Below are positions 1 to 64,000 of a stretch of DNA of 64,000 bases, piece by piece (the stretch's first letter is position 1; every line of letters starts with the position of its first letter). Origin of the DNA: Giesbergeria sp. (GTDB lineage Bacteria; Pseudomonadota; Gammaproteobacteria; Burkholderiales; Burkholderiaceae_C); the NCBI RefSeq assembly GCF_028686475.1, contig NZ_JAQUCA010000011.1:1-64000 (forward strand). The letters run 5' to 3'. Made by a program: the position numbers and the translations under genes. The notes beneath the pieces were generated by a model. It ran no database searches and was not told the origin of the DNA. It saw only the letters and a list, made by a program, of their open reading frames with translations.

Positions 1-127
1 GTTTTGTTCCCCCATATTTTGCCTTGTTTCCCCGTCTTTCCTCAACCTTAACGAACTACAAAAGAGTCGGATCAGAAACTGCTAAACAAGGTTGACGGAA
101 ATTTCTGGGGTTCCGGCTTAGACCCCC
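1..127 (-). repeat. 127-bp mini-transposon end, perfect inverted copy of 24158-24284
   Basis: Bases 1-127 are the exact reverse complement of 24158-24284, with no mismatch that I can find. The outer tip is a run of five C at 123-127, matching the GGGGG tip at 24158. The element this end belongs to must extend leftwards out of the window. The GGGG tip resembles Tn3-family termini, but I cannot prove the family. Bases 128-296 hold nothing I can recognise. Confidence 0.9.
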
Positions 128-296
128 TACAAGGGAGCAACCGAGCCTGCAGTGGAAGACATGAGCTTGATGCCAGTGTGGTGAATACGAATGATTTACA
201 CTTTATCGAGCATGCTACAAGTAGCATGCTCTGTACGTCAAACTGCTCAAATTGCAGAGCTTTTTGTGGATATCCATTGCTTGAGAGAACTCCCTT

Positions 297-935
297 ATGT
301 CCCATTATTCATCTTACAGCCCCCAAGACACCAACAACCGCAGCAGTGACACTGAAGATCGCTACAAGCGCGATCAGGATGTGTACTACTTTGATATTCG
401 CGAAGGTTTGGTAGTGGGTGTGCAAGAGTGGGATGATGGTCGTTGGGAAAATGAGCGCATCGAGGCTGAAGAAACCTATACCCTCGATGGTCGGGATGTG
501 CTCAAAATTGAGTACGAGCGCGGCTATACCGAAATCACCCGCTACAGCGACCCAGAAAACGATGGCTCCTACGTAGAGGTGTCTGAAACCCGAACAGGTA
601 CTATCACGCCAACCACCCCAGTCAGCGTAGATGAACGCATCGAAGTGCGCGCTGGTCAAACAGGCCCTGCCCTGGGCGGTCCGGGTGCTGACAGCTTTGT
701 CGTGCGCGATTTTGGCCACGTGGTGATTGGCGATTTTCACCACAATCAAAATGACCGATTGGTGTTTGACACCGGTACCGGCATTGACTCTCTGAGCGCC
801 TTGGCGCAACGCCTGACCGACTTGCGCTGGGAAGGCAGTGATTTGGTGATTCAGTTGGGCGAGCAGGCTTCTGTTACCCTGTTGGGGGTGCGCATCCACG
901 GCATTGGGTTGGAAGACATCGACACCTTGAGTTGA
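297..935 (+). CDS. small RTX-type (type I secretion target) protein
   Basis: A 212-residue acidic protein of unknown role. The N-terminal two thirds are rich in charged residues and match nothing I know. From about residue 126 a GGPGADSFVV stretch, then an I-x-DF motif, a D-R-L-V-F strand and a final beta-rich segment (SDLVIQLGEQASVTLLGV) match the C-terminal repeat and export signal of RTX proteins that leave through type I secretion. Only one calcium-binding nonapeptide is visible, so it is a minimal RTX tail. No signal peptide is present, as expected for this route. No transporter genes lie nearby. The ATG at 297 follows a GAGAG stretch at a plausible distance. Confidence 0.7.
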   Translation: MSHYSSYSPQDTNNRSSDTEDRYKRDQDVYYFDIREGLVVGVQEWDDGRWENERIEAEETYTLDGRDVLKIEYERGYTEITRYSDPENDGSYVEVSETRTGTITPTTPVSVDERIEVRAGQTGPALGGPGADSFVVRDFGHVVIGDFHHNQNDRLVFDTGTGIDSLSALAQRLTDLRWEGSDLVIQLGEQASVTLLGVRIHGIGLEDIDTLS

Positions 936-1093
936 GGTTCTGCTCGTGGTCGCATCGGGTGGATACAGGATGGCACAGGTCTATGTTGCGTCCGTCACAA
1001 GGAGCAAGTGCGCTATACCTGCTGGAATCGAGCTAGCACTGGAAAATAGCCAGCACTTGCAGCCGTAAGGCAGCAGGGGGCAGAGTAGAAAAA

Positions 1094-1447
1094 TTACGCT
1101 GCTGCAGCGGTGCTGAACTCGTCAAACGCTGCCGAAGCCTTAGCAGCATACATGAGCGAGGGGCCGCCACCCATATAGACGGCCATGGCCAGCACTTCGG
1201 CCAGCTCGGCACGGGTTGCGCCCAGCTTGACCAACGCTTGCAAGTGAAAGCCCACGCATGGATCGCAGCGTGCGGCCACCGACAGAGCCACGGCAATCAA
1301 CTCTTTGGTTTTTTTGTCCAAAGCGCCATCGGCAGAGGCCGACTGACCCAGCGCATGGAAGGCTTGCAGGGTGTCGGGGATTTCTGTGCGCAGCTTGCCC
1401 AATTCGGCAGAAATATCACGGGTTAGGTCACGGTAAGAAGTGCTCAT
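1094..1447 (-). CDS. carboxymuconolactone decarboxylase / AhpD-like protein
   Basis: A 117-residue all-helical protein of the CMD family. The motif RCDPCVGFH (about residues 64-72) is the C-x-x-C-x-x-x-H signature of AhpD-like alkyl hydroperoxidase proteins, which use the two cysteines in thiol-disulfide exchange during peroxide reduction. I place the start at the ATG ending at 1447 because GGAG lies eight bases upstream; a longer frame reaches 1546 but adds a Cys/Pro-rich stretch unlike the family. It stands alone, pointing away from the flavoprotein at 1986. A peroxidase role would fit the peroxiredoxin at 15.9 kb, but that is inference. Confidence 0.85.
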   Translation of the reverse strand: MSTSYRDLTRDISAELGKLRTEIPDTLQAFHALGQSASADGALDKKTKELIAVALSVAARCDPCVGFHLQALVKLGATRAELAEVLAMAVYMGGGPSLMYAAKASAAFDEFSTAAAA

Positions 1448-1985
1448 ACTCAAGCTCCAGAGGTTGAAAAAACAGGGGGTGGGCGCAGCGCCAAGATGAC
1501 GTTGAGCGCATCGAGGTTGTGGATGCACACATTGCCCGTTTGACATGGCAGTAACGGAGCGATTTGGTCAAATTGCTCGCGCGTCAGTTGCATGAGCGAG
1601 TGGTTTCAGAGCAATCCGGCTCTGGGTCAGTTTGTGTCAACAGGCCCTAGTGTACTTTGCAACCTAAATTCTGGTACGAACCCCGCATGGATTGCATTCA
1701 CCATAAATTAAATATATGATTAATTAACTAATTAATTAAGAATGATGGTAAGTAAGCTCGTTGGCTAGCTTGACATGCCTGAAAAAGCAGGCATCAGAAA
1801 AGAACTTGCAGACGCTGCTGACACCCCATATAAGAAATCACGCTTCGACGCTTGTTGCAACTTTATTTGCATAGGTTGATTGTGATTACGCTGAGATTGT
1901 TTGTGACAGGGTACACAACCTGAACCCGTTGATAGATCGATTGCCTTGCATAAATCCCCGTCATCCTCTAACCATTGGAGCTCCG
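1448..1985. other. divergent intergenic region, AT-rich
   Basis: This 538-bp stretch separates the AhpD-like gene from the flavoprotein gene and must hold both promoters. Around 1708-1740 it is very AT-rich, with repeated TTAATTAA octamers, which often marks promoter or nucleoid-protein-bound DNA. I see no convincing sigma-54 site and no extra gene. Confidence 0.4.
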
Positions 1986-3410
1986 ATGCCCTCTGAAATC
2001 TTCACTGAAATTGCTATTTTGGGTGCTGGAAGTGCCGGCCTTTATGCCTTGCGTGAGGTGCGTCGTGCTGGTCGCAGCTTTGTGATAATTGATCCAAGCC
2101 CTTTAGGTACAACCTGTGCGCGGGTGGGTTGCATGCCGTCCAAAGTTGCGCTCCATGCGGGTGCTGAGTGGGCTACCCGTAAGACCCTGACACACTTGGG
2201 TGTGCAGGGGGTGGAGAACTTGTCAATAAATCTATCCGCTATATGGGCCCGACTACGGGAGCAGCGAGATTTCTTCAGCAGCAGCGCTATTGCTAAGCTC
2301 CGTACAGCAGCTGGAGAGCACCTGCTTGAAGGTAGCGCTCGCTTTATTGAGCCCACCTTGCTCGAAGTCAGCACTTCCACTGGCGTGCAGCGCATCCGTG
2401 CCAAGGCGGTGGTGATTGCCACTGGATCGCGTCCCGTGGAGCCAGCCTGGCTGGCACCGGTGCAGGATCGCACCGTCACTACAGATGCCTTGTTCGAGCT
2501 GCCTACCCTGCCAGCCCGTGTTGGTATCTTGGGCCTAGGGGCGATTGGGTTGGAGATGGGGCTGGCTCTGTCCCGTTTGGGCGTGCAGGTACTGGGTGCA
2601 GATCTGGCACCACAGGTCGGCGGTATCACAGATCCGGTGCTGGGTGAGTGCGCCCGTGCTCGCTTTGGTCGCGAAATGGATCTGTGGTTGGGTGTGGAAA
2701 CTCGCCTGGAACGTACCAAGACCGGTGTATGTCTACGCGCTGGTGAACGCGAGGCAGAGGTGGATTTGTTGCTGGCTGCCTTGGGCCGACGACCCAATAC
2801 CGACAACCTGAACTTGCAGGCGGCGGGCTTTCCACTGGATGCGCGCGGTAATCCGCGCTTTGACCCCGCCACGATGCAGGTGGGCGACTTGCCAGTCTTC
2901 ATTGCGGGTGATGCCAACGCCACCCGCCCGCTGATGCACGAGGCCGCCGATGAAGGCACCATCGCAGGCTATAACGCCGCGCGCGAAATGCCCACTCGCT
3001 TTGCACGTAAGGTCACACTGGGGATTGCATTCTCCAATCCTGACATTGCCAGCGTAGGAGCACGCTTCGACACGCTACCGCCCGAAGGCGTGGTGATTGG
3101 TACCGCCAGCGGCGACAAAAACGGCCGCGCCCGTATCCTGGGCGCTACTGACAGCCTGCTGCGTGTGTACGCCGATGCTCACGATGGTCGCCTCCTAGGC
3201 GCTGCCATGGTAGCCGCTGGTGGCGAGCATTTAGCTCATCTGCTGGCTTGGTCTATCCAGCGCGGTGAAACGGCGGAGCAGTTGTTGCAGCTGCCCTTCT
3301 ACCACCCTGTCATTGAAGAAATGCTCCAAACCGCGCTGCAGGACATTGTGCGCCAACTACCCGCCAGCAGATCCCATCCTCTGGGTCTGACTTTGGAGGG
3401 ATCCGTATGA
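1986..3410 (+). CDS. dihydrolipoamide dehydrogenase-like flavoprotein (class I pyridine nucleotide-disulfide oxidoreductase)
   Basis: A 474-residue FAD/NAD(P)H disulfide reductase. The FAD-binding GAGSAG is at residues 13-18, the redox pair CARVGC at 44-49, the NAD(P)-binding GLGAIGLEMG near 185, and the interface base motif HPVIEE near 445. All catalytic residues of the lipoamide/glutathione reductase family are therefore present. It is not beside 2-oxoacid dehydrogenase genes, so a housekeeping Lpd role is unlikely; the substrate is unknown. I chose the ATG at 1986, preceded by GGAG, over an upstream TTG at 1929. Its stop overlaps the start of the SLAC1 transporter gene (ATGA), so the two are translationally coupled and probably work together, perhaps on a sulfur compound. 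Confidence 0.85.
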   Translation: MPSEIFTEIAILGAGSAGLYALREVRRAGRSFVIIDPSPLGTTCARVGCMPSKVALHAGAEWATRKTLTHLGVQGVENLSINLSAIWARLREQRDFFSSSAIAKLRTAAGEHLLEGSARFIEPTLLEVSTSTGVQRIRAKAVVIATGSRPVEPAWLAPVQDRTVTTDALFELPTLPARVGILGLGAIGLEMGLALSRLGVQVLGADLAPQVGGITDPVLGECARARFGREMDLWLGVETRLERTKTGVCLRAGEREAEVDLLLAALGRRPNTDNLNLQAAGFPLDARGNPRFDPATMQVGDLPVFIAGDANATRPLMHEAADEGTIAGYNAAREMPTRFARKVTLGIAFSNPDIASVGARFDTLPPEGVVIGTASGDKNGRARILGATDSLLRVYADAHDGRLLGAAMVAAGGEHLAHLLAWSIQRGETAEQLLQLPFYHPVIEEMLQTALQDIVRQLPASRSHPLGLTLEGSV

Positions 3411-4378
3411 GTCCGTCTGTCAACGAACCGCACGAGCGGCTTGCCCATGTACCGGTGGCTCTGTTTGCCACCGTGATGGGTATGGCGGGCCTTACGATTG
3501 CTTGGATCAAGGCCCACCATGTGGCTGATGCTCCGCTGGAGGTGGCTTGGTTACTGCGCTGGCTGGCCAGCGGGTTGTATGTGTTTTTGCTGGCACTGTA
3601 TGGGGCCAAGCTGCTGCGCTATCCTCAGGCAGTAAAAGCAGATTGGGCCCATCCGGTACGGGTAAATTTCTTCCCGGCCATATCCATTGGCCTGCTACTG
3701 CTTTCGATTGCTTGGGCCCAAGACGCACCGCACGTTGCCTTCTGGATGTGGGGTGTTGCCGCTGCCTTGCATCTAACATTTACGCTGGCGGTGATGAGCA
3801 GCTGGATACACCACACCCACTACGCCATCCAGCACGCCAATCCCGCCTGGTTCATTCCAGTGGTGGGCAACATTATTGTGCCGATTGCTGGCGTGCGCTT
3901 TGCTCCGGTGGATATCAGCTGGTTTTTCTTCAGCATCGGGTTGGTGTTTTGGTTAGTGCTGATGACCATCGTACTGTACAGGCTGTTTTTTCATGAGCCC
4001 CTGCCAGCACGCCTTACACCCACGCTGTTCATCCTGATTGCGCCGCCTGCGGTTGGGTTTCTGGCGTATGTTGCGCTCAGTGGTCAAGTTGATGGCTTTG
4101 CCCGAGTACTGTACTTTTCGGGCCTGTTTCTGACTTTGCTACTGTCTAGCCAGGCTGCCCGGTTCTTCCGGCTGCCGTTCTTCATCTCGGCCTGGGCTTA
4201 TTCTTTCCCGCTGGCGGCGATTACGATTGCCACCTTTGAGATGGGGGCTGGTGGTGTCCAAACCTTCTACATCAAACTGGGTTGGTTGCTGTTGGTAGTT
4301 TTGAGTGCTGTGGTGATACTGCTTGCCATCAAGACTTTGCTAGCTGCTGCACAAGGAAAGATTTGCGTGCCGGAGTGA
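3407..4378 (+). CDS. SLAC1/TehA-family (TDT) inner-membrane transporter
   Basis: A 323-residue protein with about ten transmembrane helices. The opening HVPVALFATVMGMAGL is the first-helix signature of the tellurite-resistance/dicarboxylate transporter and SLAC1 anion channel family, whose members move small anions such as sulfite or carry tellurite resistance. The ATG overlaps the stop of the flavoprotein gene by four bases. The true anion cannot be told from sequence; the rhodanese and DsrE genes in the same block make sulfite or a related sulfur anion a reasonable guess. Confidence 0.85.
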   Translation: MSPSVNEPHERLAHVPVALFATVMGMAGLTIAWIKAHHVADAPLEVAWLLRWLASGLYVFLLALYGAKLLRYPQAVKADWAHPVRVNFFPAISIGLLLLSIAWAQDAPHVAFWMWGVAAALHLTFTLAVMSSWIHHTHYAIQHANPAWFIPVVGNIIVPIAGVRFAPVDISWFFFSIGLVFWLVLMTIVLYRLFFHEPLPARLTPTLFILIAPPAVGFLAYVALSGQVDGFARVLYFSGLFLTLLLSSQAARFFRLPFFISAWAYSFPLAAITIATFEMGAGGVQTFYIKLGWLLLVVLSAVVILLAIKTLLAAAQGKICVPE

Positions 4379-4709
4379 AGGTAGGTATGACGCAGTTCTG
4401 CGTCACGTAATTGTTGGTGACGAAACCGTGACCCAGACGTGCAGTTGCGCCTTCCAAGCGACAGCACCATTTGAATGACCAGTTATTGGCTTTTGCCAGC
4501 TGCCGCACACTGGTCAACCTGAGCCTGATTTACCCTGTTTTCTGGCTGCTCCACACCGGTTTATCTGAGCCAATAGGTGTACTTCGACACACAGAACCCC
4601 AACCAAAGACCTACATGGTGGGAACACCTCCAAGTATCGAGATTACCGCTCGATGGGAGCATTCACAATGGCGGAGTAAGCAAACGCCCCGGCGAATCAT
4701 CGCTAGGGT
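4379..4709. other. convergent intergenic region with one hairpin
   Basis: Two operons meet here tail to tail. An eight-base-arm hairpin at 4386-4403 (TGACGCAG, two-base loop, CTGCGTCA) lies just past the transporter gene, but no T-run follows. CAAACGCC at 4681 pairs with GGCGTTTG just past the minus-strand gene end. Nothing else is seen. Confidence 0.4.
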
Positions 4710-5927
4710 TCAGGCGTTTGCGCCGGCGATCTGTACTCCTTGGCCCATCAGCAGTTTGCGCGAAAGCTTCAACAGGGCCAGCAGGGTCACGACCTGAACA
4801 CAGGCTAACAGCCCGATGCCAATCCAGTAGGCTGTCTCGTACTTGACGATCACGCCGGTTTGTACCCATGCCAAGTGCCACCAGAACATGCCCATCACGA
4901 AAAGTGCCACACCAGGGCAGATCAACCCAAAACTGAGCGGGTCACGCCCGGAATTGCCCAGATGCGACCGCAAATAGCCAGTGAGTTGCATGACTTTGAA
5001 GCCCATCCCCATCACCGCGAGCTGCAGCGTAAAGATGGCGGTGATCTTGTAGAAGATGTCCCCTGAATCCTGGGGTGAAGTGAAGTGGTGTGCCAGACCA
5101 TGCTGGATCCGGATCCATTCAATCCCCAGCAAGGTGAGGATGGGTACCAGCATCCAGAGGCTCGGGGCTGCCTTGGCCTGTAGGCCGTGCGTCATCATGG
5201 CCGATACCCCGCTAACCAAAACAATCAGTGTAATGACCACCGTGACCACGAAAAAAAAGATGGAGGCAGTGGCTGCCAGCGCCGAAACTACCTGAATATG
5301 GGACATGGCAGCGGGAGCGGCAAAGCCCACCGATAACATGGAGAAAGTGAAAGCAGCGATCAGGCCGGACAGATGGTTGTGCTCGCTGGCTTGGTAGCCG
5401 CCCTGCACGAGGAATCGTGCCAGGTAACGTCCATATATACGCAAAGCGTGCCAGCCAATCACCACGAATGCGACCAGCGCCCCAGGAAACAGGTATTCGA
5501 CATAGGCCCACAGTCCCGGGACGAACAGGGCTCCGAGGATGAAGCACACGTTCACAGTCATGGCCAAGGTCAGCGGAACGGCCATTAATTGAATCTCTCC
5601 CGATGATTCGCGCAGCGCTGCCAGGATCTGCTGGTTGGCATCTGCACTGTACTGCCGGATGTTCCACGCCAGCAGCACGAAGTGCAGGGCTGCCAGCAGG
5701 AGGGTGGCCAGTGTAGCTAGCATCACCACGGTCGGCACACCAGCGGGAAGTGCCTCGGCTTGGGTCCAGACACCCTGTAGATGGATCCAGGTGGGCATGG
5801 GTGTATCCGGGTGTGGTAGTAGCCACATCAGGTACATGAAAAATGAGACAGACAGCCCCCCAGATCCCAGAGAGGCAAGCCAGTAGCTGGGGTGGTATGG
5901 CACTGAGTCTGGGCGTTGGTTCTGCAT
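4710..5927 (-). CDS. ten-helix membrane protein, TDT/SLAC1-like
   Basis: A 405-residue integral membrane protein with about ten hydrophobic segments. The start (VPYHPSYWLASLGSGGLSVS) has the HPSY-x-A-S-x-G-x-G-G-L pattern seen in the TDT/SLAC1 fold, so it may be a remote member. I recall a proteobacterial family called TsoY with this look, but cannot verify membership. It lies 63 bp after the glutaredoxin-CcdA gene and is the last gene of the sigma-54 regulator operon. Having two related transporters facing each other suggests both serve the same chemistry. No enzymatic motif is visible. Confidence 0.6.
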   Translation of the reverse strand: MQNQRPDSVPYHPSYWLASLGSGGLSVSFFMYLMWLLPHPDTPMPTWIHLQGVWTQAEALPAGVPTVVMLATLATLLLAALHFVLLAWNIRQYSADANQQILAALRESSGEIQLMAVPLTLAMTVNVCFILGALFVPGLWAYVEYLFPGALVAFVVIGWHALRIYGRYLARFLVQGGYQASEHNHLSGLIAAFTFSMLSVGFAAPAAMSHIQVVSALAATASIFFFVVTVVITLIVLVSGVSAMMTHGLQAKAAPSLWMLVPILTLLGIEWIRIQHGLAHHFTSPQDSGDIFYKITAIFTLQLAVMGMGFKVMQLTGYLRSHLGNSGRDPLSFGLICPGVALFVMGMFWWHLAWVQTGVIVKYETAYWIGIGLLACVQVVTLLALLKLSRKLLMGQGVQIAGANA

Positions 5928-5990
5928 TACGGCTTTTCCTTCAAGTGTGTGATTTGGCTTTTACCAGCCGTTTGTTTTTGATGAGAGGGG

Positions 5991-7199
5991 CTACAGCCAA
6001 TGTGGCCGCAGCAGCAGCACGAGGCCTAAGGAACCCATCAGTAACCCACTGACTAGCTTGAGCCAGCGGCCACGGGCCTCGTTCAATTTCTGGCTTTGCA
6101 GTGCCCAAACGGCGGAGCCAACCATCAGTGCATCGTCAGTGATATAGCCCAGGATGTACAGCCCCAAATAGCTGTAATGTGCCACGGGTGGTAGCGACTG
6201 CTGTGTGAGAACGGCGACGTAAAGAGCAGGCAGTCCGGCGGTACACAACAGTTCGATAAAGTTGACCACCACCGCCAAGCTGGCCACAGCCAGCAAGGCC
6301 AGTGGCAGGGAATGAGCTTGCATCACTCCGCGCATACGCGCGTACAACCCCGGTTTGGCTGAGGCTGGAATTGACAGGCTGGGACCCTCAAATCCCTTGA
6401 CAAAGTCTTTTAGGTGGAAAGCAGCCATACCCAGGGCCAGCAATGCCAGTCCCACGCGCACTGTGGCAGACAGGCCCACTGCCAGAAAAAGATTCAGCCA
6501 GGCAGCCATAAAGGCATAGTACACCGCGCCGCTAACTAGCACAAAGGTGCCAGCAATCAGTACCATGCGGCGCCGGTTGCGCAAATGCACTAACAGTGAC
6601 AGTAAAAACAGTAGCACCCACATAGCACAAGGGTTGAACCCGTCTAACAGGCCCACTACCAGTGTGAACAACGGTAAGCCCCAGTCGTTCATATTGACCT
6701 TACCCCAAGAGCCTAGTGCCACTTCGGTATCGGTGATGCCGACAGGGGCGGGTACTGTCTGGGGGGCTGGTGGCTGTAGTAGCGTGGCCAGTGCCTCCCC
6801 TGAATGTTCCGCATCAGCAAAACCGACCAACACTCGGCCCTGGTACACAAACGTGGGCACCCCTGGGGGCCAGTGGCCGCTGGCTTTGGATACTTGCACT
6901 AACTCTTCCCGCGCTTGAGGGTCTGTATCGACCGGGCGGTATTCCAAGCGCAGGCCTGGGTATTGAGGATGCAGCTGCGATAAGTACCCCTTGGCGTGGG
7001 CGCAGTGGGGACACCCGTCGCGCACATACACGCGCAACACGTTCTCGACCTCTGGAGATACACTCTGCGAACTTGCCTGAGCCAGAGCCGTCCCCCCCAC
7101 AGCTAGCCACAGGGGCAGCATCAGCAATAATGCTATTGTAATCTGCTCTAAGCATTTCCACGCCCAGCGCCACAGGCAGACCTGCGTCCCGGCGTTCAT
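5991..7199 (-). CDS. glutaredoxin/thioredoxin domain fused to CcdA/DsbD-type membrane domain
   Basis: A 402-residue two-domain protein. A signal sequence or first membrane segment (residues 18-42) leads to a periplasmic thioredoxin-fold domain with the redox motif CPHC at 63-66 and a cis-Pro loop (GVPTF). From about residue 175 a six-helix membrane domain begins, with the two buried cysteines of the CcdA/DsbD family in NPCAMW (C191) and LLCTAG (C319). By family knowledge it passes electrons from cytoplasmic thioredoxin through C191/C319 to its own periplasmic CPHC. Its ATG overlaps the stop of the regulator gene (7196), so it is translated with it. It could reduce periplasmic thiols or persulfides, including those on the rhodanese at 8813. 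Confidence 0.85.
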
Positions 7200-8557
7200 G
7201 GGGATTCCTTATTGCGCAGGATCTTGAGACGGCGGTAAAGGGAGCGTTCGCTGATACCTAGCGCTCTAGCTAGCTCAGCACGGCTGCCTTGGTGTTCCGC
7301 CAGCAAGTGCTTCAGGTCTTCAGGGGTGCCTGACGGCTTCTTGTATGCGATGGTGCGGCCCGCTGAGACATGGGGTGTAGCAGGCGATGTGCCTGTGTCT
7401 TGGTGGATATCGGGCCAGTGCAAACCGATGAAAAGGGCCTCCAGTACATGATGGTCTTCAATCACCTCGGCATCGCACAGCAAGATGCAACGCTCAACCA
7501 CATTGCGCAGCTCGCGCACATTGCCGGGGTAGGGCTGCTCCTGCAGTCGCGCTAGGGCATCTGGGTGAAAGCTGTACCCGCGCTGCGGTTCGATGCGCTG
7601 CAGCAATGCTTGGGCCAGCTGTGGAATATCTTCGCGGCGCTCGCGCAGGGGCGGCAAGTGGATGTGAAAAGTCTCTAACCGATAGTACAAGTCCTTGCGA
7701 AAGCTGCCGTCAGCGACCATACGGGGCAGGTCACGGTGGGTGGCTGCTACTACGCGGATATCGGCTTGGCGTAACTCGGTGCTGCCCACACGGCGGTAGG
7801 TGCCCGATTCCAGCAGGCGCAGCAACTTAACCTGCATGGGCAGTGGGATGTCTCCCACCTCATCCAAAAACAGGGTGCCGCCGTTGGCTGACGCTACTAG
7901 CCCTGGGCGGAATTGGGTGGCACCGGTGAAGGCTCCTTTTTCATGGCCGAAGAGTTCGGACTCGAACAGGCTTTCGGTCAGGCTGGAGCAGTCTACTGGT
8001 ACCAAGGCCTTGTGCGCGCGAGGACTGGCCTCATGTAGCGCATGAGCCACCAACTCCTTGCCAGTGCCCGACTCGCCCAGCAGCAGCACTGTGGCCTTGG
8101 ACGGTGCCACACGCGCAACCAGCGACAGCATTTTTTGGAAGGCCTCCGAGCGGCCAATCAGACCCTGCGCCGAGGCATCAGGTCGCGCCATGGGCAGAGC
8201 GGCCATTTTTTCAACAAAAAAGTGTTGCACGCCCTGAGCGTTGCGCACTGGCACCAGATCAATCTGTACATACTCTTCGCCCTTGGAGGTGTGGTGCAGA
8301 TGTAATACCCGCTCGCGCTGTCCCGACTGCTGCGCTTGTATTAGTGGGCAAGATTCTCCGGCTAAGTCGCAAGGTTGCGTGAAATGGTGCGAAACCTCGT
8401 AGCACTTGCGTCCCACCACATCGGCAGTCGGACTGAACTGCTCGCGGTAGGCCGTGTTGGCTGCAACGATGCAGTAACTGTTGTCCAGCAAAATTTGGGG
8501 CTCACTCATGCCTTCAATGAAGGTGAGAAGTTCGGCGGGAGGGGCAGGGTAGGGCAT
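7196..8557 (-). CDS. sigma-54-dependent transcriptional activator with N-terminal PAS domain
   Basis: Counting from the ATG at 8557 (453 residues): a PAS sensor at about 10-118 with three cysteines (C52, C63, C70) in a pattern common to small-ligand or redox PAS domains; AAA+ domain with Walker A GESGTGKE (161-168), the sigma-54 contact loop GAFTGA (208-213) and Walker B FLDEVGD (230-236); and a Fis-type helix-turn-helix at the C-terminus. The frame stays open to 8695, adding 46 Cys-rich residues, and no start has a strong ribosome site, so the start is uncertain. It is divergent from a perfect sigma-54 promoter at 8731 and heads the operon with the CcdA fusion and membrane protein, so it very probably controls the rhodanese-cyd operon. 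Confidence 0.92.
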
Positions 8558-8611
8558 AGCGAACAGTGTAAGCGCAGACTGCCAGCAAAGGTGACACGCT
8601 CTGCCATTTCT

Positions 8612-8652
8612 GCCATGACTGTCGGTATTTCTTACCATGGCATGACAGGCGG
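8612..8652. promoter_or_regulatory. possible upstream activator sites for the sigma-54 regulator
   Basis: Two direct copies of a G-[CG]-CATGAC-[AT]-G motif lie about 30 bp apart, 80-120 bp upstream of the sigma-54 promoter at 8731. That is the usual place for enhancer sites bound by activators of this class. The match is by eye only, and other repeats in this stretch could serve instead. Confidence 0.3.
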
Positions 8653-8681
8653 ATGTGGTTTTTACGCAGCAAGCTTTGTAA

Positions 8682-8695
8682 TTGATTGATAACAA
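8682..8695 (+). promoter_or_regulatory. FNR/ANR-like box
   Basis: TTGATTGATAACAA matches the FNR consensus TTGAT-N4-ATCAA at nine of ten fixed positions. It sits 36 bp before the -24 element of the cyd promoter, suggesting that an oxygen-sensing FNR-type protein also acts here. Cytochrome bd operons are often under such control. Confidence 0.45.
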
Positions 8696-8730
8696 AGGTA
8701 TTTTTCTCAGTGTCTGGCCCTACAAACTGT

Positions 8731-8746
8731 TGGCACAGCGTTTGCA
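8731..8746 (+). promoter_or_regulatory. sigma-54 promoter for the rhodanese-cydABDC operon
   Basis: TGGCACAGCGTTTGCA fits the -24/-12 consensus TGGCAC-N5-TTGCA at every conserved position, with the required ten bases between the GG (8732-8733) and GC (8744-8745). Transcription should start near 8757, 55 bp before the rhodanese ATG. The divergent gene encodes a sigma-54 activator, which makes the call strong. Confidence 0.88.
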
Positions 8747-8812
8747 TAAGTCGATACAAGTGTGTGCATTCTTGTTGGCAAGTTGTGTTTTGCCTGTTGG
8801 AGATATTGACCT

Positions 8813-9361
8813 ATGAAAAGACGCTTGTTGCCTGTTCTCTTGTTGGCTTTTTCCGGATTCCTCGGTGCTACTGAGATTGGTATTACTGCCCAAGAAACTT
8901 TGCAGAAAGTGCAGTCTGCTGATAAGGCTGTTTTGTTCGTAGATGTCCGCGACCCGGTTGAAATCATGTTTGTTGGTTTTACCGATGCCGTGCATGTAAA
9001 TATTCCTTTCCTGCAGGTTTATCGTGAGCGTTGGGATGCGCAACGTGGTACTTTTGCGTTGGAGCGCAACCCACAATTTGTGGAACATATCCGCAAGGCG
9101 TTGCGCGAGCGGGGCATGGCTGACGATGCAGAAATCATTACTCTGTGCCGCTCTGGCAGTGAGCGAGGTGAGCCTAGTGCGGCCTTTCTGCGGGCTAATG
9201 GTTTTCCGAATGCGCGTTATGTAGTGAAGGGGTTCCAAGGCGATAGCCAAAAAGATGGTCCCCAAAAAGGTTTGCGTACTCTCAATGGCTGGCAAAACAG
9301 TGGCCTTCCGTGGAGTTCCAAGATGAACGCCGAAAAAATGTACCGTCTGGATCGTTCGTGA
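8813..9361 (+). CDS. exported rhodanese-domain protein
   Basis: A 182-residue single-domain rhodanese with an N-terminal signal peptide ending near residue 19 (GFLGAT). The active-site loop CRSGSERG starts at C112, the cysteine that carries the sulfane sulfur. The VDVRDPVEI motif (about 43-51) is the usual rhodanese DVR segment. Its ATG has GGAG ten bases upstream. It is the first gene after the sigma-54 promoter and thus the most highly expressed member of the cyd operon. A periplasmic sulfur-transfer role is likely; the acceptor is unknown, and the CcdA fusion encoded divergently is a candidate partner. Confidence 0.85.
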   Translation: MKRRLLPVLLLAFSGFLGATEIGITAQETLQKVQSADKAVLFVDVRDPVEIMFVGFTDAVHVNIPFLQVYRERWDAQRGTFALERNPQFVEHIRKALRERGMADDAEIITLCRSGSERGEPSAAFLRANGFPNARYVVKGFQGDSQKDGPQKGLRTLNGWQNSGLPWSSKMNAEKMYRLDRS

Positions 9362-9381
9362 GTTGTTATCCCCTGCTGCCT

Positions 9382-9762
9382 ATGATTCAACCATCTCTTT
9401 CCCCCGCTGCTTCTGTTGCTTTGCAAACCCCTTTGCAGTGGTTGCGTCGCGTTTCTTGGCTGGAAGGTGTGACTTTGCTGTTGTTGCTGGGTGTGGCGGT
9501 ACCCTTGAAACGCTTGGCAGGCTGGCCGCAAGGTGTATCCGTATTGGGTCCTGTGCATGGAACAGCTTTTCTGCTCTACCTAGGAATGGTTTTATGGGTC
9601 ACGGCTGGGCCGCAGTGGACGTTCTCGGAGCGCTTGCAATTGCTGGTGGCCAGTCTCGTTCCATTCGGTGCTTGGATGTTGGGTGGCTTGTTTCGGCGTA
9701 AAGCCCATGAATTTGCGTGTGCGAAGGGTGATGGTCACTCTGCCCGTAGCACCATCGATTGA
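9382..9762 (+). CDS. DUF3817 integral membrane protein
   Basis: About 126 residues with three transmembrane helices. The pattern L-R-R-V-S-x-L-E-G-V-T-L-L-L-L, then the LGPVHGTAFLLYLG segment, is that of the DUF3817 family, whose function is unknown. The ATG at 9382 gives a normal family length; a GTG at 9358, overlapping the rhodanese stop (GTGA), is also possible and would couple the two genes. It sits between the rhodanese and cydA, so it may assist oxidase or heme/thiol handling in the membrane. Confidence 0.75.
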   Translation: MIQPSLSPAASVALQTPLQWLRRVSWLEGVTLLLLLGVAVPLKRLAGWPQGVSVLGPVHGTAFLLYLGMVLWVTAGPQWTFSERLQLLVASLVPFGAWMLGGLFRRKAHEFACAKGDGHSARSTID

Positions 9763-9788
9763 CCTTCGATTCAACTGGAGAAACTTCC

Positions 9789-11198
9789 ATGGAACTCGAC
9801 CCTCTTTTTTTATCCCGGCTGCAGTTCGCGTTTGTGGTGTCTTTCCACGCGATCTTCCCTGTATTTACCATTGGGCTGGCTAGCTATATCGCTGTGTTGG
9901 AGACGATTGCCTTGCGCACGGGTAATCCATACTGGGAGCGCTTGGCGGCGTTTTGGATCAAGGTCTTTGCCGTGGTGTTTGGCATGGGCGTGGTCTCGGG
10001 CCTGGTGATGGCTTTCCAGTTCGGTACGAACTGGAGTAACTTCTCCTATGTCGCCTCTAATTTTCTGGGCCCTATCTTGGCTTATGAAGTGGTGACCGCA
10101 TTCTTCTTGGAGGCTGCTTTCTTGGGCGTGTTGCTGTTTGGCCGCCATAAGGTGCCTCCGGGATTACATCTGCTGTCAGCCTACATGGTAGCTATCGGCA
10201 CCTTCATTTCTTCCTTCTGGATTTTGTCGGCCAACTCTTGGATGCAAACACCCGCAGGGTTTGAAATCCGCGATGGTATGGTGCACGTGACTAGTTGGGT
10301 TGAAGCCATTTTCAATCCATCCTTCCCCTACCGCTTCGCGCACATGGCACTGGCTTCGTTCCTGACCGGGGGGTTTGTGGTGGCGGGTGTGTCGGCACTG
10401 TTCGTGCTGCGTGGTCATGCGGTGGAGTCGGCCCAGCGCGCCTTAAAGATGACGCTGGTGTTATTGGCCATCATCTCGCCATTGCAGCTGTTAATTGGTG
10501 ACATGCATGGTTTGAACACATTGGAGCACCAACCCACCAAGGTGGCTGCGATGGAAGGTGTTTGGCACACCGAGAAGGGAGCACCCCTGCTGCTATTCGC
10601 GCTGCCTGACCAAGCCCAGGAAACCAACCATGCTGAGATCGGCATCCCTAAGGGGGCTAGCATTATCCTCAAGCACGACCCCGAAGGTGAAATCAAGGGT
10701 TTGACCGAGGTGACAGCTGATAAGCGTCCGCCCGTGTTCATGGTGTTCTGGAGTTTTCGCGTGATGGTAGGCATCGGTATGCTGATGATTTTGGTGGGTC
10801 TGGTAGGTGCTTGGCTGGTATGGCGTGGCAAGCTCCTGCAATCGCGTGCCTTCTTGCGCATGCTCACGTTCATGATTCCCGCGCCCTTCATCGCTGTGCT
10901 TGCTGGTTGGTTCGTGACTGAAATTGGTCGTCAACCCTACCTGATCTACGGCGTGATGACCGCAGAGCAAGCTCTGACCCCCAGCCTGCAAGGTTGGATG
11001 GCATTGCTTACGCTGATTGGCTATGCTGCCGTTTATGCCGTGGTGTTCACATCGGGCATTTACTACCTGCGCAAAGTTATCAACCAAGGCATCACCGAGG
11101 TACCCGCTGAAGGTACCGATGCTGGCCGCCCCAAGCGTCCGCTGTCCGCTGCCGAGCTGGAACAGCAAGGCCTAGCCCCCTCGTTCTTCCAGAGCTGA
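9789..11198 (+). CDS. cydA: cytochrome bd ubiquinol oxidase subunit I
   Basis: A 469-residue heme-bearing subunit of cytochrome bd oxidase, an inner-membrane quinol:O2 oxidoreductase that resists cyanide, sulfide and NO. H20 (in SFHAIFP) and H185 (RFAHMALASF) are the expected heme ligands, M326 in WSFRVMVGIGM is the b558 ligand, and QPTKVAAMEG near 250 is the conserved Q-loop start. The total length is shorter than the E. coli subunit, so this is the short Q-loop class. The ATG at 9789 has GGAG nine bases upstream; an earlier frame opening at 9759 lacks family residues. It lies 26 bp after the DUF3817 gene. Confidence 0.97.
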   Translation: MELDPLFLSRLQFAFVVSFHAIFPVFTIGLASYIAVLETIALRTGNPYWERLAAFWIKVFAVVFGMGVVSGLVMAFQFGTNWSNFSYVASNFLGPILAYEVVTAFFLEAAFLGVLLFGRHKVPPGLHLLSAYMVAIGTFISSFWILSANSWMQTPAGFEIRDGMVHVTSWVEAIFNPSFPYRFAHMALASFLTGGFVVAGVSALFVLRGHAVESAQRALKMTLVLLAIISPLQLLIGDMHGLNTLEHQPTKVAAMEGVWHTEKGAPLLLFALPDQAQETNHAEIGIPKGASIILKHDPEGEIKGLTEVTADKRPPVFMVFWSFRVMVGIGMLMILVGLVGAWLVWRGKLLQSRAFLRMLTFMIPAPFIAVLAGWFVTEIGRQPYLIYGVMTAEQALTPSLQGWMALLTLIGYAAVYAVVFTSGIYYLRKVINQGITEVPAEGTDAGRPKRPLSAAELEQQGLAPSFFQS

Positions 11199-11211
11199 AA
11201 GGAAGTTCTCC

Positions 11212-12210
11212 ATGTACGACTTCACCTATCTTTGGGTTGGCATTATTGGCTTTGGCCTGTTGATGTACGTGCTTGCCGATGGCTTTGATTTGGGCGTGGG
11301 TATGCTGTTTCCCTTCGCCTCCAACGACGATGAGCGCGACGTGATGATGAATTCTGTCGCTCCGGTCTGGGATGGCAATGAGACTTGGCTGGTCTTGGGC
11401 GGCGCAGGTTTGCTGGCGGCGTTCCCGTTGGTCTATACGGTATTCCTACCCGCACTGTACATTGGTGTCTTTCTGCTGCTGGCCGGCTTGATCTTTCGCG
11501 GGATTGCTTTTGAGTTCCGCTTTAAGGCCTCGCCGCAAAACCGCCACTGGTGGAACGCTGCCTTTAGCATCGGCTCCTTCGTCGCGACGTTTGCCCAAGG
11601 TGCGGTGGTGGGCTCTTACATCCAAGGCTTCAAGACCGAGAATATGCGCTATGTGGGTGGTGCGTTCGACTGGCTGACCCCCTTCACTGTAATGACTGGT
11701 TTGGGTTTGGTGGTGGGTTATGCCTTGCTGGGCGCTACTTGGTTGGTGCTCAAGACTGAAGGTGCCTTGCAGGAGCGGGTGCGCAGCTGGGCTCGCAAGC
11801 TGTTGCTGGCAGTGATGGTGTTTTTTGTCATTGTCAGTGTCTGGACTCCTATGCTCGACAGCTATGTACACGCCCGCTGGTTTGGCAATGTGTCTTGGCT
11901 GTGGGTGATTCCAGCACTTACGGTGCTGCTAGCTGGTTTGCTGTGGCGTTGGCTGAACAAGGGTCGAGAAGCGCTACCTTTCATCGGCACTATTGCGCTA
12001 TTTGCGTTGTTCTATGGCGGACTGCTGTTTAGCAAGTGGCCTTATGTAGTGCCACCCAACTACACCTTCCACGACGCGGCTTCGGCCCCGGAAAGCCAGT
12101 TGTTTTTACTGGTGGGCGTATTATTCGTTATTCCTTTTGTGCTGATGTACTCCGCTTGGACGTACTACGTTTTCCGTGGTAAGGTGCGTGCAGGTGCTGG
12201 CTACCACTGA
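11212..12210 (+). CDS. cydB: cytochrome bd ubiquinol oxidase subunit II
   Basis: A 332-residue partner of CydA with eight to nine membrane helices. The start, MYDFTYLWVGIIGFGLLMYVLADGFDLGVGML, contains the family LADGFDLG signature, and the motif VWDGNETWLVLGG near residue 50 is invariant in CydB. The ATG follows GGAAG and lies 13 bp after cydA. Its 3' end overlaps the likely cydD start, so the four cyd genes form one transcript. I see no cydX-like small gene. Confidence 0.97.
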   Translation: MYDFTYLWVGIIGFGLLMYVLADGFDLGVGMLFPFASNDDERDVMMNSVAPVWDGNETWLVLGGAGLLAAFPLVYTVFLPALYIGVFLLLAGLIFRGIAFEFRFKASPQNRHWWNAAFSIGSFVATFAQGAVVGSYIQGFKTENMRYVGGAFDWLTPFTVMTGLGLVVGYALLGATWLVLKTEGALQERVRSWARKLLLAVMVFFVIVSVWTPMLDSYVHARWFGNVSWLWVIPALTVLLAGLLWRWLNKGREALPFIGTIALFALFYGGLLFSKWPYVVPPNYTFHDAASAPESQLFLLVGVLFVIPFVLMYSAWTYYVFRGKVRAGAGYH

Positions 12211-13855
12211 GGTAGCATTGACACCGCTGCGCTGGTTGGTGCATTTGCGCCGGGGGCAGGGGCGGTGGTTGGGTCAAGCAGCAGCGGGATCCTTCGCTGG
12301 GGTGCTGGGTCTGTTTGCTCTGTGCATTGCTTTGGCGCAGTGGGTGCATGTTGCTGTGCGTGGTTATCCGCCCAGTGCTTGGTGGATGGTGGTGGCCGTA
12401 CTTGGCATCGTTGTGCGCGCTTGGGGCCATTGGCTGCGTGACAGGGCCGGACAAGCCCTGTCTTTGCAAGTGCGCCACCACCTGCGTACACAGTTGTTGA
12501 ACCACGCCACTGCCCAGGGGCCATTGTGGCTACAAGCTCAGGGCAACCCTGCTTGGTGGGCCCAGCGCTTGCTGGATCAGGTTGATGCGCTGCACGGCTA
12601 TCTAGCCCGTTACCTGCCAGCCCGCCAGGCGGCGGTGCTGGTACCCCTGGCCATCGTGGTAGTGGTTTTTGTGATCGACTGGGTTGCAGGGCTTTTGCTG
12701 CTGCTGGCCACACCGATTATTCCCTTGTTCATGGCACTCATCGGTCTGGGAACCCAGGCAGTGCATGCCACCCAACAGACCCGCCAGGCCGAGTTGGCGG
12801 GCCATTTGTTGGAACGCCTCGAAACCTTGCCCTGGCTGCGCCGCATCGGAGCACTGGCCGAATCTGAGCAAGCCATATCTGAAGCCGCCCACGATTACCG
12901 TCGGGTGGCAATGCGCGTGTTGCGGGTGGCATTTTTGTCTTCGGCTACGCTGGAGTTTTTTAGCGCGGTAGCCATTGGTTTGCTGGCCATCTACATTGGT
13001 TTTGCCCTGTTGGGCATGATCGCCTGGGGGCCTGCGCCTGCCCTAACTTTGCGGGAAGGCCTGTTCATTCTGCTGCTGGCACCAGAGTGCTTTTTGCCGC
13101 TGCGCCAGTTGGCCCAGGCCCATCACGACCTGACAGCCGCTAAGGCGGCTGCAGAAACATTGGCACCCTGGGTTCAGCCGCAGGTGGGCGTGGCATTGGA
13201 GGCGTCGACGGCAGCATCCCCTGACCTAGGTCAGGCGCTTGTGCTGGAGCAAGTCGGTTTTTGCCATACGCCAGAAGGCCGGCCTTTGTTCCAAAACGTG
13301 AGCCTGGTCGTCGGTGCCGGCGAGGTGCTGGGTCTGGCAGGCCCCAGTGGCAGCGGCAAATCTACCCTGCTGGCCTTGATGGCTGGGTTGGTGCCGCCAG
13401 CGCATGGGCAAGTGCGGCGCAGCCAGCGCTGGTCCTGGTTGGCCCAGCGCCCCTATTTGTTCCACAACACCCTGCGCAACAACCTGCTGCTGGCCGGCCC
13501 AACTGATTCGGGCAGCATGGATGACGCTGTGCTCCTCGCGGCCTTGGCAGCAGCAGGTTTGCCCCTGCCCGACCCGCAGCTGCCTCAGGGTCTAGATACG
13601 CCGATTGGTGACCAAAACCGGGGCGTTTCTGGCGGCCAAGCACAGCGTATTGGCCTGGCACGGGCACTGTTGCAACAGGCACCGCTGTGGTTGCTGGACG
13701 AGCCCACTGCTGCACTGGATGCGGATACCCGCGATGCCCTGCTGCCCACGCTCTGGGCCTGTGCCCGCGAGCGGGGCGTGGCCATGGTCGTTGCCAGCCA
13801 CGACCCCGTGGTGCTCGCACGCTGCGACCGGGTACTGACGCTGGAGGCACCATGA
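12188..13855 (+). CDS. cydD: heterodimeric ABC exporter CydDC, subunit CydD
   Basis: About 555 residues. An N-terminal six-helix transmembrane domain (to about 330) is followed by an ABC ATPase with Walker A GPSGSGKS, signature VSGGQ and Walker B LWLLDEPT. CydDC exports glutathione and cysteine (and is linked to heme) to the periplasm and is needed to assemble cytochrome bd. The start is unsure: GTG codons at 12176, 12188 and 12194 all fall within the end of cydB, so translation is coupled whichever is used. Its stop overlaps the cydC ATG (ATGA). Confidence 0.95.
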   Translation: MQVLATTEVALTPLRWLVHLRRGQGRWLGQAAAGSFAGVLGLFALCIALAQWVHVAVRGYPPSAWWMVVAVLGIVVRAWGHWLRDRAGQALSLQVRHHLRTQLLNHATAQGPLWLQAQGNPAWWAQRLLDQVDALHGYLARYLPARQAAVLVPLAIVVVVFVIDWVAGLLLLLATPIIPLFMALIGLGTQAVHATQQTRQAELAGHLLERLETLPWLRRIGALAESEQAISEAAHDYRRVAMRVLRVAFLSSATLEFFSAVAIGLLAIYIGFALLGMIAWGPAPALTLREGLFILLLAPECFLPLRQLAQAHHDLTAAKAAAETLAPWVQPQVGVALEASTAASPDLGQALVLEQVGFCHTPEGRPLFQNVSLVVGAGEVLGLAGPSGSGKSTLLALMAGLVPPAHGQVRRSQRWSWLAQRPYLFHNTLRNNLLLAGPTDSGSMDDAVLLAALAAAGLPLPDPQLPQGLDTPIGDQNRGVSGGQAQRIGLARALLQQAPLWLLDEPTAALDADTRDALLPTLWACARERGVAMVVASHDPVVLARCDRVLTLEAP

Positions 13856-15519
13856 GTGCAGGTCGTTTTCTGTGGGCTCTGTACCGTCCACGCCAATCTT
13901 GGCTGGCCTTGGCGTTTGTCTGCCTGGCACTGACATGGATTGCAGGTGCGGCCTTGTTGGCCTTGTCGGGGTGGTTCATTACCGCCTGCGGCATGGCAGG
14001 TCTGGGCCTCCTCTTAGGCTTGGATGTGTTCACGCCCTCTTCAGCCATCCGGGGCCTGGCCTTGCTCCGTACAGCGGGCCGCTATGCGGAGCGGGTGGTA
14101 GGCCACGAAGCCATCTTGCGGCTGTTGGCCGACTTGCGCGTGCGGGTCTTCCACCGTCTGGCCCATCAAGCGCCCCAGGCCCATGGCCCCCACCGCGATG
14201 CCGATGTCGTCACCCGCCTCATGGCCGATGTGGATACCTTGGATGGTGCCCCGCTGCGGGTGTTTGGCCCTTTCCTGGCCGCGTGTGCAAGCCTGTGCGT
14301 GTCGGTAGCGATTGCCGTAGTGGCGGGTCCTTGGTCGATCGCTCTGTGCATCGCCCTCAGTGGCCTCAGCACCTTGGCGGTGGCCGTGGCCGCCGCCCGC
14401 TGGGGACGCGTGCGCAGCCATGCGCTGGTGCAGGCCCGTGCCATCCAGCGTACCGCCGTCATAGACCATCTGGCCGGGTTAGCCGAACTGCGTAGTTATA
14501 ACAAAGCCCAGGCCAGTTTGGACTACTTGGCCACCCTTGACCAGGCACAACTCCAACGCCAGCGCCGGCAAGAGGCGGTGGCCAGTTGGGGGGAGCATGG
14601 CGTGCAGGCCCTGGTTGCACTGGCTACTCTGTGCGTGATAGCCTTAGGCTGGAGTGTAGTGACTGCACCCACGCTGGCTCTGCTGGCCCTCATGACCTTG
14701 GGCTTGAACGAAGCCCTGGGTGCATTGCCAGGAGCCCTGTGGCGTTTGGGCGAAAGCGAAGCCGCTGGCGAACGCTTGATGGCTCTTGAATCTCAACCCC
14801 GTGCACCCGCCATGCCTTTGCTTGATGGTCTCGCACCAGGAGGCGATGCCACCGACCACCCCATGCCCTTAGTGCTGCGTGACTTGCGCTGCCAACGTCA
14901 ACCCGAAGGCATCCCGGCGTTTGACGCGGTGCTGCACCCAGGACGACCGTTGGTAGTCCATGGCCCCAGCGGCAGCGGCAAGAGCAGCTTGATGGACACT
15001 CTGGCCGGCGAATTGGCACCGTTGGCAGGGGGCTTGTGGCGTGGTGAGCAAAACCTGTTGGCCTTAGACCATGCTACGCGAACAGGCCAGGTGGCCTACC
15101 TGGCCCAGTCTGACCTGCTGCTGGATCTGAGTGTGCGTGCGTTCTTAGGTCTGGGCCTTGGGCCACTGCCCGATGCGCGCCTGTGGGAGGTCTTGCGCCA
15201 GGTGGGCTTGGATGCAGTGTTGCAACAGACGGGAGAGGGTCTGGACTACCGGCTGGGCACCCGAGGTAGCCGGGTCTCGGGTGGACAGGCTCGCCGCTTG
15301 CAACTGGCAGCCCTGCTTTTGCGCGATCCCGCACTGGTTCTGCTGGATGAGCCCTTCCGGGGAATGGAGCCTGCGCTGGTGCAACACCTGCTGACCGAAT
15401 GTGGCCCCTGGCTAGCACGCCGCTGCTGTGTGCTCATCACGCACGACCCTCAAGCCCTGCCCGCTGTTTGGCCTAGGCAGGTCTGGCCACTGCCATTTGC
15501 TGCCAAACTGACAGATTAA
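13852..15519 (+). CDS. cydC: heterodimeric ABC exporter CydDC, subunit CydC
   Basis: A 555-residue second half of the CydDC exporter. The opening RPRQSWLALAFVCLALTW and the WFITACGMAGL segment are typical of CydC. The C-terminal ATPase has GPSGSGKS, VSGGQARR and LVLLDEPF, with the catalytic glutamate retained. The ATG at 13852 has GGAG six bases upstream and overlaps the cydD stop. It ends the operon; a hairpin follows at once. Confidence 0.95.
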   Translation: MSAGRFLWALYRPRQSWLALAFVCLALTWIAGAALLALSGWFITACGMAGLGLLLGLDVFTPSSAIRGLALLRTAGRYAERVVGHEAILRLLADLRVRVFHRLAHQAPQAHGPHRDADVVTRLMADVDTLDGAPLRVFGPFLAACASLCVSVAIAVVAGPWSIALCIALSGLSTLAVAVAAARWGRVRSHALVQARAIQRTAVIDHLAGLAELRSYNKAQASLDYLATLDQAQLQRQRRQEAVASWGEHGVQALVALATLCVIALGWSVVTAPTLALLALMTLGLNEALGALPGALWRLGESEAAGERLMALESQPRAPAMPLLDGLAPGGDATDHPMPLVLRDLRCQRQPEGIPAFDAVLHPGRPLVVHGPSGSGKSSLMDTLAGELAPLAGGLWRGEQNLLALDHATRTGQVAYLAQSDLLLDLSVRAFLGLGLGPLPDARLWEVLRQVGLDAVLQQTGEGLDYRLGTRGSRVSGGQARRLQLAALLLRDPALVLLDEPFRGMEPALVQHLLTECGPWLARRCCVLITHDPQALPAVWPRQVWPLPFAAKLTD

Positions 15520-15526
15520 CTGTCAG
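15508..15526 (+). terminator. short hairpin at the end of the cyd operon
   Basis: CTGACAG and CTGTCAG form a seven-base stem with a five-base loop overlapping the cydC stop, followed by ATTTT. It is a weak terminator by shape. Confidence 0.4.
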
Positions 15527-15608
15527 ATTTTGACGCATTTGGCAGAACCTGCGCACGGTCTCTTCTGTAAGACATTGATTTTTATAAGCATGCGGTGCGT
15601 GATGATTC

Positions 15609-15624
15609 TGGCACGGTTCTTGTT
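15609..15624 (+). promoter_or_regulatory. possible weak sigma-54 promoter before the peroxiredoxin gene
   Basis: TGGCACGGTTCTTGTT has the complete -24 box and correct ten-base spacing, but the -12 box reads TTGT rather than TTGC. If used, transcription starts near 15636 and leaves a 215-base AT-rich leader before the peroxiredoxin. The rest of this 332-bp gap is AT-rich with no gene seen. Confidence 0.35.
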
Positions 15625-15851
15625 AGTGTTTATGTAACGAAGCGGGTGCAATTTTTGGTGCAGATCGTTTTTTAGTATTTTCTGAAACAGGATAAGGAAA
15701 ATCAATGAAGATTATTTTTATTTGCAATCACTGAACTTTCTAATTTGTGATGTAATCAATTTACGCTGCGGTAATTCAATAAATCGTGGTGTTGCCGTTT
15801 TATTAATTTAAAACGGATGGTTTTTTATTTATTTCTTTTTAGGAGATTCCC

Positions 15852-16493
15852 ATGGAAAATATCCATACTTTCCCTCGTTTGAATGAGCGTGCTCCGGACT
15901 TCAAGGCTCGCACCACTGCTGGTGACCGTTGCTTGGACGATTACAAGGGAAAATGGCTGATCCTGTTCTCCCATCCTGCCGATTTCACACCGGTGTGTAC
16001 GACCGAGTTCATTGGCTTCGCGCGCCACTATGAAACGTTCAAGTCCATGAATTGCGACCTTCTGGGTCTTTCTATCGATAGTCTGTTCTCGCACTTGGCT
16101 TGGATTCGCAACATCAAAGAAAAATTTGGTGTTGAGATTCCCTTCCCGATCATCGAAGACATCAAGATGGACGTGGCGGGTGCTTATGGCATGGTGCATC
16201 CCGGTGCCGCCGATACCCAGGCCGTGCGCGCCACGTTCTTCATTGACCCCAATGGCATCCTGCGTGCGATGGTGTATTACCCCATGAGTAATGGCCGCAG
16301 CATTGACGAGTTTGTTCGTCTGCTCAAGGCCCTGCAGACCAGCGATGCCAATCCTGGCGTGGCCACCCCTGAAGGCTGGACTCCCGGTTGTGACGTGATC
16401 GTGTCCCCACCCAAGACCGCCGAAGCCGCTGAGGCCCGTGCAGGTGAAGGCTACAAGTACACCGACTGGTACTTCTCCACCAAGTCGCTCTGA
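15852..16493 (+). CDS. 1-Cys-type peroxiredoxin (AhpC/TSA family)
   Basis: A 213-residue thiol peroxidase. The peroxidatic cysteine is C49 in the motif TPVCTTE, with HPADFTPVCTTEF matching the Prx6 and archaeal peroxiredoxin group. A second cysteine occurs in PGCDVIVSPP near the C-terminus, as in that group. It reduces hydrogen peroxide, alkyl peroxides or peroxynitrite in the cytoplasm. AGGAG lies seven bases before the ATG. Expression with the bd oxidase block would protect against oxidants from respiration or polysulfide chemistry. Confidence 0.93.
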   Translation: MENIHTFPRLNERAPDFKARTTAGDRCLDDYKGKWLILFSHPADFTPVCTTEFIGFARHYETFKSMNCDLLGLSIDSLFSHLAWIRNIKEKFGVEIPFPIIEDIKMDVAGAYGMVHPGAADTQAVRATFFIDPNGILRAMVYYPMSNGRSIDEFVRLLKALQTSDANPGVATPEGWTPGCDVIVSPPKTAEAAEARAGEGYKYTDWYFSTKSL

Positions 16494-16515
16494 GTCTTAA
16501 TCACTACGGTAAGGC

Positions 16516-17121
16516 ATGTCTCTGGCATGTCTTGCTGTTTTCCTTTGGTTGATGCGTGTGATGAACCTGCTTCCCTTCCGTCGTTGGCGTTTGATGACTC
16601 CCGTCTTGTTCTTGGTGGCCTCCCTGGGGGTATTAGGTGTGCAGGCTCAGGTGGTACCCGCTCCTGCCGAAGAGGTGGTGCCAAATCTTGTCGTGGTGGT
16701 CAGTCCTGCGCCTATGGTGGGTCAGGCTCTGCGACTGCCCCCTGCACTGCAAGACCAGCATGGTCAGCCTTGGGCCTTGGCTGCTGATACGCGGTTGCTG
16801 CTCTTTGCCTCTGGCCGCAAAGCTGCCAATCTGATGGAGGCCGCTCTCCAGGATTTGCCTGCCGACCATTTGCCCCGCCATGGGGCCCTTTACCTGGCGG
16901 ATCTGAGCAAGATGCCTCGCTTGATTACCCGTACCTTTGCGTTGCCCATCATGCGCAAGTTGCCATTCCGCATCGGCCTGATCAATGACGAGTCCATGCT
17001 GGCTGCCTGGCCCCGCATGCAGCCTGAAGTGGTCTGGCTAATTACCTTGCGCCAAGGTGTGGTGCAGCAATTGGAAGAAGCCAAGACAGTGGCAGACATC
17101 CGGGCTGCCATTGCGCGCTGA
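16516..17121 (+). CDS. exported protein with thioredoxin-like fold, unknown function
   Basis: Up to 201 residues. A positively charged stretch (FRRWR) and hydrophobic segment ending in GVQA-QVVP form a signal peptide, followed by a mature domain of about 150 residues with alternating strands and helices resembling a thioredoxin fold, but without a C-x-x-C. I do not recognise the family. ATG codons at 16516, 16552 and 16561 are all possible; the later two give a normal signal peptide, and none has a good ribosome site. It lies 22 bp after the peroxiredoxin and 59 bp before the DsrE gene, so it is probably co-transcribed. Confidence 0.65.
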   Translation: MSLACLAVFLWLMRVMNLLPFRRWRLMTPVLFLVASLGVLGVQAQVVPAPAEEVVPNLVVVVSPAPMVGQALRLPPALQDQHGQPWALAADTRLLLFASGRKAANLMEAALQDLPADHLPRHGALYLADLSKMPRLITRTFALPIMRKLPFRIGLINDESMLAAWPRMQPEVVWLITLRQGVVQQLEEAKTVADIRAAIAR

Positions 17122-17180
17122 TATTAGATGAACTCGCACCGGTGGTGTGGGTCTTGTGTACCCTTTGAAGGAGTGTTCTC

Positions 17181-17594
17181 ATGAAAAAGTCCCTGATCCT
17201 TGGTGCTAGCTTGCTGGCCGTTTCGTTTTCCAGCCTCGCGTCTGAACTGTTTGTGAACATTCACAGCAGCCAGACCATGGCGCAAGGTGCTGGCTTGGTG
17301 CTGGCCACAGCTGCCATGGAGCAGAAGGCCAATGTCCGCGTGCTGCTGTGCGACGCAGCAGGCGATATCGCCATCAACGGCAAGGAAATGCCCACGCTCA
17401 AGCCACGCAACGTCACGCCCCAGCAAATGCTGCAGGGCCTGATTAAGGGCGGCGCCAAGGTGGAAGTGTGTGCACTGTACCTACCCAACACCGGTCGCCA
17501 GCCCAGCGACTTACTACCTGGCGTGACACCTGCCAAGCCAGCCGAGGTCGCAGCTCACCTGCTCAAGCCTAGCGTGCAGACCTTGGCATTCTGA
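17181..17594 (+). CDS. exported DsrE/F-family protein
   Basis: A 137-residue protein with a clear signal peptide (MKKSLILGASLLAVSFSSLA-SE). The mature part has the DsrE fold: LFVNIHSSQ, the alternating GLVLATAAM helix, VRVLLCDAAG with the conserved cysteine, and a second cysteine in KVEVCALYLPN. DsrE-type proteins move sulfur between carriers, here in the periplasm. GGAG precedes the ATG by eight bases. Next to two rhodaneses, it fits a sulfur relay. Confidence 0.85.
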   Translation: MKKSLILGASLLAVSFSSLASELFVNIHSSQTMAQGAGLVLATAAMEQKANVRVLLCDAAGDIAINGKEMPTLKPRNVTPQQMLQGLIKGGAKVEVCALYLPNTGRQPSDLLPGVTPAKPAEVAAHLLKPSVQTLAF

Positions 17595-17855
17595 GTTTGC
17601 AGCACTGGGCTATTGATTGGTGAGTGTATTGCATTGCACAAAGGGACAACGGTATGGTATCTCCTAGTCCCCAAACAGTTGGGCCATAGCTACTCTGATG
17701 GGTGGTGTGCCTTTGGGGCACACTGGTAACACCGCTGCAAGAATGTACGTAAGAGCATTGGCACATAGGCTTGGGCCTTGCTATATGCCATCGATCGGGT
17801 TTGATCTGGCGCGGTCGGTGTTCCTTTTTATCCGTTGTTATCCATGGAGTTACCA

Positions 17856-18236
17856 ATGAAAACTGCCCATGATTTGGTGGCTGCTGCTAAGGCGCATATC
17901 CAAGAGATCACTCCCGACGAAGCTGAACAGGCTATCCGAGAAGTCGATGTGCTGATTGATGTGCGTGAGGCCGACGAATACGCTGCCGGTCATGTGCCCG
18001 GCGCAGTGCTGATTCCACGCGGTATGCTGGAATTTCGCCTGAGTAACACCCCCGCGCTGGAGTCCCGGGATCTGCGGATCGTGCTGTATTGCAAGACCAG
18101 CGGCCGGGCCGCTCTGTCTGCCCGTGCGCTGCACGAGATGGGTTACCTCAATGTGCGTTCTATTGCCGGCGGCTTTGACGCTTGGGTGACCGCCGGCAAG
18201 CCGATAGCCAAGCCCCAGCTGCCTTCGTTTGAGTAA
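17856..18236 (+). CDS. cytoplasmic rhodanese-domain protein
   Basis: A 126-residue single-domain sulfurtransferase with no signal peptide. DVREADEYAAGHVPGA (36-50) is the DVR motif and CKTSGRAA begins the active loop at C79. GGAG sits seven bases before the ATG at 17856; longer in-frame starts add only a few residues. It is followed by a DUF2892 membrane protein, an arrangement known from YgaP-type proteins, in which both parts are fused. It thus probably handles sulfane sulfur at the inner membrane. Confidence 0.88.
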   Translation: MKTAHDLVAAAKAHIQEITPDEAEQAIREVDVLIDVREADEYAAGHVPGAVLIPRGMLEFRLSNTPALESRDLRIVLYCKTSGRAALSARALHEMGYLNVRSIAGGFDAWVTAGKPIAKPQLPSFE

Positions 18237-18281
18237 GCTGCGGGGCGTTTTTATGTGCTGGTTTTTTTAAGGAGCTCTGTA

Positions 18282-18476
18282 ATGAAAGCTAATGTTGGCG
18301 GTATCGACCGCATCCTGCGCATCGTCTTAGGTGTAATTCTGATCGCACTAGCCGCTACGGGTACCGTGGGTTGGTGGGGTTGGCTAGGGGTGATTCCACT
18401 GGCCACTGGAGTGTTTCGGTTTTGCCCAGCTTACCCCCTGCTGGGCATCAGCAGCTGCCCCATGAAGAAGAACTAA
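18282..18476 (+). CDS. DUF2892 (YgaP-like) membrane protein
   Basis: A 64-residue protein with two transmembrane helices. MKANVGGIDRILRIVLGV is the family signature (N-x-G-x-x-D-R-x-x-R), followed by CPAYPLLGISSC with two cysteines near the end. The ATG at 18282 has AAGGAG upstream; an in-frame earlier start at 18255 is less likely. It lies 45 bp after the rhodanese and may anchor it, as in the fused YgaP. Confidence 0.85.
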   Translation: MKANVGGIDRILRIVLGVILIALAATGTVGWWGWLGVIPLATGVFRFCPAYPLLGISSCPMKKN

Positions 18477-18570
18477 CTCGTCTACGAAAGTGCATTGAAG
18501 CTCACAGCATGAACTGATGGTGAAGACCGAAAAACTGTATCAGACGGCCGCCAGAATTGAAATGCAACCA

Positions 18571-18596
18571 CCAACATACCCTTGAGGGTATGTTGG
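18571..18596 (+). terminator. perfect 11-bp-arm hairpin
   Basis: CCAACATACCC and GGGTATGTTGG form a perfect stem with a TTGA loop, 95 bp after the DUF2892 gene, followed by ATTT. It probably ends the sulfur block transcript. Confidence 0.5.
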
Positions 18597-18644
18597 ATTT
18601 GCGGTGTAAACACAGCAACATCATGTTGCAGGAGTGCGTACCTT

Positions 18645-19260
18645 GGCTTTGTTGCATAAACACCCCAACAGCAGGTAGTCTTGGGCCATGAGTGACGCTG
18701 CCAAACCCACCAAGACACGCTACAAGACCCGCAACTGGGCGCAGTACAACGCTGCACTCAAGGCACGCGGCTCGCTGACTATCTGGCTTGACCGTGATAT
18801 GCAGTGGCTGGCCACACCCAGCGGCAAGCGCGGTCGCCAACAGATATTCTCCGATGCCTGCATCCAGTTCTGCCTCAGCCTCAAATGTCTGTTCAACTTG
18901 CCGCTGCGCCAGACTCTGGGACTGGTACAAAGCCTGTTGCAGTTGGCCGGCTTAGACTGGCCAGTGCCCGACTACAGCACGCTCAGCCGTCGGCAAAAGA
19001 CGCTGCAGGTGCAACTGCCCTGCCGTCGTAGTGGCGATGGCCCATTGGATTTGCTGATTGACAGCACGGGCATCAAGTTTGTGGGCGAAGGTGAATGGAA
19101 ACGCAAAAAGCACGGTGCTGAGTACAGCAGGCAGTGGCGCAAGGTACATCTGGCCATCGATGCCAAGACACTGGAGATACGTGCCATAGAGGTAACGGAC
19201 AACAGCGTAGGCGATGCGCCGATGCTGCCTGAGCTACTGGCACAGATTGCTCAGGGGCAG
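18645..19260 (+). mobile_element. IS5-family (IS903-like) copy 1, truncated on the right
   Basis: Begins with the same left terminus as copy 2 (GGCTTTGTTGCATAAACACC) and runs 616 bp, nearly identical to the first part of copy 2. It stops exactly where copy 2 begins; its 3' part is not found after copy 2, so material was deleted when or after copy 2 arrived. Confidence 0.88.
18688..19260 (+). pseudogene. IS5-family transposase, C-terminal part missing
   Basis: Encodes the first 190 or so residues of an IS903-group DDE transposase. Visible are the N-terminal helix-turn-helix region and the first catalytic aspartate in LLIDSTGIK. The frame runs into copy 2 and ends after three foreign residues, so the second and third catalytic residues are absent. 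The N-terminus includes the segment (SLTIWLDRD) that copy 2 has lost. Confidence 0.85.
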
Positions 19261-20300
19261 GGCTTTGTTGCATAAACACCCCAACAGTAGGTAGTCTTGG
19301 GCCATGAGTGACGCTGCCAAACCCACCAAGACACGCTACAAGACCCGCAACTGGGCGCAGTACAACGCTGCACTCAAGGCACGCGGTTCGCTGGCTTGAC
19401 CGTGATATGCAGTGGCTGGCCACACCCAGCGGCAAGCGCGGTCGCCAACAGATGTTCTCCGATGCCTACATCCAGTTCTGCCTCAGCCTCAAATGCCTGT
19501 TCAACTTGCCGCTGCGCCAGACTCTGGGACTGGTGCAAAGCCTGTTGCAGTTGGCCGGCCTAGATTGGCCAGTGCCCGACTACAGCACGCTCAGCCGTCG
19601 GCAAAAGACGCTGCAGGTGCAACTGCCCTGCCGTCGTAGTGGCGATGGCCCATTGGATTTGCTGATTGACAGCACAGGCATCAAGTTTGTGGGCGAAGGC
19701 GAATGGAAACGCAAAAAGCACGGTGCTGAATACCGCAGGCAGTGGCGCAAGGTACATCTGGCCATCGATGCCAAGACACTGGAGATACGTGCCATAGAGG
19801 TAACGGACAACAGCGTAGGCGATGCGCCGATGCTGCCTGAGCTACTGGCACAGATTGCTCAGGGGCAGGAGATAGGCAGCGTCTGCGCTGACGGTGCCTA
19901 CGACACCAAAGCCTGTCACGAAGCCATAGCCCAGCGCAACGCGCAGACCATCATCCCACCGCGCAAGAACGCGCGTCTATGGAAAAACAAGGCCGACAAG
20001 ATGGGCGAGTGTGCGCGCAACGAGGCGGTGCGCGCTTGCCAGCGGCTGGGGCGCAAAATTTGGAAGCACTGGAGCGGCTACCACCGGCGCAGCTTGGTGG
20101 AGACCAAGATGCACTGTTTCAAGCGCTTAGGTGAGCGCGTGATGGCACGCACGTTTGAGGGTCAGGTGACTGAGCTGCAAGTGCGAGTGGCATTGCTTAA
20201 CCGCTTCACGCAGCTGGGCACGCCCGAGACGGTGGCTGTGGCATAACTGCGTTTGGGGTTAGGGGAATGCTGTCTTGTTGGAATTTTGTGCAACAAAGCC
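19261..20300 (+). mobile_element. IS5-family (IS903-like) copy 2, 1040 bp, both ends present
   Basis: Left end GGCTTTGTTGCATAAA at 19261, right end reverse complement GGCTTTGTTGCACAAA ending at 20300. The flanks show no nine-base direct duplication, in keeping with a deletion of the neighbouring part of copy 1. Confidence 0.88.
19304..20246 (+). pseudogene. IS5-family transposase with 8-bp deletion near the start
   Basis: The normal start at 19304 reads in one frame for about 30 codons, then an eight-base deletion near 19391 (compared with copy 1) shifts the frame. The main body from residue WLDRDMQW onward is intact, with all DDE motifs (LLIDSTGIK, the ADGAYDT block and the YHRRSLVETKMHC helix). 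A rescued start in the second frame at 19308 would replace the first 30 residues with nonsense, so activity is doubtful. Confidence 0.8.
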
Positions 20301-20557
20301 GAGTGCTGCAGCGGAGGGCGGGAAGAATCTGGTTGTTTTTCCAAGTACCAAATTCAGTGAAAATCAGTTCGATTTGATGAGGCTTCAGACAGCAAAGTCT
20401 GGGCGTGTGGCCAGAAAGAAGGATGCTGTGAGGTGATGGTCTGCTGACGGACACTGGCGTATGAGCGCTCAGGGACTGCTCTTGTTTGGCCTGTCTGTGA
20501 TTTTTAATGCTTATTTTTGCGTGTATCATGTAAAAGATGCACTGAAAACATGAAATT
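20301..20557. other. upstream region of the four-gene defence operon
   Basis: A 257-bp AT-richer stretch between the IS and the ATPase gene. It must hold the operon promoter; a TATCAT-like -10 near 20524 is possible. No gene or strong repeat is seen. Confidence 0.3.
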
Positions 20558-21841
20558 ATGCTTATCGAGTTCACCGCCTCCAACTTCCGCAGCGTCCACG
20601 AGCCGCAAACGTGGAGCATGGTGGCCGCTCCAGCCCTCAAGGAGTGGGAGGAGCACAATACCTTTCAAGCCCTAGGTCTCAGCAAGGGCGGGCGATTGTT
20701 GCGGGCCGCCGCGCTCTATGGCCCCAATGCTGCTGGCAAAAGCACTTTGGTACAGGCCTTGGCTTTTGTCAAAAATCAGGTGGTCAACTCCGCCCGCGAG
20801 TCGCAGCAGGGTGATTTGATTCCGGTGGTGCCCTTCAAGCTCACGGCTGCCTCACGGGCAGCGGACTCTGAGTTCTCCGTCCAATTCATCGAAGCCGGGG
20901 TACGCTACGAGTACGGTTTACGCTGCAACACCTTCCGCTTTACCGAGGAGTGGCTGTATGCCTACCCAGCAGGTCGGCCACAAAAGTGGTTCCATCGGCT
21001 GTTCAACCCAGATTCACAGACCGACGCTTACGACTTTTCTGACAAGTTCTTAGGGGGCCGTCAGCGCCATGTGTGGGCCACCGAGACCCGGGCCAATACC
21101 TTGTTCCTGTCGCGTTGCATGCAGAGCAACAACGAACAGCTCAAACCAGTCTTTGAGTGGTTTAGCCAGCGCTTACAAGTGGTTGCAACTCCAGGTGCAT
21201 TAAGCGGTGGTTTCACGGCACAGCGGTGCGAGGACGAAGCTGGACGGGCAAAGGTGGTGGAATTCCTCACTTCAGCCGATTTATCTATTGACGGTATCCG
21301 CCTAGAACGCCGGGCCTTCAGCCCTGACATGCTACCGAGCAGCGTAGGTGATGTTATCCGCCAAGAGTTGCTCAACAATTACAAGGGCAAAGAGTTCACC
21401 ACCCTCAAGTTCCAGCGGCGCGATACCAATACAGGTGAGACAGTTGAATTCGACGAGAGCGAGGAATCCGACGGAACGCGAGCCCTGTTTGCCTTCGCAG
21501 GCCCGTGGATGGATGTGATGAACCATAGCTTGGTACTGGTAGTCGATGAGTTGGACTCTAGCCTTCACCCCTTGGTAGTGCGGCACTTGGTCTCCCTGCT
21601 GCTGCATGCCAATAGCCAAGCGCAGCTACTCTTCACTACCCACGACACCACCTTGTTGAGTCAAAAGCTGTTGCGCCGCGACCAAGTGTGGTTTATCGAG
21701 AAAAATGAAGCGCGCGAAGCCCGGTTGTACCCACTGTCCGATTTCAGCCCACGCGAGAACGAAGCCATTGAGCGCGGCTACCTCAATGGCCGTTACGGTG
21801 GTATCCCCAATCTGCAAGAGCTGGACTTTTATGGCAGCTGA
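20558..21841 (+). CDS. AAA15-family ATPase, AbiLi/RloA-like defence protein
   Basis: A 427-residue ABC/SMC-like ATPase of the AAA15/OLD group. The opening LIEFTASNFRSV is the family start, Walker A is GPNAAGKS (55-62), Walker B VVDELD near 328, and the H-loop TTHDTTLL near 362. In known pairs such an ATPase works with a RloB/AbiLii partner to sense phage and trigger abortive infection (AbiL of Lactococcus). It overlaps the RloB gene by 11 bp, which fixes that pairing. No good ribosome site precedes the ATG. It heads a four-gene operon ending at 24029. Confidence 0.85.
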   Translation: MLIEFTASNFRSVHEPQTWSMVAAPALKEWEEHNTFQALGLSKGGRLLRAAALYGPNAAGKSTLVQALAFVKNQVVNSARESQQGDLIPVVPFKLTAASRAADSEFSVQFIEAGVRYEYGLRCNTFRFTEEWLYAYPAGRPQKWFHRLFNPDSQTDAYDFSDKFLGGRQRHVWATETRANTLFLSRCMQSNNEQLKPVFEWFSQRLQVVATPGALSGGFTAQRCEDEAGRAKVVEFLTSADLSIDGIRLERRAFSPDMLPSSVGDVIRQELLNNYKGKEFTTLKFQRRDTNTGETVEFDESEESDGTRALFAFAGPWMDVMNHSLVLVVDELDSSLHPLVVRHLVSLLLHANSQAQLLFTTHDTTLLSQKLLRRDQVWFIEKNEAREARLYPLSDFSPRENEAIERGYLNGRYGGIPNLQELDFYGS

Positions 21842-22514
21842 CAATCCGTTTGGGAAACGCAAGCCTCGCAACCCAAATGCCGAACGTGCAGTACGCCCAG
21901 TTCGGCAGCCTGCACCTCGTATATTGCTGGTCTGCGAAGGTGAAAAAACCGAGCCCATCTACTTCCGTGACATGGTCAGGGCCTTGAACCTAGGCAAGCA
22001 GGTCATGATAGGCAAGAACGATGGTTCATCCCCAGATAAAGTGGTGGCACGGGCCGAAGAACTGTATGCGCAGGCGCAACGAGAGGGCGATGCGTTTGAC
22101 GAGGTGTATTGCGTTTTTGACCGCGATGCCCACGAGCGCTTCAAAGAAGCTGTAGCCCGACTGCACGAATTGCGAGCCAAAGGCCAACCGCTGAATGGGA
22201 TAGTGTCCGTTCCGTGCTTTGAGTTTTGGCTGCTGCTGCACTTTGGCTATACAGAAAAGCCGTATGCCAGTCGGGGCAACAAGTCAGTCGGCAATGCTGT
22301 AGTGTCAGACTTGAAGAAAAACCCCGGCTTTGCCAAGTACGACAAGGGCATGGTCGGCGTTTTCGAGCTGCTTGCACCCCACTTGGAGCAATCGCTCAAG
22401 CATGCCCAGCGATTGATGAGCAACCCAGCCAGCAACGATGAGCATCCCAATCCATCGACCCAAGTGCATATCTTGGTCAACCGGCTTAAATCAGTAACCA
22501 ACAAAAAGCCATGA
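21831..22514 (+). CDS. RloB/AbiLii family protein
   Basis: A 227-residue RloB-domain protein. ILLVCEGEKTEPIYFRDM (31-48) and VYCVFDRDAHERF (about 93-105) carry the acidic residues expected for the Toprim-like RloB fold, and PCFEFWLLLHF is the usual central motif. Such proteins are the putative nuclease effectors of AbiL-type systems. I start at the ATG at 21831, where the family N-terminus begins; the frame is open further upstream but that lies inside the ATPase gene. It overlaps the next gene by four bases (ATGA). Confidence 0.85.
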   Translation: MAADNPFGKRKPRNPNAERAVRPVRQPAPRILLVCEGEKTEPIYFRDMVRALNLGKQVMIGKNDGSSPDKVVARAEELYAQAQREGDAFDEVYCVFDRDAHERFKEAVARLHELRAKGQPLNGIVSVPCFEFWLLLHFGYTEKPYASRGNKSVGNAVVSDLKKNPGFAKYDKGMVGVFELLAPHLEQSLKHAQRLMSNPASNDEHPNPSTQVHILVNRLKSVTNKKP

Positions 22515-23230
22515 CCCCGCTTGAGCGCATTCGCATCGAAAAAGCCGCCGCTGACTGCGGGTTTGAACGTGAGCCAGTGGTGAACGAGCATGGGAAATTG
22601 GAACTGCGGTCGGCAACTTTCCCGGAAGTTGTGTATGTCTGGGTCGCTGCCCCCGTTGCTTACCGCATAACGGCATCACTACCTAGCCTGTTAGCCTCAG
22701 CAGAAAATGGCGAGATATCGGTAGACAGCATCGATGAGCTCTACAAAGTACTGCAGCAGGCGGCAGCTGTAGCCCGAACCCTGCCGAACCAGGTCGTTGA
22801 ACAGTTCAAAAGCAAAACGCAGAACCTTCCCCAAACGACCGAAGTCGAGCGCATGGTTGTTCAAAGAGTGGGACAAAACCTTTTTCGTAACGCGTTGCTT
22901 GAATTTTGGGAGGGACGCTGTTGCGTCACCGGTCTCGCTATCCCAGCACTCCTGCGGGCCTCCCACATCAAGCCTTGGGCCAAGTGCACTTCTGACCTTG
23001 AGCGTCTGGACGTATTCAACGGATTGCTGCTTGCCCCTCACCTCGATGCCTTGTTCGATGGCGGGTGGATTTCTTTTTCTCACCAGGGTGAGTTACTTGT
23101 GTCCCAACAGCTCACCGCAGCGGCTCGAGCTCAACTGGGCATGTCGTTGCAATGGTCTATCAAAAACCTGACCTCTGCACACCAAGGCTACTTGGCCTAC
23201 TACCGCGAGCACGAATTTCGCACGGCCTGA
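22511..23230 (+). CDS. HNH endonuclease (HNH_2-type)
   Basis: A 239-residue protein. The first 125 residues are of unknown fold. The C-terminal part holds an HNH_2 domain: CCVTG near 137, LLRASHIKPWA near 147, and the closing NGLLLAPHLDALFDGGWISF. This domain is common in restriction and phage-defence nucleases. Its start overlaps RloB and its stop is one base from the next ATG, so it is an integral part of the operon. Its join to an AbiL-like core is not one I know as a standard system. Confidence 0.85.
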   Translation: MTPLERIRIEKAAADCGFEREPVVNEHGKLELRSATFPEVVYVWVAAPVAYRITASLPSLLASAENGEISVDSIDELYKVLQQAAAVARTLPNQVVEQFKSKTQNLPQTTEVERMVVQRVGQNLFRNALLEFWEGRCCVTGLAIPALLRASHIKPWAKCTSDLERLDVFNGLLLAPHLDALFDGGWISFSHQGELLVSQQLTAAARAQLGMSLQWSIKNLTSAHQGYLAYYREHEFRTA

Positions 23231-23231
23231 C

Positions 23232-24029
23232 ATGAAGCACACCAACAGACCAATTTTTGAGCGCTACATCGGCATCGACTACAGCGGTGCCGAAACCCCC
23301 ACGAGTAGCCTCAAGGGGCTGCGGGTGTTCATGGCCACCCGTAACCTTGATGCATCAGAAGTACTGCCTCCGCCCAGTCCTCGCAAGTACTGGACAAGGC
23401 AAGGCCTAGCGCACTGGCTGCTGCAAATCTTGTCCGAACCGACACCCACCATCGTCGGTATCGACCACGGCTTTTCGTTCCCGCTACGGTACTTTGAGTA
23501 CCACCGTATCCTGCCGGACTGGGATGTCTTTCTGCGCGACTTTCAGCAACACTGGCCTACCGATGGCCAGAACGTCTACGTGGACTTCGTGCGCCACGGG
23601 TCTGTTGGCAATGGTGCGCAGCGCACTGGCAACCCGAAATGGCGACGCACCACTGAACAACGCTGCCGGGCCAAGTCGGTGTTCCACTTCGACGTTCAGG
23701 GTTCAGTTGCTAAGTCGACACACTCCGGCCTGCCCTGGCTGCTCTTTCTGCGAGAGAAACTCGGTCAGCAACTGCACTTCTGGCCCTTCGATGGATTTTC
23801 TGTTCCAGTAGGTCGCTCAGTGGTCGCTGAAGCATATCCAGCCCTCTACAAGCACCGCTTTCCATCCAGCTCAAGCATGACTGGTGACCAGCAGGATGCT
23901 TGGGCGATTGCATGTTGGCTCAAGCAAGCAGACAGCAACGGAGAACTACAAATTGCCATGCGCCCACAGCTCGACCCCAGCATGCAACTGATGGCCAAAA
24001 CCGAAGGCTGGATACTTGGTGTTGCTTAA
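23232..24029 (+). CDS. RNase H-fold protein (DUF429-like predicted nuclease)
   Basis: A 265-residue protein with the spaced acidic motifs of the RNase H/DUF429 fold: YIGIDYSGAE (D16), VGIDHGFSFP (D78), VAEAYPALY (E near 200) and DQQDAWAIACWL (D222). DUF429 proteins are predicted nucleases of unknown target. It lies one base after the HNH gene. All four acidic positions are intact, so it is probably active. It closes the operon; a mini-transposon begins 128 bp later. Confidence 0.7.
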   Translation: MKHTNRPIFERYIGIDYSGAETPTSSLKGLRVFMATRNLDASEVLPPPSPRKYWTRQGLAHWLLQILSEPTPTIVGIDHGFSFPLRYFEYHRILPDWDVFLRDFQQHWPTDGQNVYVDFVRHGSVGNGAQRTGNPKWRRTTEQRCRAKSVFHFDVQGSVAKSTHSGLPWLLFLREKLGQQLHFWPFDGFSVPVGRSVVAEAYPALYKHRFPSSSSMTGDQQDAWAIACWLKQADSNGELQIAMRPQLDPSMQLMAKTEGWILGVA

Positions 24030-24157
24030 TGGAGCTGGGGTGGCACTCACAGAGAGTGCTGGAAAAGCGAATGTCGTGGCGACTGCAATGGCAACTCGCC
24101 AGCAGTTCGCTCACAGGGCAGCATCCCAATCAGCGGCCCGTTAAAGGCCCAAAGTTT

Positions 24158-24469
24158 GGGGGTCTAAGCCGGAACCCCAGAAATTTCCGTCAACCTTGTT
24201 TAGCAGTTTCTGATCCGACTCTTTTGTAGTTCGTTAAGGTTGAGGAAAGACGGGGAAACAAGGCAAAATATGGGGGAACAAAACTCGCTTTTTCCACCTG
24301 CCCCATTGGGAAACTCGAATCCCTACACAGCAACCGAAGTGAGGCGTGAGGCCAGCACCACAGATTGATCAAGCATCGTTGGATTGCCAATCAACACCCA
24401 TGTGACCACGGCGCTGCTATCTGCTAACCAAGGTTGACGGAAATTTCTGGGGTTCCGGCTTAGACCCCC
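24158..24469. mobile_element. 312-bp mini-transposon with about 48-bp inverted ends (TIME/MITE-like)
   Basis: The ends GGGGGTCTAAGCCGGAACCC and its reverse complement pair for about 48 bp with one mismatch. The interior has no gene. Flanking five-base sequences (AGTTT, TTATT) do not match, so no target duplication is visible. The first 127 bp recur in inverse at window position 1, and a diverged tip is at 33242. The GGGG tips recall Tn3-derived miniature elements, but the parent transposon is not in the window. Confidence 0.8.
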
Positions 24470-24472
24470 TTA

Positions 24473-25006
24473 TTGGAAGAAAACGTCCAAGTGCCAAGTG
24501 ACATCACAACACTGGCTCGTGTGCTAGACGTTCCGGAAATCTGGCTTGAGTCCGGTGGTGAAATGCACTTGCCAGCAAATAGCCATATTGGCGTCCGTGT
24601 TGGACGAGAGAGTTTGATGTACCGAGAATCTCGGTATGCTAAAACTATCGAGCTTATCCCGGGCATACCTAGAAACTCTGACCTCGATTACGCGCAAGCG
24701 TTTATTGAAAACCAATTGAGGACTAACCAAAGCTTGTCAAAAATTGCTCGCCGCGCGGGTGGTAGTTGGCAAGTTATGAGTGGAACATTGGTTTTTGCAC
24801 CGTGGATTTCAATCGAAGAACCGCATCACCTTGCGTGTAAGTTCTGGCCTCATGAAGTGGAGGCTATGATTGCTGAAGAGTTGACTACCAACACTACCGT
24901 TTACGGCGCTTGGTCTTCTCTAAAAGCACGTTGCGAAGCTCTGGGAATTTCTAAAGACCAGTTCCCTAACATTATTTCGCTGCACAAGCGCTTAGAAAGG
25001 AAATAG
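24473..25006 (+). CDS. hypothetical protein, 5' end probably cut by the mini-transposon
   Basis: A 177-residue frame opening with TTG four bases past the right end of the mini-transposon. That position implies that the insertion removed the true start. The C-terminal half has a helical region (EVEAMIAEELTTNTTVYGAWSSLKARCEALGI) that looks like a small DNA- or protein-binding domain. I do not recognise the family. A good terminator follows at 25111. Confidence 0.5.
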   Translation: MEENVQVPSDITTLARVLDVPEIWLESGGEMHLPANSHIGVRVGRESLMYRESRYAKTIELIPGIPRNSDLDYAQAFIENQLRTNQSLSKIARRAGGSWQVMSGTLVFAPWISIEEPHHLACKFWPHEVEAMIAEELTTNTTVYGAWSSLKARCEALGISKDQFPNIISLHKRLERK

Positions 25007-25110
25007 AACCATATTAAAAATATTAATTAAACCGCTTCCTCAAGCAACAGGAAAAGCGATAGAAATTGCGCTAAACCGCATTAATTCTTAGTTCATGCAA
25101 CCCCCCCAAG

Positions 25111-25140
25111 ACGCACAGTATTTTATCCTGTGCGTTTTTT
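25111..25140 (+). terminator. rho-independent terminator
   Basis: ACGCACAG and CCTGTGCGT form an eight-to-nine-base stem around a TATTTTAT loop, followed by six T. Confidence 0.8.
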
Positions 25141-25192
25141 CAGGCCTCCATGCTTTGTTGAGGTCTTTGCGCTCCAGCCAGCAAAAGCCCAG

Positions 25193-26464
25193 TTACCAGT
25201 AGGCGTAATTGAACACAGCGTCCAGCTCCGAAAGGTCCTTCAGGCCAAGGCCGGCACGCACCAGCTCAGCCTTCTCGCAGAACTCTTCGTACATTGCTGC
25301 CGTGACGTTTGTCTTTAAAGTCCTCAGAGGGAATTGCAGGAATCCAGCCATATGCATCCCGGAGACCGAGTTCTTGTTCAGGATGGCAAAGCGCTTTTTG
25401 TCAAAGGTATGCAGAATTTCAGACATCACATTTGGTCCAACGTGCGCTGCGCTGTGGAGCCAGCCGGACAGGATGCTGTACGCGGCGCTGGGGCTGGTGG
25501 TGGGCGTCAGCTTGGCCTCAAGGTCCAGCAGTGCTGCTTGCGCCTCTCCAAAGCTATCAGCTACCGTCGCTCGACGTCGATTCAGGTTACCTGAATGCCA
25601 GGCGGGGGGCGGTCCACCTTTTCTGCCCACCAGCCCCTCGTATTCCGCAAGGAACCCGGCCCTCGTCAGCGCGGGGTCGTGCGCGATGTTGTCTAGGTGT
25701 TGGCGAGCCGTGATGATGCTTGTAGCACGCCTCTTGGCCTGAACCGCGAACCCGTTCGTCCCTTTGTCCGCACGCATTATTTCGAGGACAGCCTCAAGCT
25801 CCGCTAGGTACGGTGCTCCAGAAACTGGCCGGACCTCTACACAGGACTGCCGTGCCCGGTTCTCGGCAACCTTCCGGTGGAGCGCATAGAACTGATGGCG
25901 ACGCGCATACTCATCAAGGGCTTCGGGGGTTGCCTCCTCGATTTCGCCGGTTTTCAACAAATGGTCAAACAGAGAAGTCAGGTCGTCGCCGAGATGGCCC
26001 GCATGCTTGCTGGGAACCTGAGAGCCTGACTCGTAAGCCAGAGATGCCTCGTGATTGAGCGACAGCCCCCCTTGCGTCAGGTTGGCAGAGCCAGCAATGA
26101 CGCGGTACGTGTTGTCCGGATAGCCGAAGTAGTAAATCTTGGGATGGAAGGTTAACTTGGACTCTTCACCGCTGACGTAGAACTCCACCTGGTTGGGGTA
26201 GTCGATAACCAACTCCTGCACAGCATAGAGGAAATTGGGGTCCGTGTGGTAGAAGTTAAACCCGACCACAAAGCGACACGTCAGCTCCCCCGTGTCCAGC
26301 TTTTCAATCAGCTGGTCCCAGAACAGGTCGAGGCCGTTTTCGTTGGCGAAAGCGACGAAACACTCAAAGCGCACGGCGGTTGCCAGAAAGCTGTTGACTT
26401 GGTCGGCGTGGAGCTCACCTTTGACTAAATTGGTGACGAGTTGGATGGATGCATTTACAGGCAC
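25193..26464 (-). CDS. phospholipase D-like nuclease
   Basis: A 423-residue protein with an N-terminal PLD-type domain. The HKD-like motif FHPKIYYF (H107, K109) followed by AGSANLTQGGLS (S126, N128) is the half-site found in PLD-superfamily nucleases such as BfiI and those in defence islands, which cut DNA as dimers. The C-terminal half (about 190-423) is unknown and may recognise DNA or a partner. The start is GTG at 26464 with a weak GAGAG. It is a lone gene between the mini-transposon region and an IS3 remnant, so a solitary defence nuclease is most likely. Confidence 0.8.
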   Translation of the reverse strand: MPVNASIQLVTNLVKGELHADQVNSFLATAVRFECFVAFANENGLDLFWDQLIEKLDTGELTCRFVVGFNFYHTDPNFLYAVQELVIDYPNQVEFYVSGEESKLTFHPKIYYFGYPDNTYRVIAGSANLTQGGLSLNHEASLAYESGSQVPSKHAGHLGDDLTSLFDHLLKTGEIEEATPEALDEYARRHQFYALHRKVAENRARQSCVEVRPVSGAPYLAELEAVLEIMRADKGTNGFAVQAKRRATSIITARQHLDNIAHDPALTRAGFLAEYEGLVGRKGGPPPAWHSGNLNRRRATVADSFGEAQAALLDLEAKLTPTTSPSAAYSILSGWLHSAAHVGPNVMSEILHTFDKKRFAILNKNSVSGMHMAGFLQFPLRTLKTNVTAAMYEEFCEKAELVRAGLGLKDLSELDAVFNYAYW

Positions 26465-26639
26465 GGCAAGAGCTCTCGAGATTGTTTGTGCAAGTCCAAA
26501 GTTTGGCTTAAAAAAGATAAACTGTCACTATGTTTTTCGGGTGACGGGCTGTACTGATGCATGGCGTTGCCTGAGGCAGCCCATCCCGGCCATCTACCGG
26601 TACGCGTTGAGGCTGTGCGCGGACTTATTCACCGAAAGC

Positions 26640-27060
26640 GAGGTTCTGTCATGCTCGTATGTACTCAGGAGGGCCAATAGGCCCCTGTCGAGGTGTCCAG
26701 AATTATTGGTCAATGACAATAATGACAACGCACTGGCCGAAACTATCAACGGGCTGTACAAGGCCGAGTTGATTCACCGCCGGGCTGTCTGGAAGACCAG
26801 GCAATCCGTGGAACTAGCCACCCTAAGTAAGCACACGAAACCGATGTGGAATTTTTTTGGCACTTCTCCAGTGTAGCCGCTTCCACGACGGTTGCGCGTT
26901 CTTACTTAGAATGGGTGCACTGGTTCAATCACGTCCGACTGCTCACGCCGATTGGGGGTATCCCGCCGGCAGAAGCTGAGGCAACTCACCGCCAGCAACA
27001 CCTCGACAGAGGTATTCACTTAAACCAACCAGCCTCCTCGAAACCCGGGGCTGTTCATTC
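26640..27060 (+). pseudogene. IS3-family transposase remnant (OrfB C-terminus)
   Basis: Two frames share one degraded gene. Frame one holds NDNALAETINGLYKAELIHR near 26720-26780, and frame two holds ARSYLEWVHWFNHVRLLTPIG near 26900-26960: the last parts of the DDE domain of IS3-family OrfB. A frameshift near 26850 and loss of the 5' half make it dead. The rest of 26465-27459 holds no gene; a TATACT box near 27353 may serve the next gene. Confidence 0.8.
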
Positions 27061-27459
27061 CATAGCATTTTTCGTACGTAGGCGCACGCGCAGATGTGTG
27101 ACACGGCTCATATGGGAAAACATACATTACCCTACATACCCTACACAGGACTGAGCGCCCAGACCAAGCCAAGCAACCTGTTTTGTGCTTACTTACCACT
27201 CAAGCAGACCGAAAGCGTCCATCTGACCCCACCAACTATGGCTGGCGACACAGCCTTTGAGCCTTTGGATATGCGCTCAGGTATCGACAGCGCACTGGCG
27301 CGGATGGTGGCGGTCTTTGGTTAGCCGCGCTGCGTTTAAACGCTGGCCGTAGCTATACTGCTCGTCAACATGACCGGGACACTGCACACGCCTGGTCATG
27401 ACGATGTCGCCGCACCTGGGCCAGCAACCCGGTTTATATAGACAGGGAGACGGTTAGGG

Positions 27460-30400
27460 ATGACGACGGAACAAGTCAGTGACGGTCAGCAGACCCCCAG
27501 CACAACGCAAGCAGCCCCAAGTGGTACTTCGCCCGAGCTGACTGGTGGACAAGGCTTCAGCTTCGAGGATGCTGTTGCTTCGGTGTACGCAGCAGCGCTT
27601 CTGTGCGAGACGACAGCGCCGGGCCTGCCGGGCCGCGTCGTCAGACATGTCTCCGTGCAGCAAGGTTCGTTCGGCCAGCCTTTGGACGACCTTATCGTTC
27701 GTGCAGTCGGCGCCGACCAGGTCTCAGTAACCTTCAGCGCTCAAATCAAGCGCAAGCTGGTAATTAGCGCGGCGAACACGAACACTGATTTCCGAGAGAC
27801 GATTGAGCGCGCTTACGAAACGCTCATGGACGCGGGTTTTCAAGTTTCGTTGGACAGGGTGGGTGCTATCGTCGGCGAAATATCGGACGCAGCCAAGAGG
27901 TGTTTCGAGACACTTTGTGAGTGGGCGCGTGCAGAAAGCTCCTCGGAGCAGTTTGTCCGTAAGCTGCAAACCGACGGCGCCGCCGGAGACAAGCTCTCGC
28001 AATTCGAGGCGGTTCGCGACATCCTATCACCTAAGGTGGCGTCCGACGAGCTTGATGTGGCCACCTACAATCTACTGAGTCACTTCGTCCTCATACGCCT
28101 GGATTTGCTAACAGAAGGCTCACCGACCGAGGCGGAAACAGTTGCTCGCCTTGCCAACATCCTAGCTCCAGTAGACCGACCCCACGCTGATGACCTGTGG
28201 CGCCGATTGCTGGCATTGGTACGAGTTTCGCAAGGGCGCGCTGCGGGGTTCGACCGCAAGACTCTCGTCGCGCGCTTAAACGGCGCATTCAGACTTGCTG
28301 GGGCACCGAGTGTGCAAGGAGTCTTGCAAGCCATACAGCAGGAGAGTCGACTTGCTGCTGCCGAAATTACGAACAGCATCTCTGGCCTGAGTGTGCCGCG
28401 CGACACCCGCGTTCAAGCGGTGGTCGAAGCTGCAAAGTTGCCTGGATTTGTGCAAATAGGCGGAATGCCAGGTGCGGGCAAGTCTGTCGTTCTCCGTTCG
28501 GCGGTCGAACGCTTTGCCGCCTCTGGAGCTGTCCTCTTCCTAAAGTCCGACCGTCTGCGGGGGAGTACGTGGGCGCAGTACGCCGCCGCCGCAGGTATGA
28601 CGCACAGTAGTAGCTTGGAAGAGCTCCTGGTGGAGTTGTCCGCGTCTGGGTCCAGTGTGCTATTCGTCGACGGTATTGACCGTATCGAGGTTGAACATCG
28701 AGGCATCCTGCTTGACCTGCTCAACACCATTCACTCGTCGGAGCCGCTGTCAGGCTGGTGCGTTGTGGCCACCGTGCGCGACACGGGAATGGAGCCGCTA
28801 CGCACTTGGCTGCCTGCGCGTCTGTTCTCCAGTGGAGTGCGGACACTAACCATCGACTCTTTCGATGACGAGGAAGCTGAGGCGCTCGCGCAAGCCAAGC
28901 CAGCTTTGCGGCCCCTTCTTTTCGGCAGTGATTCAGTCCGCGCGGTCGTTCGTAGGCCATTCTTTTCGGCCGTCCTAGCCAAGGAGGTAGACGCCTCCAA
29001 TGCACCAGCCACTTCTGAGGTTGACCTTGCGGCTCTGTGGTGGGAGCGCGGCGGCTACGGCGCGAACCCCACGCGAGTGGGCTACCGGCGAAATGTCCTG
29101 GTTCAGTTGGCTAAGGCTGGTGCACATCAACTTGGAAGGCGTATTCCCGTAGCTGATGTCGATGCTCAGGTACTCTCCGAACTTGAAGCAGACGAGATTG
29201 TGCGACCCGTCAGGTACGGGCACAGCGTGCAGTTCTCTCACGACATCTTTTTCGAATGGGCTTTCCTGCAGCACCTAGTCCGGGCGGATGACGCATGGCC
29301 GGATGTAATTCGTGAAGTTGGGGAGCCGCCGGCGCTTGGGCGCGTAGTTGAACTGCTCTCCCAGACGGAGCTTGCTTATGGTGAGAACTGGGCCAAGCAC
29401 TTGGCCACATTGGAGACAAACCGGGGACTTCGCTCCCAGTGGTTGCGCGCGTGGATGGCCGGGCCGTTCTCCTTAGAGACATTCGCACAGTACTCCGCCG
29501 AGTTTGACCGAGCGATGTTCGACACTGCACACTCGCGGGTTCGCAAGGTGGTCGTCTGGTACCAAGCTGAAAAGACGATGCCGAATTCCGCCATTCTCGA
29601 GCGCTCAGACGCTCCTGACCTCGACCTCGCTAAGCGCATGTTGTACGCGGACATGTGGGGGCATCCTTCCGACGTTGCTGCTTGGGCTCGCTTTTGCGAT
29701 TGGCTTCTGAACCACGCACAAGACATCCCAACGAGTGTGATTCCGGACGTAGTTGCGGCATTTGAGGTTTGGCAGAACGCGTTCTCCCACTACAGCAACC
29801 GGGTTTCGGTGCGAATCGTTCAGACATGCTTGGCGTGGCTTTATCACATTGAGCACCTGCGCCATAAGAGAGAGTTTTCGATGGACCGTGGGGTCTGGGC
29901 TGATATCGAAGACCGGCGGGATGGCTTGGACGAACTCGAGTCCGCGCTACGCACGTTGGTGTTTAACTCTTCGCTCACCCTGGGCTCATTGGTCACTCAA
30001 TATCTCCGCGATTTACGCCACCTGGAACTAATGCCACAGCAGGCCGTTCAGTCCGTGTTCACACATACCCAATTACTCTCGCGAGCATGTCCGGCGGAGT
30101 TGGCGGACTTTTCGCTCTTTGTATTGCGCAAAAACCTTCCTGTCGTTGTGCAGAAGGAGATGCGAGGGCGCGACTACCTGGTTTCACACAGCTTTAGCCA
30201 TTTCGAATGGGACCATCTCTCCATCGACGACCACTTCTCCTTCTCACCTGCGGCTCCAACTAGAGAACCATTCCACTCGCTGCTGCTGCAAGCACCGGAC
30301 CAGGGTAGGAGATTGATTCGGGAGATTGCAAACCATGCGATTCGGTCGTGGCGGCAGCTGCATCGGCTCTCACATGAGAGGGATGGAACACCCATCCCTC

Positions 30401-32781
30401 TTGTCATGCAATTTCCGTGGGGAAGGCAAGTGTTCTGGGGCGACAGCCGCCTTTATCTGGGTGCGCGTGGGAGCTTCGGGTCTTCAACCGTTAACTCAGG
30501 CTTGATGGCTCTTGAGGTTTGGGCGTTTCGTGAAGTCGAGAAAGGTACCCCGGTAGACGACATCCTCAAGGCAGTTCTGGAAGGACACCAGTCCGTAGGT
30601 GTACTAGCCGTTGCCGCTGCTGTCGCGCTGCAGGCCCAACACACTTCTGCAGTAAGTCTGCCCATCGCGACGAATCAACGCCTTTGGCACTGGGACATTC
30701 AACGCCACGTGCAGGACATGTCGCAGATGGCAAACCTCATCGGGTTCTTCAAACCGCAGGACAGACCTCACTGGTCGGCCGTGAAGGAAGGCAACGAACG
30801 ACCAGTGCGTCGTTCGGACATCCGCTCTCTCGGCACTCTCATGGTGCTCAGGGGAGGAGAGCTTGGCGCGCAAGCGGCCGAAGCCATCCAAGACTTCTCA
30901 GGGGACCTTCCCTTTGACTACGCTGAGCAACGAACGAATACTGAACTGTGTTCGGACCTAACAAGAACTGCGGAGATTTGGGCTGAACTCGGCAAGCCAG
31001 AAAACTATCGCGCAGAGCTCAGCCCGGATGAATCCCAGATAGTTATCTCTCACGAAAATCCCAAGGCCAAAGGCGAGGACATCCAGGCGATACAGGCACG
31101 TCAAAGCGAGATGGGACGCAATCTCACTCTTCTAAACTGGGCCTACTCCTACTTTGATGACGGTAAGCTGAAGGAGTCACTCACGCTCGAAGCTGCGGCA
31201 ACAGAAGCAAAAGCGCTCGACCTTGAAGACCTTTTCGCCACCAGACACGACCACGTAGAGTTGGCACATCAACGGCAATCGGCCGTTGCTGGTGTTGCTG
31301 CAATTTTTTTGCTGGAGAACGCCGAAGCGCATCTCGAATGGGCCACTGAAGTGTGCGTTCGTGCCGCGCAGACACCGGAGGTGCCGCAACAGTTTTTCAC
31401 CCGCAGAGTGAAGCTCATGCACCATCCGGTGCTATACGCCACCAGAGGGCTGGGGGCATTGTTCGCAGTTGCGAAAGACGACGAGGACGTCAAGCCGCTG
31501 CAGGCTTTCCTCACGGAGCTGTGCGCCCATCCCTACGAGGAAATCGCAGTCGCAGCATTCGGCTCCTTGTTGGGTGCCTGGCCCAAGTATCCAGACATCG
31601 CGTGGGCTGCATTGCGGCTGGCTACGGCGCTTGCGCTCTTCGAGGTGAACTATGTTGCCGAAGGAGACGCAGAGGCACGGCACTACGCACGAATCCAAGA
31701 CGTCATCAATGAGGAACTCCAACGTCTCCAAGATGGAGCACCTGTGGTTAGCGCTTTTCCGGCGTGGCCAGCGCCTTGGGTGCCGATTACTGACAGCGTG
31801 GCTGTTCAAGCTCGCCAGCGACGTGGTCGCACTGTCGATGCCAAGTGGCGTGCCAACCCAGTACACGTCGACACCTCGCTACTGGAAAAGGTTCTGCAGG
31901 TCATTCCCTTGGAAGCTGCATTGGCGGACCACGCGCACGCGGCGCTTTTCCTGGACTGGTGCGAAGGCTTGGCCAAGTGGACCATCGAGCGAATCGCGCC
32001 TACGTGGGCGAGAAACCGAAGAGACCTTGATGACAATTACGGCCCGGACTACTTCGAGTGGCGTCGTCATCTCTACCGATTTCTGGCTCGAATTTCACTA
32101 CTGCTGCCAGTTAAGGAAGCCACACGGCGTTTTCTGCAACCTGTCATGGCCACCAATGACGAGGCTTTTGCGAGTCTCGGTGAATGTTTCACAAGTCATC
32201 TGATAGCTCAGGTTGCGGACAGCAAGGAGATTCCTCAAGCCGCGTTGGAACTACTATCCGTCATCATGCAGCGCGTTCTGGCCTATGGGGATTGGCACCA
32301 CGCGGGCCATGGCGGACACTCAGAGGAGGACTTTGTCAACATCGTCAAGCACCTGTTCTTTTCAGATTTCAGGTACGCAGGAGGGGCCGTTCGCTTTGCG
32401 AACCGCAACTGGTCCGAAGTGGAGGTTGTACTTCCAGTCTTCGAGCCAATATTGCGTACCCACGGGTCTGTCACCTTCGTCGCCCGCGCCTGGATGGACC
32501 TTTGCGAAAGTAGCCTCGAACACTACCCAGCTCAGCACTTCGTCGACAACCTTGAGCACCTTCTAGTTGGAGATGGGACACCGCCTGGATGGCGTGGCAC
32601 GCATTTGCCGGGGCGGCTATCGGGGCTAATTCAGCGCTTCAGCGAGCGGCAGCAACACATATCTTTGGCTACAGCACAGAAGCTCTTGAGAGCACTCGAC
32701 CGGCTCGTGGACATGGGCGATAGGCGCGCAGCTGCTGTGCAGCTTAGTGAGGTCTTCCGCTCCGTCCGCGTCACGAATTGA
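27460..32781 (+). CDS. giant STAND NTPase with N-terminal nuclease domain (Avs-like defence protein)
   Basis: A 1773-residue protein. Residues 30-115 look like a PD-(D/E)xK nuclease of the Cap4/Mrr type: E36, D76-D77 in LDDLIV, and Q95-x-K97 in AQIKRK. The central NTPase has Walker A GMPGAGKS (336-343) and Walker B VLFVDGID near 400, followed by a winged-helix-like segment (about 540-620). The remaining 1100 residues are helical, as in repeat-based sensors. This nuclease-STAND-sensor order is that of Avs antiphage proteins, which bind a phage protein, form oligomers and cut DNA. It stands alone, starting after TTAGGG and ending before a strong terminator. I cannot assign it to a known Avs type. 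Confidence 0.8.
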   Translation: MTTEQVSDGQQTPSTTQAAPSGTSPELTGGQGFSFEDAVASVYAAALLCETTAPGLPGRVVRHVSVQQGSFGQPLDDLIVRAVGADQVSVTFSAQIKRKLVISAANTNTDFRETIERAYETLMDAGFQVSLDRVGAIVGEISDAAKRCFETLCEWARAESSSEQFVRKLQTDGAAGDKLSQFEAVRDILSPKVASDELDVATYNLLSHFVLIRLDLLTEGSPTEAETVARLANILAPVDRPHADDLWRRLLALVRVSQGRAAGFDRKTLVARLNGAFRLAGAPSVQGVLQAIQQESRLAAAEITNSISGLSVPRDTRVQAVVEAAKLPGFVQIGGMPGAGKSVVLRSAVERFAASGAVLFLKSDRLRGSTWAQYAAAAGMTHSSSLEELLVELSASGSSVLFVDGIDRIEVEHRGILLDLLNTIHSSEPLSGWCVVATVRDTGMEPLRTWLPARLFSSGVRTLTIDSFDDEEAEALAQAKPALRPLLFGSDSVRAVVRRPFFSAVLAKEVDASNAPATSEVDLAALWWERGGYGANPTRVGYRRNVLVQLAKAGAHQLGRRIPVADVDAQVLSELEADEIVRPVRYGHSVQFSHDIFFEWAFLQHLVRADDAWPDVIREVGEPPALGRVVELLSQTELAYGENWAKHLATLETNRGLRSQWLRAWMAGPFSLETFAQYSAEFDRAMFDTAHSRVRKVVVWYQAEKTMPNSAILERSDAPDLDLAKRMLYADMWGHPSDVAAWARFCDWLLNHAQDIPTSVIPDVVAAFEVWQNAFSHYSNRVSVRIVQTCLAWLYHIEHLRHKREFSMDRGVWADIEDRRDGLDELESALRTLVFNSSLTLGSLVTQYLRDLRHLELMPQQAVQSVFTHTQLLSRACPAELADFSLFVLRKNLPVVVQKEMRGRDYLVSHSFSHFEWDHLSIDDHFSFSPAAPTREPFHSLLLQAPDQGRRLIREIANHAIRSWRQLHRLSHERDGTPIPLVMQFPWGRQVFWGDSRLYLGARGSFGSSTVNSGLMALEVWAFREVEKGTPVDDILKAVLEGHQSVGVLAVAAAVALQAQHTSAVSLPIATNQRLWHWDIQRHVQDMSQMANLIGFFKPQDRPHWSAVKEGNERPVRRSDIRSLGTLMVLRGGELGAQAAEAIQDFSGDLPFDYAEQRTNTELCSDLTRTAEIWAELGKPENYRAELSPDESQIVISHENPKAKGEDIQAIQARQSEMGRNLTLLNWAYSYFDDGKLKESLTLEAAATEAKALDLEDLFATRHDHVELAHQRQSAVAGVAAIFLLENAEAHLEWATEVCVRAAQTPEVPQQFFTRRVKLMHHPVLYATRGLGALFAVAKDDEDVKPLQAFLTELCAHPYEEIAVAAFGSLLGAWPKYPDIAWAALRLATALALFEVNYVAEGDAEARHYARIQDVINEELQRLQDGAPVVSAFPAWPAPWVPITDSVAVQARQRRGRTVDAKWRANPVHVDTSLLEKVLQVIPLEAALADHAHAALFLDWCEGLAKWTIERIAPTWARNRRDLDDNYGPDYFEWRRHLYRFLARISLLLPVKEATRRFLQPVMATNDEAFASLGECFTSHLIAQVADSKEIPQAALELLSVIMQRVLAYGDWHHAGHGGHSEEDFVNIVKHLFFSDFRYAGGAVRFANRNWSEVEVVLPVFEPILRTHGSVTFVARAWMDLCESSLEHYPAQHFVDNLEHLLVGDGTPPGWRGTHLPGRLSGLIQRFSERQQHISLATAQKLLRALDRLVDMGDRRAAAVQLSEVFRSVRVTN

Positions 32782-32924
32782 AGACTGAATCTACCTCTGT
32801 ATCTGGGAAATTTGCGCCAAAAAAACCAACAACAAGACCAAAAGTGACTACCACTTGGCCGTGGTCAGGTTGTCGTGCAACGCAGCAGCCCAGCCACTGA
32901 GGTGTGGACAGATGTCCTTTATCA

Positions 32925-32960
32925 GCCCTGATAACGCCTATTATCAGGGGCCATTTTTTC
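32925..32960 (+). terminator. rho-independent terminator after the STAND NTPase
   Basis: CCCTGATAA (32926) pairs with TTATCAGGG (32941), followed by GCCATTTTTTC. Confidence 0.75.
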
Positions 32961-33434
32961 TAGACATTTTTGGCAGCCGTGAAATCAGGGCTCTAGGCAC
33001 CCAGAGCTAAGTTATTGATTTTTCGTACCGGTGGCCCTGGGACTCTTTGCCGACGCAGGGCCACCGAGGGCTGAATTTCAGGGCGTGCAGCGATGGCGAC
33101 TGAGGCCTAGGCCGGGGTTGCTCCGGCAAATTTGATATGGGCTGTAGGCCTAAGCCCCGCAACCGACCTGTTAAGTTGCAAAGTAGCCCCGTGCCTTGAA
33201 CGCAAGGTATAACCAGAATCTTCGCCTCGAGCAAGCTAGCTGGGGGTCTAAGCCGGAACCGCCGAAAATTCCGTCACCAAGGTACTGAGCCTAAACCAGT
33301 GGCATATGTCCAAATGGGGTATGCCCCAACTTGACGTCAGACCAGACAGGTAAAACCGTCAGATTAGGATCGTTTTCCGCATTTCTGGACGCTGCTGATG
33401 CACGGTCTATAGCTCTAACCTGACACCTTGCTCC
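32961..33434. other. gene-free stretch with hairpin and decayed transposon DNA
   Basis: A perfect ten-base-arm hairpin lies at 33030-33065 (GGTGGCCCTG...CAGGGCCACC) without a T-run. The rest looks like transposon debris bounded by the two ends described next. No coding region is supported. Confidence 0.4.
33242..33282 (+). repeat. diverged copy of the mini-transposon tip
   Basis: GGGGGTCTAAGCCGGAACC is identical to the tip at 24158; the next 20 bases match with several changes. It marks the end of a relative of the 24158 element. I see no matching right end. Confidence 0.75.
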
Positions 33435-33472
33435 CTTAGCGTACGATTTTTTCCGAATTCTGAGACGACCCC
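33435..33472 (-). mobile_element. 38-bp terminal inverted repeat of a Tn3-family (Tn21-type) transposon
   Basis: Read on the minus strand it starts GGGGTCGTCTCAGAATTCGG and ends in TACGCTAAG, the classic Tn21/Tn501-group terminus. The transposon body would lie to the left. No transposase, resolvase or second end is found, so it is a solitary end left by deletion. Confidence 0.8.
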
Positions 33473-33845
33473 AAGTAGGCAGGGTGGGTCATAGCGGTCA
33501 GACCGGGTTAAGGCTCTCTTTGTACTTTGCAATCACGCAATACCAAGCACTTTTATCAATTGAAACAACAGCTTGGATTGAAAAATGTCGGGTTCCGTCC
33601 GAATCCCGGCCGACCCTCTGCTTCTTGCCTAGGAAGTAGTCGTCGCTCAGAGAGCGCTACTGGTCATTTAGGGTTCACGTCAGTTGACCACCACCTACAC
33701 CCGTGGCCAACAACCAAGATCCCATCTTATCTTGGCCATCCAATTTTTGGCCACTTCATTTGGCCCATTAACCCGGTTTTCTGTTCCACTGCACCTCAGA
33801 CCCCTAGATCGGGTACTTACACTGTGGTGACTCGACCTGCCGCTA

Positions 33846-33903
33846 TTGCCGGACAGCGAAATGGCGGGCTGAACCCCGAGGCTTGCCGCGAAGATTCTGG
33901 TCA
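33846..33903 (-). repeat. TnpB-element end remnant, copy 1
   Basis: GGGCTGAACCCCGAGGCTTG and the following CCGCGAAGATTC are shared with 50113-50155. On the minus strand it shows GGAATCTTCG-like and GGGGTT-AGCCC-like parts of the right end of the tnpB element at 48943. It abuts the stop codon of the antitoxin gene. Probably the guide-RNA scaffold end of a lost IS200/IS605-type element. Confidence 0.5.
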
Positions 33904-34194
33904 AAGCGCAAACTGCAACTGCGGATGTAATCCCGCACGATTTGCCAGCATCAGCAGCATATCAAGGCTGAAATCCTCCACTTTGCCTTTTATGAGGCGC
34001 GAAACGCGCGGTTGCGTAATGCCAAGATGGCGGGCTGCCTCGGCCTGCGTCCAGCCTTGTGCCTTGAGTTGTTGGGCTGTGCGAATCATGACCTCGGCGC
34101 GCAGCTTCATCACTTCAGCTTCCGCAGGGTCAAAGCCCAAGTCAAGGAAGACATTGCCACTGCTTTCGGTAATTTGGATGGTATCGTCGTTCAT
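33901..34194 (-). CDS. HigA-like XRE antitoxin
   Basis: A 97-residue protein with a central helix-turn-helix (WTQAEAARHLGITQPRVSRLIKGK, about 48-71). It follows the toxin gene, whose TAA shares its A with this ATG (TAATG). Toxin-first order with an XRE partner is the HigBA layout. It should bind and inhibit the toxin and repress the operon promoter near 34530. Its end touches the element remnant at 33846. Confidence 0.88.
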   Translation of the reverse strand: MNDDTIQITESSGNVFLDLGFDPAEAEVMKLRAEVMIRTAQQLKAQGWTQAEAARHLGITQPRVSRLIKGKVEDFSLDMLLMLANRAGLHPQLQFAL

Positions 34195-34520
34195 TAGAGT
34201 GCTCCTATCAGTTTTCGGTAACGCTGTGCCGCTAAATCAATGTCCGGCTTGGGTGTTTTCTGCGCCTTTTTTTGGAAAGCGTGCAGCACATAGACCGCAT
34301 CAGCCAGCTTGGCTACATAGACCACACGAAATGCCCCATGAGCCGTGTCCCGGTAGCGGATTTCATAAACGCCTGCGCCCACGCTGGGCATGGGTTTGAA
34401 GTCACTAGGCTCACCGCCATATTGCACAGTCATCAACTCAAGGCCCAAAGCTTGCCGCACGTCAGCAGGCATTGCGCGCAAATCTTTCTGGCTGGAGTCA
34501 ATAAATCTGAGTAGCTTCAT
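34194..34520 (-). CDS. HigB/Gp49-like RelE-fold toxin
   Basis: A 108-residue protein of the phage Gp49/HigB group of RelE-fold ribosome-dependent mRNA interferases. YEIRYRDTAHGAFRVVYVAKLADAVYVLHAFQKKAQKTP carries the core strands and the F-x-K-K-x-x-K-T-P tail typical of the group. It is coupled to the antitoxin gene. The pair lies beside the integrase, where it would stabilise the integrated or plasmid element. Confidence 0.9.
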   Translation of the reverse strand: MKLLRFIDSSQKDLRAMPADVRQALGLELMTVQYGGEPSDFKPMPSVGAGVYEIRYRDTAHGAFRVVYVAKLADAVYVLHAFQKKAQKTPKPDIDLAAQRYRKLIGAL

Positions 34521-34861
34521 TTTTCGATTATGCAGGCATTTGCATATTCATACAAATTCTTGAATGAAAAAACGCCATCCCCCAAACGCCCACACCATGC
34601 GCTGGCAGCCGTCCACTTGTCCTACCCCAAGGAAGTGCAAGGCGCGGGGGTCACTCGTGCAGACCTGCACCTTGGGCAAGGACAGCGCTCGCCGTTGCGT
34701 GAGCAGGAGGGCTGGCCCTTTCGATGCCCCTCTCCGGGCTACTTTTCAGCCTACATCCCTAAGATAATGATTACTTATCTTAGGGCAAAAAATAGCGGTC
34801 AAAAGTGGCTAATCTGTAGTGAATCGAAAGATTCCTTTTGAAATCAACGGCTTGCAGCCCC
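34521..34861. other. divergent promoter region between toxin-antitoxin pair and integrase
   Basis: Holds promoters for both directions. Apart from the palindrome at 34757 I see no gene. Confidence 0.4.
34757..34785. promoter_or_regulatory. 11-bp-arm palindrome before the integrase
   Basis: CCCTAAGATAA and TTATCTTAGGG flank a seven-base centre, 77 bp before the integrase start. The size suits a repressor operator controlling integrase expression, or a recombinase binding site. Confidence 0.45.
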
Positions 34862-36634
34862 ATGCTGGCGAAAGAGATGCTCGTGCCTCTACCTACCACA
34901 ACCCAGACCATTCATTTCGTCCGCCGCCTTGGCCTGCACCACTTCGCCTACCTACGCGCCGTGGCCGAAGGGCTGCCCCGCCTTGACAGCGCCCGCCGCT
35001 ATCTGGGCATTGAGCATGGCCATCAGGCCAGCACCGCACACCAGCAAACGGTAGATTTGGTGCGCGCCGTAGCCCGTCGCCATGCCGGTATCGGTGAGTG
35101 GCGCTTGGTCGGATTGCATATCGCTGCCAATAGTGGCACTTCGGTAGCCGCGCCAAGTTTGGAAGATTTTTGTGAGCAGCAAGGCTTGGATGGCTGGAGC
35201 GAAGCGGAAATTCTTGAGATGTACGCCGATGCCTACCCTGCTGACCATCGCCAACAGCGCCGTGCCCGTCTGCGCGAGCGCCAATTAACCATGCTGCGTC
35301 GCTTAGAGGCGCTGGCTGCCGAACAGCCGTTGCCAGAGGATTTGGTCACAGGCTGGTTTGACGATGCCACGGCACAGCGCCTGCTGTGGGCAGGCATCAA
35401 CACACTGGGCCAGCTACACCAGCGCATCGGGGTCGGTGGGCGCTGGTTTTCTGTGATGCCAGGAATCGGAAGCACCAAGGCCAAGCGCATCGAAGCGCAC
35501 TTGCGAAACTTGCTGCCCGATTTGCCGGTGCTGGCCAAGCGCTTGTTCAGGCTGGAAGTCGCCAGTACCGCCCTTGCTGTCACCAATGCGGATGGGCTGG
35601 GCCTGCTCAATGCCAGTAGCGATTTGCAGGCCATTGAAAGCTGGATTACTGCGCGCACCAGCTCGCCCGCCACGGTTAAAAGCTACCGCCGCGAAGCACA
35701 GCGCTTGTTGCTGTGGTTGCAAGCCTATCGAGACAGCAAGCCACTGTCCACAATGGACGTGCAGGACTGCAATGCGTATGTGGCGTTTCTAGCGGACATT
35801 CCCCCGGACTGGATTTCGCGCCAAAGGGCAAGCCCCGGAACAGTGGGCTGGGCACCGTTTCGTGGCCCCTTGACACTGCATAGCCGCCAGCAAGCGATCA
35901 CACTCGTAGCCAGTTTGTTTGCGTGGCTGCAAGCGGCGCGCTACCTGCCCGCGAACCCGTGGGTGCTGGTCAATCAGGCCCAAGGTGATGACAAAGAGCA
36001 GCGCTTGCTAGAGAGCAAAGCCCTAAGCGAAGCGGCAATGGAGCAAGTGCTGGCTTACATTGATCGCCAAGAGGCCAGTCCTTCACGCTACCGGATTCGC
36101 TTCATTTTGGCTTTCATCAGCAGCGTAGGTTTGCGTAGCGCCGAACTGATTGCGGCCAAGCTGGGCGATTTGCAGCACGAACCGGAGGGCTGGTTATTGC
36201 AGGTGCATGGTAAGGGGGCTAAGAACCGCTTGGTTGCCATCCCGCCAGCAGCTTTGCACGCCCTGCGCGAGTACCTTCGGGCGCGTGGATTTGGCGATGA
36301 TCCGGCGCTGGCCCCCACCCAAGCCCCGTTGTTGTCCAGTGTGCAAGACCCTATGCAGCCGATAGGCTATCAGGCGCTGTATGAGCACGTCCGTGGCTGG
36401 GTGGGTAAAGCTGTGGCCGCCGCTGCGTTACCGGAAAAAGAAAGGTTGCGGCTGGCCAAGGCATCAACTCACTGGCTGCGCCACACCTTCGGCACCAGAG
36501 CGGTTGCCAAGCAAGTGCCCCTCGATGTGATCCAAGCGCAGATGGGCCATGCCAGTATCCAAACCACCATGAACACCTACGGGCGTGCGCCAATCCAGCG
36601 CCGTGCGGATGAGCTAGGCAAGGCGTTTGGCTAG
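34862..36634 (+). CDS. large tyrosine recombinase (plasmid/integrative-element integrase)
   Basis: About 590 residues, longer than usual phage integrases because of an N-terminal region (1-230) with helix-hairpin-helix-like segments. A core-binding domain (about 255-370) precedes the catalytic domain with all six residues: R in SSVGLRSAEL, K in HGKGAKNR, H-x-x-R in HWLRHTFGTR, H in GHASIQTT and Y in MNTYGR. It should be active. Such long recombinases occur on beta-proteobacterial plasmids and integrative elements. Start codons at 34838 (TTG), 34862 and 34877 compete; none has a good ribosome site. The 3' third is duplicated at 37246. Confidence 0.88.
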   Translation: MLAKEMLVPLPTTTQTIHFVRRLGLHHFAYLRAVAEGLPRLDSARRYLGIEHGHQASTAHQQTVDLVRAVARRHAGIGEWRLVGLHIAANSGTSVAAPSLEDFCEQQGLDGWSEAEILEMYADAYPADHRQQRRARLRERQLTMLRRLEALAAEQPLPEDLVTGWFDDATAQRLLWAGINTLGQLHQRIGVGGRWFSVMPGIGSTKAKRIEAHLRNLLPDLPVLAKRLFRLEVASTALAVTNADGLGLLNASSDLQAIESWITARTSSPATVKSYRREAQRLLLWLQAYRDSKPLSTMDVQDCNAYVAFLADIPPDWISRQRASPGTVGWAPFRGPLTLHSRQQAITLVASLFAWLQAARYLPANPWVLVNQAQGDDKEQRLLESKALSEAAMEQVLAYIDRQEASPSRYRIRFILAFISSVGLRSAELIAAKLGDLQHEPEGWLLQVHGKGAKNRLVAIPPAALHALREYLRARGFGDDPALAPTQAPLLSSVQDPMQPIGYQALYEHVRGWVGKAVAAAALPEKERLRLAKASTHWLRHTFGTRAVAKQVPLDVIQAQMGHASIQTTMNTYGRAPIQRRADELGKAFG

Positions 36635-36844
36635 TGCTTGGGCACAGCGCGTATGGCCTAGCAGTCGTTGGTACAGCGCAGACAGGGTGTTTTTGCTTGG
36701 TAACGGTATTTGGGGACGTGGTGCTAGGAGGGCGCTTAAATTTAGGCAATGCTTAAAAATAAGCAAAAACGCAAAGCCCGTTTTTCCCATTGGGAACTGT
36801 TCTCTGAAAGATTGAGATAGTTATTAGGGCGTTTCTTTTTTTGG

Positions 36845-36859
36845 TGAACGCAGCGTTCA
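36845..36859. repeat. 15-bp palindrome in the conserved post-integrase segment
   Basis: TGAACGCAGCGTTCA is a perfect palindrome about a central A, followed 11 bp later by another GGTGAACGC. The same layout (TGAACGCTGCGTTCA) is kept at 37868-37882 in the second unit. A binding site for the integrase or a replication protein is likely. Confidence 0.55.
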
Positions 36860-37051
36860 TCGTTTTTGGTGAACGCTATATGAAGTTTTTGCGGTAGCGG
36901 TAGCGGGAGCCGTGGGCATGGGCGGTCTGATCCGGCGTTTTGTAGAGTCTGTGCGTGCTACAGCCGTGCTTGTGGAGCGCGCAGTCTGGGTTTGGACTCC
37001 ACAAAGTAGGGCTGACACTGGCCTGAGTCTTGGCAAAGCCGGTTTTTCCTT

Positions 37052-37073
37052 GACCGGCCAAATTTGGCCGGTC
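37052..37073. promoter_or_regulatory. plasmid palindrome, copy 1
   Basis: Core ACCGGCCAAATTTGGCCGGT, extended to 22 bp by an outer G and C. Perfect symmetry about AAATTT. First of five copies (also 38095, 38232, 38368, 45609). Confidence 0.7.
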
Positions 37074-37086
37074 GTAGTTTTTCCAA

Positions 37087-37245
37087 ATGCTAGGCGGGTG
37101 CGAGATTCCGCAGCAAACTGTCCAGCCCCTGCCCTATCCCCTGCCAGCCCGATTTGTGCATAGAGGATTTTTTGCTGCTTTTGCCGTTGGCACTGTCTCT
37201 GGCATTACCGCTTCTCGTTGGGGTGACAGTAGCTCCCAGCTTTGC
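37087..37245 (-). pseudogene. 3' fragment of a second copy of the replication-type gene
   Basis: On the minus strand it encodes SGWQGIGQGLDSLLRNLAPA and a stop, resembling the GWQGLGNLLGGFAPA tail of the gene at 38402. The upstream part has been replaced by integrase DNA at the duplication joint, so it is dead. Confidence 0.7.
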
Positions 37246-37655
37246 ATGGTGGCCATTCCGCCAGTGAGCTTGCAAGCCCTGCTTGAGTACCTTCAGGCGC
37301 GTGGATTCAGCGATGACCACCTGTTGTGGCCCCAGCCCAAGCTCCGCTGTTACCCAGTGTCCAAGACCCTATGCAAGCGATAGGCTATCAGGCGCACTGT
37401 ATGAGCATTTCCGGGATTGGATGAGCAAAGCGGTAGTAGCCGCTACGTTACCGGAAAAAGAAAGGTTCCGGTTGGCCAAAGCATCAACCCACTGGCTGAG
37501 GCACACCTTCGGCACCAGGGCGGTGGCCAAGCAAGTGCCGCTCGATGTGATTCAGGCACAGATGGGCCATTCCAGTATCTAAACCACCATCAATATTTGC
37601 GGTCGTGCGCCGATTCAGCGTCGCACGGATGAGCTAGGCAAAGCGGTTGGCTAGT
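37246..37655 (+). pseudogene. 3' fragment of a second integrase copy
   Basis: Reads VAIPPVSLQALLEYLQARGF and then the HWLRHTFGTRAVAKQVPLD block, close to the intact integrase, but with frameshifts near 37330-37380 and a TAA in the GHSSI motif near 37580. It lacks a start. It is the duplicated catalytic end. Confidence 0.85.
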
Positions 37656-37867
37656 GCTTGGGCACAGCGCGTATGGCCTAGCAGGCGTTAGCACAGCGCA
37701 GACAGTGTGTTTTTTCCTGGTAAACGGTATTTGGGGACGTTGTGCCAAGAGGCATCTTGAATTGGGAGAGTGCTTTAAAAATTAGCAAAAACGCGAAGCC
37801 CGTTCTACCCCTTGGGAACTGTTCTCTGAAAGATTGGGATAGTTATTAGGGCGCTTTGCTTTTTCGG

Positions 37868-37882
37868 TGAACGCTGCGTTCA
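37868..37882. repeat. 15-bp palindrome, second copy
   Basis: TGAACGCTGCGTTCA, the counterpart of 36845-36859. The surrounding 250 bp are also conserved between the two units although no gene is present. Confidence 0.55.
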
Positions 37883-38094
37883 TCGTTTTGGGTGAACGCT
37901 ATATGAAGAAAAAACTGGGTGGGTGCCGTGGGCTGGGACGGGTTGGGGACGGGTTTGAGTCGTCCGGGTCTAAGGCGGGCTTTTGTGGAGCCTGTACGCG
38001 CTACAACTGAGCTTGTGGAGCGCAAAGACGGCTTTGCACTACGAAAAGTAGGGGAGCCATGAGTCCAAGTTTGGACTTTGTGCGGTTTTTCGTT

Positions 38095-38389
38095 GACCGG
38101 CCAAATTTGGCCGGTCGTACTTTGGCGCAAGGATGGCGGTACAAAGTGGTGAGCGGGTGCTAAAAAATCTCGGCCCTTGTTTGAGCCGATGCCGCTTCTG
38201 GCCTTGGCATGGGCCAGTTCGCTTTTTTCCTGACCGGCCAAATTTGGCCGGTCGTGTTTTAGCGCAAAAGATGGGGGTGGAAGGTGGTGAGCGGGCACAA
38301 AAAAACCTCGGCCCCTGTTTCAGCCGATGCTATTTCTGCCCTTGGCGTGGGCCAGTTGAATTTTTCCAACCGGCCAAATTTGGCCGGTA
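38095..38389. repeat. three plasmid palindromes at exact 137-bp spacing
   Basis: Copies at 38095-38116 and 38232-38253 are the full 22-bp form; the copy at 38368-38389 keeps the inner 20 bp. The DNA between them is a tandem repeat of 137 bp with moderate divergence. The array abuts the 3' end of the gene at 38402. Regular spacing of symmetrical sites is typical of centromere-like partition sites or replication iterons. Confidence 0.75.
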
Positions 38390-38401
38390 GTTTTCCCGCT
38401 G

Positions 38402-40039
38402 TCAGGCTGGGGCGAAACCGCCTAGCAAATTACCCAATCCCTGCCAGCCCGGTTTGCGCGTAGAGGAGTCTGTTGCTTTTGTCGCAGGGGCCATCTCTGG
38501 CGGTGCCGCTTCGCGCTGGGGCGGCGATGGCTGCCAGCTTTGCACCGTGGCCTTATCGACGGGGATGAGCTGGCCTTTTTGCAGAAGCTGGGCCACCTTG
38601 GTCACATCGCTAGGGGGTACAGCCAGCCATTGAACCTTGTGCGTTTCCTTACTCTGCACTTCCTGCACCTTCGCCATGCGTATCCAGTCGTTATCTACGC
38701 TGAAAAGCACGGTTTTTCTCGTCGGGTTGCATAGCCATCGCTGTGGTGATGCACTTGCAGCTGCAAACAGTGCGTCCATGTTTGCGGCTACAGGCGTGCC
38801 ATGCCAAGGATGGACGCGCCCTTCGTCCTCAATTGGAGGTTGGACAACCGCTTCGCTTGCCGGTGCTGGGGTCGGTGGTGTGAACACTAAAGGTGGTGCA
38901 TCTGCATCTGCATCATCCGATGGTGCCGTTTGCCATTGCTCCAGTTGCTCTTTTGTTACCGCGAAAATCGTTCCATCGCGTATGGCCTGCGCGATGGATG
39001 GGGTGTCCAGCACTACAGACCATTTTGCCAATAGCGGGTTGCATACGAAATTTTCGATCTTGGTGCGCTCCAGCACGGCGCTGCTGCTGTTCCACTGCCA
39101 AACATAGAGGCGTTTTTCGCTGGACAACAAGCCCGTCTGGGCCAAGGCTTGGCGCAAAGTGCTGGCATCATTTGTCGTTTGCTGCTCTTGCGCTGCGGCT
39201 TCTTGTTGCTGCGCTTCCCGCTGGCGTTTAGCTGCCAATCGGCCTTGCCAGTCGATGTTGCTACTGAGTAACTTAACGGTGTAAGCGTAGGGATTTTTGG
39301 CCTTGGCAATCGAATCTTCTGCCAGTTCAACGATGTGGCCCAGCATTAAGCCCGCTTTGCTGGCCATGCCCATGAGCTTGCGAATCGCAGATGCTCGCAA
39401 TCCCAAATGGCGCAGTGGCATGAGGTCGTCGGGCACTTGGTTATTGGCGTAGTAAGCAGCTTGCGGATCGGAATTGGCTGCCACCACGGGGGCTTCACTG
39501 GTGCCAGGCGCATCTGGTTGGGCGACAGGGGCTGGCTGGTCGCCGTTTGTTTCGATTTCGATCTTGATGTGTTGGGCAGGTGCTGGTTCTAGCAATTCCA
39601 CGGCGGCGCGAACAGCAATTTGATCTTCGCTGGGAATGGGCATTACCGGATGGTCTTTGGCACGGGCACTGACCAGTCCCAGTGTTTGCAAGGCCCAAGG
39701 GGTCAAGAAAATGTCGCTGACCTGCATCCCAAGTTTGCGCGATTGCACTTGGGAGCGAACAATCCACTCTTTGCTCTCGAGTTCTTTCTTGATCTTGCAA
39801 ATTTTGTTCACGCTGACATGCAGCGTTTGTGCGAACCGTTCGTTGCTGATGCGAACGGAATTGGTAATGTCCTTCGTTTGGATACTGCGAACCACGGCTT
39901 GCAGTAGTAGGCGTGCGTAGGGCTTTAAGGCACTGATGGCTGCAATGCGGCAATCGGTGGCACGGTCTGCCGCACGGGCAATGCTCGGCGGATAGGGTGC
40001 AGGTAAAGCAAATTCATTAGATGAGAGTGTGGCAGTCAT
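38402..40039 (-). CDS. plasmid replication-type winged-helix DNA-binding protein
   Basis: A 545-residue protein. Residues 40-130 (LLLQAVVRSI to the ALQTLGL segment) look like a winged-helix domain with the recognition part RFAQTLHVSVNKICKIKKEL, similar to replication initiators or plasmid regulators. The middle (190-290) is helical and contains an alanine/glutamine-rich coiled coil near 265-285; the C-terminal half is Pro/Ala-rich with possible small repeated domains. I cannot name the family. It sits between the palindrome array and a probable small-RNA gene, which is a typical setting for an initiator under copy control. Confidence 0.55.
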   Translation of the reverse strand: MTATLSSNEFALPAPYPPSIARAADRATDCRIAAISALKPYARLLLQAVVRSIQTKDITNSVRISNERFAQTLHVSVNKICKIKKELESKEWIVRSQVQSRKLGMQVSDIFLTPWALQTLGLVSARAKDHPVMPIPSEDQIAVRAAVELLEPAPAQHIKIEIETNGDQPAPVAQPDAPGTSEAPVVAANSDPQAAYYANNQVPDDLMPLRHLGLRASAIRKLMGMASKAGLMLGHIVELAEDSIAKAKNPYAYTVKLLSSNIDWQGRLAAKRQREAQQQEAAAQEQQTTNDASTLRQALAQTGLLSSEKRLYVWQWNSSSAVLERTKIENFVCNPLLAKWSVVLDTPSIAQAIRDGTIFAVTKEQLEQWQTAPSDDADADAPPLVFTPPTPAPASEAVVQPPIEDEGRVHPWHGTPVAANMDALFAAASASPQRWLCNPTRKTVLFSVDNDWIRMAKVQEVQSKETHKVQWLAVPPSDVTKVAQLLQKGQLIPVDKATVQSWQPSPPQREAAPPEMAPATKATDSSTRKPGWQGLGNLLGGFAPA

Positions 40040-40066
40040 TTTTTTGAGGGCGAAAAATCCCCCGTG

Positions 40067-40096
40067 TTGCCAACTGCCACAGAAAAGTTCTAAAAT
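40067..40096 (+). promoter_or_regulatory. sigma-70 promoter for a small RNA opposite the rep-type gene leader
   Basis: -35 TTGCCA (40067) and -10 TAAAAT (40091) with 18 bp between, each five of six to consensus. It points away from the gene that starts at 40039. Confidence 0.6.
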
Positions 40097-40102
40097 CGGC
40101 GC

Positions 40103-40205
40103 AACTATGTATTTGCGCTGTTTTTTCTAGGACTCGTTCTTGGTGGGGCAGCATGGGCAACCCGATGAAAGCCGCTTCTCTTGGTACAGAAGCGGCTTTT
40201 GTCGT
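40103..40205 (+). ncRNA. candidate small antisense RNA upstream of the replication-type gene
   Basis: About 100 bases between the promoter at 40067 and a strong terminator at 40168-40205 (AAAGCCGCTTCT, loop, AGAAGCGGCTTT, then T-rich). No ORF. The transcript would be complementary to the 5' leader of the minus-strand gene if that gene starts transcription beyond 40205, as do antisense copy-control RNAs of plasmids. Confidence 0.5.
40168..40205 (+). terminator. rho-independent terminator of the candidate small RNA
   Basis: A 12-base stem with a short loop, followed by TTTTGTCGTTTT. Confidence 0.75.
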
Positions 40206-40238
40206 TTTACGGTGTGGTAAAGGTCAAGAATTAGATGG

Positions 40239-40577
40239 TTGGTGTGTCCCTGTGGAGCAATTGTGCAGATTGTCCTGCGAAAAACAGAAAATCTGAAACG
40301 ATTGAAGATAGCCGACTGTGAATCTTTCGAGCTGGAAATGGCTCAAAAGTGTGCTAGGAATTTCCTTGCGCTGCATGTCTTGGGTGCAGCGTGTCAGGTA
40401 GTTGGGGCACTGAACGGACATGCTTTGCCTGTAGCAATGCTTAGATGTTCCCCAATAGGAACTTGTTTTTCGTTGTGCGTGGACGCTTGCTGTAGCCTGC
40501 TGGAGGCTACAGCGATGAGCATAGCCGTTGCGGCTGGCGTGCTGAATTGGATGCAAGGCGTAGGCGGTGCGGAATGA
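40239..40577 (+). CDS. hypothetical protein, doubtful
   Basis: A 112-residue frame with no recognised domain and many cysteines. No strong ribosome site. A hairpin (GCTGTAGCC...GGCTACAGC) lies inside near 40490. The stretch may instead be regulatory DNA between two small-RNA-like units. Confidence 0.25.
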   Translation: MVCPCGAIVQIVLRKTENLKRLKIADCESFELEMAQKCARNFLALHVLGAACQVVGALNGHALPVAMLRCSPIGTCFSLCVDACCSLLEATAMSIAVAAGVLNWMQGVGGAE

Positions 40578-40703
40578 CATTTTTTAACATATAAGGTCAT
40601 TCTGTGTCGCTTGCACCAAAAATCCGCTAAAATCCGCACAAACAGGCGAACGCAGATTTCCGGTGTGCAAGGCACAGGATGGTTGATGTGGCGTTCGCGG
40701 CGG

Positions 40704-40742
40704 GCCTACAGTAACTTTCTCAGGGTGGCTGTAGGCTTTTTG
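40704..40742 (+). terminator. rho-independent terminator
   Basis: GCCTACAG (40704) pairs with CTGTAGGC (40729), followed by TTTTTGC. It ends a second short non-coding unit (from about 40636, after a TAAAAT box), laid out like the one at 40103. Confidence 0.65.
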
Positions 40743-40854
40743 CTTTGTGCGAACAAAACAGGTGTATGGTACCGCAGTTTTGATACAAACTTGAAAAAAA
40801 TTGCGGGCGCAGGACATCCCTCCTGCGTAAGGTAAAGCTCCGCCGCCAATTTTT

Positions 40855-40866
40855 AGATAGCTATCT
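40855..40866. promoter_or_regulatory. 12-bp palindrome, downstream copy
   Basis: AGATAGCTATCT, identical to the sites before parA at 42284 and 42319. It lies just beyond the 3' end of the par partner gene, so the palindromes bracket the locus. Confidence 0.6.
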
Positions 40867-40871
40867 AGCTA

Positions 40872-41168
40872 TCAATCAATTTTCAAATATTGCTTTAACA
40901 GGCGTTCGACAATCTCTGTCTCGGTTACACGACGGCCTGGAGACGATTCCGCAATTGCCCCGTTCTTCAGTGCTTTTGCAATGTCCCAACGGATGCGAAA
41001 CAGTTTTTGCACGGTGGGTACTGGTGGTAGCTCGGCGGCAGAGGTTGAAACAGAACTGGACGGCGTTGGAGTGATGCTGTTTTCCCTGGCACCTTCGAGA
41101 AAGGCGGTAGGGTCTTTCTGGGGAGGGGTGATACCAGATAGGTCAGGTTTGCCGCGCATCCGATTCAT
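40872..41168 (-). CDS. small ParA-partner-like DNA-binding protein
   Basis: A 98-residue protein. The N-terminal 55 residues are Ser/Pro-rich and disordered in look; the C-terminal FRIRWDIAKALKNGAIAESSPGRRVTETEIVERLLKQYL resembles a short helical or ribbon-helix-helix DNA-binding domain, as in ParG-type centromere proteins. It lies downstream of parA on the same strand, separated by a structured RNA element. It could bind the AGATAGCTATCT sites at both ends of the locus. Identification rests on position and length. Confidence 0.55.
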   Translation of the reverse strand: MNRMRGKPDLSGITPPQKDPTAFLEGARENSITPTPSSSVSTSAAELPPVPTVQKLFRIRWDIAKALKNGAIAESSPGRRVTETEIVERLLKQYLKID

Positions 41169-41174
41169 CAGTTT

Positions 41175-41635
41175 GTGCGTGAAACCTCGGCATTCATGCC
41201 GGGGAGGTAGAGCGCGGAACGCATGGCGTTCCTTGCCTCGGGCTGTTACCTGCTCACGTCCGTTCTATGGCCCGGTTGACAGAAATTAGTGCGAGGCTTT
41301 TCACCTCTGCTGGGCCTTGCGGCTCTGCCCGTAAGGGCATAGTGACGCGCACCTTGCGGTGCGGCTCCCCTCGACAATGTTGCGTATCGGCTTACCCTTG
41401 CGGGCGGTTCCAATCCGTTTCGTGCTTACCCTGTCGCTTGTCTGCAACCAGAACTTTCAGAGCTTGGGACTAAGGAAGCATCCCAAGGTGAGTCTTCGCA
41501 CCTGCACACAACGTAGCGCCCGCTTTACTCGGCAATGAAGCCCGGATTAAGGCATCCGGGGCGCTTAGTCTGGTCAACCCGAACTTGTAAGGCTTTCGCC
41601 TTCCAAGCTCCAACCTTCAGGTCGGGGTAGTTGAC
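41175..41635 (-). ncRNA. omega RNA (HEARO)-like structured RNA without IscB
   Basis: About 460 bases with no good ORF but many strong hairpins on the minus strand: AAGGC-GAAA-GCCTT, CCC-GCAA-GGG, GCACC-GCAA-GGTGC, CCCGGA...TCCGGG, GGAACGC...GCGTTCC and a terminal GGCAT-GA-ATGCC. Three of the loops are GNRA tetraloops. The 5' edge GTCAACTACCCC is like the left end of IS200/IS605-type elements, and the whole resembles the RNA that accompanies IscB (HEARO). The 5' edge cuts into parA at 41635. No IscB gene is present. Bases just 5' of the edge (TCCACGAGGTGACTGC, from parA) would be the guide. Confidence 0.55.
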
Positions 41636-42264
41636 GCAGTCACCTCGTGGAAAAATGCTTCAATCTCGGCAATTGCTGCGCTGTCTTTGCCTAGTTCTTG
41701 CACAATCGCTCCTTCGCCAATGGCTCGCCGGAACGCCACGCGCTCACACACTTTGCTTGTCAAGACATTGAGTCTTTGTTCTTGTAAGAATTCCAGCATA
41801 TCGGCAGTATCTTTGCTACGGGGATCAACACGGGTTAAAAGCACTCGAACATCCAGATCGGGGTTGTAATCCCGTGCCAGTTCTACCACCATGAGTAAAT
41901 CGGTCATCGCTGCGGCATCTAGGTTGGATGCGCCCACCGGAATCACTGCACGCTGGGCCAGCAAAAGGGATGAACGCAAGCCCGCTGAGTCACGTCCTCC
42001 AGCATCCACGACCACATGCTGAAACCCGCAGGCTAACGGCCTTCCTTCGGTCAGAATGGCCTTTCCAATCAGACAAGCGGTTGTCGGGTTGCGTGTATGG
42101 CTCCCACTTTCTCGCCGCCACGCTGCCCAACTTGCGGCACTGGCCTGTGGATCGCCGTCGATAAGTAGCGTCTTGCCTTGGTAGGCAAGCATGGTTGCTA
42201 AATGAATGGCGGTGGTGGTTTTTCCTACACCACCTTTGGTGTTTACCACTGCATAGATGGTCAT
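41617..42264 (-). CDS. parA: ParA-family partition ATPase, C-terminus altered by the RNA element
   Basis: A 215-residue short ParA/Soj-type ATPase. Deviant Walker A KGGVGKTT (10-17), the switch GDPQAS near 38 and the VVVDAGG segment near 81 are present. The last five codons and stop lie inside the structured-RNA element that begins at 41635, so the original C-terminus has been replaced. GGAG stands nine bases before the ATG at 42264. Upstream are three copies of AGATAGCTATC[TA], probable operators. It partitions the plasmid-like element with the small partner at 40872. Confidence 0.9.
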
Positions 42265-42283
42265 TGAGTTTTTCTCCAGCACG

Positions 42284-42350
42284 AGATAGCTATCTTACTG
42301 CGTGGTAGATAGATAAATAGATAGCTATCTTTTGATTTAGATAGCTATCA
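42284..42350. promoter_or_regulatory. three 12-bp palindromes between parA and the divergent gene
   Basis: AGATAGCTATCT at 42284 and 42319, AGATAGCTATCA at 42339. A TATAAT box at 42351 serves the divergent gene. Probable operator or centromere-like site of the par system. Confidence 0.7.
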
Positions 42351-42396
42351 TATAATACAATTGATCTATTGCAATCCCCTGTACTAAAAAATCCTG

Positions 42397-43299
42397 ATGA
42401 GTAGCTATCACATCCCCACCGCCACCCGCTGGATTTCTGGTGCTTTGGCTACCGTGGTAACGCTGGTTTGTGCTGGCATGGCCGGTATGTCAGCGATGGA
42501 GCGCTCTACCAGCATGGCTGGAGCAGTGATGTTTGTGGCATTGGCTTTGGTGATGGTAGTGGGCAGCCATTTATTACCAGCTTTAGCCCGTGGTAGTCGT
42601 ATTGGCCAAGGCGTGTTTGCCGTTTGCGTGCTGGTGACGCTTTACAACCACGCTTACTTTTTCGACAGCGAAAAGCGCCACATGGGCCAGCAGCGCCAGG
42701 CCGAAGTCCCTCCTTCACCCGAGGTACTACGCTATGAACAAGAGCTGGCTTTGATTGATGCGCGTGGTTTGCCGCTGGTATCGGCAGACCTCGCCAGCGC
42801 ACAGGTGGCAGTTGCCAAAGCCGCTGCTGTACTAGAGCGTTGCCAAGCCAAAGAAGGTGCACGCTGCACCTCTGCTGCGGCTGCGCTAGACATTGCTCAA
42901 GCCAAAACAGGCGCTTTACAAGACGAGCGCACCCAAGCCTTGCGTGCTGAAGACCTGCGCTCCAGTTTGTCAACAGCAGTAGCGGCACATGGCGCTAGGG
43001 TAACCCAAGCTGGTGTCAATGCCGTGGATGCCTCCATCGCCCGCCTATTGGGCATCGAGGCCGATACCGTGGCCACCATGACTTCCCTCATGCAATCCAT
43101 CGCCTTGGAAGTGATGGGCGCTTTGCTCTGGGCTGTAGCCTTGCCCAAGGTGGTTAAAAAACCTCGTGTGCAGGAAGTGCGCGTCAAGCACATCATCCCC
43201 TACAACCCTAAGCCCAAGCCGTCTAAGCAATTCGGCTGGGCACGCACTGCGCTGATTCGCCACCAAGGCCAGCCCCGCGATTCGCCTGTTTCGGTGTAA
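42397..43299 (+). CDS. membrane protein with coiled coil, unknown function
   Basis: A 300-residue protein. Three hydrophobic helices in the first 95 residues, a long charged helical stretch (100-220) likely to form a coiled coil, a further membrane helix near 232-250 and a basic tail. No family recognised. It shares the divergent control region with parA, so it belongs to the plasmid-like backbone; similar coiled-coil membrane proteins occur on plasmids, but no role can be given. Confidence 0.7.
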   Translation: MSSYHIPTATRWISGALATVVTLVCAGMAGMSAMERSTSMAGAVMFVALALVMVVGSHLLPALARGSRIGQGVFAVCVLVTLYNHAYFFDSEKRHMGQQRQAEVPPSPEVLRYEQELALIDARGLPLVSADLASAQVAVAKAAAVLERCQAKEGARCTSAAAALDIAQAKTGALQDERTQALRAEDLRSSLSTAVAAHGARVTQAGVNAVDASIARLLGIEADTVATMTSLMQSIALEVMGALLWAVALPKVVKKPRVQEVRVKHIIPYNPKPKPSKQFGWARTALIRHQGQPRDSPVSV

Positions 43300-43321
43300 A
43301 ACTCTCCTGCTAAATGCAAAA

Positions 43322-43346
43322 CGCCACCCTTTTTTATAGGGTGGCG
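43322..43346 (-). terminator. terminator hairpin
   Basis: CGCCACCC and GGGTGGCG form an eight-base stem. The T-run (TTTTGCATTT) is on the minus-strand side, so it mainly stops minus-strand transcripts, though it also lies at the end of the plus-strand gene. Confidence 0.6.
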
Positions 43347-43407
43347 CTGCTGCATGGCGAAGGTTAGCTTGCGCTAGGCACGTCGAAAATTCGCTGTGTT
43401 TTTACTG

Positions 43408-43610
43408 TTAATCTGCGGAATCGTCATCCACCACTGTCTCCAAAAGCAGATTGATGTGCTGCTGTACCCGCTCCAACCCTGCAATCGTTTCTTCACGGGT
43501 GTGGCTGGTGTCGCCAAAGAAGTCTTGGATGGCTTCGATGAGAGTTTCTGCTTTGGGTAGTGGTCAATCTTTGACTGATTTGCTGTAATTCAGCATTATT
43601 TTCATGATAA
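43408..43610 (-). pseudogene. small frameshifted gene
   Basis: The minus strand encodes LPKAETLIEAIQDFFGDTSH and on to a TAA at 43408, an acidic helical protein. Upstream, NAELQQISQRLTT continues it in a different frame; a stop (TGA near 43570) blocks the first frame. One frameshift near 43560 joins them. Product unknown. Confidence 0.45.
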
Positions 43611-43742
43611 GCCTCATGCTGTCACCGCACAGCCTTCTCTATGAAACTACACGCCAGATCGTTAGTTTGGTAGTGCATGACTTTGGGAATGGTTGCAAAA
43701 AATCAGTCAATTGAACACCACTACCAATTTAACTAGCCACGT

Positions 43743-44495
43743 TTATTTATTCATGTTTCCAAAAAATCTAGCGTTTTCTTTGAATTTTGTGAACTTGGTA
43801 CCCTTACTTAATAATTTTTGTGCTTTGGTATGATCCTCATTTTCACTTTTGACTGGTGAAAAATCCATGACACCATCGTCTGCATTGAGTCTTGGTAGTG
43901 GCGCTGCGTGCTGAACTGGTGCTTTGGTAGGCTCTATTTGAATGGGTTGAATTGGGGAATGAAGAATCGGACTACTGGTAGTAGCGGGGGCTTCTTCCAA
44001 TGGCGATGGCTGATTGACAGGGCTGATAGCCTCGGTAGCAGCTGCATTAGGCATAACAGCTTGGCGCATTGTTTGATTCGCATATTGCAGCAGCAAGGTG
44101 GCGCTACGGCTAACGCCATGCACTGCAAATAGAAAGACAAGGCGGCGCTTGATATAGAGGCGGCGATTGCTCAAGCCAGAGATCGCGTTGAGTTCTCGCA
44201 AGACATCCATCAACCCAGCATCACGTTGGCTGATGCTGATTTCTACGGGAAGGGTGCCATCTACCTCTCCATCCATCGATGTTTGGCCCAATACATCCAG
44301 CAGGCTTCGGTCAATCACCACTGGCGCAACCAGCAGGGCACGGACGAAGTTGGAGCGTGCAACTGATGTTGGGAGGCTTTGGAGGTGAAAAAACAGCGGC
44401 TCCAAGCCCACGTCATCCGCTTTCAATAGAAGCCGAACTCTGACCGTGGACAGCGATTCCGATTGCATCTTCCTGTTTTGTGTCTTCTTAGTCAT
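43743..44495 (-). CDS. hypothetical plasmid protein
   Basis: About 250 residues, starting at ATG 44495. The first 130 residues (VRVRLLLKADDVGLEPLFFHLQ and following) look folded, then a Pro/Ser-rich linker (about 140-200) leads to a basic tail (KLLSKGTKFTKFKENARFF). I do not recognise the family. It lies alone between decayed DNA and an AT-rich repeat region. Confidence 0.6.
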   Translation of the reverse strand: MTKKTQNRKMQSESLSTVRVRLLLKADDVGLEPLFFHLQSLPTSVARSNFVRALLVAPVVIDRSLLDVLGQTSMDGEVDGTLPVEISISQRDAGLMDVLRELNAISGLSNRRLYIKRRLVFLFAVHGVSRSATLLLQYANQTMRQAVMPNAAATEAISPVNQPSPLEEAPATTSSPILHSPIQPIQIEPTKAPVQHAAPLPRLNADDGVMDFSPVKSENEDHTKAQKLLSKGTKFTKFKENARFFGNMNK

Positions 44496-44539
44496 GTGAC
44501 AACCCAAAGTTTGTGGCTAAAGATCAAAAAAACCAAACT

Positions 44540-44670
44540 CAAGAAAAATTTTCACGAATTGGGAAAAATTTCCCCAGAATCGAAAAAAAATTCCTGACAT
44601 CAGGAAATTTTCCCCAGAATCAGAAAATTTTTCCAAAAATTAGAAAAAATTCTCCAGCGCCCTTGAACTG
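44540..44670. repeat. AT-rich repeats, possible origin region
   Basis: Near-copies of AAATTTTCCCCAGAATC occur at 44569 and 44604, among many GAAAATTTTTCC-like stretches. Short AT-rich repeats like these often mark an origin, but no DnaA boxes are obvious. Confidence 0.4.
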
Positions 44671-45608
44671 GATTCTGCGGGTCGGCGTATGCTTTTTTTC
44701 TTCAAAAGATACGCGAAAAATTGAATCTTTCAAGTTTGCGATCTGGGTGGGGGGCGGGTTATGATTCATGTACTCAGCAACTGCGCTTGCAGGAATAGAG
44801 CATCAAGAAGTTTTATCAAGAGACCATCAATAGACGGGGGCGTAAGCTTTCCCGTTTTTTTTGTTCACCCTACGGTAAATGGGGTTTTTTAGCTCGGAGC
44901 CGATCTCAACAATTCAACACAGAGTGTCAAAGAACAGAGGAACAAACTTAGCAAAATCAACAACTTAGCTTGCTACATTAGCTACAGAGCGCAACACAGA
45001 TTGAAAAAGAGAAATTTTTTGGTAGGTAATTTGCTTATTTTTTGAGCAGCTTTGGTAGGCAAGAAGGGCAAAACGATGTGTGCTGCACGGTGCGAACTGG
45101 GCGGCAATGGGACAACAGGTGTGTGCATGGCGTTGGCTTTTGCTGGTGTACGGGTGCTGATCGATACGGAAGGCGGCTTAGGCGCTGCACTAACGCGGGA
45201 GACGGCAACAGGAACGGTGCAGAAGCGCTATGGACGCATGGAGACAACAACTGCCAAAGAAAGAAGGAATCTGCTGGCGTGGCGGCCAGTGCGTCTGATG
45301 GGGGTGGATTGACACTTCAGGTCAGGCGTAGGGGGATGCGAAAAGACGGGGTTTGCGCTCCGTGGTGGCCCAAGGGCTGCTGAATTAGCGCACGCTGCTC
45401 GCGTAGAGCGCCGTTCCGATGCGACTGAGCCTGCTGGCGGCGGTATCGGGGGCCACGTTACCGTGAGGGCGTGGGTACGTAGGTTTGGCACAGCCTGCGT
45501 GCTGCTTTCTTCTTCTTTAAGTACCGTGTCGGGGTGCAAATCCCCAAAGCTGCGTCCGGCAGAGGACGAAAAAAAGCCACCCGATGGGGGTGGAGTTGCT
45601 GCATGGAC

Positions 45609-45630
45609 GACCGGCCAAATTTGGCCGGTC
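45609..45630. promoter_or_regulatory. plasmid palindrome, distant fifth copy
   Basis: The full 22-bp form (core ACCGGCCAAATTTGGCCGGT), 7.2 kb from the array at 38.1-38.4 kb. It lies just past the end of the decayed minus-strand gene at 45637. Confidence 0.7.
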
Positions 45631-45636
45631 GTTATC

Positions 45637-45834
45637 TCATGCTTGGGTCAGAACTTGGTGCGCTTTCGTTGCTGCCGCCTCGATTTCATCAACCAACGGG
45701 CCACCCAAGTCCGCCGCTTTCGCCATGCTGAGCAGCGGTTGCACCATGCTCGTGAGGTTGCAAATCAAGTGCCACTGCTCCACCAAGGCTTTTGCCGCTT
45801 GGTCGATGGTGTTATTTTGCGCCCAAATTTCGGG
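45637..45834 (-). pseudogene. decayed gene fragment
   Basis: Minus strand encodes NNTIDQAAKALVEQWHLICN and a further 40 residues to a TGA at 45637, a helical protein-like sequence. An in-frame TGA near 45837 cuts off sensible upstream codons (RRFLQAKDFQVHGDGQHLVL). No start codon fits. Function unknown. Confidence 0.4.
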
Positions 45835-46222
45835 TCATCCTACCAGCACCAGATGCTGCCCATCGCCGTGGACTTGGAAGTCCTTTGCTTGCAAAAAGCG
45901 CCTGCTTAACCTGTAACCGATTCCTCTTGGCTCGCTGAGAGTGGGCTTTTTCGTCCGGCACAACTTGCCTCTTGGATGTGTGCATTTTCTGTGTAGCGAA
46001 TCGAAAGCTCATGCAAATCAGCCTTCTTTCATTCTGAATTTTTCAAATAGAACAATAAAAATTGTGTTCAGTGCTGCACAGAAGCTAACTGCACAGAAGC
46101 TAACTGCACAAGCAACTAATTTCTGTTTGTGGTTAGCCTGAGCTATGCACTGCTTGGTGATGTGTTTCTAATGTAAAAGTTGGGAATACGTCAATTTATG
46201 AGCTAAATTTCTTTGTGTCCTC

Positions 46223-48130
46223 ATGGTAGGTATTACTACTTCCCAGTCAAAAAATTGTAAAAATGAAATGCAAGTTCCAGAATTAAATAAACCTCTATCT
46301 CTATCCAACCTTCATCAGAATCTTCCATCGGCTGCGCGCACTCATGTCCAAGTCAGTAAAGACAAACGCATACCCGCTGAAAACGAGCGTCCCACTTACC
46401 GAATTTTTGAAGACTGGCATAGTGAGGATGGGCAAAAGTTTCGTCCCGGTGTTTGGCTTTTCGATATGAAGTCTGTGGGCCGTGGTCAAAATACTACTCC
46501 AGTCCCCACCCAGCAGTGGATATGCAGCCCTTTGTATGTCGAAGCGGTTACTGCTGATGCACACGATGGCAACTATGGCCGTATGTTGCGCTTTAAAAAC
46601 ACACGTGGTAATTGGCATGAATGGGCCATGCCCATGCACATGCTGGCTAGCGATGGTTCTGACTTGCGCGCCGTTCTGTACAGCATGGGGGTGGAGCTGT
46701 CCCCGAAGGGACGGGACGCACTGACAATGTATCTGCAAACCCAACATCCTGAAAAGAACCTGCTTTGTGTTGGCCAAACAGGGTGGGTAGATAAAAATTT
46801 CCGAGCTTTCGTCTTGCCCGATGGCACTATCGGCCCGGATAGTGCTGGTGTGGTGTACCAAAGCGAATTCAAGGCCGATAGCGAATTTGGCACCGCTGGC
46901 ACCTTAGAGGGCTGGCAGTCTGGGATTGCAGCAATGGCCGTGGGTAATCCCATGCTGGTGCTGTCGCTTTGCGCTGCTTTTGCAGGCCCGGTGCTGGTGA
47001 AGGTAAACGCTGAAAGTGGGGGGCCACACTTGATAGGCGCATCCTCTACCGGCAAAAGTAGCCTAATGATTGGTGCTGTCAGTGTATGGGGAAGTCCGGC
47101 CTATAAACGTGGATGGCTCACTACCAGCAACGGGCTAGAGGCAGTGGCAGCTGCATTTAATGACTGCCTATTGGCCTTGGATGAAATCAGCGAAGCCGAC
47201 CCTAAGGACGTGGGGGCAACGGTTTACATGCTTGGCAACGGGCAAGGCAAGCAGCGTGCAGATAGAGCAGGGGGGGTTCGCAAGGTGGCCCGCTGGCGCG
47301 TGTCGGTGCTGTCCAATGGTGAACGCTCAATTGCTACCAGCATGGCCGAAGGTGGCTACCGTATCAAGGCTGGGCAAGAGGTACGGATTTTTGACGTGCC
47401 ATGTGGGGACAGGGCGCATGGCGTATGGGATAAATTGCACCACCACCCCGATGGCTGTGCCTTGTCCGACAGCATCAAGAACGAGGCCAAGGCCCATTAT
47501 GGGCACGCTGGTAGGGCATTTGTAGCCAATCTGGCAGCCGAAAAGGCAGATTTGGTCGAACTGTTGGCAACCATACGTGCTAGGTCTGAATTCAGCACCA
47601 ACGGGGAGGGGCAAGAACAGCGTGTTGCAAGCCGGTTCGCAGTGCTGGCAATGGCTGGTGAACTGGCCACCCTCTACGGCATAACAGGATGGCCCGAAGG
47701 TGAAGCCATACGCGCTGCTGGTACTGGCTTTGCAGCATGGCGCAATGCACGCGACAGCAAGGGTAGGAACTCAGAACAAAGCCAAGTTGTGCAAGCCATG
47801 ACCGACTTTATCGACAAGCATGGCGACAGCCGGTTTAGCGATGCGGATACATTGCCAGACCCAGCTCGCCCCCTGCTGATACGTGACCGGGCTGGCTACT
47901 GGCGCAACGGCGATAAGGGTCGGGTTTACCTGTTCAACAGTGTAGGAATGCGCGAAGCGTTAACGGGCCTTGATTTTGGCCTCGCCATCGCCCACCTACA
48001 GAAAGTGGGCATGATGCCACCGCCTGGCAATGACGGGAGAAGCTCTAAGAGTCTGACCATTCAAGGCCATAAAAACCGCGTGTATGAAGTCTATCCCTGC
48101 TCTGCTATTGATGATGAGGGAGGGGTATGA
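46223..48130 (+). CDS. DUF927 helicase-like protein
   Basis: A 635-residue protein. The DUF927 domain spans about 60-340, with CVGQTGWVDKNFRAFVLPDG as its middle signature, Walker A GASSTGKSS near 275 and Walker B LLALDEISEA near 315. DUF927 proteins are P-loop ATPases of phages, plasmids and integrative elements, related to replicative helicases. ATG at 46223 is used here; 46268 is also possible. It overlaps the next gene (ATGA). Probably takes part in replication of the plasmid-like element. Confidence 0.85.
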   Translation: MVGITTSQSKNCKNEMQVPELNKPLSLSNLHQNLPSAARTHVQVSKDKRIPAENERPTYRIFEDWHSEDGQKFRPGVWLFDMKSVGRGQNTTPVPTQQWICSPLYVEAVTADAHDGNYGRMLRFKNTRGNWHEWAMPMHMLASDGSDLRAVLYSMGVELSPKGRDALTMYLQTQHPEKNLLCVGQTGWVDKNFRAFVLPDGTIGPDSAGVVYQSEFKADSEFGTAGTLEGWQSGIAAMAVGNPMLVLSLCAAFAGPVLVKVNAESGGPHLIGASSTGKSSLMIGAVSVWGSPAYKRGWLTTSNGLEAVAAAFNDCLLALDEISEADPKDVGATVYMLGNGQGKQRADRAGGVRKVARWRVSVLSNGERSIATSMAEGGYRIKAGQEVRIFDVPCGDRAHGVWDKLHHHPDGCALSDSIKNEAKAHYGHAGRAFVANLAAEKADLVELLATIRARSEFSTNGEGQEQRVASRFAVLAMAGELATLYGITGWPEGEAIRAAGTGFAAWRNARDSKGRNSEQSQVVQAMTDFIDKHGDSRFSDADTLPDPARPLLIRDRAGYWRNGDKGRVYLFNSVGMREALTGLDFGLAIAHLQKVGMMPPPGNDGRSSKSLTIQGHKNRVYEVYPCSAIDDEGGV

Positions 48131-48705
48131 CGGTTGAAAGCCTTATCGAGCGCCTGAAAGTGGCTCCCAGAACACCGCAGAATCCGGAAAAAAGCCTCAG
48201 TGTTCCTGCGCAAAATACCCCAGTTTCATTGGGAGAAAGCATTCCCAGAACATCCAGAACCCCCAGAACACCGGAAAAAGTAGAAGGGCAAAGAAAAAGC
48301 ACAGAACTGGCCCATACTGCTGCACCGGTTTTACCGGAATCTGACTCCGGATTGTTGGCGATAGCCATGCAGCTTTGCGACACAACCAACGCCAGTGACA
48401 AGGCCCGCGCAGACTGGCGCGCAGATATTGCAGCCACACCCGTAGAGCTACGTGGCGAACTTGCAGCCTACCTGCAAAGTCTTTTGCCAAAGACCAAAAC
48501 CCCAGCAATGGCAATGGCCCCAGAACGGGCCACCAAGCCATTGCCAAAGTTTGACCAAGCACAGGCATGGCGGGAGGCCGATAGAGCTTTTCAAACCCAT
48601 TACTGGCAGTGCTCCCAGTGCATAGCGGGTGGGCGTAGCCGTGGCCCACTGTGCTCGATAGGTGAACTATTGAAGCAAGCAACAGACAAGGCTTTTACCG
48701 ACTAG
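48127..48705 (+). CDS. hypothetical protein coupled to the DUF927 protein
   Basis: A 192-residue protein. The N-terminal 80 residues are Pro/Arg/Thr-rich (RTSRTPRTPEK) and probably disordered. The C-terminal part has WQCSQCIAGGRSRGPLC, a four-cysteine pattern that could bind zinc. It overlaps the DUF927 gene, so it is probably a replication accessory. The 5' part of the gene carries CAGAACACC repeats that recur downstream. Confidence 0.65.
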   Translation: MTVESLIERLKVAPRTPQNPEKSLSVPAQNTPVSLGESIPRTSRTPRTPEKVEGQRKSTELAHTAAPVLPESDSGLLAIAMQLCDTTNASDKARADWRADIAATPVELRGELAAYLQSLLPKTKTPAMAMAPERATKPLPKFDQAQAWREADRAFQTHYWQCSQCIAGGRSRGPLCSIGELLKQATDKAFTD

Positions 48706-48923
48706 CACAAAGCTATCGAGCAAGACATCCGGCTATGTGTCGGGTTTGTTTTTGGCGCTATCTAGACCGGGCAAGCTATCGGTCTAAATTTGAGATTCTT
48801 GCGCGAGCTTGTATTTTTTTGTGTTCTTGGTGTTCTGGTGTTCTGTATCCTTATCTACATAGGGAAAACGTCCAAAAAATTGCAGAACACCACCCCTGTT
48901 TTATGGTGTTCTGCGGTGTTCTC
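48168..48923. repeat. cluster of CAGAACACC nonamers
   Basis: Exact copies at 48168, 48264 and 48883 (plus strand) and 48829, 48837 and 48905 (minus strand), with near copies at 48246, 48255 and 48915. The copies at 48883 and 48905 face each other. Iteron-like; they lie both in the coding region and in the following gap. Confidence 0.5.
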
Positions 48924-49010
48924 GAGATGGTGGATGCTTGGTTGACATCCTCTCCGGGCTAAACCCCGAAGATTCCTACTGCTAGACGACGATGGCCCGC
49001 CGCAAGAATG
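48922..49010 (-). ncRNA. right-end guide RNA (reRNA) of the tnpB element
   Basis: The 3' end of tnpB and the following bases read GGAATCTTCGGGG, TTTAGCCCGG and AGAGGATGTCAA on the minus strand, the usual right end of IS200/IS605-type elements and the 3' scaffold of the TnpB guide RNA. The adjacent flanking bases, CCAAGCATCCACCATCTCGA, would be the guide. The 5' limit of the RNA is not visible. Confidence 0.6.
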
Positions 49011-50112
49011 TTCCGTGCCGCGTTCACATCGCGGTCGTGTTCCGCCCCGCAATCGCTGCAAGTCCATTCTCTTATTCCAAGTCCTGCCCTACCTTTCGGA
49101 CTGCTGGCGGGAATACTCCCACAGCACGAGCAAGTCTGGGTTGAATACGCTTCGTTGACTTCCATAAAGACAATACCGGCCTGATGGCTCTTGGTTTCCA
49201 ACATCGTCTTTAGTGATGACCAGCCCGCATCCAGCGCGCTCTTGGCCATCTTGGTTTTAACCAGCTTTGCGCTGGCCACGTCGCCCACGAAGATGGCGGC
49301 GTTTTCTCGCACCAGCGTTGTGCTGAACTGGTGCATATCGTCTTTGCGCTGGTTCCTGATTTTGGCGTGAATCGCCTTGACGCGCTTTTTCTTGTTGGCC
49401 CGCTGTGCTTTGGCCAAGGCCAGTTCATGCTGACGATACCAGCGCCCATGCAATTGTTGCGTATTGGATGCCGTGGCGCAGTCTTTGAGGCCAAGGTCGA
49501 TGCCTACGGCTGGGGCAGGCAGTCGGGGGCCGATAAATTCTGGCATCTCAATAGTGACATTGAAATACCAGCGGCCTCGACTGTCTTCGGTGAATGAACC
49601 ACCGCGCAACTCATATTTGGATAGGCCGTAGCTGTCCCACAAGCTGAATTTTTGGCCTGCAAAGTGGATTTGTCCGGCTTTGTATTTGGCGTGCCCACCT
49701 TTGAAGGGTATCCAGCCCAATGAATACTTGGATGATTTTGGATTGGAGACACGCCAATTAAGCCGTGTTTTTTTGAACTGCCTGCGCCGCGTGGCGTACT
49801 CCACGCACACCAGTTGCACTGTGCCACTGCCTACTTTCACATCATCGCACTTGCTGTAGCCAGCGGTGCATTTTTGCAGGTCGTAGCCGGACAAAAATTT
49901 TGGCTTGCCGTGGAAAGGCCGCGCCGCTTTGGCCGACACCTCGTTGACGTGGTTCCAGACCTGATTGACCTTACGCGCCATCTGACGCAGCACTTTGGCG
50001 TGCTTGTCTTTGATACGCAGTTGGAGGGTTTTGGTGCTGGTACTCACAGTAAATATCATAGGCTACGCGATGCGAAAAACAACAGGCCGTACCGGCCTGT
50101 TCGCTCGAACCT
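48943..50112 (-). mobile_element. IS200/IS605-group element with tnpB only
   Basis: Right end at 48943; left part includes a nine-base-stem hairpin (AACAGGCCG, TAC, CGGCCTGTT) at about 50082-50102. There is no TnpA transposase, as in IS1341-type elements, so mobility would need help in trans. Confidence 0.7.
48959..50059 (-). CDS. tnpB: TnpB RNA-guided nuclease, altered RuvC-II site
   Basis: A 366-residue TnpB. RuvC-I is VGIDLG (D188) and RuvC-III is DRDVNAARN (D344). The zinc finger is C310/C313 and C334/C337. The RuvC-II position, normally glutamate, reads VGDVAS (D260); a conserved-looking E300 sits in FMEVNEAYSTQ just before the zinc finger and could take over. TnpB cuts DNA next to a short TAM, guided by the RNA from its own right end. 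No tnpA gene is nearby. The start at 50059 gives a typical N-terminus. Confidence 0.88.
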   Translation of the reverse strand: MIFTVSTSTKTLQLRIKDKHAKVLRQMARKVNQVWNHVNEVSAKAARPFHGKPKFLSGYDLQKCTAGYSKCDDVKVGSGTVQLVCVEYATRRRQFKKTRLNWRVSNPKSSKYSLGWIPFKGGHAKYKAGQIHFAGQKFSLWDSYGLSKYELRGGSFTEDSRGRWYFNVTIEMPEFIGPRLPAPAVGIDLGLKDCATASNTQQLHGRWYRQHELALAKAQRANKKKRVKAIHAKIRNQRKDDMHQFSTTLVRENAAIFVGDVASAKLVKTKMAKSALDAGWSSLKTMLETKSHQAGIVFMEVNEAYSTQTCSCCGSIPASSPKGRAGLGIREWTCSDCGAEHDRDVNAARNILAAGHRRLAVGIFGV

Positions 50113-50155
50113 CGGGCTGAACCCCGAGGCTTGCCGCGAAGATTCCGGTCATTGC
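50113..50155 (-). repeat. TnpB-element end remnant, copy 2
   Basis: Shares GGGCTGAACCCCGAGGCTTG and CCGCGAAGATTC with 33846-33903. It lies just outside the tnpB left end, so two related elements may be nested here. CCTCGGG and CCCGAGG form a hairpin. The rest of the 288-bp gap up to 50347 shows no gene. Confidence 0.5.
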
Positions 50156-50347
50156 CACTTTGGTATCCTGTTCTGGTGCCATCAGAGGCTGACGAAAAAT
50201 TTTCGTTTTAAAGCTACAGGTAAGCTCCGATAGATTAGTCTGTCGGCGCTTGCCTGATTGCCGCGCTGCCGCAGAAATTTTGCCTTAGGTACAAACGGCA
50301 AGCTTGCATCTGGGGCCATAAATCTATTTTTGAAACGGAGCCGCTTT

Positions 50348-51121
50348 ATGCCAGACCACATAACCACCCCAGATGCGCGCACATTGCAAACAGCCTGTCA
50401 GAGCATCGCACAATCGGTAGCTTCCTCGATTGTGGATGCACTGACAGAGCCACTGCGTCAACAAATCGCAGCAAAAATCAACGCGATGATTGCTGAAGCA
50501 ACCAAAGACGTGCACAGCAAAATTGCCGCTGCTTTGGCGCAGATTCAGCCTATCCAGATTCCGATTAACTTATTGGCGCAGCCGATGGTGCAGCCTTTTT
50601 CTAGCACAGCACCGCCACCAAGCCCAGCCCCTGTGCCAGCCCCCCCTGAAGCGCAGGTGACACAGAAGACACCATCGCCATCTACCCCTGAGGCGGCGGC
50701 TGCAGAACCCGTAGCCGCCCCCAGACCCGTGGACATCCAAGACCCACAAGACACCAGTGATACTGTACTGACCAGAGACCCCCGGCGCACACCAAAAAAA
50801 GGTGAAAAAACTTTTACCGCCACCATCGTAGGCTTGATGCCAGGGCAAGCGCATATGATTAAAAACGATTTTAAATTTGCCAAACTGGCATTTGTGACTG
50901 CCAACGCACGCAACAGCACCCAGCTGGTAGCCTTGTCAAAAAGCAACAACCCCGTCCTTTTCATGACGGACTTTATTCGCCATGCGTCGGTAGAAAGTGT
51001 GCGTGCAGTCCACGGCAATTGGGTTTATGTCAGCGGCGGCATGAGCTCTTTGCGTGAAAAACTGCGCGAACTGTATACCCAACACCAAAGCAACGCCAGC
51101 CCTCTGGGTGCCAGCGCCTAA
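50348..51121 (+). CDS. hypothetical protein upstream of the helicase-methylase pair
   Basis: A 257-residue protein. Residues 1-80 are helical, 85-150 a Pro/Ala linker, and 160-257 a compact domain (TATIVGLMPGQAHMIKNDF, then VRAVHGNWVYVSGGMSSLRE). No family recognised. GGAG lies nine bases before the ATG at 50348. It ends 28 bp before the SNF2 gene and is probably co-transcribed, yet it could belong to the plasmid-like backbone. Confidence 0.65.
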   Translation: MPDHITTPDARTLQTACQSIAQSVASSIVDALTEPLRQQIAAKINAMIAEATKDVHSKIAAALAQIQPIQIPINLLAQPMVQPFSSTAPPPSPAPVPAPPEAQVTQKTPSPSTPEAAAAEPVAAPRPVDIQDPQDTSDTVLTRDPRRTPKKGEKTFTATIVGLMPGQAHMIKNDFKFAKLAFVTANARNSTQLVALSKSNNPVLFMTDFIRHASVESVRAVHGNWVYVSGGMSSLREKLRELYTQHQSNASPLGASA

Positions 51122-51149
51122 AGGCACACAACACCAACCATACCGCCAC

Positions 51150-54095
51150 ATGCTCACATTTGCCCCCGGCGCACGCGCCGTTATCCGAGACGAAGAGTGG
51201 CTGATTCGCCGCGTGGACCCCGCTACCGATGGTGGCCATTTGCTCACCTGTGATGGTATTTCTGACTTGGTACGTGGCCAGAATGCGCTGTTTTTGACCG
51301 CGCTAGAAGACACCATCGAAGTCCTCGACCCCAGCAAAACCGAGTTGGTGCCCGATGTCAGCCCCACCTACAACGCCTCCATCCTCTACCTAGAAAGCCT
51401 GCGCCGGCGCAGCGTGCCCAACGACGACAAGGTGCATCTTGGGCACCGGGGCGTGATGAATGTGGTGCCCTACCAGCTCGACCCGGCCTTGCAAGCCTTA
51501 CGACAGCCACGTTCGCGCATCCTGATTGCCGATGCCGTGGGCTTGGGTAAAACGCTAGAAGCGGGCATTCTGGCCACCGAACTTATCCAGCGTGGGCGCG
51601 GCAAGCGCATCTTGGTAGTCACGCAAAAAGCCATGCTTACCCAGTTCCAAAAAGAATGGTGGAGCCGTTTTTCTATCCCCCTCACGCGCTTGGATTCACT
51701 CGGCCTCGGACGGGTACGCAATCGCATTCCGGCCAACCACAACCCCTTCAATTATTTTGACCGCAGCATCATTTCGATGGATACGCTCAAAAATAATTTG
51801 GAGTACCGCAACTACCTAGAAAACGCTTGGTGGGACATCATTGTGATTGATGAGTGCCACAACGTGGCTGCCCGTGCCGGTGAATCAGGTTTATCGCGCC
51901 GCGCCCGTTTAGCCCGGCTGCTTTCCAACCGCTCAGATACCCTCATGCTGCTGTCGGCCACGCCGCACGATGGCTCAGCGCGCAGCTTTGCGTCGCTCAT
52001 GAGCCTGCTTGACCCTACAGCCATTTCCGACCCCGACCACTACACGCCGGATGATTTTCGCAGCAAGGGTTTGGTGATTCGGCGCTTCAAAAAAGACATC
52101 AAAGACCAGGTGACCAGCGACTTTCAAGAACGCGAAACCCTGTGCTTGCGCCAAGCCGCCAGTGCCCAAGAAGAGGCCGCTTACCGCGCTTTGCTGGAGG
52201 TATCGTTCACGCAAGGGGGCCAGCGCAAAGGCGGTCTATCCAGCCAGCTGCAACGTGTAGGGATGCAAAAGGCACTGTTCTCCAGCCCTGCTGCGGCTTT
52301 GGAATCTACCCTGAAGCGCATCGAGCTGCTCACCGGCAAACACCGCCCCACACCCGCCGAAGCCCAAGAAGTCGAAGGCTTGCAAGAACTAGCCCACTGC
52401 CTGCGCGCCCTGACTGAGGATGCCACCGCCAGCGGTTTTAGCAAATACCAACGCCTGTTGCAGCAACTGACCTCAGCCGCTTTTGGCTGGCAAGTTCAAA
52501 ATGCCCAAGACCGCTTGGTTATCTTCTCCGAGCGCATTGAAACCCTGCGCTGGCTAGAAAAACAACTCAGCCAAGACCTCAAGCTCAAGCCGAACCAAGT
52601 GGCCGTGCTGCACGGGCAAATGTCAGACACCGAGCAGCAAGAACTGGTCGACCGCTTTGGCCGCTTAGATGACCCCATCCGCGTGCTGCTGTGTTCTGAC
52701 GTGGCCAGTGAGGGCCTGAACCTGCATTATTTCTGCCACCGGCTGGTGCATTTTGATTTGCCTTGGTCGCTCATGGTGTTCCAACAGCGCAATGGGCGTG
52801 TGGACCGCTACGGCCAAAAACACCAACCGCAAATCATTTACCTGTTCACCGAAACCGTGAACGAAAAGATTCGCGGCGACCTGCGTATTCTGGAAATCCT
52901 GCAAGCCAAAGACGACCAAGCCTACCTCAACCTCGGCGACCCTTCGGCCTTCCTCAACGTGTTTGACCCAGAAAAAGAAGCCGAAAAAGTGGCCAACTTC
53001 ATGGCCGAAGGCCTGCAACCGGAAGCCGTGCAAGCCCAGCTGGACCAAGCAGCCAGCGATGAGGAGCCCGACAACGAAGGCGATTGGATGATGCAGCTCT
53101 TTGGTGGGACTGACACCGATGATGCTCCTCAAGCGCCCACCACCGGCAGCAGTTTGGCGCAGATTGCAGAGCCCGCCTCCTTGTTTGCCAGCGATTACCA
53201 CTACGCCAAAACCGCCCTCACCCAGCTCAACCAAGGGCAAACGCTGTGCCAATGGGCGGCACAAGACGAAGAAAAAATCATCGCCATCACCGCCCCCAAA
53301 GACCTGCAAGACCGCCTGCGCCAACTGCCACGCGAGGTGCAAGCCGCCAACGACCACTACTCCCTGTGCGCCGACACCCAGCGCATGATGGCAGCCATCG
53401 AAACCGCCCGCCAAGCCCGCGCCGAAGAAGACACCTGGCCCCAACTGCATTACCTGTGGCCACAGCACCCCATCATGGAATGGGTGGGCGACCGGGTAGT
53501 CACGCATTTTGGCCGCCACAAAGCCCCGCTGCTGCAAAGCCATAAGCTGGCCCCAGAAGAACAAGCCTTTATCCTGATGAGCTTGGTGCCCAACCGCAAA
53601 GGCCAGCCCCTCTTGGTAGAGTGGCAAGTGGCCAGCCGCATCGGGCAGGGCAGCTTCGCCCTCGAACCCTTTGATGCCTTTGCCAGCCGTGCCGGCCTCA
53701 AAGCCGCTGGCCTGCCCAACCGGGGCCATACCGATGGCCTAAGCGCCCTGCAAGCGCACATGCAGCAAGCCTTGCCCCAGGCGGTAGAAACCATGCGCCA
53801 ATTCATGCTGGAACAGCAGCAAACCTTTGCCGCCCAATTAACCGCACGCCTAGAAGGCACCTTGGCCGAGTTGCAACGCCTGCAAGGCAAGCAACTAGAG
53901 CAGCTCACGCTAGAGCTGGACAAGCAATTAGAAACCGTCAAACGCGGCCGCTTTGAGCAGCGCAGCCAGCAAATCAACCGCGTGTTTGATGACTACCGCC
54001 AGTGGGTACACGACACCCTGACCACCGAGCCACAGCCTTGGATTCAGGTGCTGGCCGCCGTTTGTCACCCTGCTGCCACCCCTGCCGGAGCCTAA
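51150..54095 (+). CDS. SNF2-family helicase, DrmD-like
   Basis: A 981-residue SWI2/SNF2 ATPase. Walker A DAVGLGKTLEAG near 127, the DEAH-type box VIDECHN near 232, SATPHDGS near 270, and a C-terminal helicase domain with ASEGLNL and QRNGRVDRYGQ. The last 400 residues are an extension rich in Gln/Ala helices. A start at ATG 51150 gives a normal N-terminus; the frame is open to 51054 within the previous gene. SNF2 proteins of this type partner adenine methylases in DISARM (class 1, drmD). Four bases separate it from the methylase gene. Confidence 0.88.
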   Translation: MLTFAPGARAVIRDEEWLIRRVDPATDGGHLLTCDGISDLVRGQNALFLTALEDTIEVLDPSKTELVPDVSPTYNASILYLESLRRRSVPNDDKVHLGHRGVMNVVPYQLDPALQALRQPRSRILIADAVGLGKTLEAGILATELIQRGRGKRILVVTQKAMLTQFQKEWWSRFSIPLTRLDSLGLGRVRNRIPANHNPFNYFDRSIISMDTLKNNLEYRNYLENAWWDIIVIDECHNVAARAGESGLSRRARLARLLSNRSDTLMLLSATPHDGSARSFASLMSLLDPTAISDPDHYTPDDFRSKGLVIRRFKKDIKDQVTSDFQERETLCLRQAASAQEEAAYRALLEVSFTQGGQRKGGLSSQLQRVGMQKALFSSPAAALESTLKRIELLTGKHRPTPAEAQEVEGLQELAHCLRALTEDATASGFSKYQRLLQQLTSAAFGWQVQNAQDRLVIFSERIETLRWLEKQLSQDLKLKPNQVAVLHGQMSDTEQQELVDRFGRLDDPIRVLLCSDVASEGLNLHYFCHRLVHFDLPWSLMVFQQRNGRVDRYGQKHQPQIIYLFTETVNEKIRGDLRILEILQAKDDQAYLNLGDPSAFLNVFDPEKEAEKVANFMAEGLQPEAVQAQLDQAASDEEPDNEGDWMMQLFGGTDTDDAPQAPTTGSSLAQIAEPASLFASDYHYAKTALTQLNQGQTLCQWAAQDEEKIIAITAPKDLQDRLRQLPREVQAANDHYSLCADTQRMMAAIETARQARAEEDTWPQLHYLWPQHPIMEWVGDRVVTHFGRHKAPLLQSHKLAPEEQAFILMSLVPNRKGQPLLVEWQVASRIGQGSFALEPFDAFASRAGLKAAGLPNRGHTDGLSALQAHMQQALPQAVETMRQFMLEQQQTFAAQLTARLEGTLAELQRLQGKQLEQLTLELDKQLETVKRGRFEQRSQQINRVFDDYRQWVHDTLTTEPQPWIQVLAAVCHPAATPAGA

Positions 54096-54098
54096 GCC

Positions 54099-57000
54099 AT
54101 GCCCGTATTAGAAGCCGTTCAAACCTTTGCCGGTATCAGCAACGAAAACGAGTTCTACAGCCACCACTACTTGGCTGAAGTCTTTAAGGGCGACATCAAA
54201 GCCCGCTTAGACGCTTGGCAGGCCAGCGAAGACCAACACCCCGGCGACGAAACCCAGCGCACCCCGGCCAAACGCCTGCAAGCCTGGGCCGGGCGCTGGT
54301 TTGGCTTGCGGGGTCAAGTGCAAAAAGGCCATGAGGCGCAAGAGCGCTGGGCCAGCTTTGTGCAACTGCAAACCGGCTTGCTGCAAGCCTTGGGCTATGC
54401 CGCCCCCTCTCGCACCCCGGCGCTGCAAGAACTGGTGCCCGGTTTGGCGCTGCCCATTTGGGAGCTACTGGGCCACCAAGCCGGTGCTGGCACCGCCTAC
54501 CGCTTGGCCATCATCCCGGCCTACCAACCCAGCCGCGAAGACGAAGACCTGCTCGACCACGAACTGATGGCCCTGCACTATGGCGATGAACCCCTACCGC
54601 CCCACATCAAGGGCGAAACTTGGGCCGATTTACTCTCCGATGCCGTGTTTGGTGCCGACAACCCGCCGCGCTATGTGCTGCTGCTGGGCTTGGACGAATG
54701 GCTGCTGCTCGACCGCTACAAATGGCCCAACAACCGCGCCCTGCGCTTTAACTGGGCCGACATCCTCGACCGCAAAGACACCGACACCCTCAAAGCCGCC
54801 GCCGCCCTGCTGCACAAAGACAGCCTAGCCCCCGGCGAAGGCAGCAGCTTGCTCGAAAGTTTGGACGAAAACGCGCACAAACACGCCTTTGGTGTCAGTG
54901 AAGACCTGAAATACGCCCTGCGCGAAGCCATCCAACTGCTAGGCAACGAGGCCGCCCGCCAGTTGGACGAACAAGCCAGCGGCAGCAAAAAAAGCGTCTA
55001 TTCCGGCCAATACAAACTCGAAGCCGGTGAACTCAGCCTTGAATGTTTACGCATGGTTTATCGCCTGCTGTTCATGTTCTACATCGAAGCCCGGCCCGAG
55101 CTGGGCTATGTGCCCATCAACCAAAGCGAGGTCTATCTGAAAGGCTACAGCCTAGAAAGCCTGCGCGACCTCGAACTGCAACCCCTGACCACGCCGCAAG
55201 CCCGCGAAGGTAAATTTTTTGACCTCACCTTGCGCCGCCTGTTCAAACTGGTGGCCCAAGGCTGTGGCTTGGGCGGCGAACAAGCCCACCTGCGCGATAC
55301 CAGCCACCCAGTACCCCAAGGAGCCAAAGACACCTTTGCGATGGCCCCACTCGATAGCCGATTGTTTGACGATGCCTCCATGCCGCTGCTGGGCAAGGTG
55401 CAGTTTCCCAATGAAATTTGGCAAAAAGTTATCAAACTGCTATCGTTGAGCAAAGGCGGCAAAGGCCGCCGCGCTGGCCGGGTCAGTTACCAATTGCTTT
55501 CTATCAACCAACTGGGCGCAGTCTATGAAGCCCTGCTCAGTTACCGGGGCTTTTTTGCCGAAGAAGACCTGTACGAAGTCAAGCCCGCACCCAGAAAAGG
55601 CCGCGCTGCCAGCGACGATGCCGACGAAGACGAGGAAGAAGCCCCCGCCGACGAGCGCCCCAGCCGCTCCAGCACCTCCAGCAGCGCCGATAGCGGCCCC
55701 GACCTACTCGAAAACGCTTGGTTTGTGCCGCGCAGCCGCCTGCCAGATTATGAGGACGATGAATTGGTCTATGACCGGCAGCAAGACACCGGCAAATACC
55801 AACTGCGTATGCACCCCAAAGGCAGTTTTATCTACCGCTTGGCCGGACGCGACCGCCAAAAAAGCGCCAGTTACTACACGCCGCAGGTGCTCACGCAATG
55901 CTTGGTCAAATACGCGCTAAAAGAGCTGCTGGCCGAAAGCAATGGCCGCGTCAAAACTGCCGACGACATCCTCAGCCTGACGGTGTGCGAACCCGCGATG
56001 GGCAGCGCCGCCTTTTTGAACGAAGCCGTGAATCAACTGGCCGAAGCCTACCTAGAACGCAAACAGGCCGAGCTTAAAACCCGCATCCCGCACGACCAAT
56101 ACGCGCAAGAGCTGCAAAAAGTGCGTATGTACTTGGCCGACCGCAACGTCTATGGCGTGGACTTAAACCCGGTGGCGGTAGAGCTGGCCGAAGTCTCTAT
56201 CTGGCTCAATGCCATTTATGGCGAGCAAGACGACAACGGCCAGCCCCTGCCCGCCCGCGTGCCGTGGTTTGGCTACCAATTGTTTGCCGGTAACAGCCTG
56301 ATTGGCGCACGCCACCAAGTCTATGCCGCCGCCAGCCTGAAAAAAGCCGCTAAACCGGCTTGGCACGAACAAGCGCCACGCCGCGCCACCGCCAGCGCCC
56401 CGCGCCGCCCGGATGAAATCTGGCATTTTTTGCTGCCCGACCCCGGCATGGCCGACTATGGCGACAAAACCGCCAAAGCCCTCTACCCCGAAGACTTTAA
56501 GCGCCTGAAAGAATGGCACAAAGCCCTCAAGCAGCCGCTAGAAGGCTACGAACTGACCCGGCTGCAACAACTGAGCGCGCAAGTCGATACCCTGTGGGCT
56601 GAACACACCGCCGCCCTGGCCCGCGACCGCGACCGCACCGAAGACCTGTTGCACGTTTGGCCGCACCAACCCGGCGAGGCGGCCAGCGAGCAGCAACGGC
56701 GCATCAGCCGGGCGCAAAAAGAAGCCATCCGCAAAGCCGGTTTACTGAATGAAGATGGCGACTTGGCCACCCCCTTCCGCCGCCTGAAACTGGTGATGGA
56801 CTACTGGTGCGCGCTGTGGTTTTGGCCGATTACGCGCAGTGCCGAACTGCCCAGCCGCGAACAATGGTGGATGGAAGTGGGCGCGATTTTGGAAGGCAAT
56901 GTGGTGGACATTACTTCCTCCCAAGCCGATTTGGTATTCAGCCAACCTGCTACCGGCAGCGCCGCTTTGGTTTTTGGCGCGGACGATAGCGCGCCCGTGT

Positions 57001-59387
57001 TTATCCCGGTGCAATCGGGTTTAGATGGTTTTGCCGAGGTGCAGCCCGCGTTGGCCGCCGCCCCCGCGCCGCGCCTGCACGACAAGCTGGGCCAGTTGCG
57101 TATTAGCCGCCTGCGCCAACACTTTGCCCGCGTGCCCGTGGTAGAGGCCATTGCCGAACAGCGCCGCTTTATGCACTGGGAGCTGTGCTTTGCCGATGTG
57201 CTGCTGGAAAACGGCGGTTTTGACCTGATTTTGGGTAATCCGCCTTGGTTGAAAGTGGAATGGAACGAAGCCGGTATTTTGGGCGAACGCAACCCGGTGT
57301 TTGCTGTGCGCAAAATCAGTGCCAGTGATTTGGCCAAACTGCGCGCCGAAGCCTTTGAACAATTTAGCGGACTGCAAGCCGAATGGACGGACGAACTGCA
57401 AGAAGCTGAAGGCACGCAAGCCTTTTTGAATGCGGTGCAGAATTACCCACTGCTGAAGGGCGTGCAAACCAATTTGTATAAATGCTTTATGCCGCTGGCT
57501 TGGGGATTAAATAGCGCGCAGGGGGTTACTGGGTTATTGCATCCCGAAGGGCCTTATGATGACCCCAGGGGTGGGGTATTACGTGAAATTATCTATTCGC
57601 GGTTGAGAAAGCATTTTCAATTTGCAAACGCATTCTTCCTTTTTGCAGAGGTTCACGACCAAACCCGCTATGGAATTCATATTTATGGTGCAGAACAGCG
57701 CAATATTGGCTTTGACCACATAGCCAACTTGTTCACTTCATCCACCGTCGATTCCTGCTATCGGCATGATGGCCAAGGTGAAGTGGGCGGCATCAAAAGC
57801 GCAACAGGTCAATGGAATATCGCTGGCCACCGCAACCGCATTGTGCGTGTCGATGAGGCTGCACTGGCCACCTTTGCCCAGCTCTACGACGAACCCGGCA
57901 CCCCAGCCCGCCGCGCCCGCCTACCCGCACTGCACGCCAGCGCCTTGAACAGCGTGCTGGCCAAGCTGGCCGCCTACCCGCGTCGCTTGGCCGATGTGGG
58001 CGAAGGCTACGTCTCTACCGAGATGTGGCACGAAACCATGCAGCAGAAGGACGGTACCATCAGCCGCCGCTCCAGCACCGACCCCGGCTTTGCCGCCACG
58101 CCGCACGACTGGGTGCTGTCTGGCCCGCATTTCTTTCTCGCCAACCCGTTCAACAAAACCCCGCGCAAAGCTTGCACTGCCAGCGGCCACTACGACATCA
58201 TCGACCTGCAAACCCTGCCCGACGACTACCTGCCGCGCACCAACTACCGCCCCATGCCCGACCGCGCCGAATACCTGCGCCGCACCCCCCGCGTCAGTTG
58301 GCTAGATTGGGAAACGCTAGAAGTGACATGGGAAGGGCTGCTAGACCGCGAACACCCAGCCAAACCCACCGAGGAAGATGCAGAGCTTTATCGCGTCAAT
58401 CGGCCACGCCAACGGGCAGTGACGGAGTTTTTCCGGCTGGTGAACCGCGAAATGATTGGGCCATCTTCAGAACGCACGCTTATCACCACCTTGGTGCCTC
58501 CCGGTGCCGCACAAGTCCATACGGTATTGGCTTCAGCGTTCAGGTCATCGCTTGAACTGGTGTCTTTTTTGGCTATGACGCAATCCATCGTGGCCGACTT
58601 TCGCGTCAAAAGCACCGGGGCAGGGCACGCCAATATTTCATTGATGTCCCAATTGCCAACGATTGGCCCAAGCGTTGCTGCCAATGTTGCTGCTGGCCTG
58701 CGTGCCCGCGCCCTCGCCCTCAACTGCCTCACCACCCACTACGCCCCCCTCTGGGAGCAGGTCTATGACCTCGACTTTGCCGACCAAAGCTGGAGCCAGC
58801 CCGGCAACCCGCGCCTGCCGCAGCACTTCTGGCCCGCCCTCACCAGCACTTGGACGCGCACCTGCGCCCTGCGCTCCGACTACGCCCGCCGCATGGCCTT
58901 AATCGAAATCGATGTGCTGGTGGCCCAAGCCTTGGGCCTCACGCTGGCCGAGCTGCTGCTGATTTACCGCGTACAGTTCCCCGTCATGCAAGGCTACGAG
59001 CGCGACACTTGGTACGACATCACCGGCCGCATCGTCTTTACCAACAGCAAAGGCTTGGTCGGTGTCGGCCTACCACGCAGAGGCGGCCGCACCAGTCCCA
59101 AAACCCGCATCACCTTGCCCGATGGCAAAGTGCGCGAAGGCCAATTCGGCTGGGAAGACCTCTGGGCCTACCCCAGCCCCGATGCCACCGACAGCCCCGA
59201 TGCCCTGCAACGCGGCGGCGCTGCACGCGTGCCCGATGGCACCACCATCACCCAATGGGTGCAGGACGACACCCTGCCCGGCGGCCCCCGCGAAGTGCAG
59301 CGCCACTACACCGCCCCCTTCGCCCGCGCCAGCCGCGAAGACGATTACCGCGTGGCGTGGGGGTTTTTTGCCGCAAACCACCCTTGA
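54099..59387 (+). CDS. giant Eco57I-type DNA methylase, DrmMI-like
   Basis: A 1762-residue N6-adenine methylase. YYTPQVL near 590 and [10 protein letters not shown] near 630 form the SAM-binding motif region, and [10 protein letters not shown] near 1045 is the catalytic NPPW motif. About 580 residues precede the methylase core and 700 follow, presumably for DNA recognition and helicase contact. I see no certain nuclease motif, so cutting may depend on the helicase or another protein. It follows the SNF2 gene by three bases. A helicase plus such a methylase is the start of class 1 DISARM, but drmA, drmB and drmC are absent. Two-gene restriction-like systems of this kind are also possible. Confidence 0.88.
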
Positions 59388-59517
59388 AAATGCTTCCCAG
59401 CCCAAACGCTAACGCCTTGCCCCCGGTGGGGCGATGCGGTAAGCTGTGCCAGAGTGTTCTCTGGCTATTCTCTGGCCATTTTTTTGCAGCCCCTCACCAC
59501 AGAAAGGCAAAATTTTC

Positions 59518-60153
59518 ATGAAAACCCCCATAAAAAAGGTACTGTTTTTACTGCCAGCTTCTGCCGGTGAAAGAATAAGCATAGATGGTCACACCGATGC
59601 CCTCAAAGAAATAGGCATTGTCCCTGATATTATGAGACGGCTTGAAATTGAAAATAAAGAATATATCGACGATTTCACTACCACTTTGAGCCAAAAAGGG
59701 TACGATTTAATTATTTACCCTGCATTTGATTCAGATATATTTAAGTGGGAGCGAATTCACCAAACATCTTTCTCCCCTCAACATGAAGATGATATAGATA
59801 TCAAAGCCTTCATTAAACTCTTGGAAGATAAGGGTTGCCGTCTCTTGGCAGAGTCTATGCAACTATTTGGCCAAGAAGTGAAAGTTTATGGTACACCCGC
59901 TAATTTTGCTCAACGTATAAGCGAAAAACTAAAAAAAGGAGTGGGCATGACCAACACAACTGGCGAAAAAAAACGCACTAAGCCACAGCAGACCCAGTAT
60001 TTGGGCTCTTTCACGTCACACGCCGAGGTGTTGCAGGATATGCGCCAGTTCCAGCAAGAAGTGACCCGTACACCGGCTGCCGCGCTGGCCTTTTTGAAGC
60101 GTGCAGGACTGGTTTCTGCTTCTGGCAAACCTCGGAAGCTCATCCATGGCTGA
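59518..60153 (+). CDS. two-domain protein, antitoxin-like C-terminus
   Basis: A 211-residue protein. Residues 1-142 look like an alpha/beta (Rossmann-type) domain with an N-terminal strand KVLFLLP; base use here is far more AT-rich than in the neighbours. Residues 144-211 (FTSHAEVLQDMRQFQQEVTRTPAAALAFLKRAGLVSASGKPRKL) look like a complete small antitoxin. An internal ATG at 59947 with AAGGAG just upstream could yield the C-terminal part alone. It overlaps the ADP-ribosyltransferase-like gene by eight bases, the usual antitoxin-toxin order. Confidence 0.6.
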   Translation: MKTPIKKVLFLLPASAGERISIDGHTDALKEIGIVPDIMRRLEIENKEYIDDFTTTLSQKGYDLIIYPAFDSDIFKWERIHQTSFSPQHEDDIDIKAFIKLLEDKGCRLLAESMQLFGQEVKVYGTPANFAQRISEKLKKGVGMTNTTGEKKRTKPQQTQYLGSFTSHAEVLQDMRQFQQEVTRTPAAALAFLKRAGLVSASGKPRKLIHG

Positions 60154-60751
60154 TATTTGGGCACTTTACCGCTGGCAACCCGCTTTTGTGCTGGGTTTCC
60201 ATGGCACAGACCTTCAGGTGGTCAAGTCGGTCGTAGCAGCTCCCCAGAAAGGTTTGAGCAAGTCCGAAAGTAAAACCGAGTGGCTGGGCCACGGCGTGTA
60301 CTTTTGGGAGAACGACCCTGCGCGCGCGCTAGACTGGGCTGCAAACGGAAAAACCAAAGGCAAGGTGGATGAGCCCAGCGTAGTGGGGGCCATTATCGAT
60401 TTAGGCTATTGCTTGGACTTGACTACTATCTCCGGCTTAGAGGAAGTCAAGCTGGCTTTCGAGACTTTGCGTGATACCTACCACCAAGCAGGTCTGGAGT
60501 TACCCAAAAATACAGGTGGCAAAGACAGATTACGACGTGAGTTAGATTGTGCAGTCATTCAAGCTTTACACCAATACCGCATTGACCGTGGACTTCCTGC
60601 CTACGATTCGGTAAGGGCACCCTTCCCAGAAGCCAATGACTTATACGAAGCATCTGGATTTCGGGCTAAAAATCATATTCAGGTGTGCATCATCAATACG
60701 AAACGCTGTATCAAAGGTTATTTCAAGCCCATCCAGTTGTTGACAGGTTGA
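60146..60751 (+). CDS. ADP-ribosyltransferase-like protein, probable toxin
   Basis: A 201-residue protein. FVLGFHGTD (about 13-21) and LGHGVYFWENDPARALDWA (about 48-66) carry the His-Gly-Thr and Tyr-Phe motifs of the H-Y type of ADP-ribosyltransferase fold, close to DUF3990-like proteins. The likely target is unknown. It overlaps the preceding antitoxin-like gene. The setting next to a restriction-like pair suggests a toxin or guard role. Confidence 0.6.
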   Translation: MADIWALYRWQPAFVLGFHGTDLQVVKSVVAAPQKGLSKSESKTEWLGHGVYFWENDPARALDWAANGKTKGKVDEPSVVGAIIDLGYCLDLTTISGLEEVKLAFETLRDTYHQAGLELPKNTGGKDRLRRELDCAVIQALHQYRIDRGLPAYDSVRAPFPEANDLYEASGFRAKNHIQVCIINTKRCIKGYFKPIQLLTG

Positions 60752-60798
60752 GTTCAGCAAGGCGCTGGACTCAACCAGCGTAGAGAAAATTAAACTTG

Positions 60799-61539
60799 AT
60801 GCAAAAACCATCGTCACGCCCGCTACTCTACACCTACCGTCGCTGCCCGTACGCCATGCGCGCCCGCATGGCCTTGCTGGTAGCCGATATCGCCTTTGAC
60901 GCGCACGACGTCATCCTGCGTGACAAACCTGCTGCCCTGCTGGCCGCATCACCCAAAGGAACAGTGCCAGTGCTGGTTTTACCCGATGGCCAAGTGCTCG
61001 AACAAAGCTGGGACATTGTGCAATGGGCACTAAGCCATGACCAAACCAGTGCTGAAGTGCAGAGCTGGTGGAGCCGGGCACAGACCCCAGACAACCTAGC
61101 ACTGCTGCGCTGCAACGATGGCGACTTCAAACACCACCTAGACCGCTACAAGTACCCAGAGCGGTTCACTGCGGAAGATAGCGCCAGTGCTGCTGCAACG
61201 GACAGACGAGTTGGCCACCGTGACCAAGCCGTGGCTGTACTGCTGGAGCGGCTGGAGCATCGTCTGGCTGAACAACCGTTTCTGGGCGGCGCTCAACCTT
61301 GTGCCACGGATTTCGGCATCTTTCCGTTTGTCAGACAGTTTGCTGCTGTAAACCCAGCGTGGTTTGAGACCTTGCCGCTTTGGCATGTCAAAAGATGGCT
61401 TGCAGATTGGCTTCAAAGCCCCTTGTTTGAGACTTGTATGCACAAATTACCCAGCAATTTTCCAGAACTGTTCCCTGTACCCATCAAGAAAAGCCTTGTA
61501 GGTTGGGTTGCAGGCAACCCAACTTTAAATAGCCTCTGA
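60799..61539 (+). CDS. glutathione S-transferase-like protein
   Basis: A 246-residue protein with an N-terminal thioredoxin-like domain (LYTYRRCPYAMRARMAL, C at the N-terminus of helix 1) and a C-terminal helical domain (LAEQPFLGGAQPCATDFGIFPFVRQFA). It matches the GST superfamily; substrate unknown. The ATG at 60799 is preceded by TTG. It is a cargo gene between two toxin-antitoxin pairs. Confidence 0.85.
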   Translation: MQKPSSRPLLYTYRRCPYAMRARMALLVADIAFDAHDVILRDKPAALLAASPKGTVPVLVLPDGQVLEQSWDIVQWALSHDQTSAEVQSWWSRAQTPDNLALLRCNDGDFKHHLDRYKYPERFTAEDSASAAATDRRVGHRDQAVAVLLERLEHRLAEQPFLGGAQPCATDFGIFPFVRQFAAVNPAWFETLPLWHVKRWLADWLQSPLFETCMHKLPSNFPELFPVPIKKSLVGWVAGNPTLNSL

Positions 61540-61604
61540 AAGGTGCTTTAAATAGTGTCTTTATCGCCTAAAATGAAAATTCAAGCCATAAAAGGAGCTG
61601 TCTG

Positions 61605-61853
61605 ATGGCACATTTGTTACTCGCCTCGGTGGCCGCCAGCGTTACAGAACTCAAACGCGACCCGATGGGCACAGTCTTTGCGGGTGAAGGCGGCCCGGTG
61701 GCTATCCTCAATCGCAACCAACCAGCGTTTTACTGCATACCGGCCCAAGCATTTGAGGCGTTGCTCGACAGGCTCGAAGATTTGGAGCTCAACGCTTTGG
61801 CCGATGCCCGCACCAACCAGCCAGAAATTGCGGTGACGCTGGATGCGCTTTGA
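61605..61853 (+). CDS. Phd/YefM-type antitoxin (StbD-like)
   Basis: An 82-residue protein; ASVTELKRDPMGTV and GPVAILNRNQPAFYCIPAQAFEAL are the family motifs. AAAGGAG precedes the ATG. It overlaps the toxin gene by 11 bp. It should neutralise the toxin and repress the operon. Confidence 0.9.
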   Translation: MAHLLLASVAASVTELKRDPMGTVFAGEGGPVAILNRNQPAFYCIPAQAFEALLDRLEDLELNALADARTNQPEIAVTLDAL

Positions 61854-62124
61854 CCTGCGCTTTAAAGCTGCGGCACTGGATGAATGGCAGCGCCTAGACG
61901 CCACCATCCGCACGCAGTTTAAAAACAAACTGGCCGAGCGCCTAGACAACCCGCGCATTCCAGCCGCCAAGCTCTCGGGCCACCCAGACCGCTACAAAAT
62001 CAAACTGCGCAGTGTCGGCTACCGCTTGGTGTACGAGGTGCGTGATGCCGAGGTGGTGGTGGTCGTCATTGCCGTAGGCAAGCGAGAGCGCAACCAAGTT
62101 TATGCGCTGGCGGCCAAGCGATAA
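61843..62124 (+). CDS. RelE-family toxin (StbE-like)
   Basis: A 93-residue mRNA interferase of the RelE/ParE fold. KLSGHPDRYKIKLRSVGYRLVYEV is the central pattern, and the VGKRERNQVY tail carries the basic catalytic region. The start overlaps the antitoxin gene. Two bases after its stop the next gene opens. Confidence 0.92.
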   Translation: MRFDLRFKAAALDEWQRLDATIRTQFKNKLAERLDNPRIPAAKLSGHPDRYKIKLRSVGYRLVYEVRDAEVVVVVIAVGKRERNQVYALAAKR

Positions 62125-62126
62125 GT

Positions 62127-62423
62127 GTGATTGAATGGATTACGACCCAAGAAGCTGCTAACCGCTGTGGCTTTTCGCGTCCTTTTGTGGCCGCTTTGCT
62201 CGATTCTGGTGCTTACCGAGGCAAGGTACAACGCACACCGGGGGGTCACCGCAAGGTGCTGGCCAGCGAGTTTCAGGCGCTCATCACCCAAGCCTCTGCC
62301 CAAGCTCGCCAAGCCGTGGATTTGACCCGTCTGGATGAAGCATCAAGCACCCCCACCCCGGCGCGCAAGCAGTCGCGCGCCCGTGCGCAGGCGCTGGCCA
62401 AAAAATTGGGTATTGCTGCTTGA
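62127..62423 (+). CDS. excisionase-like helix-turn-helix protein
   Basis: A 98-residue protein with a MerR/Xis-type winged helix (TTQEAANRCGFSRPFVAALL near 6-25) and a basic tail. It starts with GTG right after the RelE stop. In other genomes such proteins pair with a PIN toxin; here the bases after 62423 (MPFWLCARN, then stop) look like the first codons of a lost partner, though this is weak. It could also be an excisionase. Confidence 0.75.
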   Translation: MIEWITTQEAANRCGFSRPFVAALLDSGAYRGKVQRTPGGHRKVLASEFQALITQASAQARQAVDLTRLDEASSTPTPARKQSRARAQALAKKLGIAA

Positions 62424-62492
62424 TGCCATTTTGGCTGTGCGCTAGAAACTGACTTTACCTATTCCATCAACAAAGGCCAATGACTTATAAAA

Positions 62493-62534
62493 TGTAGCAA
62501 CAAATAATTGGTTTATTGATTATTTGTTGTTACA
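62493..62534. promoter_or_regulatory. large inverted repeat (16-bp arms)
   Basis: TGTAGCAACAAATAAT and ATTATTTGTTGTTACA match as inverted repeats at 15 of 16 positions around a ten-base centre. They lie right before the truncated gene at 62543, so an operator for its own product is likely. Confidence 0.6.
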
Positions 62535-62542
62535 TTAGACCG

Positions 62543-62647
62543 ATGTTGATGCCCTACCCAGATTCCGAAATGCGCGCATTTGAAGAAGCGCTGATGCGCT
62601 CAGTAGGCCAAGCGCAAAGGCTCTATGTCGTTTTGTGTGGAACTTGA
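62543..62647 (+). pseudogene. 5' fragment of a gene cut by the ISL3 element
   Basis: Encodes MLMPYPDSEMRAFEEALMRS and 14 more residues before a stop inside IS-like DNA. The remainder was displaced or lost. It looks like the start of a small regulator or antitoxin. The autoregulatory-type palindrome before it supports that. Confidence 0.5.
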
Positions 62648-64000
62648 CAACATCAAAGACAGCGGTGTACCAGTGGGCCTGACTGCGGCATGGCCGGTTG
62701 CAACGGGTTGGGCGGCAAATGCTGGAGCTTGGACATACGCAAATACGCGATAGCGATGAAGTTGCTGGCTGTCCTGAACCCTCTGGCTGCGCGCTTGGCT
62801 TGCTGGAGCAAGCCGTTCATGGCCTCCACATAGGCGTTGCTGCGCTTGTCCAGCATCCCGCGCACCACCGCCTCCAAGCGTTCGCTCAAGGTCTTGGCCA
62901 ATTTTTGGAAGGGTTCCAAGCGGCTGCGTTGGGCCCAGCTAATCCAAGCCTTCAACTCCTTGCTCGCTTGCTCTTGCTCATTGCACGCTGCTGCACGGGC
63001 ATAGACCGCACGCAGGGCCATCTTCAGGCGCCAAGCGCGCGCACTCTTGAGCGTCGAGCGCTGCAGCCAGTGCATGGCCCGGGTTTGCTTGGCACTCCAG
63101 TCCTTGGGGTTGCGCCGCATGCCCCAACTCAAGCTCTTGAGTAGTTTGCGGTCGTTCTCCCCCAAGGCTTGGCTCACCGCTTGGGACTCGGTTTTCATCT
63201 CCTGACGGCGCACGCTGTCCATCGCTTCGTTGGCCATAGCAATGATGTGGAAGCGGTCGTAGCTGATCTGTGCCTGGGGCAAGGCCTGCGCCACGCCCTT
63301 GGCATAGGCCGCACTCATGTCCTGGCAGACATGCTCGATCTGCGCGGGGTCACCACCGTGGGCTTGAAGGTCAGCGGCGAAGTCCACCACGCTTTGGTGG
63401 TCACGTCCCTCACACGCAAACAACAGCCGCTTGGCATCGAGGTCATGCACTACGGTGATGTAGTTTTGTCCCTTGCGCAGGCTGGTTTCGTCGATACCAA
63501 TGAGACTGACGCTGGACATGTCCTCTTGTGCCCGTGCGGCGCTGACGTAGTGCTCGATGCGCCGCCACAGCTGTTTGTCCGAGCAGCGCAGCAAAGCTGC
63601 GGCCTGGCGCACCGGCAGCGTTTGGCACAGCGACAAGGCCAGTGCTTCAAACAGGGCTGTGAAGCCACTGCCTTCGCGCGCCCAAGGCACATCCAGCTGT
63701 GTCGTCTTGCCACAGGCGGTGCAAGCAATGCGCGGCACCGGGGCGTGCAGCCAGGCCTCGTACTGGAAGAAGTCCAGGTGCCTCCAGTGGCGCTGTAGGC
63801 GGTCATGCACCCCTTGCCCGGCGGCTTGGCAATGGGGACAAGGCAGGCGAGTGGCCTTGCAGGTCAGCTCAAAGTCGATACGTCGACGTGCCGTGTCCAG
63901 CTCAACCTTCTCGACACTCCACGGTGCTTGCAAGCCCAGTGCGCTGGTAAACAGTGTTTCGATACCCATGCCCATCTTTCCATCCTCCTTGGCTACACGA
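62630..64000 (-). mobile_element. ISL3-family insertion sequence, one end outside the window
   Basis: The transposase gene fills most of it. The inner boundary lies near 62630-62650, where the gene at 62543 is cut; I cannot identify the exact inverted repeats. The outer end is beyond 64000. Confidence 0.75.
62653..63975 (-). CDS. ISL3-family transposase
   Basis: A 440-residue transposase. The N-terminus holds a zinc-binding set (LPCPHCQAAG and RIACTACGK), then a helix-turn-helix and the DDE core with IGIDETSLRKG (first D), a VCQDMSAAYAKGV block (second D) and the ERLEAVVRGMLDKRSNAYVEAMNGLLQ helix (E). It is complete. AAGGAGG sits eight bases before the ATG at 63975. Confidence 0.95.
   Translation of the reverse strand: MGMGIETLFTSALGLQAPWSVEKVELDTARRRIDFELTCKATRLPCPHCQAAGQGVHDRLQRHWRHLDFFQYEAWLHAPVPRIACTACGKTTQLDVPWAREGSGFTALFEALALSLCQTLPVRQAAALLRCSDKQLWRRIEHYVSAARAQEDMSSVSLIGIDETSLRKGQNYITVVHDLDAKRLLFACEGRDHQSVVDFAADLQAHGGDPAQIEHVCQDMSAAYAKGVAQALPQAQISYDRFHIIAMANEAMDSVRRQEMKTESQAVSQALGENDRKLLKSLSWGMRRNPKDWSAKQTRAMHWLQRSTLKSARAWRLKMALRAVYARAAACNEQEQASKELKAWISWAQRSRLEPFQKLAKTLSERLEAVVRGMLDKRSNAYVEAMNGLLQQAKRAARGFRTASNFIAIAYLRMSKLQHLPPNPLQPAMPQSGPLVHRCL

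Follow-up and report, generated by a model that had tools for sequence, protein, structure and literature searches.

Non-autonomous derivatives of IS200/IS605 elements, of the PATE or MITE type, arise by internal deletion, retain both ends and make no target duplication. The guide of the nuclease IscB is about 16 nt long, and integration of HEARO before ATGA or GTGA was reportedly noted by Weinberg in 2009. HEARO RNAs are the omega RNAs of IscB, according to PMC9755519. Standalone omega RNAs working with IscB were reported by Altae-Tran (2021), as cited in PMC9581776, where an NTGA preference and cutting at ATGA are also documented for the related IsrB. For TnpB, the targeting of element-free copies amounts to gene drive in plasmids, as stated in PMC11870625.

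In the window, the whole analysed stretch of 64,000 nucleotides, we identified a 467 bp element on the minus strand (41169..41635), a non-autonomous, internally deleted copy of an IscB/omega-RNA transposon. The element is probably a MITE-like derivative of an ISC transposon (IscB, IS200/IS605 type), of which the omega RNA would guide IscB supplied in trans to element-free sites and the tail may keep the host gene translated. Sequence comparison establishes that the omega-RNA scaffold is intact, that nothing of iscB is left save its last 18 codons, that the ends are clean, and that the genome has five full copies with different flanks as well as IscB genes at other loci.

The element ends were set by four other full copies with unrelated flanks and by element-free junctions of parA and its partner gene in six relatives. 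The four copies (C43, C62, C25 and C46) belong to the same genome, are 93-94% identical and differ in their flanks. All five full copies start with GTCAACTACCCC and end with CACGCRCAAMCNG, followed by ATGA; several copies with common ends and differing flanks, as expected of a MITE-like element, are thus present. The original prediction had placed the element at 41175-41635. Its left, guide-side edge at 41635 stood, and the right border was corrected to 41169 because the empty site puts it directly before ATGA (41168-41165). The insertion was clean and a target duplication absent, at this one site compared with six relatives which share 77.8-83.9% ParA identity and are not the identical replicon. 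Internal deletion, retention of both ends and lack of a target duplication are common to the element and the PATE/MITE type, from which it differs by retaining a complete guide RNA. Through DNA folding, a hairpin was found near the right end (z -1.66), a further likeness to that type, and the left end, in contrast to it, folded no better than shuffles (z 0.21). At the start of one contig (L048 1-158, G000:C63), some 11 bases separate a right end of the element from a left end, for which tandem copies, a circle junction and an assembly artefact are candidates.

The omega RNA (HEARO, RF02033) occupies 41359..41635 on the minus strand and matched model positions 1-211, the whole model, with 100.5 bits (E=1.7e-19) against a gathering score of 83. 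It was the sole Rfam match in the 64 kb window when scanned at gathering thresholds. The search with the Rfam HEARO covariance model, which had been proposed as a check, was therefore positive, and the idea of an orphan omega RNA-like element with no iscB adjoining was borne out. The predicted fold of -103.3 kcal/mol (z = -2.19, 5 of 200 shuffles at least equal) agrees with the strong structure claimed for this stretch, and the GNRA hairpins claimed for the minus strand can be recognised there as GGCGAAAGCC, GCACCGCAAGGTGC and CCCGCAAGGG.

Among 20 orphan and iscB-linked omega RNAs, in an alignment made with MAFFT and not fitted to the covariance model, two-sided changes preserved pairing in 21 of 49 predicted pairs, and one hairpin was rewritten on both arms. 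This covariation supports a selected structure across the omega-RNA family; the orphan copies alone are too alike to prove selection. The window omega RNA was 70-71% identical to those of two iscB-carrying Cupriavidus elements (L122 and L123), compared with which the orphan scaffold has an extra hairpin at about alignment columns 75-107. This Cupriavidus-like subtype differs from the omega RNAs adjoining IscB in the same genome and carries an added hairpin, so that its use by the resident IscB remains a proposal, a point against our reading. A full model match, a 5'-edge guide taken from flanking DNA and a presumed TAM on the far side are common to the element and the omega RNAs of IscB; it differs from the typical case by the extra hairpin and by the absence of an adjacent iscB. 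With the standalone omega RNAs mentioned in PMC9581776, it shares the lack of a neighbouring nuclease gene and the proposed action in trans, whereas the family found here is defined and multi-copy, measures about 460 bp, ends in an IscB C-terminal tail, has a known empty site and is placed at start codons. Standalone omega RNAs are a known kind which the present orphan joins; what looks new is that the nuclease-less form is multi-copy, has a tail that may serve for coupling, and is placed at start codons.

The stretch had been described as lacking a gene, and no IscB-like ORF of at least 50 aa was listed in it. The iscB downstream of the omega RNA, by which an autonomous ISC transposon is recognised, was represented by its last 18 codons only. 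These codons, directly before the partner start, encode MRSALYLPGMNAEVSRTN followed by a stop and match the IscB C-termini of the genome, such as that ending in RSALCLPGMNAEVSRAN and a stop. Because the right end encodes this in-frame IscB C-terminus, the element is regarded as an internally deleted IscB transposon, and of the earlier alternative, that the locus lost or never had IscB, the loss was retained and the other half dropped.

The genome (3.39 Mb, 65 contigs) contained 14 HEARO matches, 13 of them above cut-off; eight adjoined IscB or a remnant, five were full orphans and one was cut by a contig end. The five orphans retained the whole model with 98.5-110 bits. A check for IscB elsewhere in the genome, also proposed beforehand, revealed five genes with full-length NF040563 matches (440-452 bits) along with several broken ones, and these five could act in trans on the window omega RNA. 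No IS200/IS605 TnpA was recognised in the genome, and of three Y1 matches, none located at an IscB locus, two were REP-associated transposases (NF047646; L020 1138-1866 and L022 480-1013, both minus strand). Across the genus, HEARO was found in 4 of 26 genomes and IscB above cut-off in 3 of 26. Genome G002 (99% complete) had two orphan HEARO copies and no IscB above cut-off, so orphans can persist without it. The two copies (C12:91531-91957 and C12:34484-34910) carry the other omega-RNA subtype, not that of the window copy, with a similar 3' part (87-88%), and are candidates for mosaic or independently formed nuclease-less elements.

The element is located between parA and its partner. parA (41617..42264, minus strand) encodes a ParA-family partition ATPase (NF041546, 153.3 bits, below the curated cut-off of 180) of which the C-terminus is extended by the element-encoded residues STTPT. 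The protein shares 84% identity with ParA of plasmids. The partner ORF (40872..41168, minus strand, 98 aa) had no NCBIfam or Pfam match and resembles the ORF overlapping parA in related plasmids. A search for the intact junction had been suggested, and the empty site was found in six plasmid relatives (Comamonas, Polaromonas, Leptospirillum, Vitreoscilla, pRSB105 and Aeromonas), in which parA reads GC and then (A/G)TGA. Read from the sequence, parA there ends in EV(T/Q/M)A, and its TGA overlaps the next start as ATGA in four of the six and as GTGA in two; in one relative (L121) the next gene is annotated 9 bases beyond the overlapping GTGA. In the window the element was inserted between GC and ATGA, and ParA continues from EVTA into STTPT and a stop. 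The statement that the element replaces the last five codons of parA was thus not upheld: five codons were added and only the stop was displaced. The ATG start and the coding sequence of the partner were untouched, while GAGGTG (41641-41646, minus strand), the likely Shine-Dalgarno of the partner and 5 bases upstream of its original start, is now about 470 bp away. The empty site was deduced from these relatives; when the plasmid collection was searched for the 65 parA bases that adjoin the element on its upstream side, no match came up, and the identical replicon in uninterrupted form was thus not found.

Several other features of the window were observed. Within the 64 kb there are exactly four occurrences of the palindrome GATAGCTATC (40856-40865, 42285-42294, 42320-42329 and 42340-42349) and all four copies flank the operon of parA and its partner, compared with 0 in 100 shuffles; these are candidate parS or operator sites. 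An XerC-like integrase (34862-36631), a DUF927/Cch1-like helicase (46223-48127) and a DrmD-like (DISARM) helicase (51150-54092) were recognised, both helicase matches below curated NCBIfam cut-offs, which raises the possibility that the parA operon is carried by an integrative defence island and not by a free plasmid. A TnpB gene (48962-50059, minus strand; NF040570, 221.7 bits) represents a second type of RNA-guided nuclease in the window, and no Y1 transposase match was found on the contig. A 1773-aa ORF (27460-32778, plus strand) showed only weak NACHT-like matches, below Pfam cut-offs, in its first 980 residues.

The guide-equivalent 16 nt, TCCACGAGGTGACTGC (41636..41651, minus strand), are the last codons of parA ahead of the element, as supported by the empty site of the relatives, and the proposal that the guide comes from parA itself was confirmed. 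The GAGGTG described above lies inside it. ATGA (41165..41168, minus strand) is at once the partner start codon, the insertion target motif and the presumed TAM; it follows 39 of 39 counted right ends, its TAM role being deduced. No sigma-70-like promoter was found within the element by a simple scan. The same kind of scan gave a sense promoter-like match upstream of parA (42374-42347, minus strand), where the region had two matches against an average of 0.9 in shuffles, a number that chance would give similarly. For the guide with ATGA, no second site with at most 3 mismatches was found in the same genome, and the 26 genus genomes had seven such sites, six with 3 mismatches and the seventh at the locus itself, where the TAM position is filled by the element (GTCA). 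The idea that the parA guide is a weapon against related plasmids was not supported by these comparisons: in all six relatives the third base counted from the presumed TAM is a mismatch, as are further positions, and every genus site besides the own locus carries 3 mismatches.

In the reading that we prefer, the element was inserted precisely where the last sense codon of parA meets the overlapping ATGA with which its partner starts. We propose that the parA transcript would carry the omega RNA with its parA-derived 16-nt guide. IscB made in trans might use this RNA to cut element-free copies of the locus, with the end of parA as target and ATGA as TAM. The filled site should be safe because the guide match there precedes GTCA, the first bases of the element itself, and not a TAM. 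Cutting of empty copies would help the element to be kept when it excises and to spread to sister replicons, as has been shown for TnpB. The gene drive by TnpB in plasmids (PMC11870625) has in common with this scheme a guide in which the site of insertion is recorded and by which copies lacking the element would be targeted; here IscB takes the place of TnpB and the nuclease is putatively supplied in trans.

Since the insertion separates the ribosome-binding site of the host gene from its start codon, a re-coupling was also proposed. A putative remnant ORF (41168..41224, minus strand) encodes the IscB C-terminus MRSALYLPGMNAEVSRTN with an ATG of its own, and its stop TGA overlaps the partner ATG as TGATGA; AAGGAA (41229..41234, minus strand) is its possible RBS, replaced by AAAGAA in the C25 copy. 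By termination and reinitiation this ORF might re-couple the translation of the partner. The ATG is present in all five full orphans, with GTG in one partial copy and AGG in another, and the iscB-linked copies of the genome have GCG or GTG at this position. Strict coupling was reported in 13 of 14 tested ATGA/TGATG gene pairs (PMC6728339). Transcription of the omega RNA, its employment in trans by IscB proteins of the genome, cleavage of the target and translational coupling by way of this ORF are all proposed steps, and the remnant ORF may be an accident of the position of the deletion.

Right ends were counted in the genome and the genus, and all 39 distinct ends were followed by ATGA, which was sought up to 20 bases past the last aligned base since alignments end at varying points. 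The count leaves out duplicate fetches, left- or middle-only matches, loci truncated at the right end, and L048, where the right end abuts a left end with no ATGA. An ORF of at least 57 codons began at 36 of the 39 ends, against 33% of 1111 background ATGA sites (p=2e-14), the threshold having been set post hoc with one ORF of exactly 57. Because ORF length is a weak sign of a start, the starts were checked by profiles. In all ten hosts compared with NCBIfam (RraA, ClpA, GstA, Ddl, GspG, FabH, RuvA, TrpS, LepA and ArgC), which were picked by eye as conserved-looking, the match began within residues 1-16 and profile positions 1-4. Pfam gave such a match for 5 of 20 other hosts (a ParA-like ATPase, two response regulators, an RlmL-like and a weak HicB-like protein), and the remaining ones matched further in, such as YidC, or had no match. 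Supported starts numbered 17 in a looser hand count and 15 in the strict recount. Compared with a background in which 18 of 80 sites are starts, the 15 give p=0.0009 when related to the 30 hosts tested and p=0.018 when related to all 39; the background consists of ATGA sites with a non-coding base upstream and includes starts behind iscB genes. Among ATGA sites overall, 29 of 764 are CDS starts, over which the excess at right ends is far larger. The exceptions to the pattern are an insertion inside an integrase gene, of which L029 and L033 resemble the halves, and two loci (L032 and L099) without an ORF of 57 codons.

A Shine-Dalgarno 4-mer (AAGG, AGGA, GGAG or GAGG) was found at -14 to -4 of the left end in 14 of 40 cases and in 36 of 440 control windows (p=1.8e-6), an excess that would result from frequent insertion between a ribosome-binding site and its start codon. 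For four insertions of two genus members, the host N-termini recur on contigs titled Burkholderiaceae MAG or uncultured Simplicispira. Outside the originals of Weinberg 2009, Altae-Tran 2021, Kapitonov 2016 and Meers 2023, our literature search gave no account of start-codon placement of IscB elements or of coupling between stop and start; the placement itself may be partly known already (Weinberg 2009).

At 35 of the 39 right ends, the stop of the conserved IscB C-terminal frame falls on the start of the host gene (27 as TGATG or TAATG, 8 as ATGA); two others run in frame into the host gene and two do not fit. Two iscB-linked copies (C3, and C44 at 113 kb) have an IscB ORF that ends further upstream and in a different frame, and in them the overlap belongs to the conserved tail frame only. 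RefSeq annotates a 1-nt overlap of iscB and the next gene at four loci, in Polaromonas JS666 plasmid 2 (3 of 3 iscB) and Cupriavidus basilensis, with PilN and OmpW among the hosts. Among 75 same-strand neighbours in two annotated stretches taken as control, four had a 1-nt overlap, two of them iscB pairs, and eight a 4-nt overlap.

Further comparison covered 36 distant loci of other organisms or viral contigs, of which ten had short IscB parts only. In the 26 examined, the IscB stop read TGATGA in 14, TGATGG in one, ATGA in five and neither in six; the 4-nt ATGA match alone is weak evidence, and one of the five loci with it (L145) has an earlier stop within the frame. Four of the 26 (L126-L129) carry host N-termini of four of the 39 right ends and are the same insertions. 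An ORF of at least 40 codons starts at the IscB stop in 16 of the 26, with hosts that we take, by their N-terminal sequence, to include ObgE- and GalE-like proteins. In eight loci of other genomes, an ORF of at least 60 codons started on the IscB stop in two (L162 and L169) and was absent in six. The next gene is annotated at an ATGA at or shortly past the end of iscB in 7 of the 14 plasmid loci L124, L125 and L193-L204 (namely L124, L125, L194, L195, L198, L200 and L203), and not in the other 7. The stop/start overlap is thus not universal, and the more distant IscB genes are mostly without it.

We might tentatively go further and regard the IscB elements of this lineage as translationally transparent, a reading to which we give something less than an even chance. 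Here the element would insert in sense at ATGA starts, the host promoter would make the omega RNA, the 5' leader of the host gene would serve as guide, and the C-terminal tail, which even the nuclease-less form keeps and has equipped with an ATG and RBS of its own, would hand the ribosome to the host start. The start-codon pattern may also be a by-product of the ATGA target and of the removal of gene-breaking insertions, with guide and tail irrelevant to the host gene, which we consider conceivable and short of probable. ATGA is the constant target, and of 86 CDS annotated in two stretches of plasmid 29 start with it; there, 8 of the 75 same-strand neighbours overlap by 4 nt anyway, and a fixed element end would make the overlap automatic. 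The right ends are not of one length, however: ends of 16, 17, 18 and 20 nt after the anchor are all among the 35 of 39 that keep the overlap, besides the two in-frame fusions, and the proportion of starts in the 18 of 80 background sites is below that at right ends.

It is rather unlikely that the window copy is a dead relic, a deleted IscB element which makes no working guide RNA and is tolerated between two coding sequences. Its own iscB is lost, the simple scan gave no promoter-like site inside it, its HEARO score is below seven of the eight IscB-linked copies, and the orphans of G002 stand without IscB above cut-off; but the five full orphans keep the whole model, five full-length IscB genes are present in the genome, and the copies at several loci indicate that the deleted form itself was mobilised. 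We judge it improbable that the element was exapted as a regulatory RNA, kept for tuning the ratio of ParA to its partner or, with IscB, for repressing related parA operons. Its position in a partition operon, where it parts the partner from its Shine-Dalgarno, would suit such a role, as would a second orphan copy (C25) behind another ParA-like match in the genome and the iscB between parA and parB of Trichormus variabilis ATCC 29413 plasmid C (L200 990-4346), where parB starts with ATGA. The sister copies lie at unrelated genes, which makes this site one of many. Operons commonly contain overlapping ATGA junctions, which the element targets in any case, and no sign of selection was found at the parA locus.

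The mobile, non-autonomous IscB derivative that we prefer addresses the question of how a guide without its nuclease can itself be mobile, and for what reason it is tolerated by its hosts. With nuclease-bearing and nuclease-less forms in one genome and the empty site defined, the use of the guide in trans is directly testable. Placement on the starts of trpS, fabH, lepA and other genes offers a simple, testable reason for little harm from insertion, and gene starts annotated beside iscB may be correct even without a visible ribosome-binding site. If the transparent reading is true, such an element could reside in genes that are essential, disseminate a guide acting in trans, and direct an attack on the allele that lacks the insertion.
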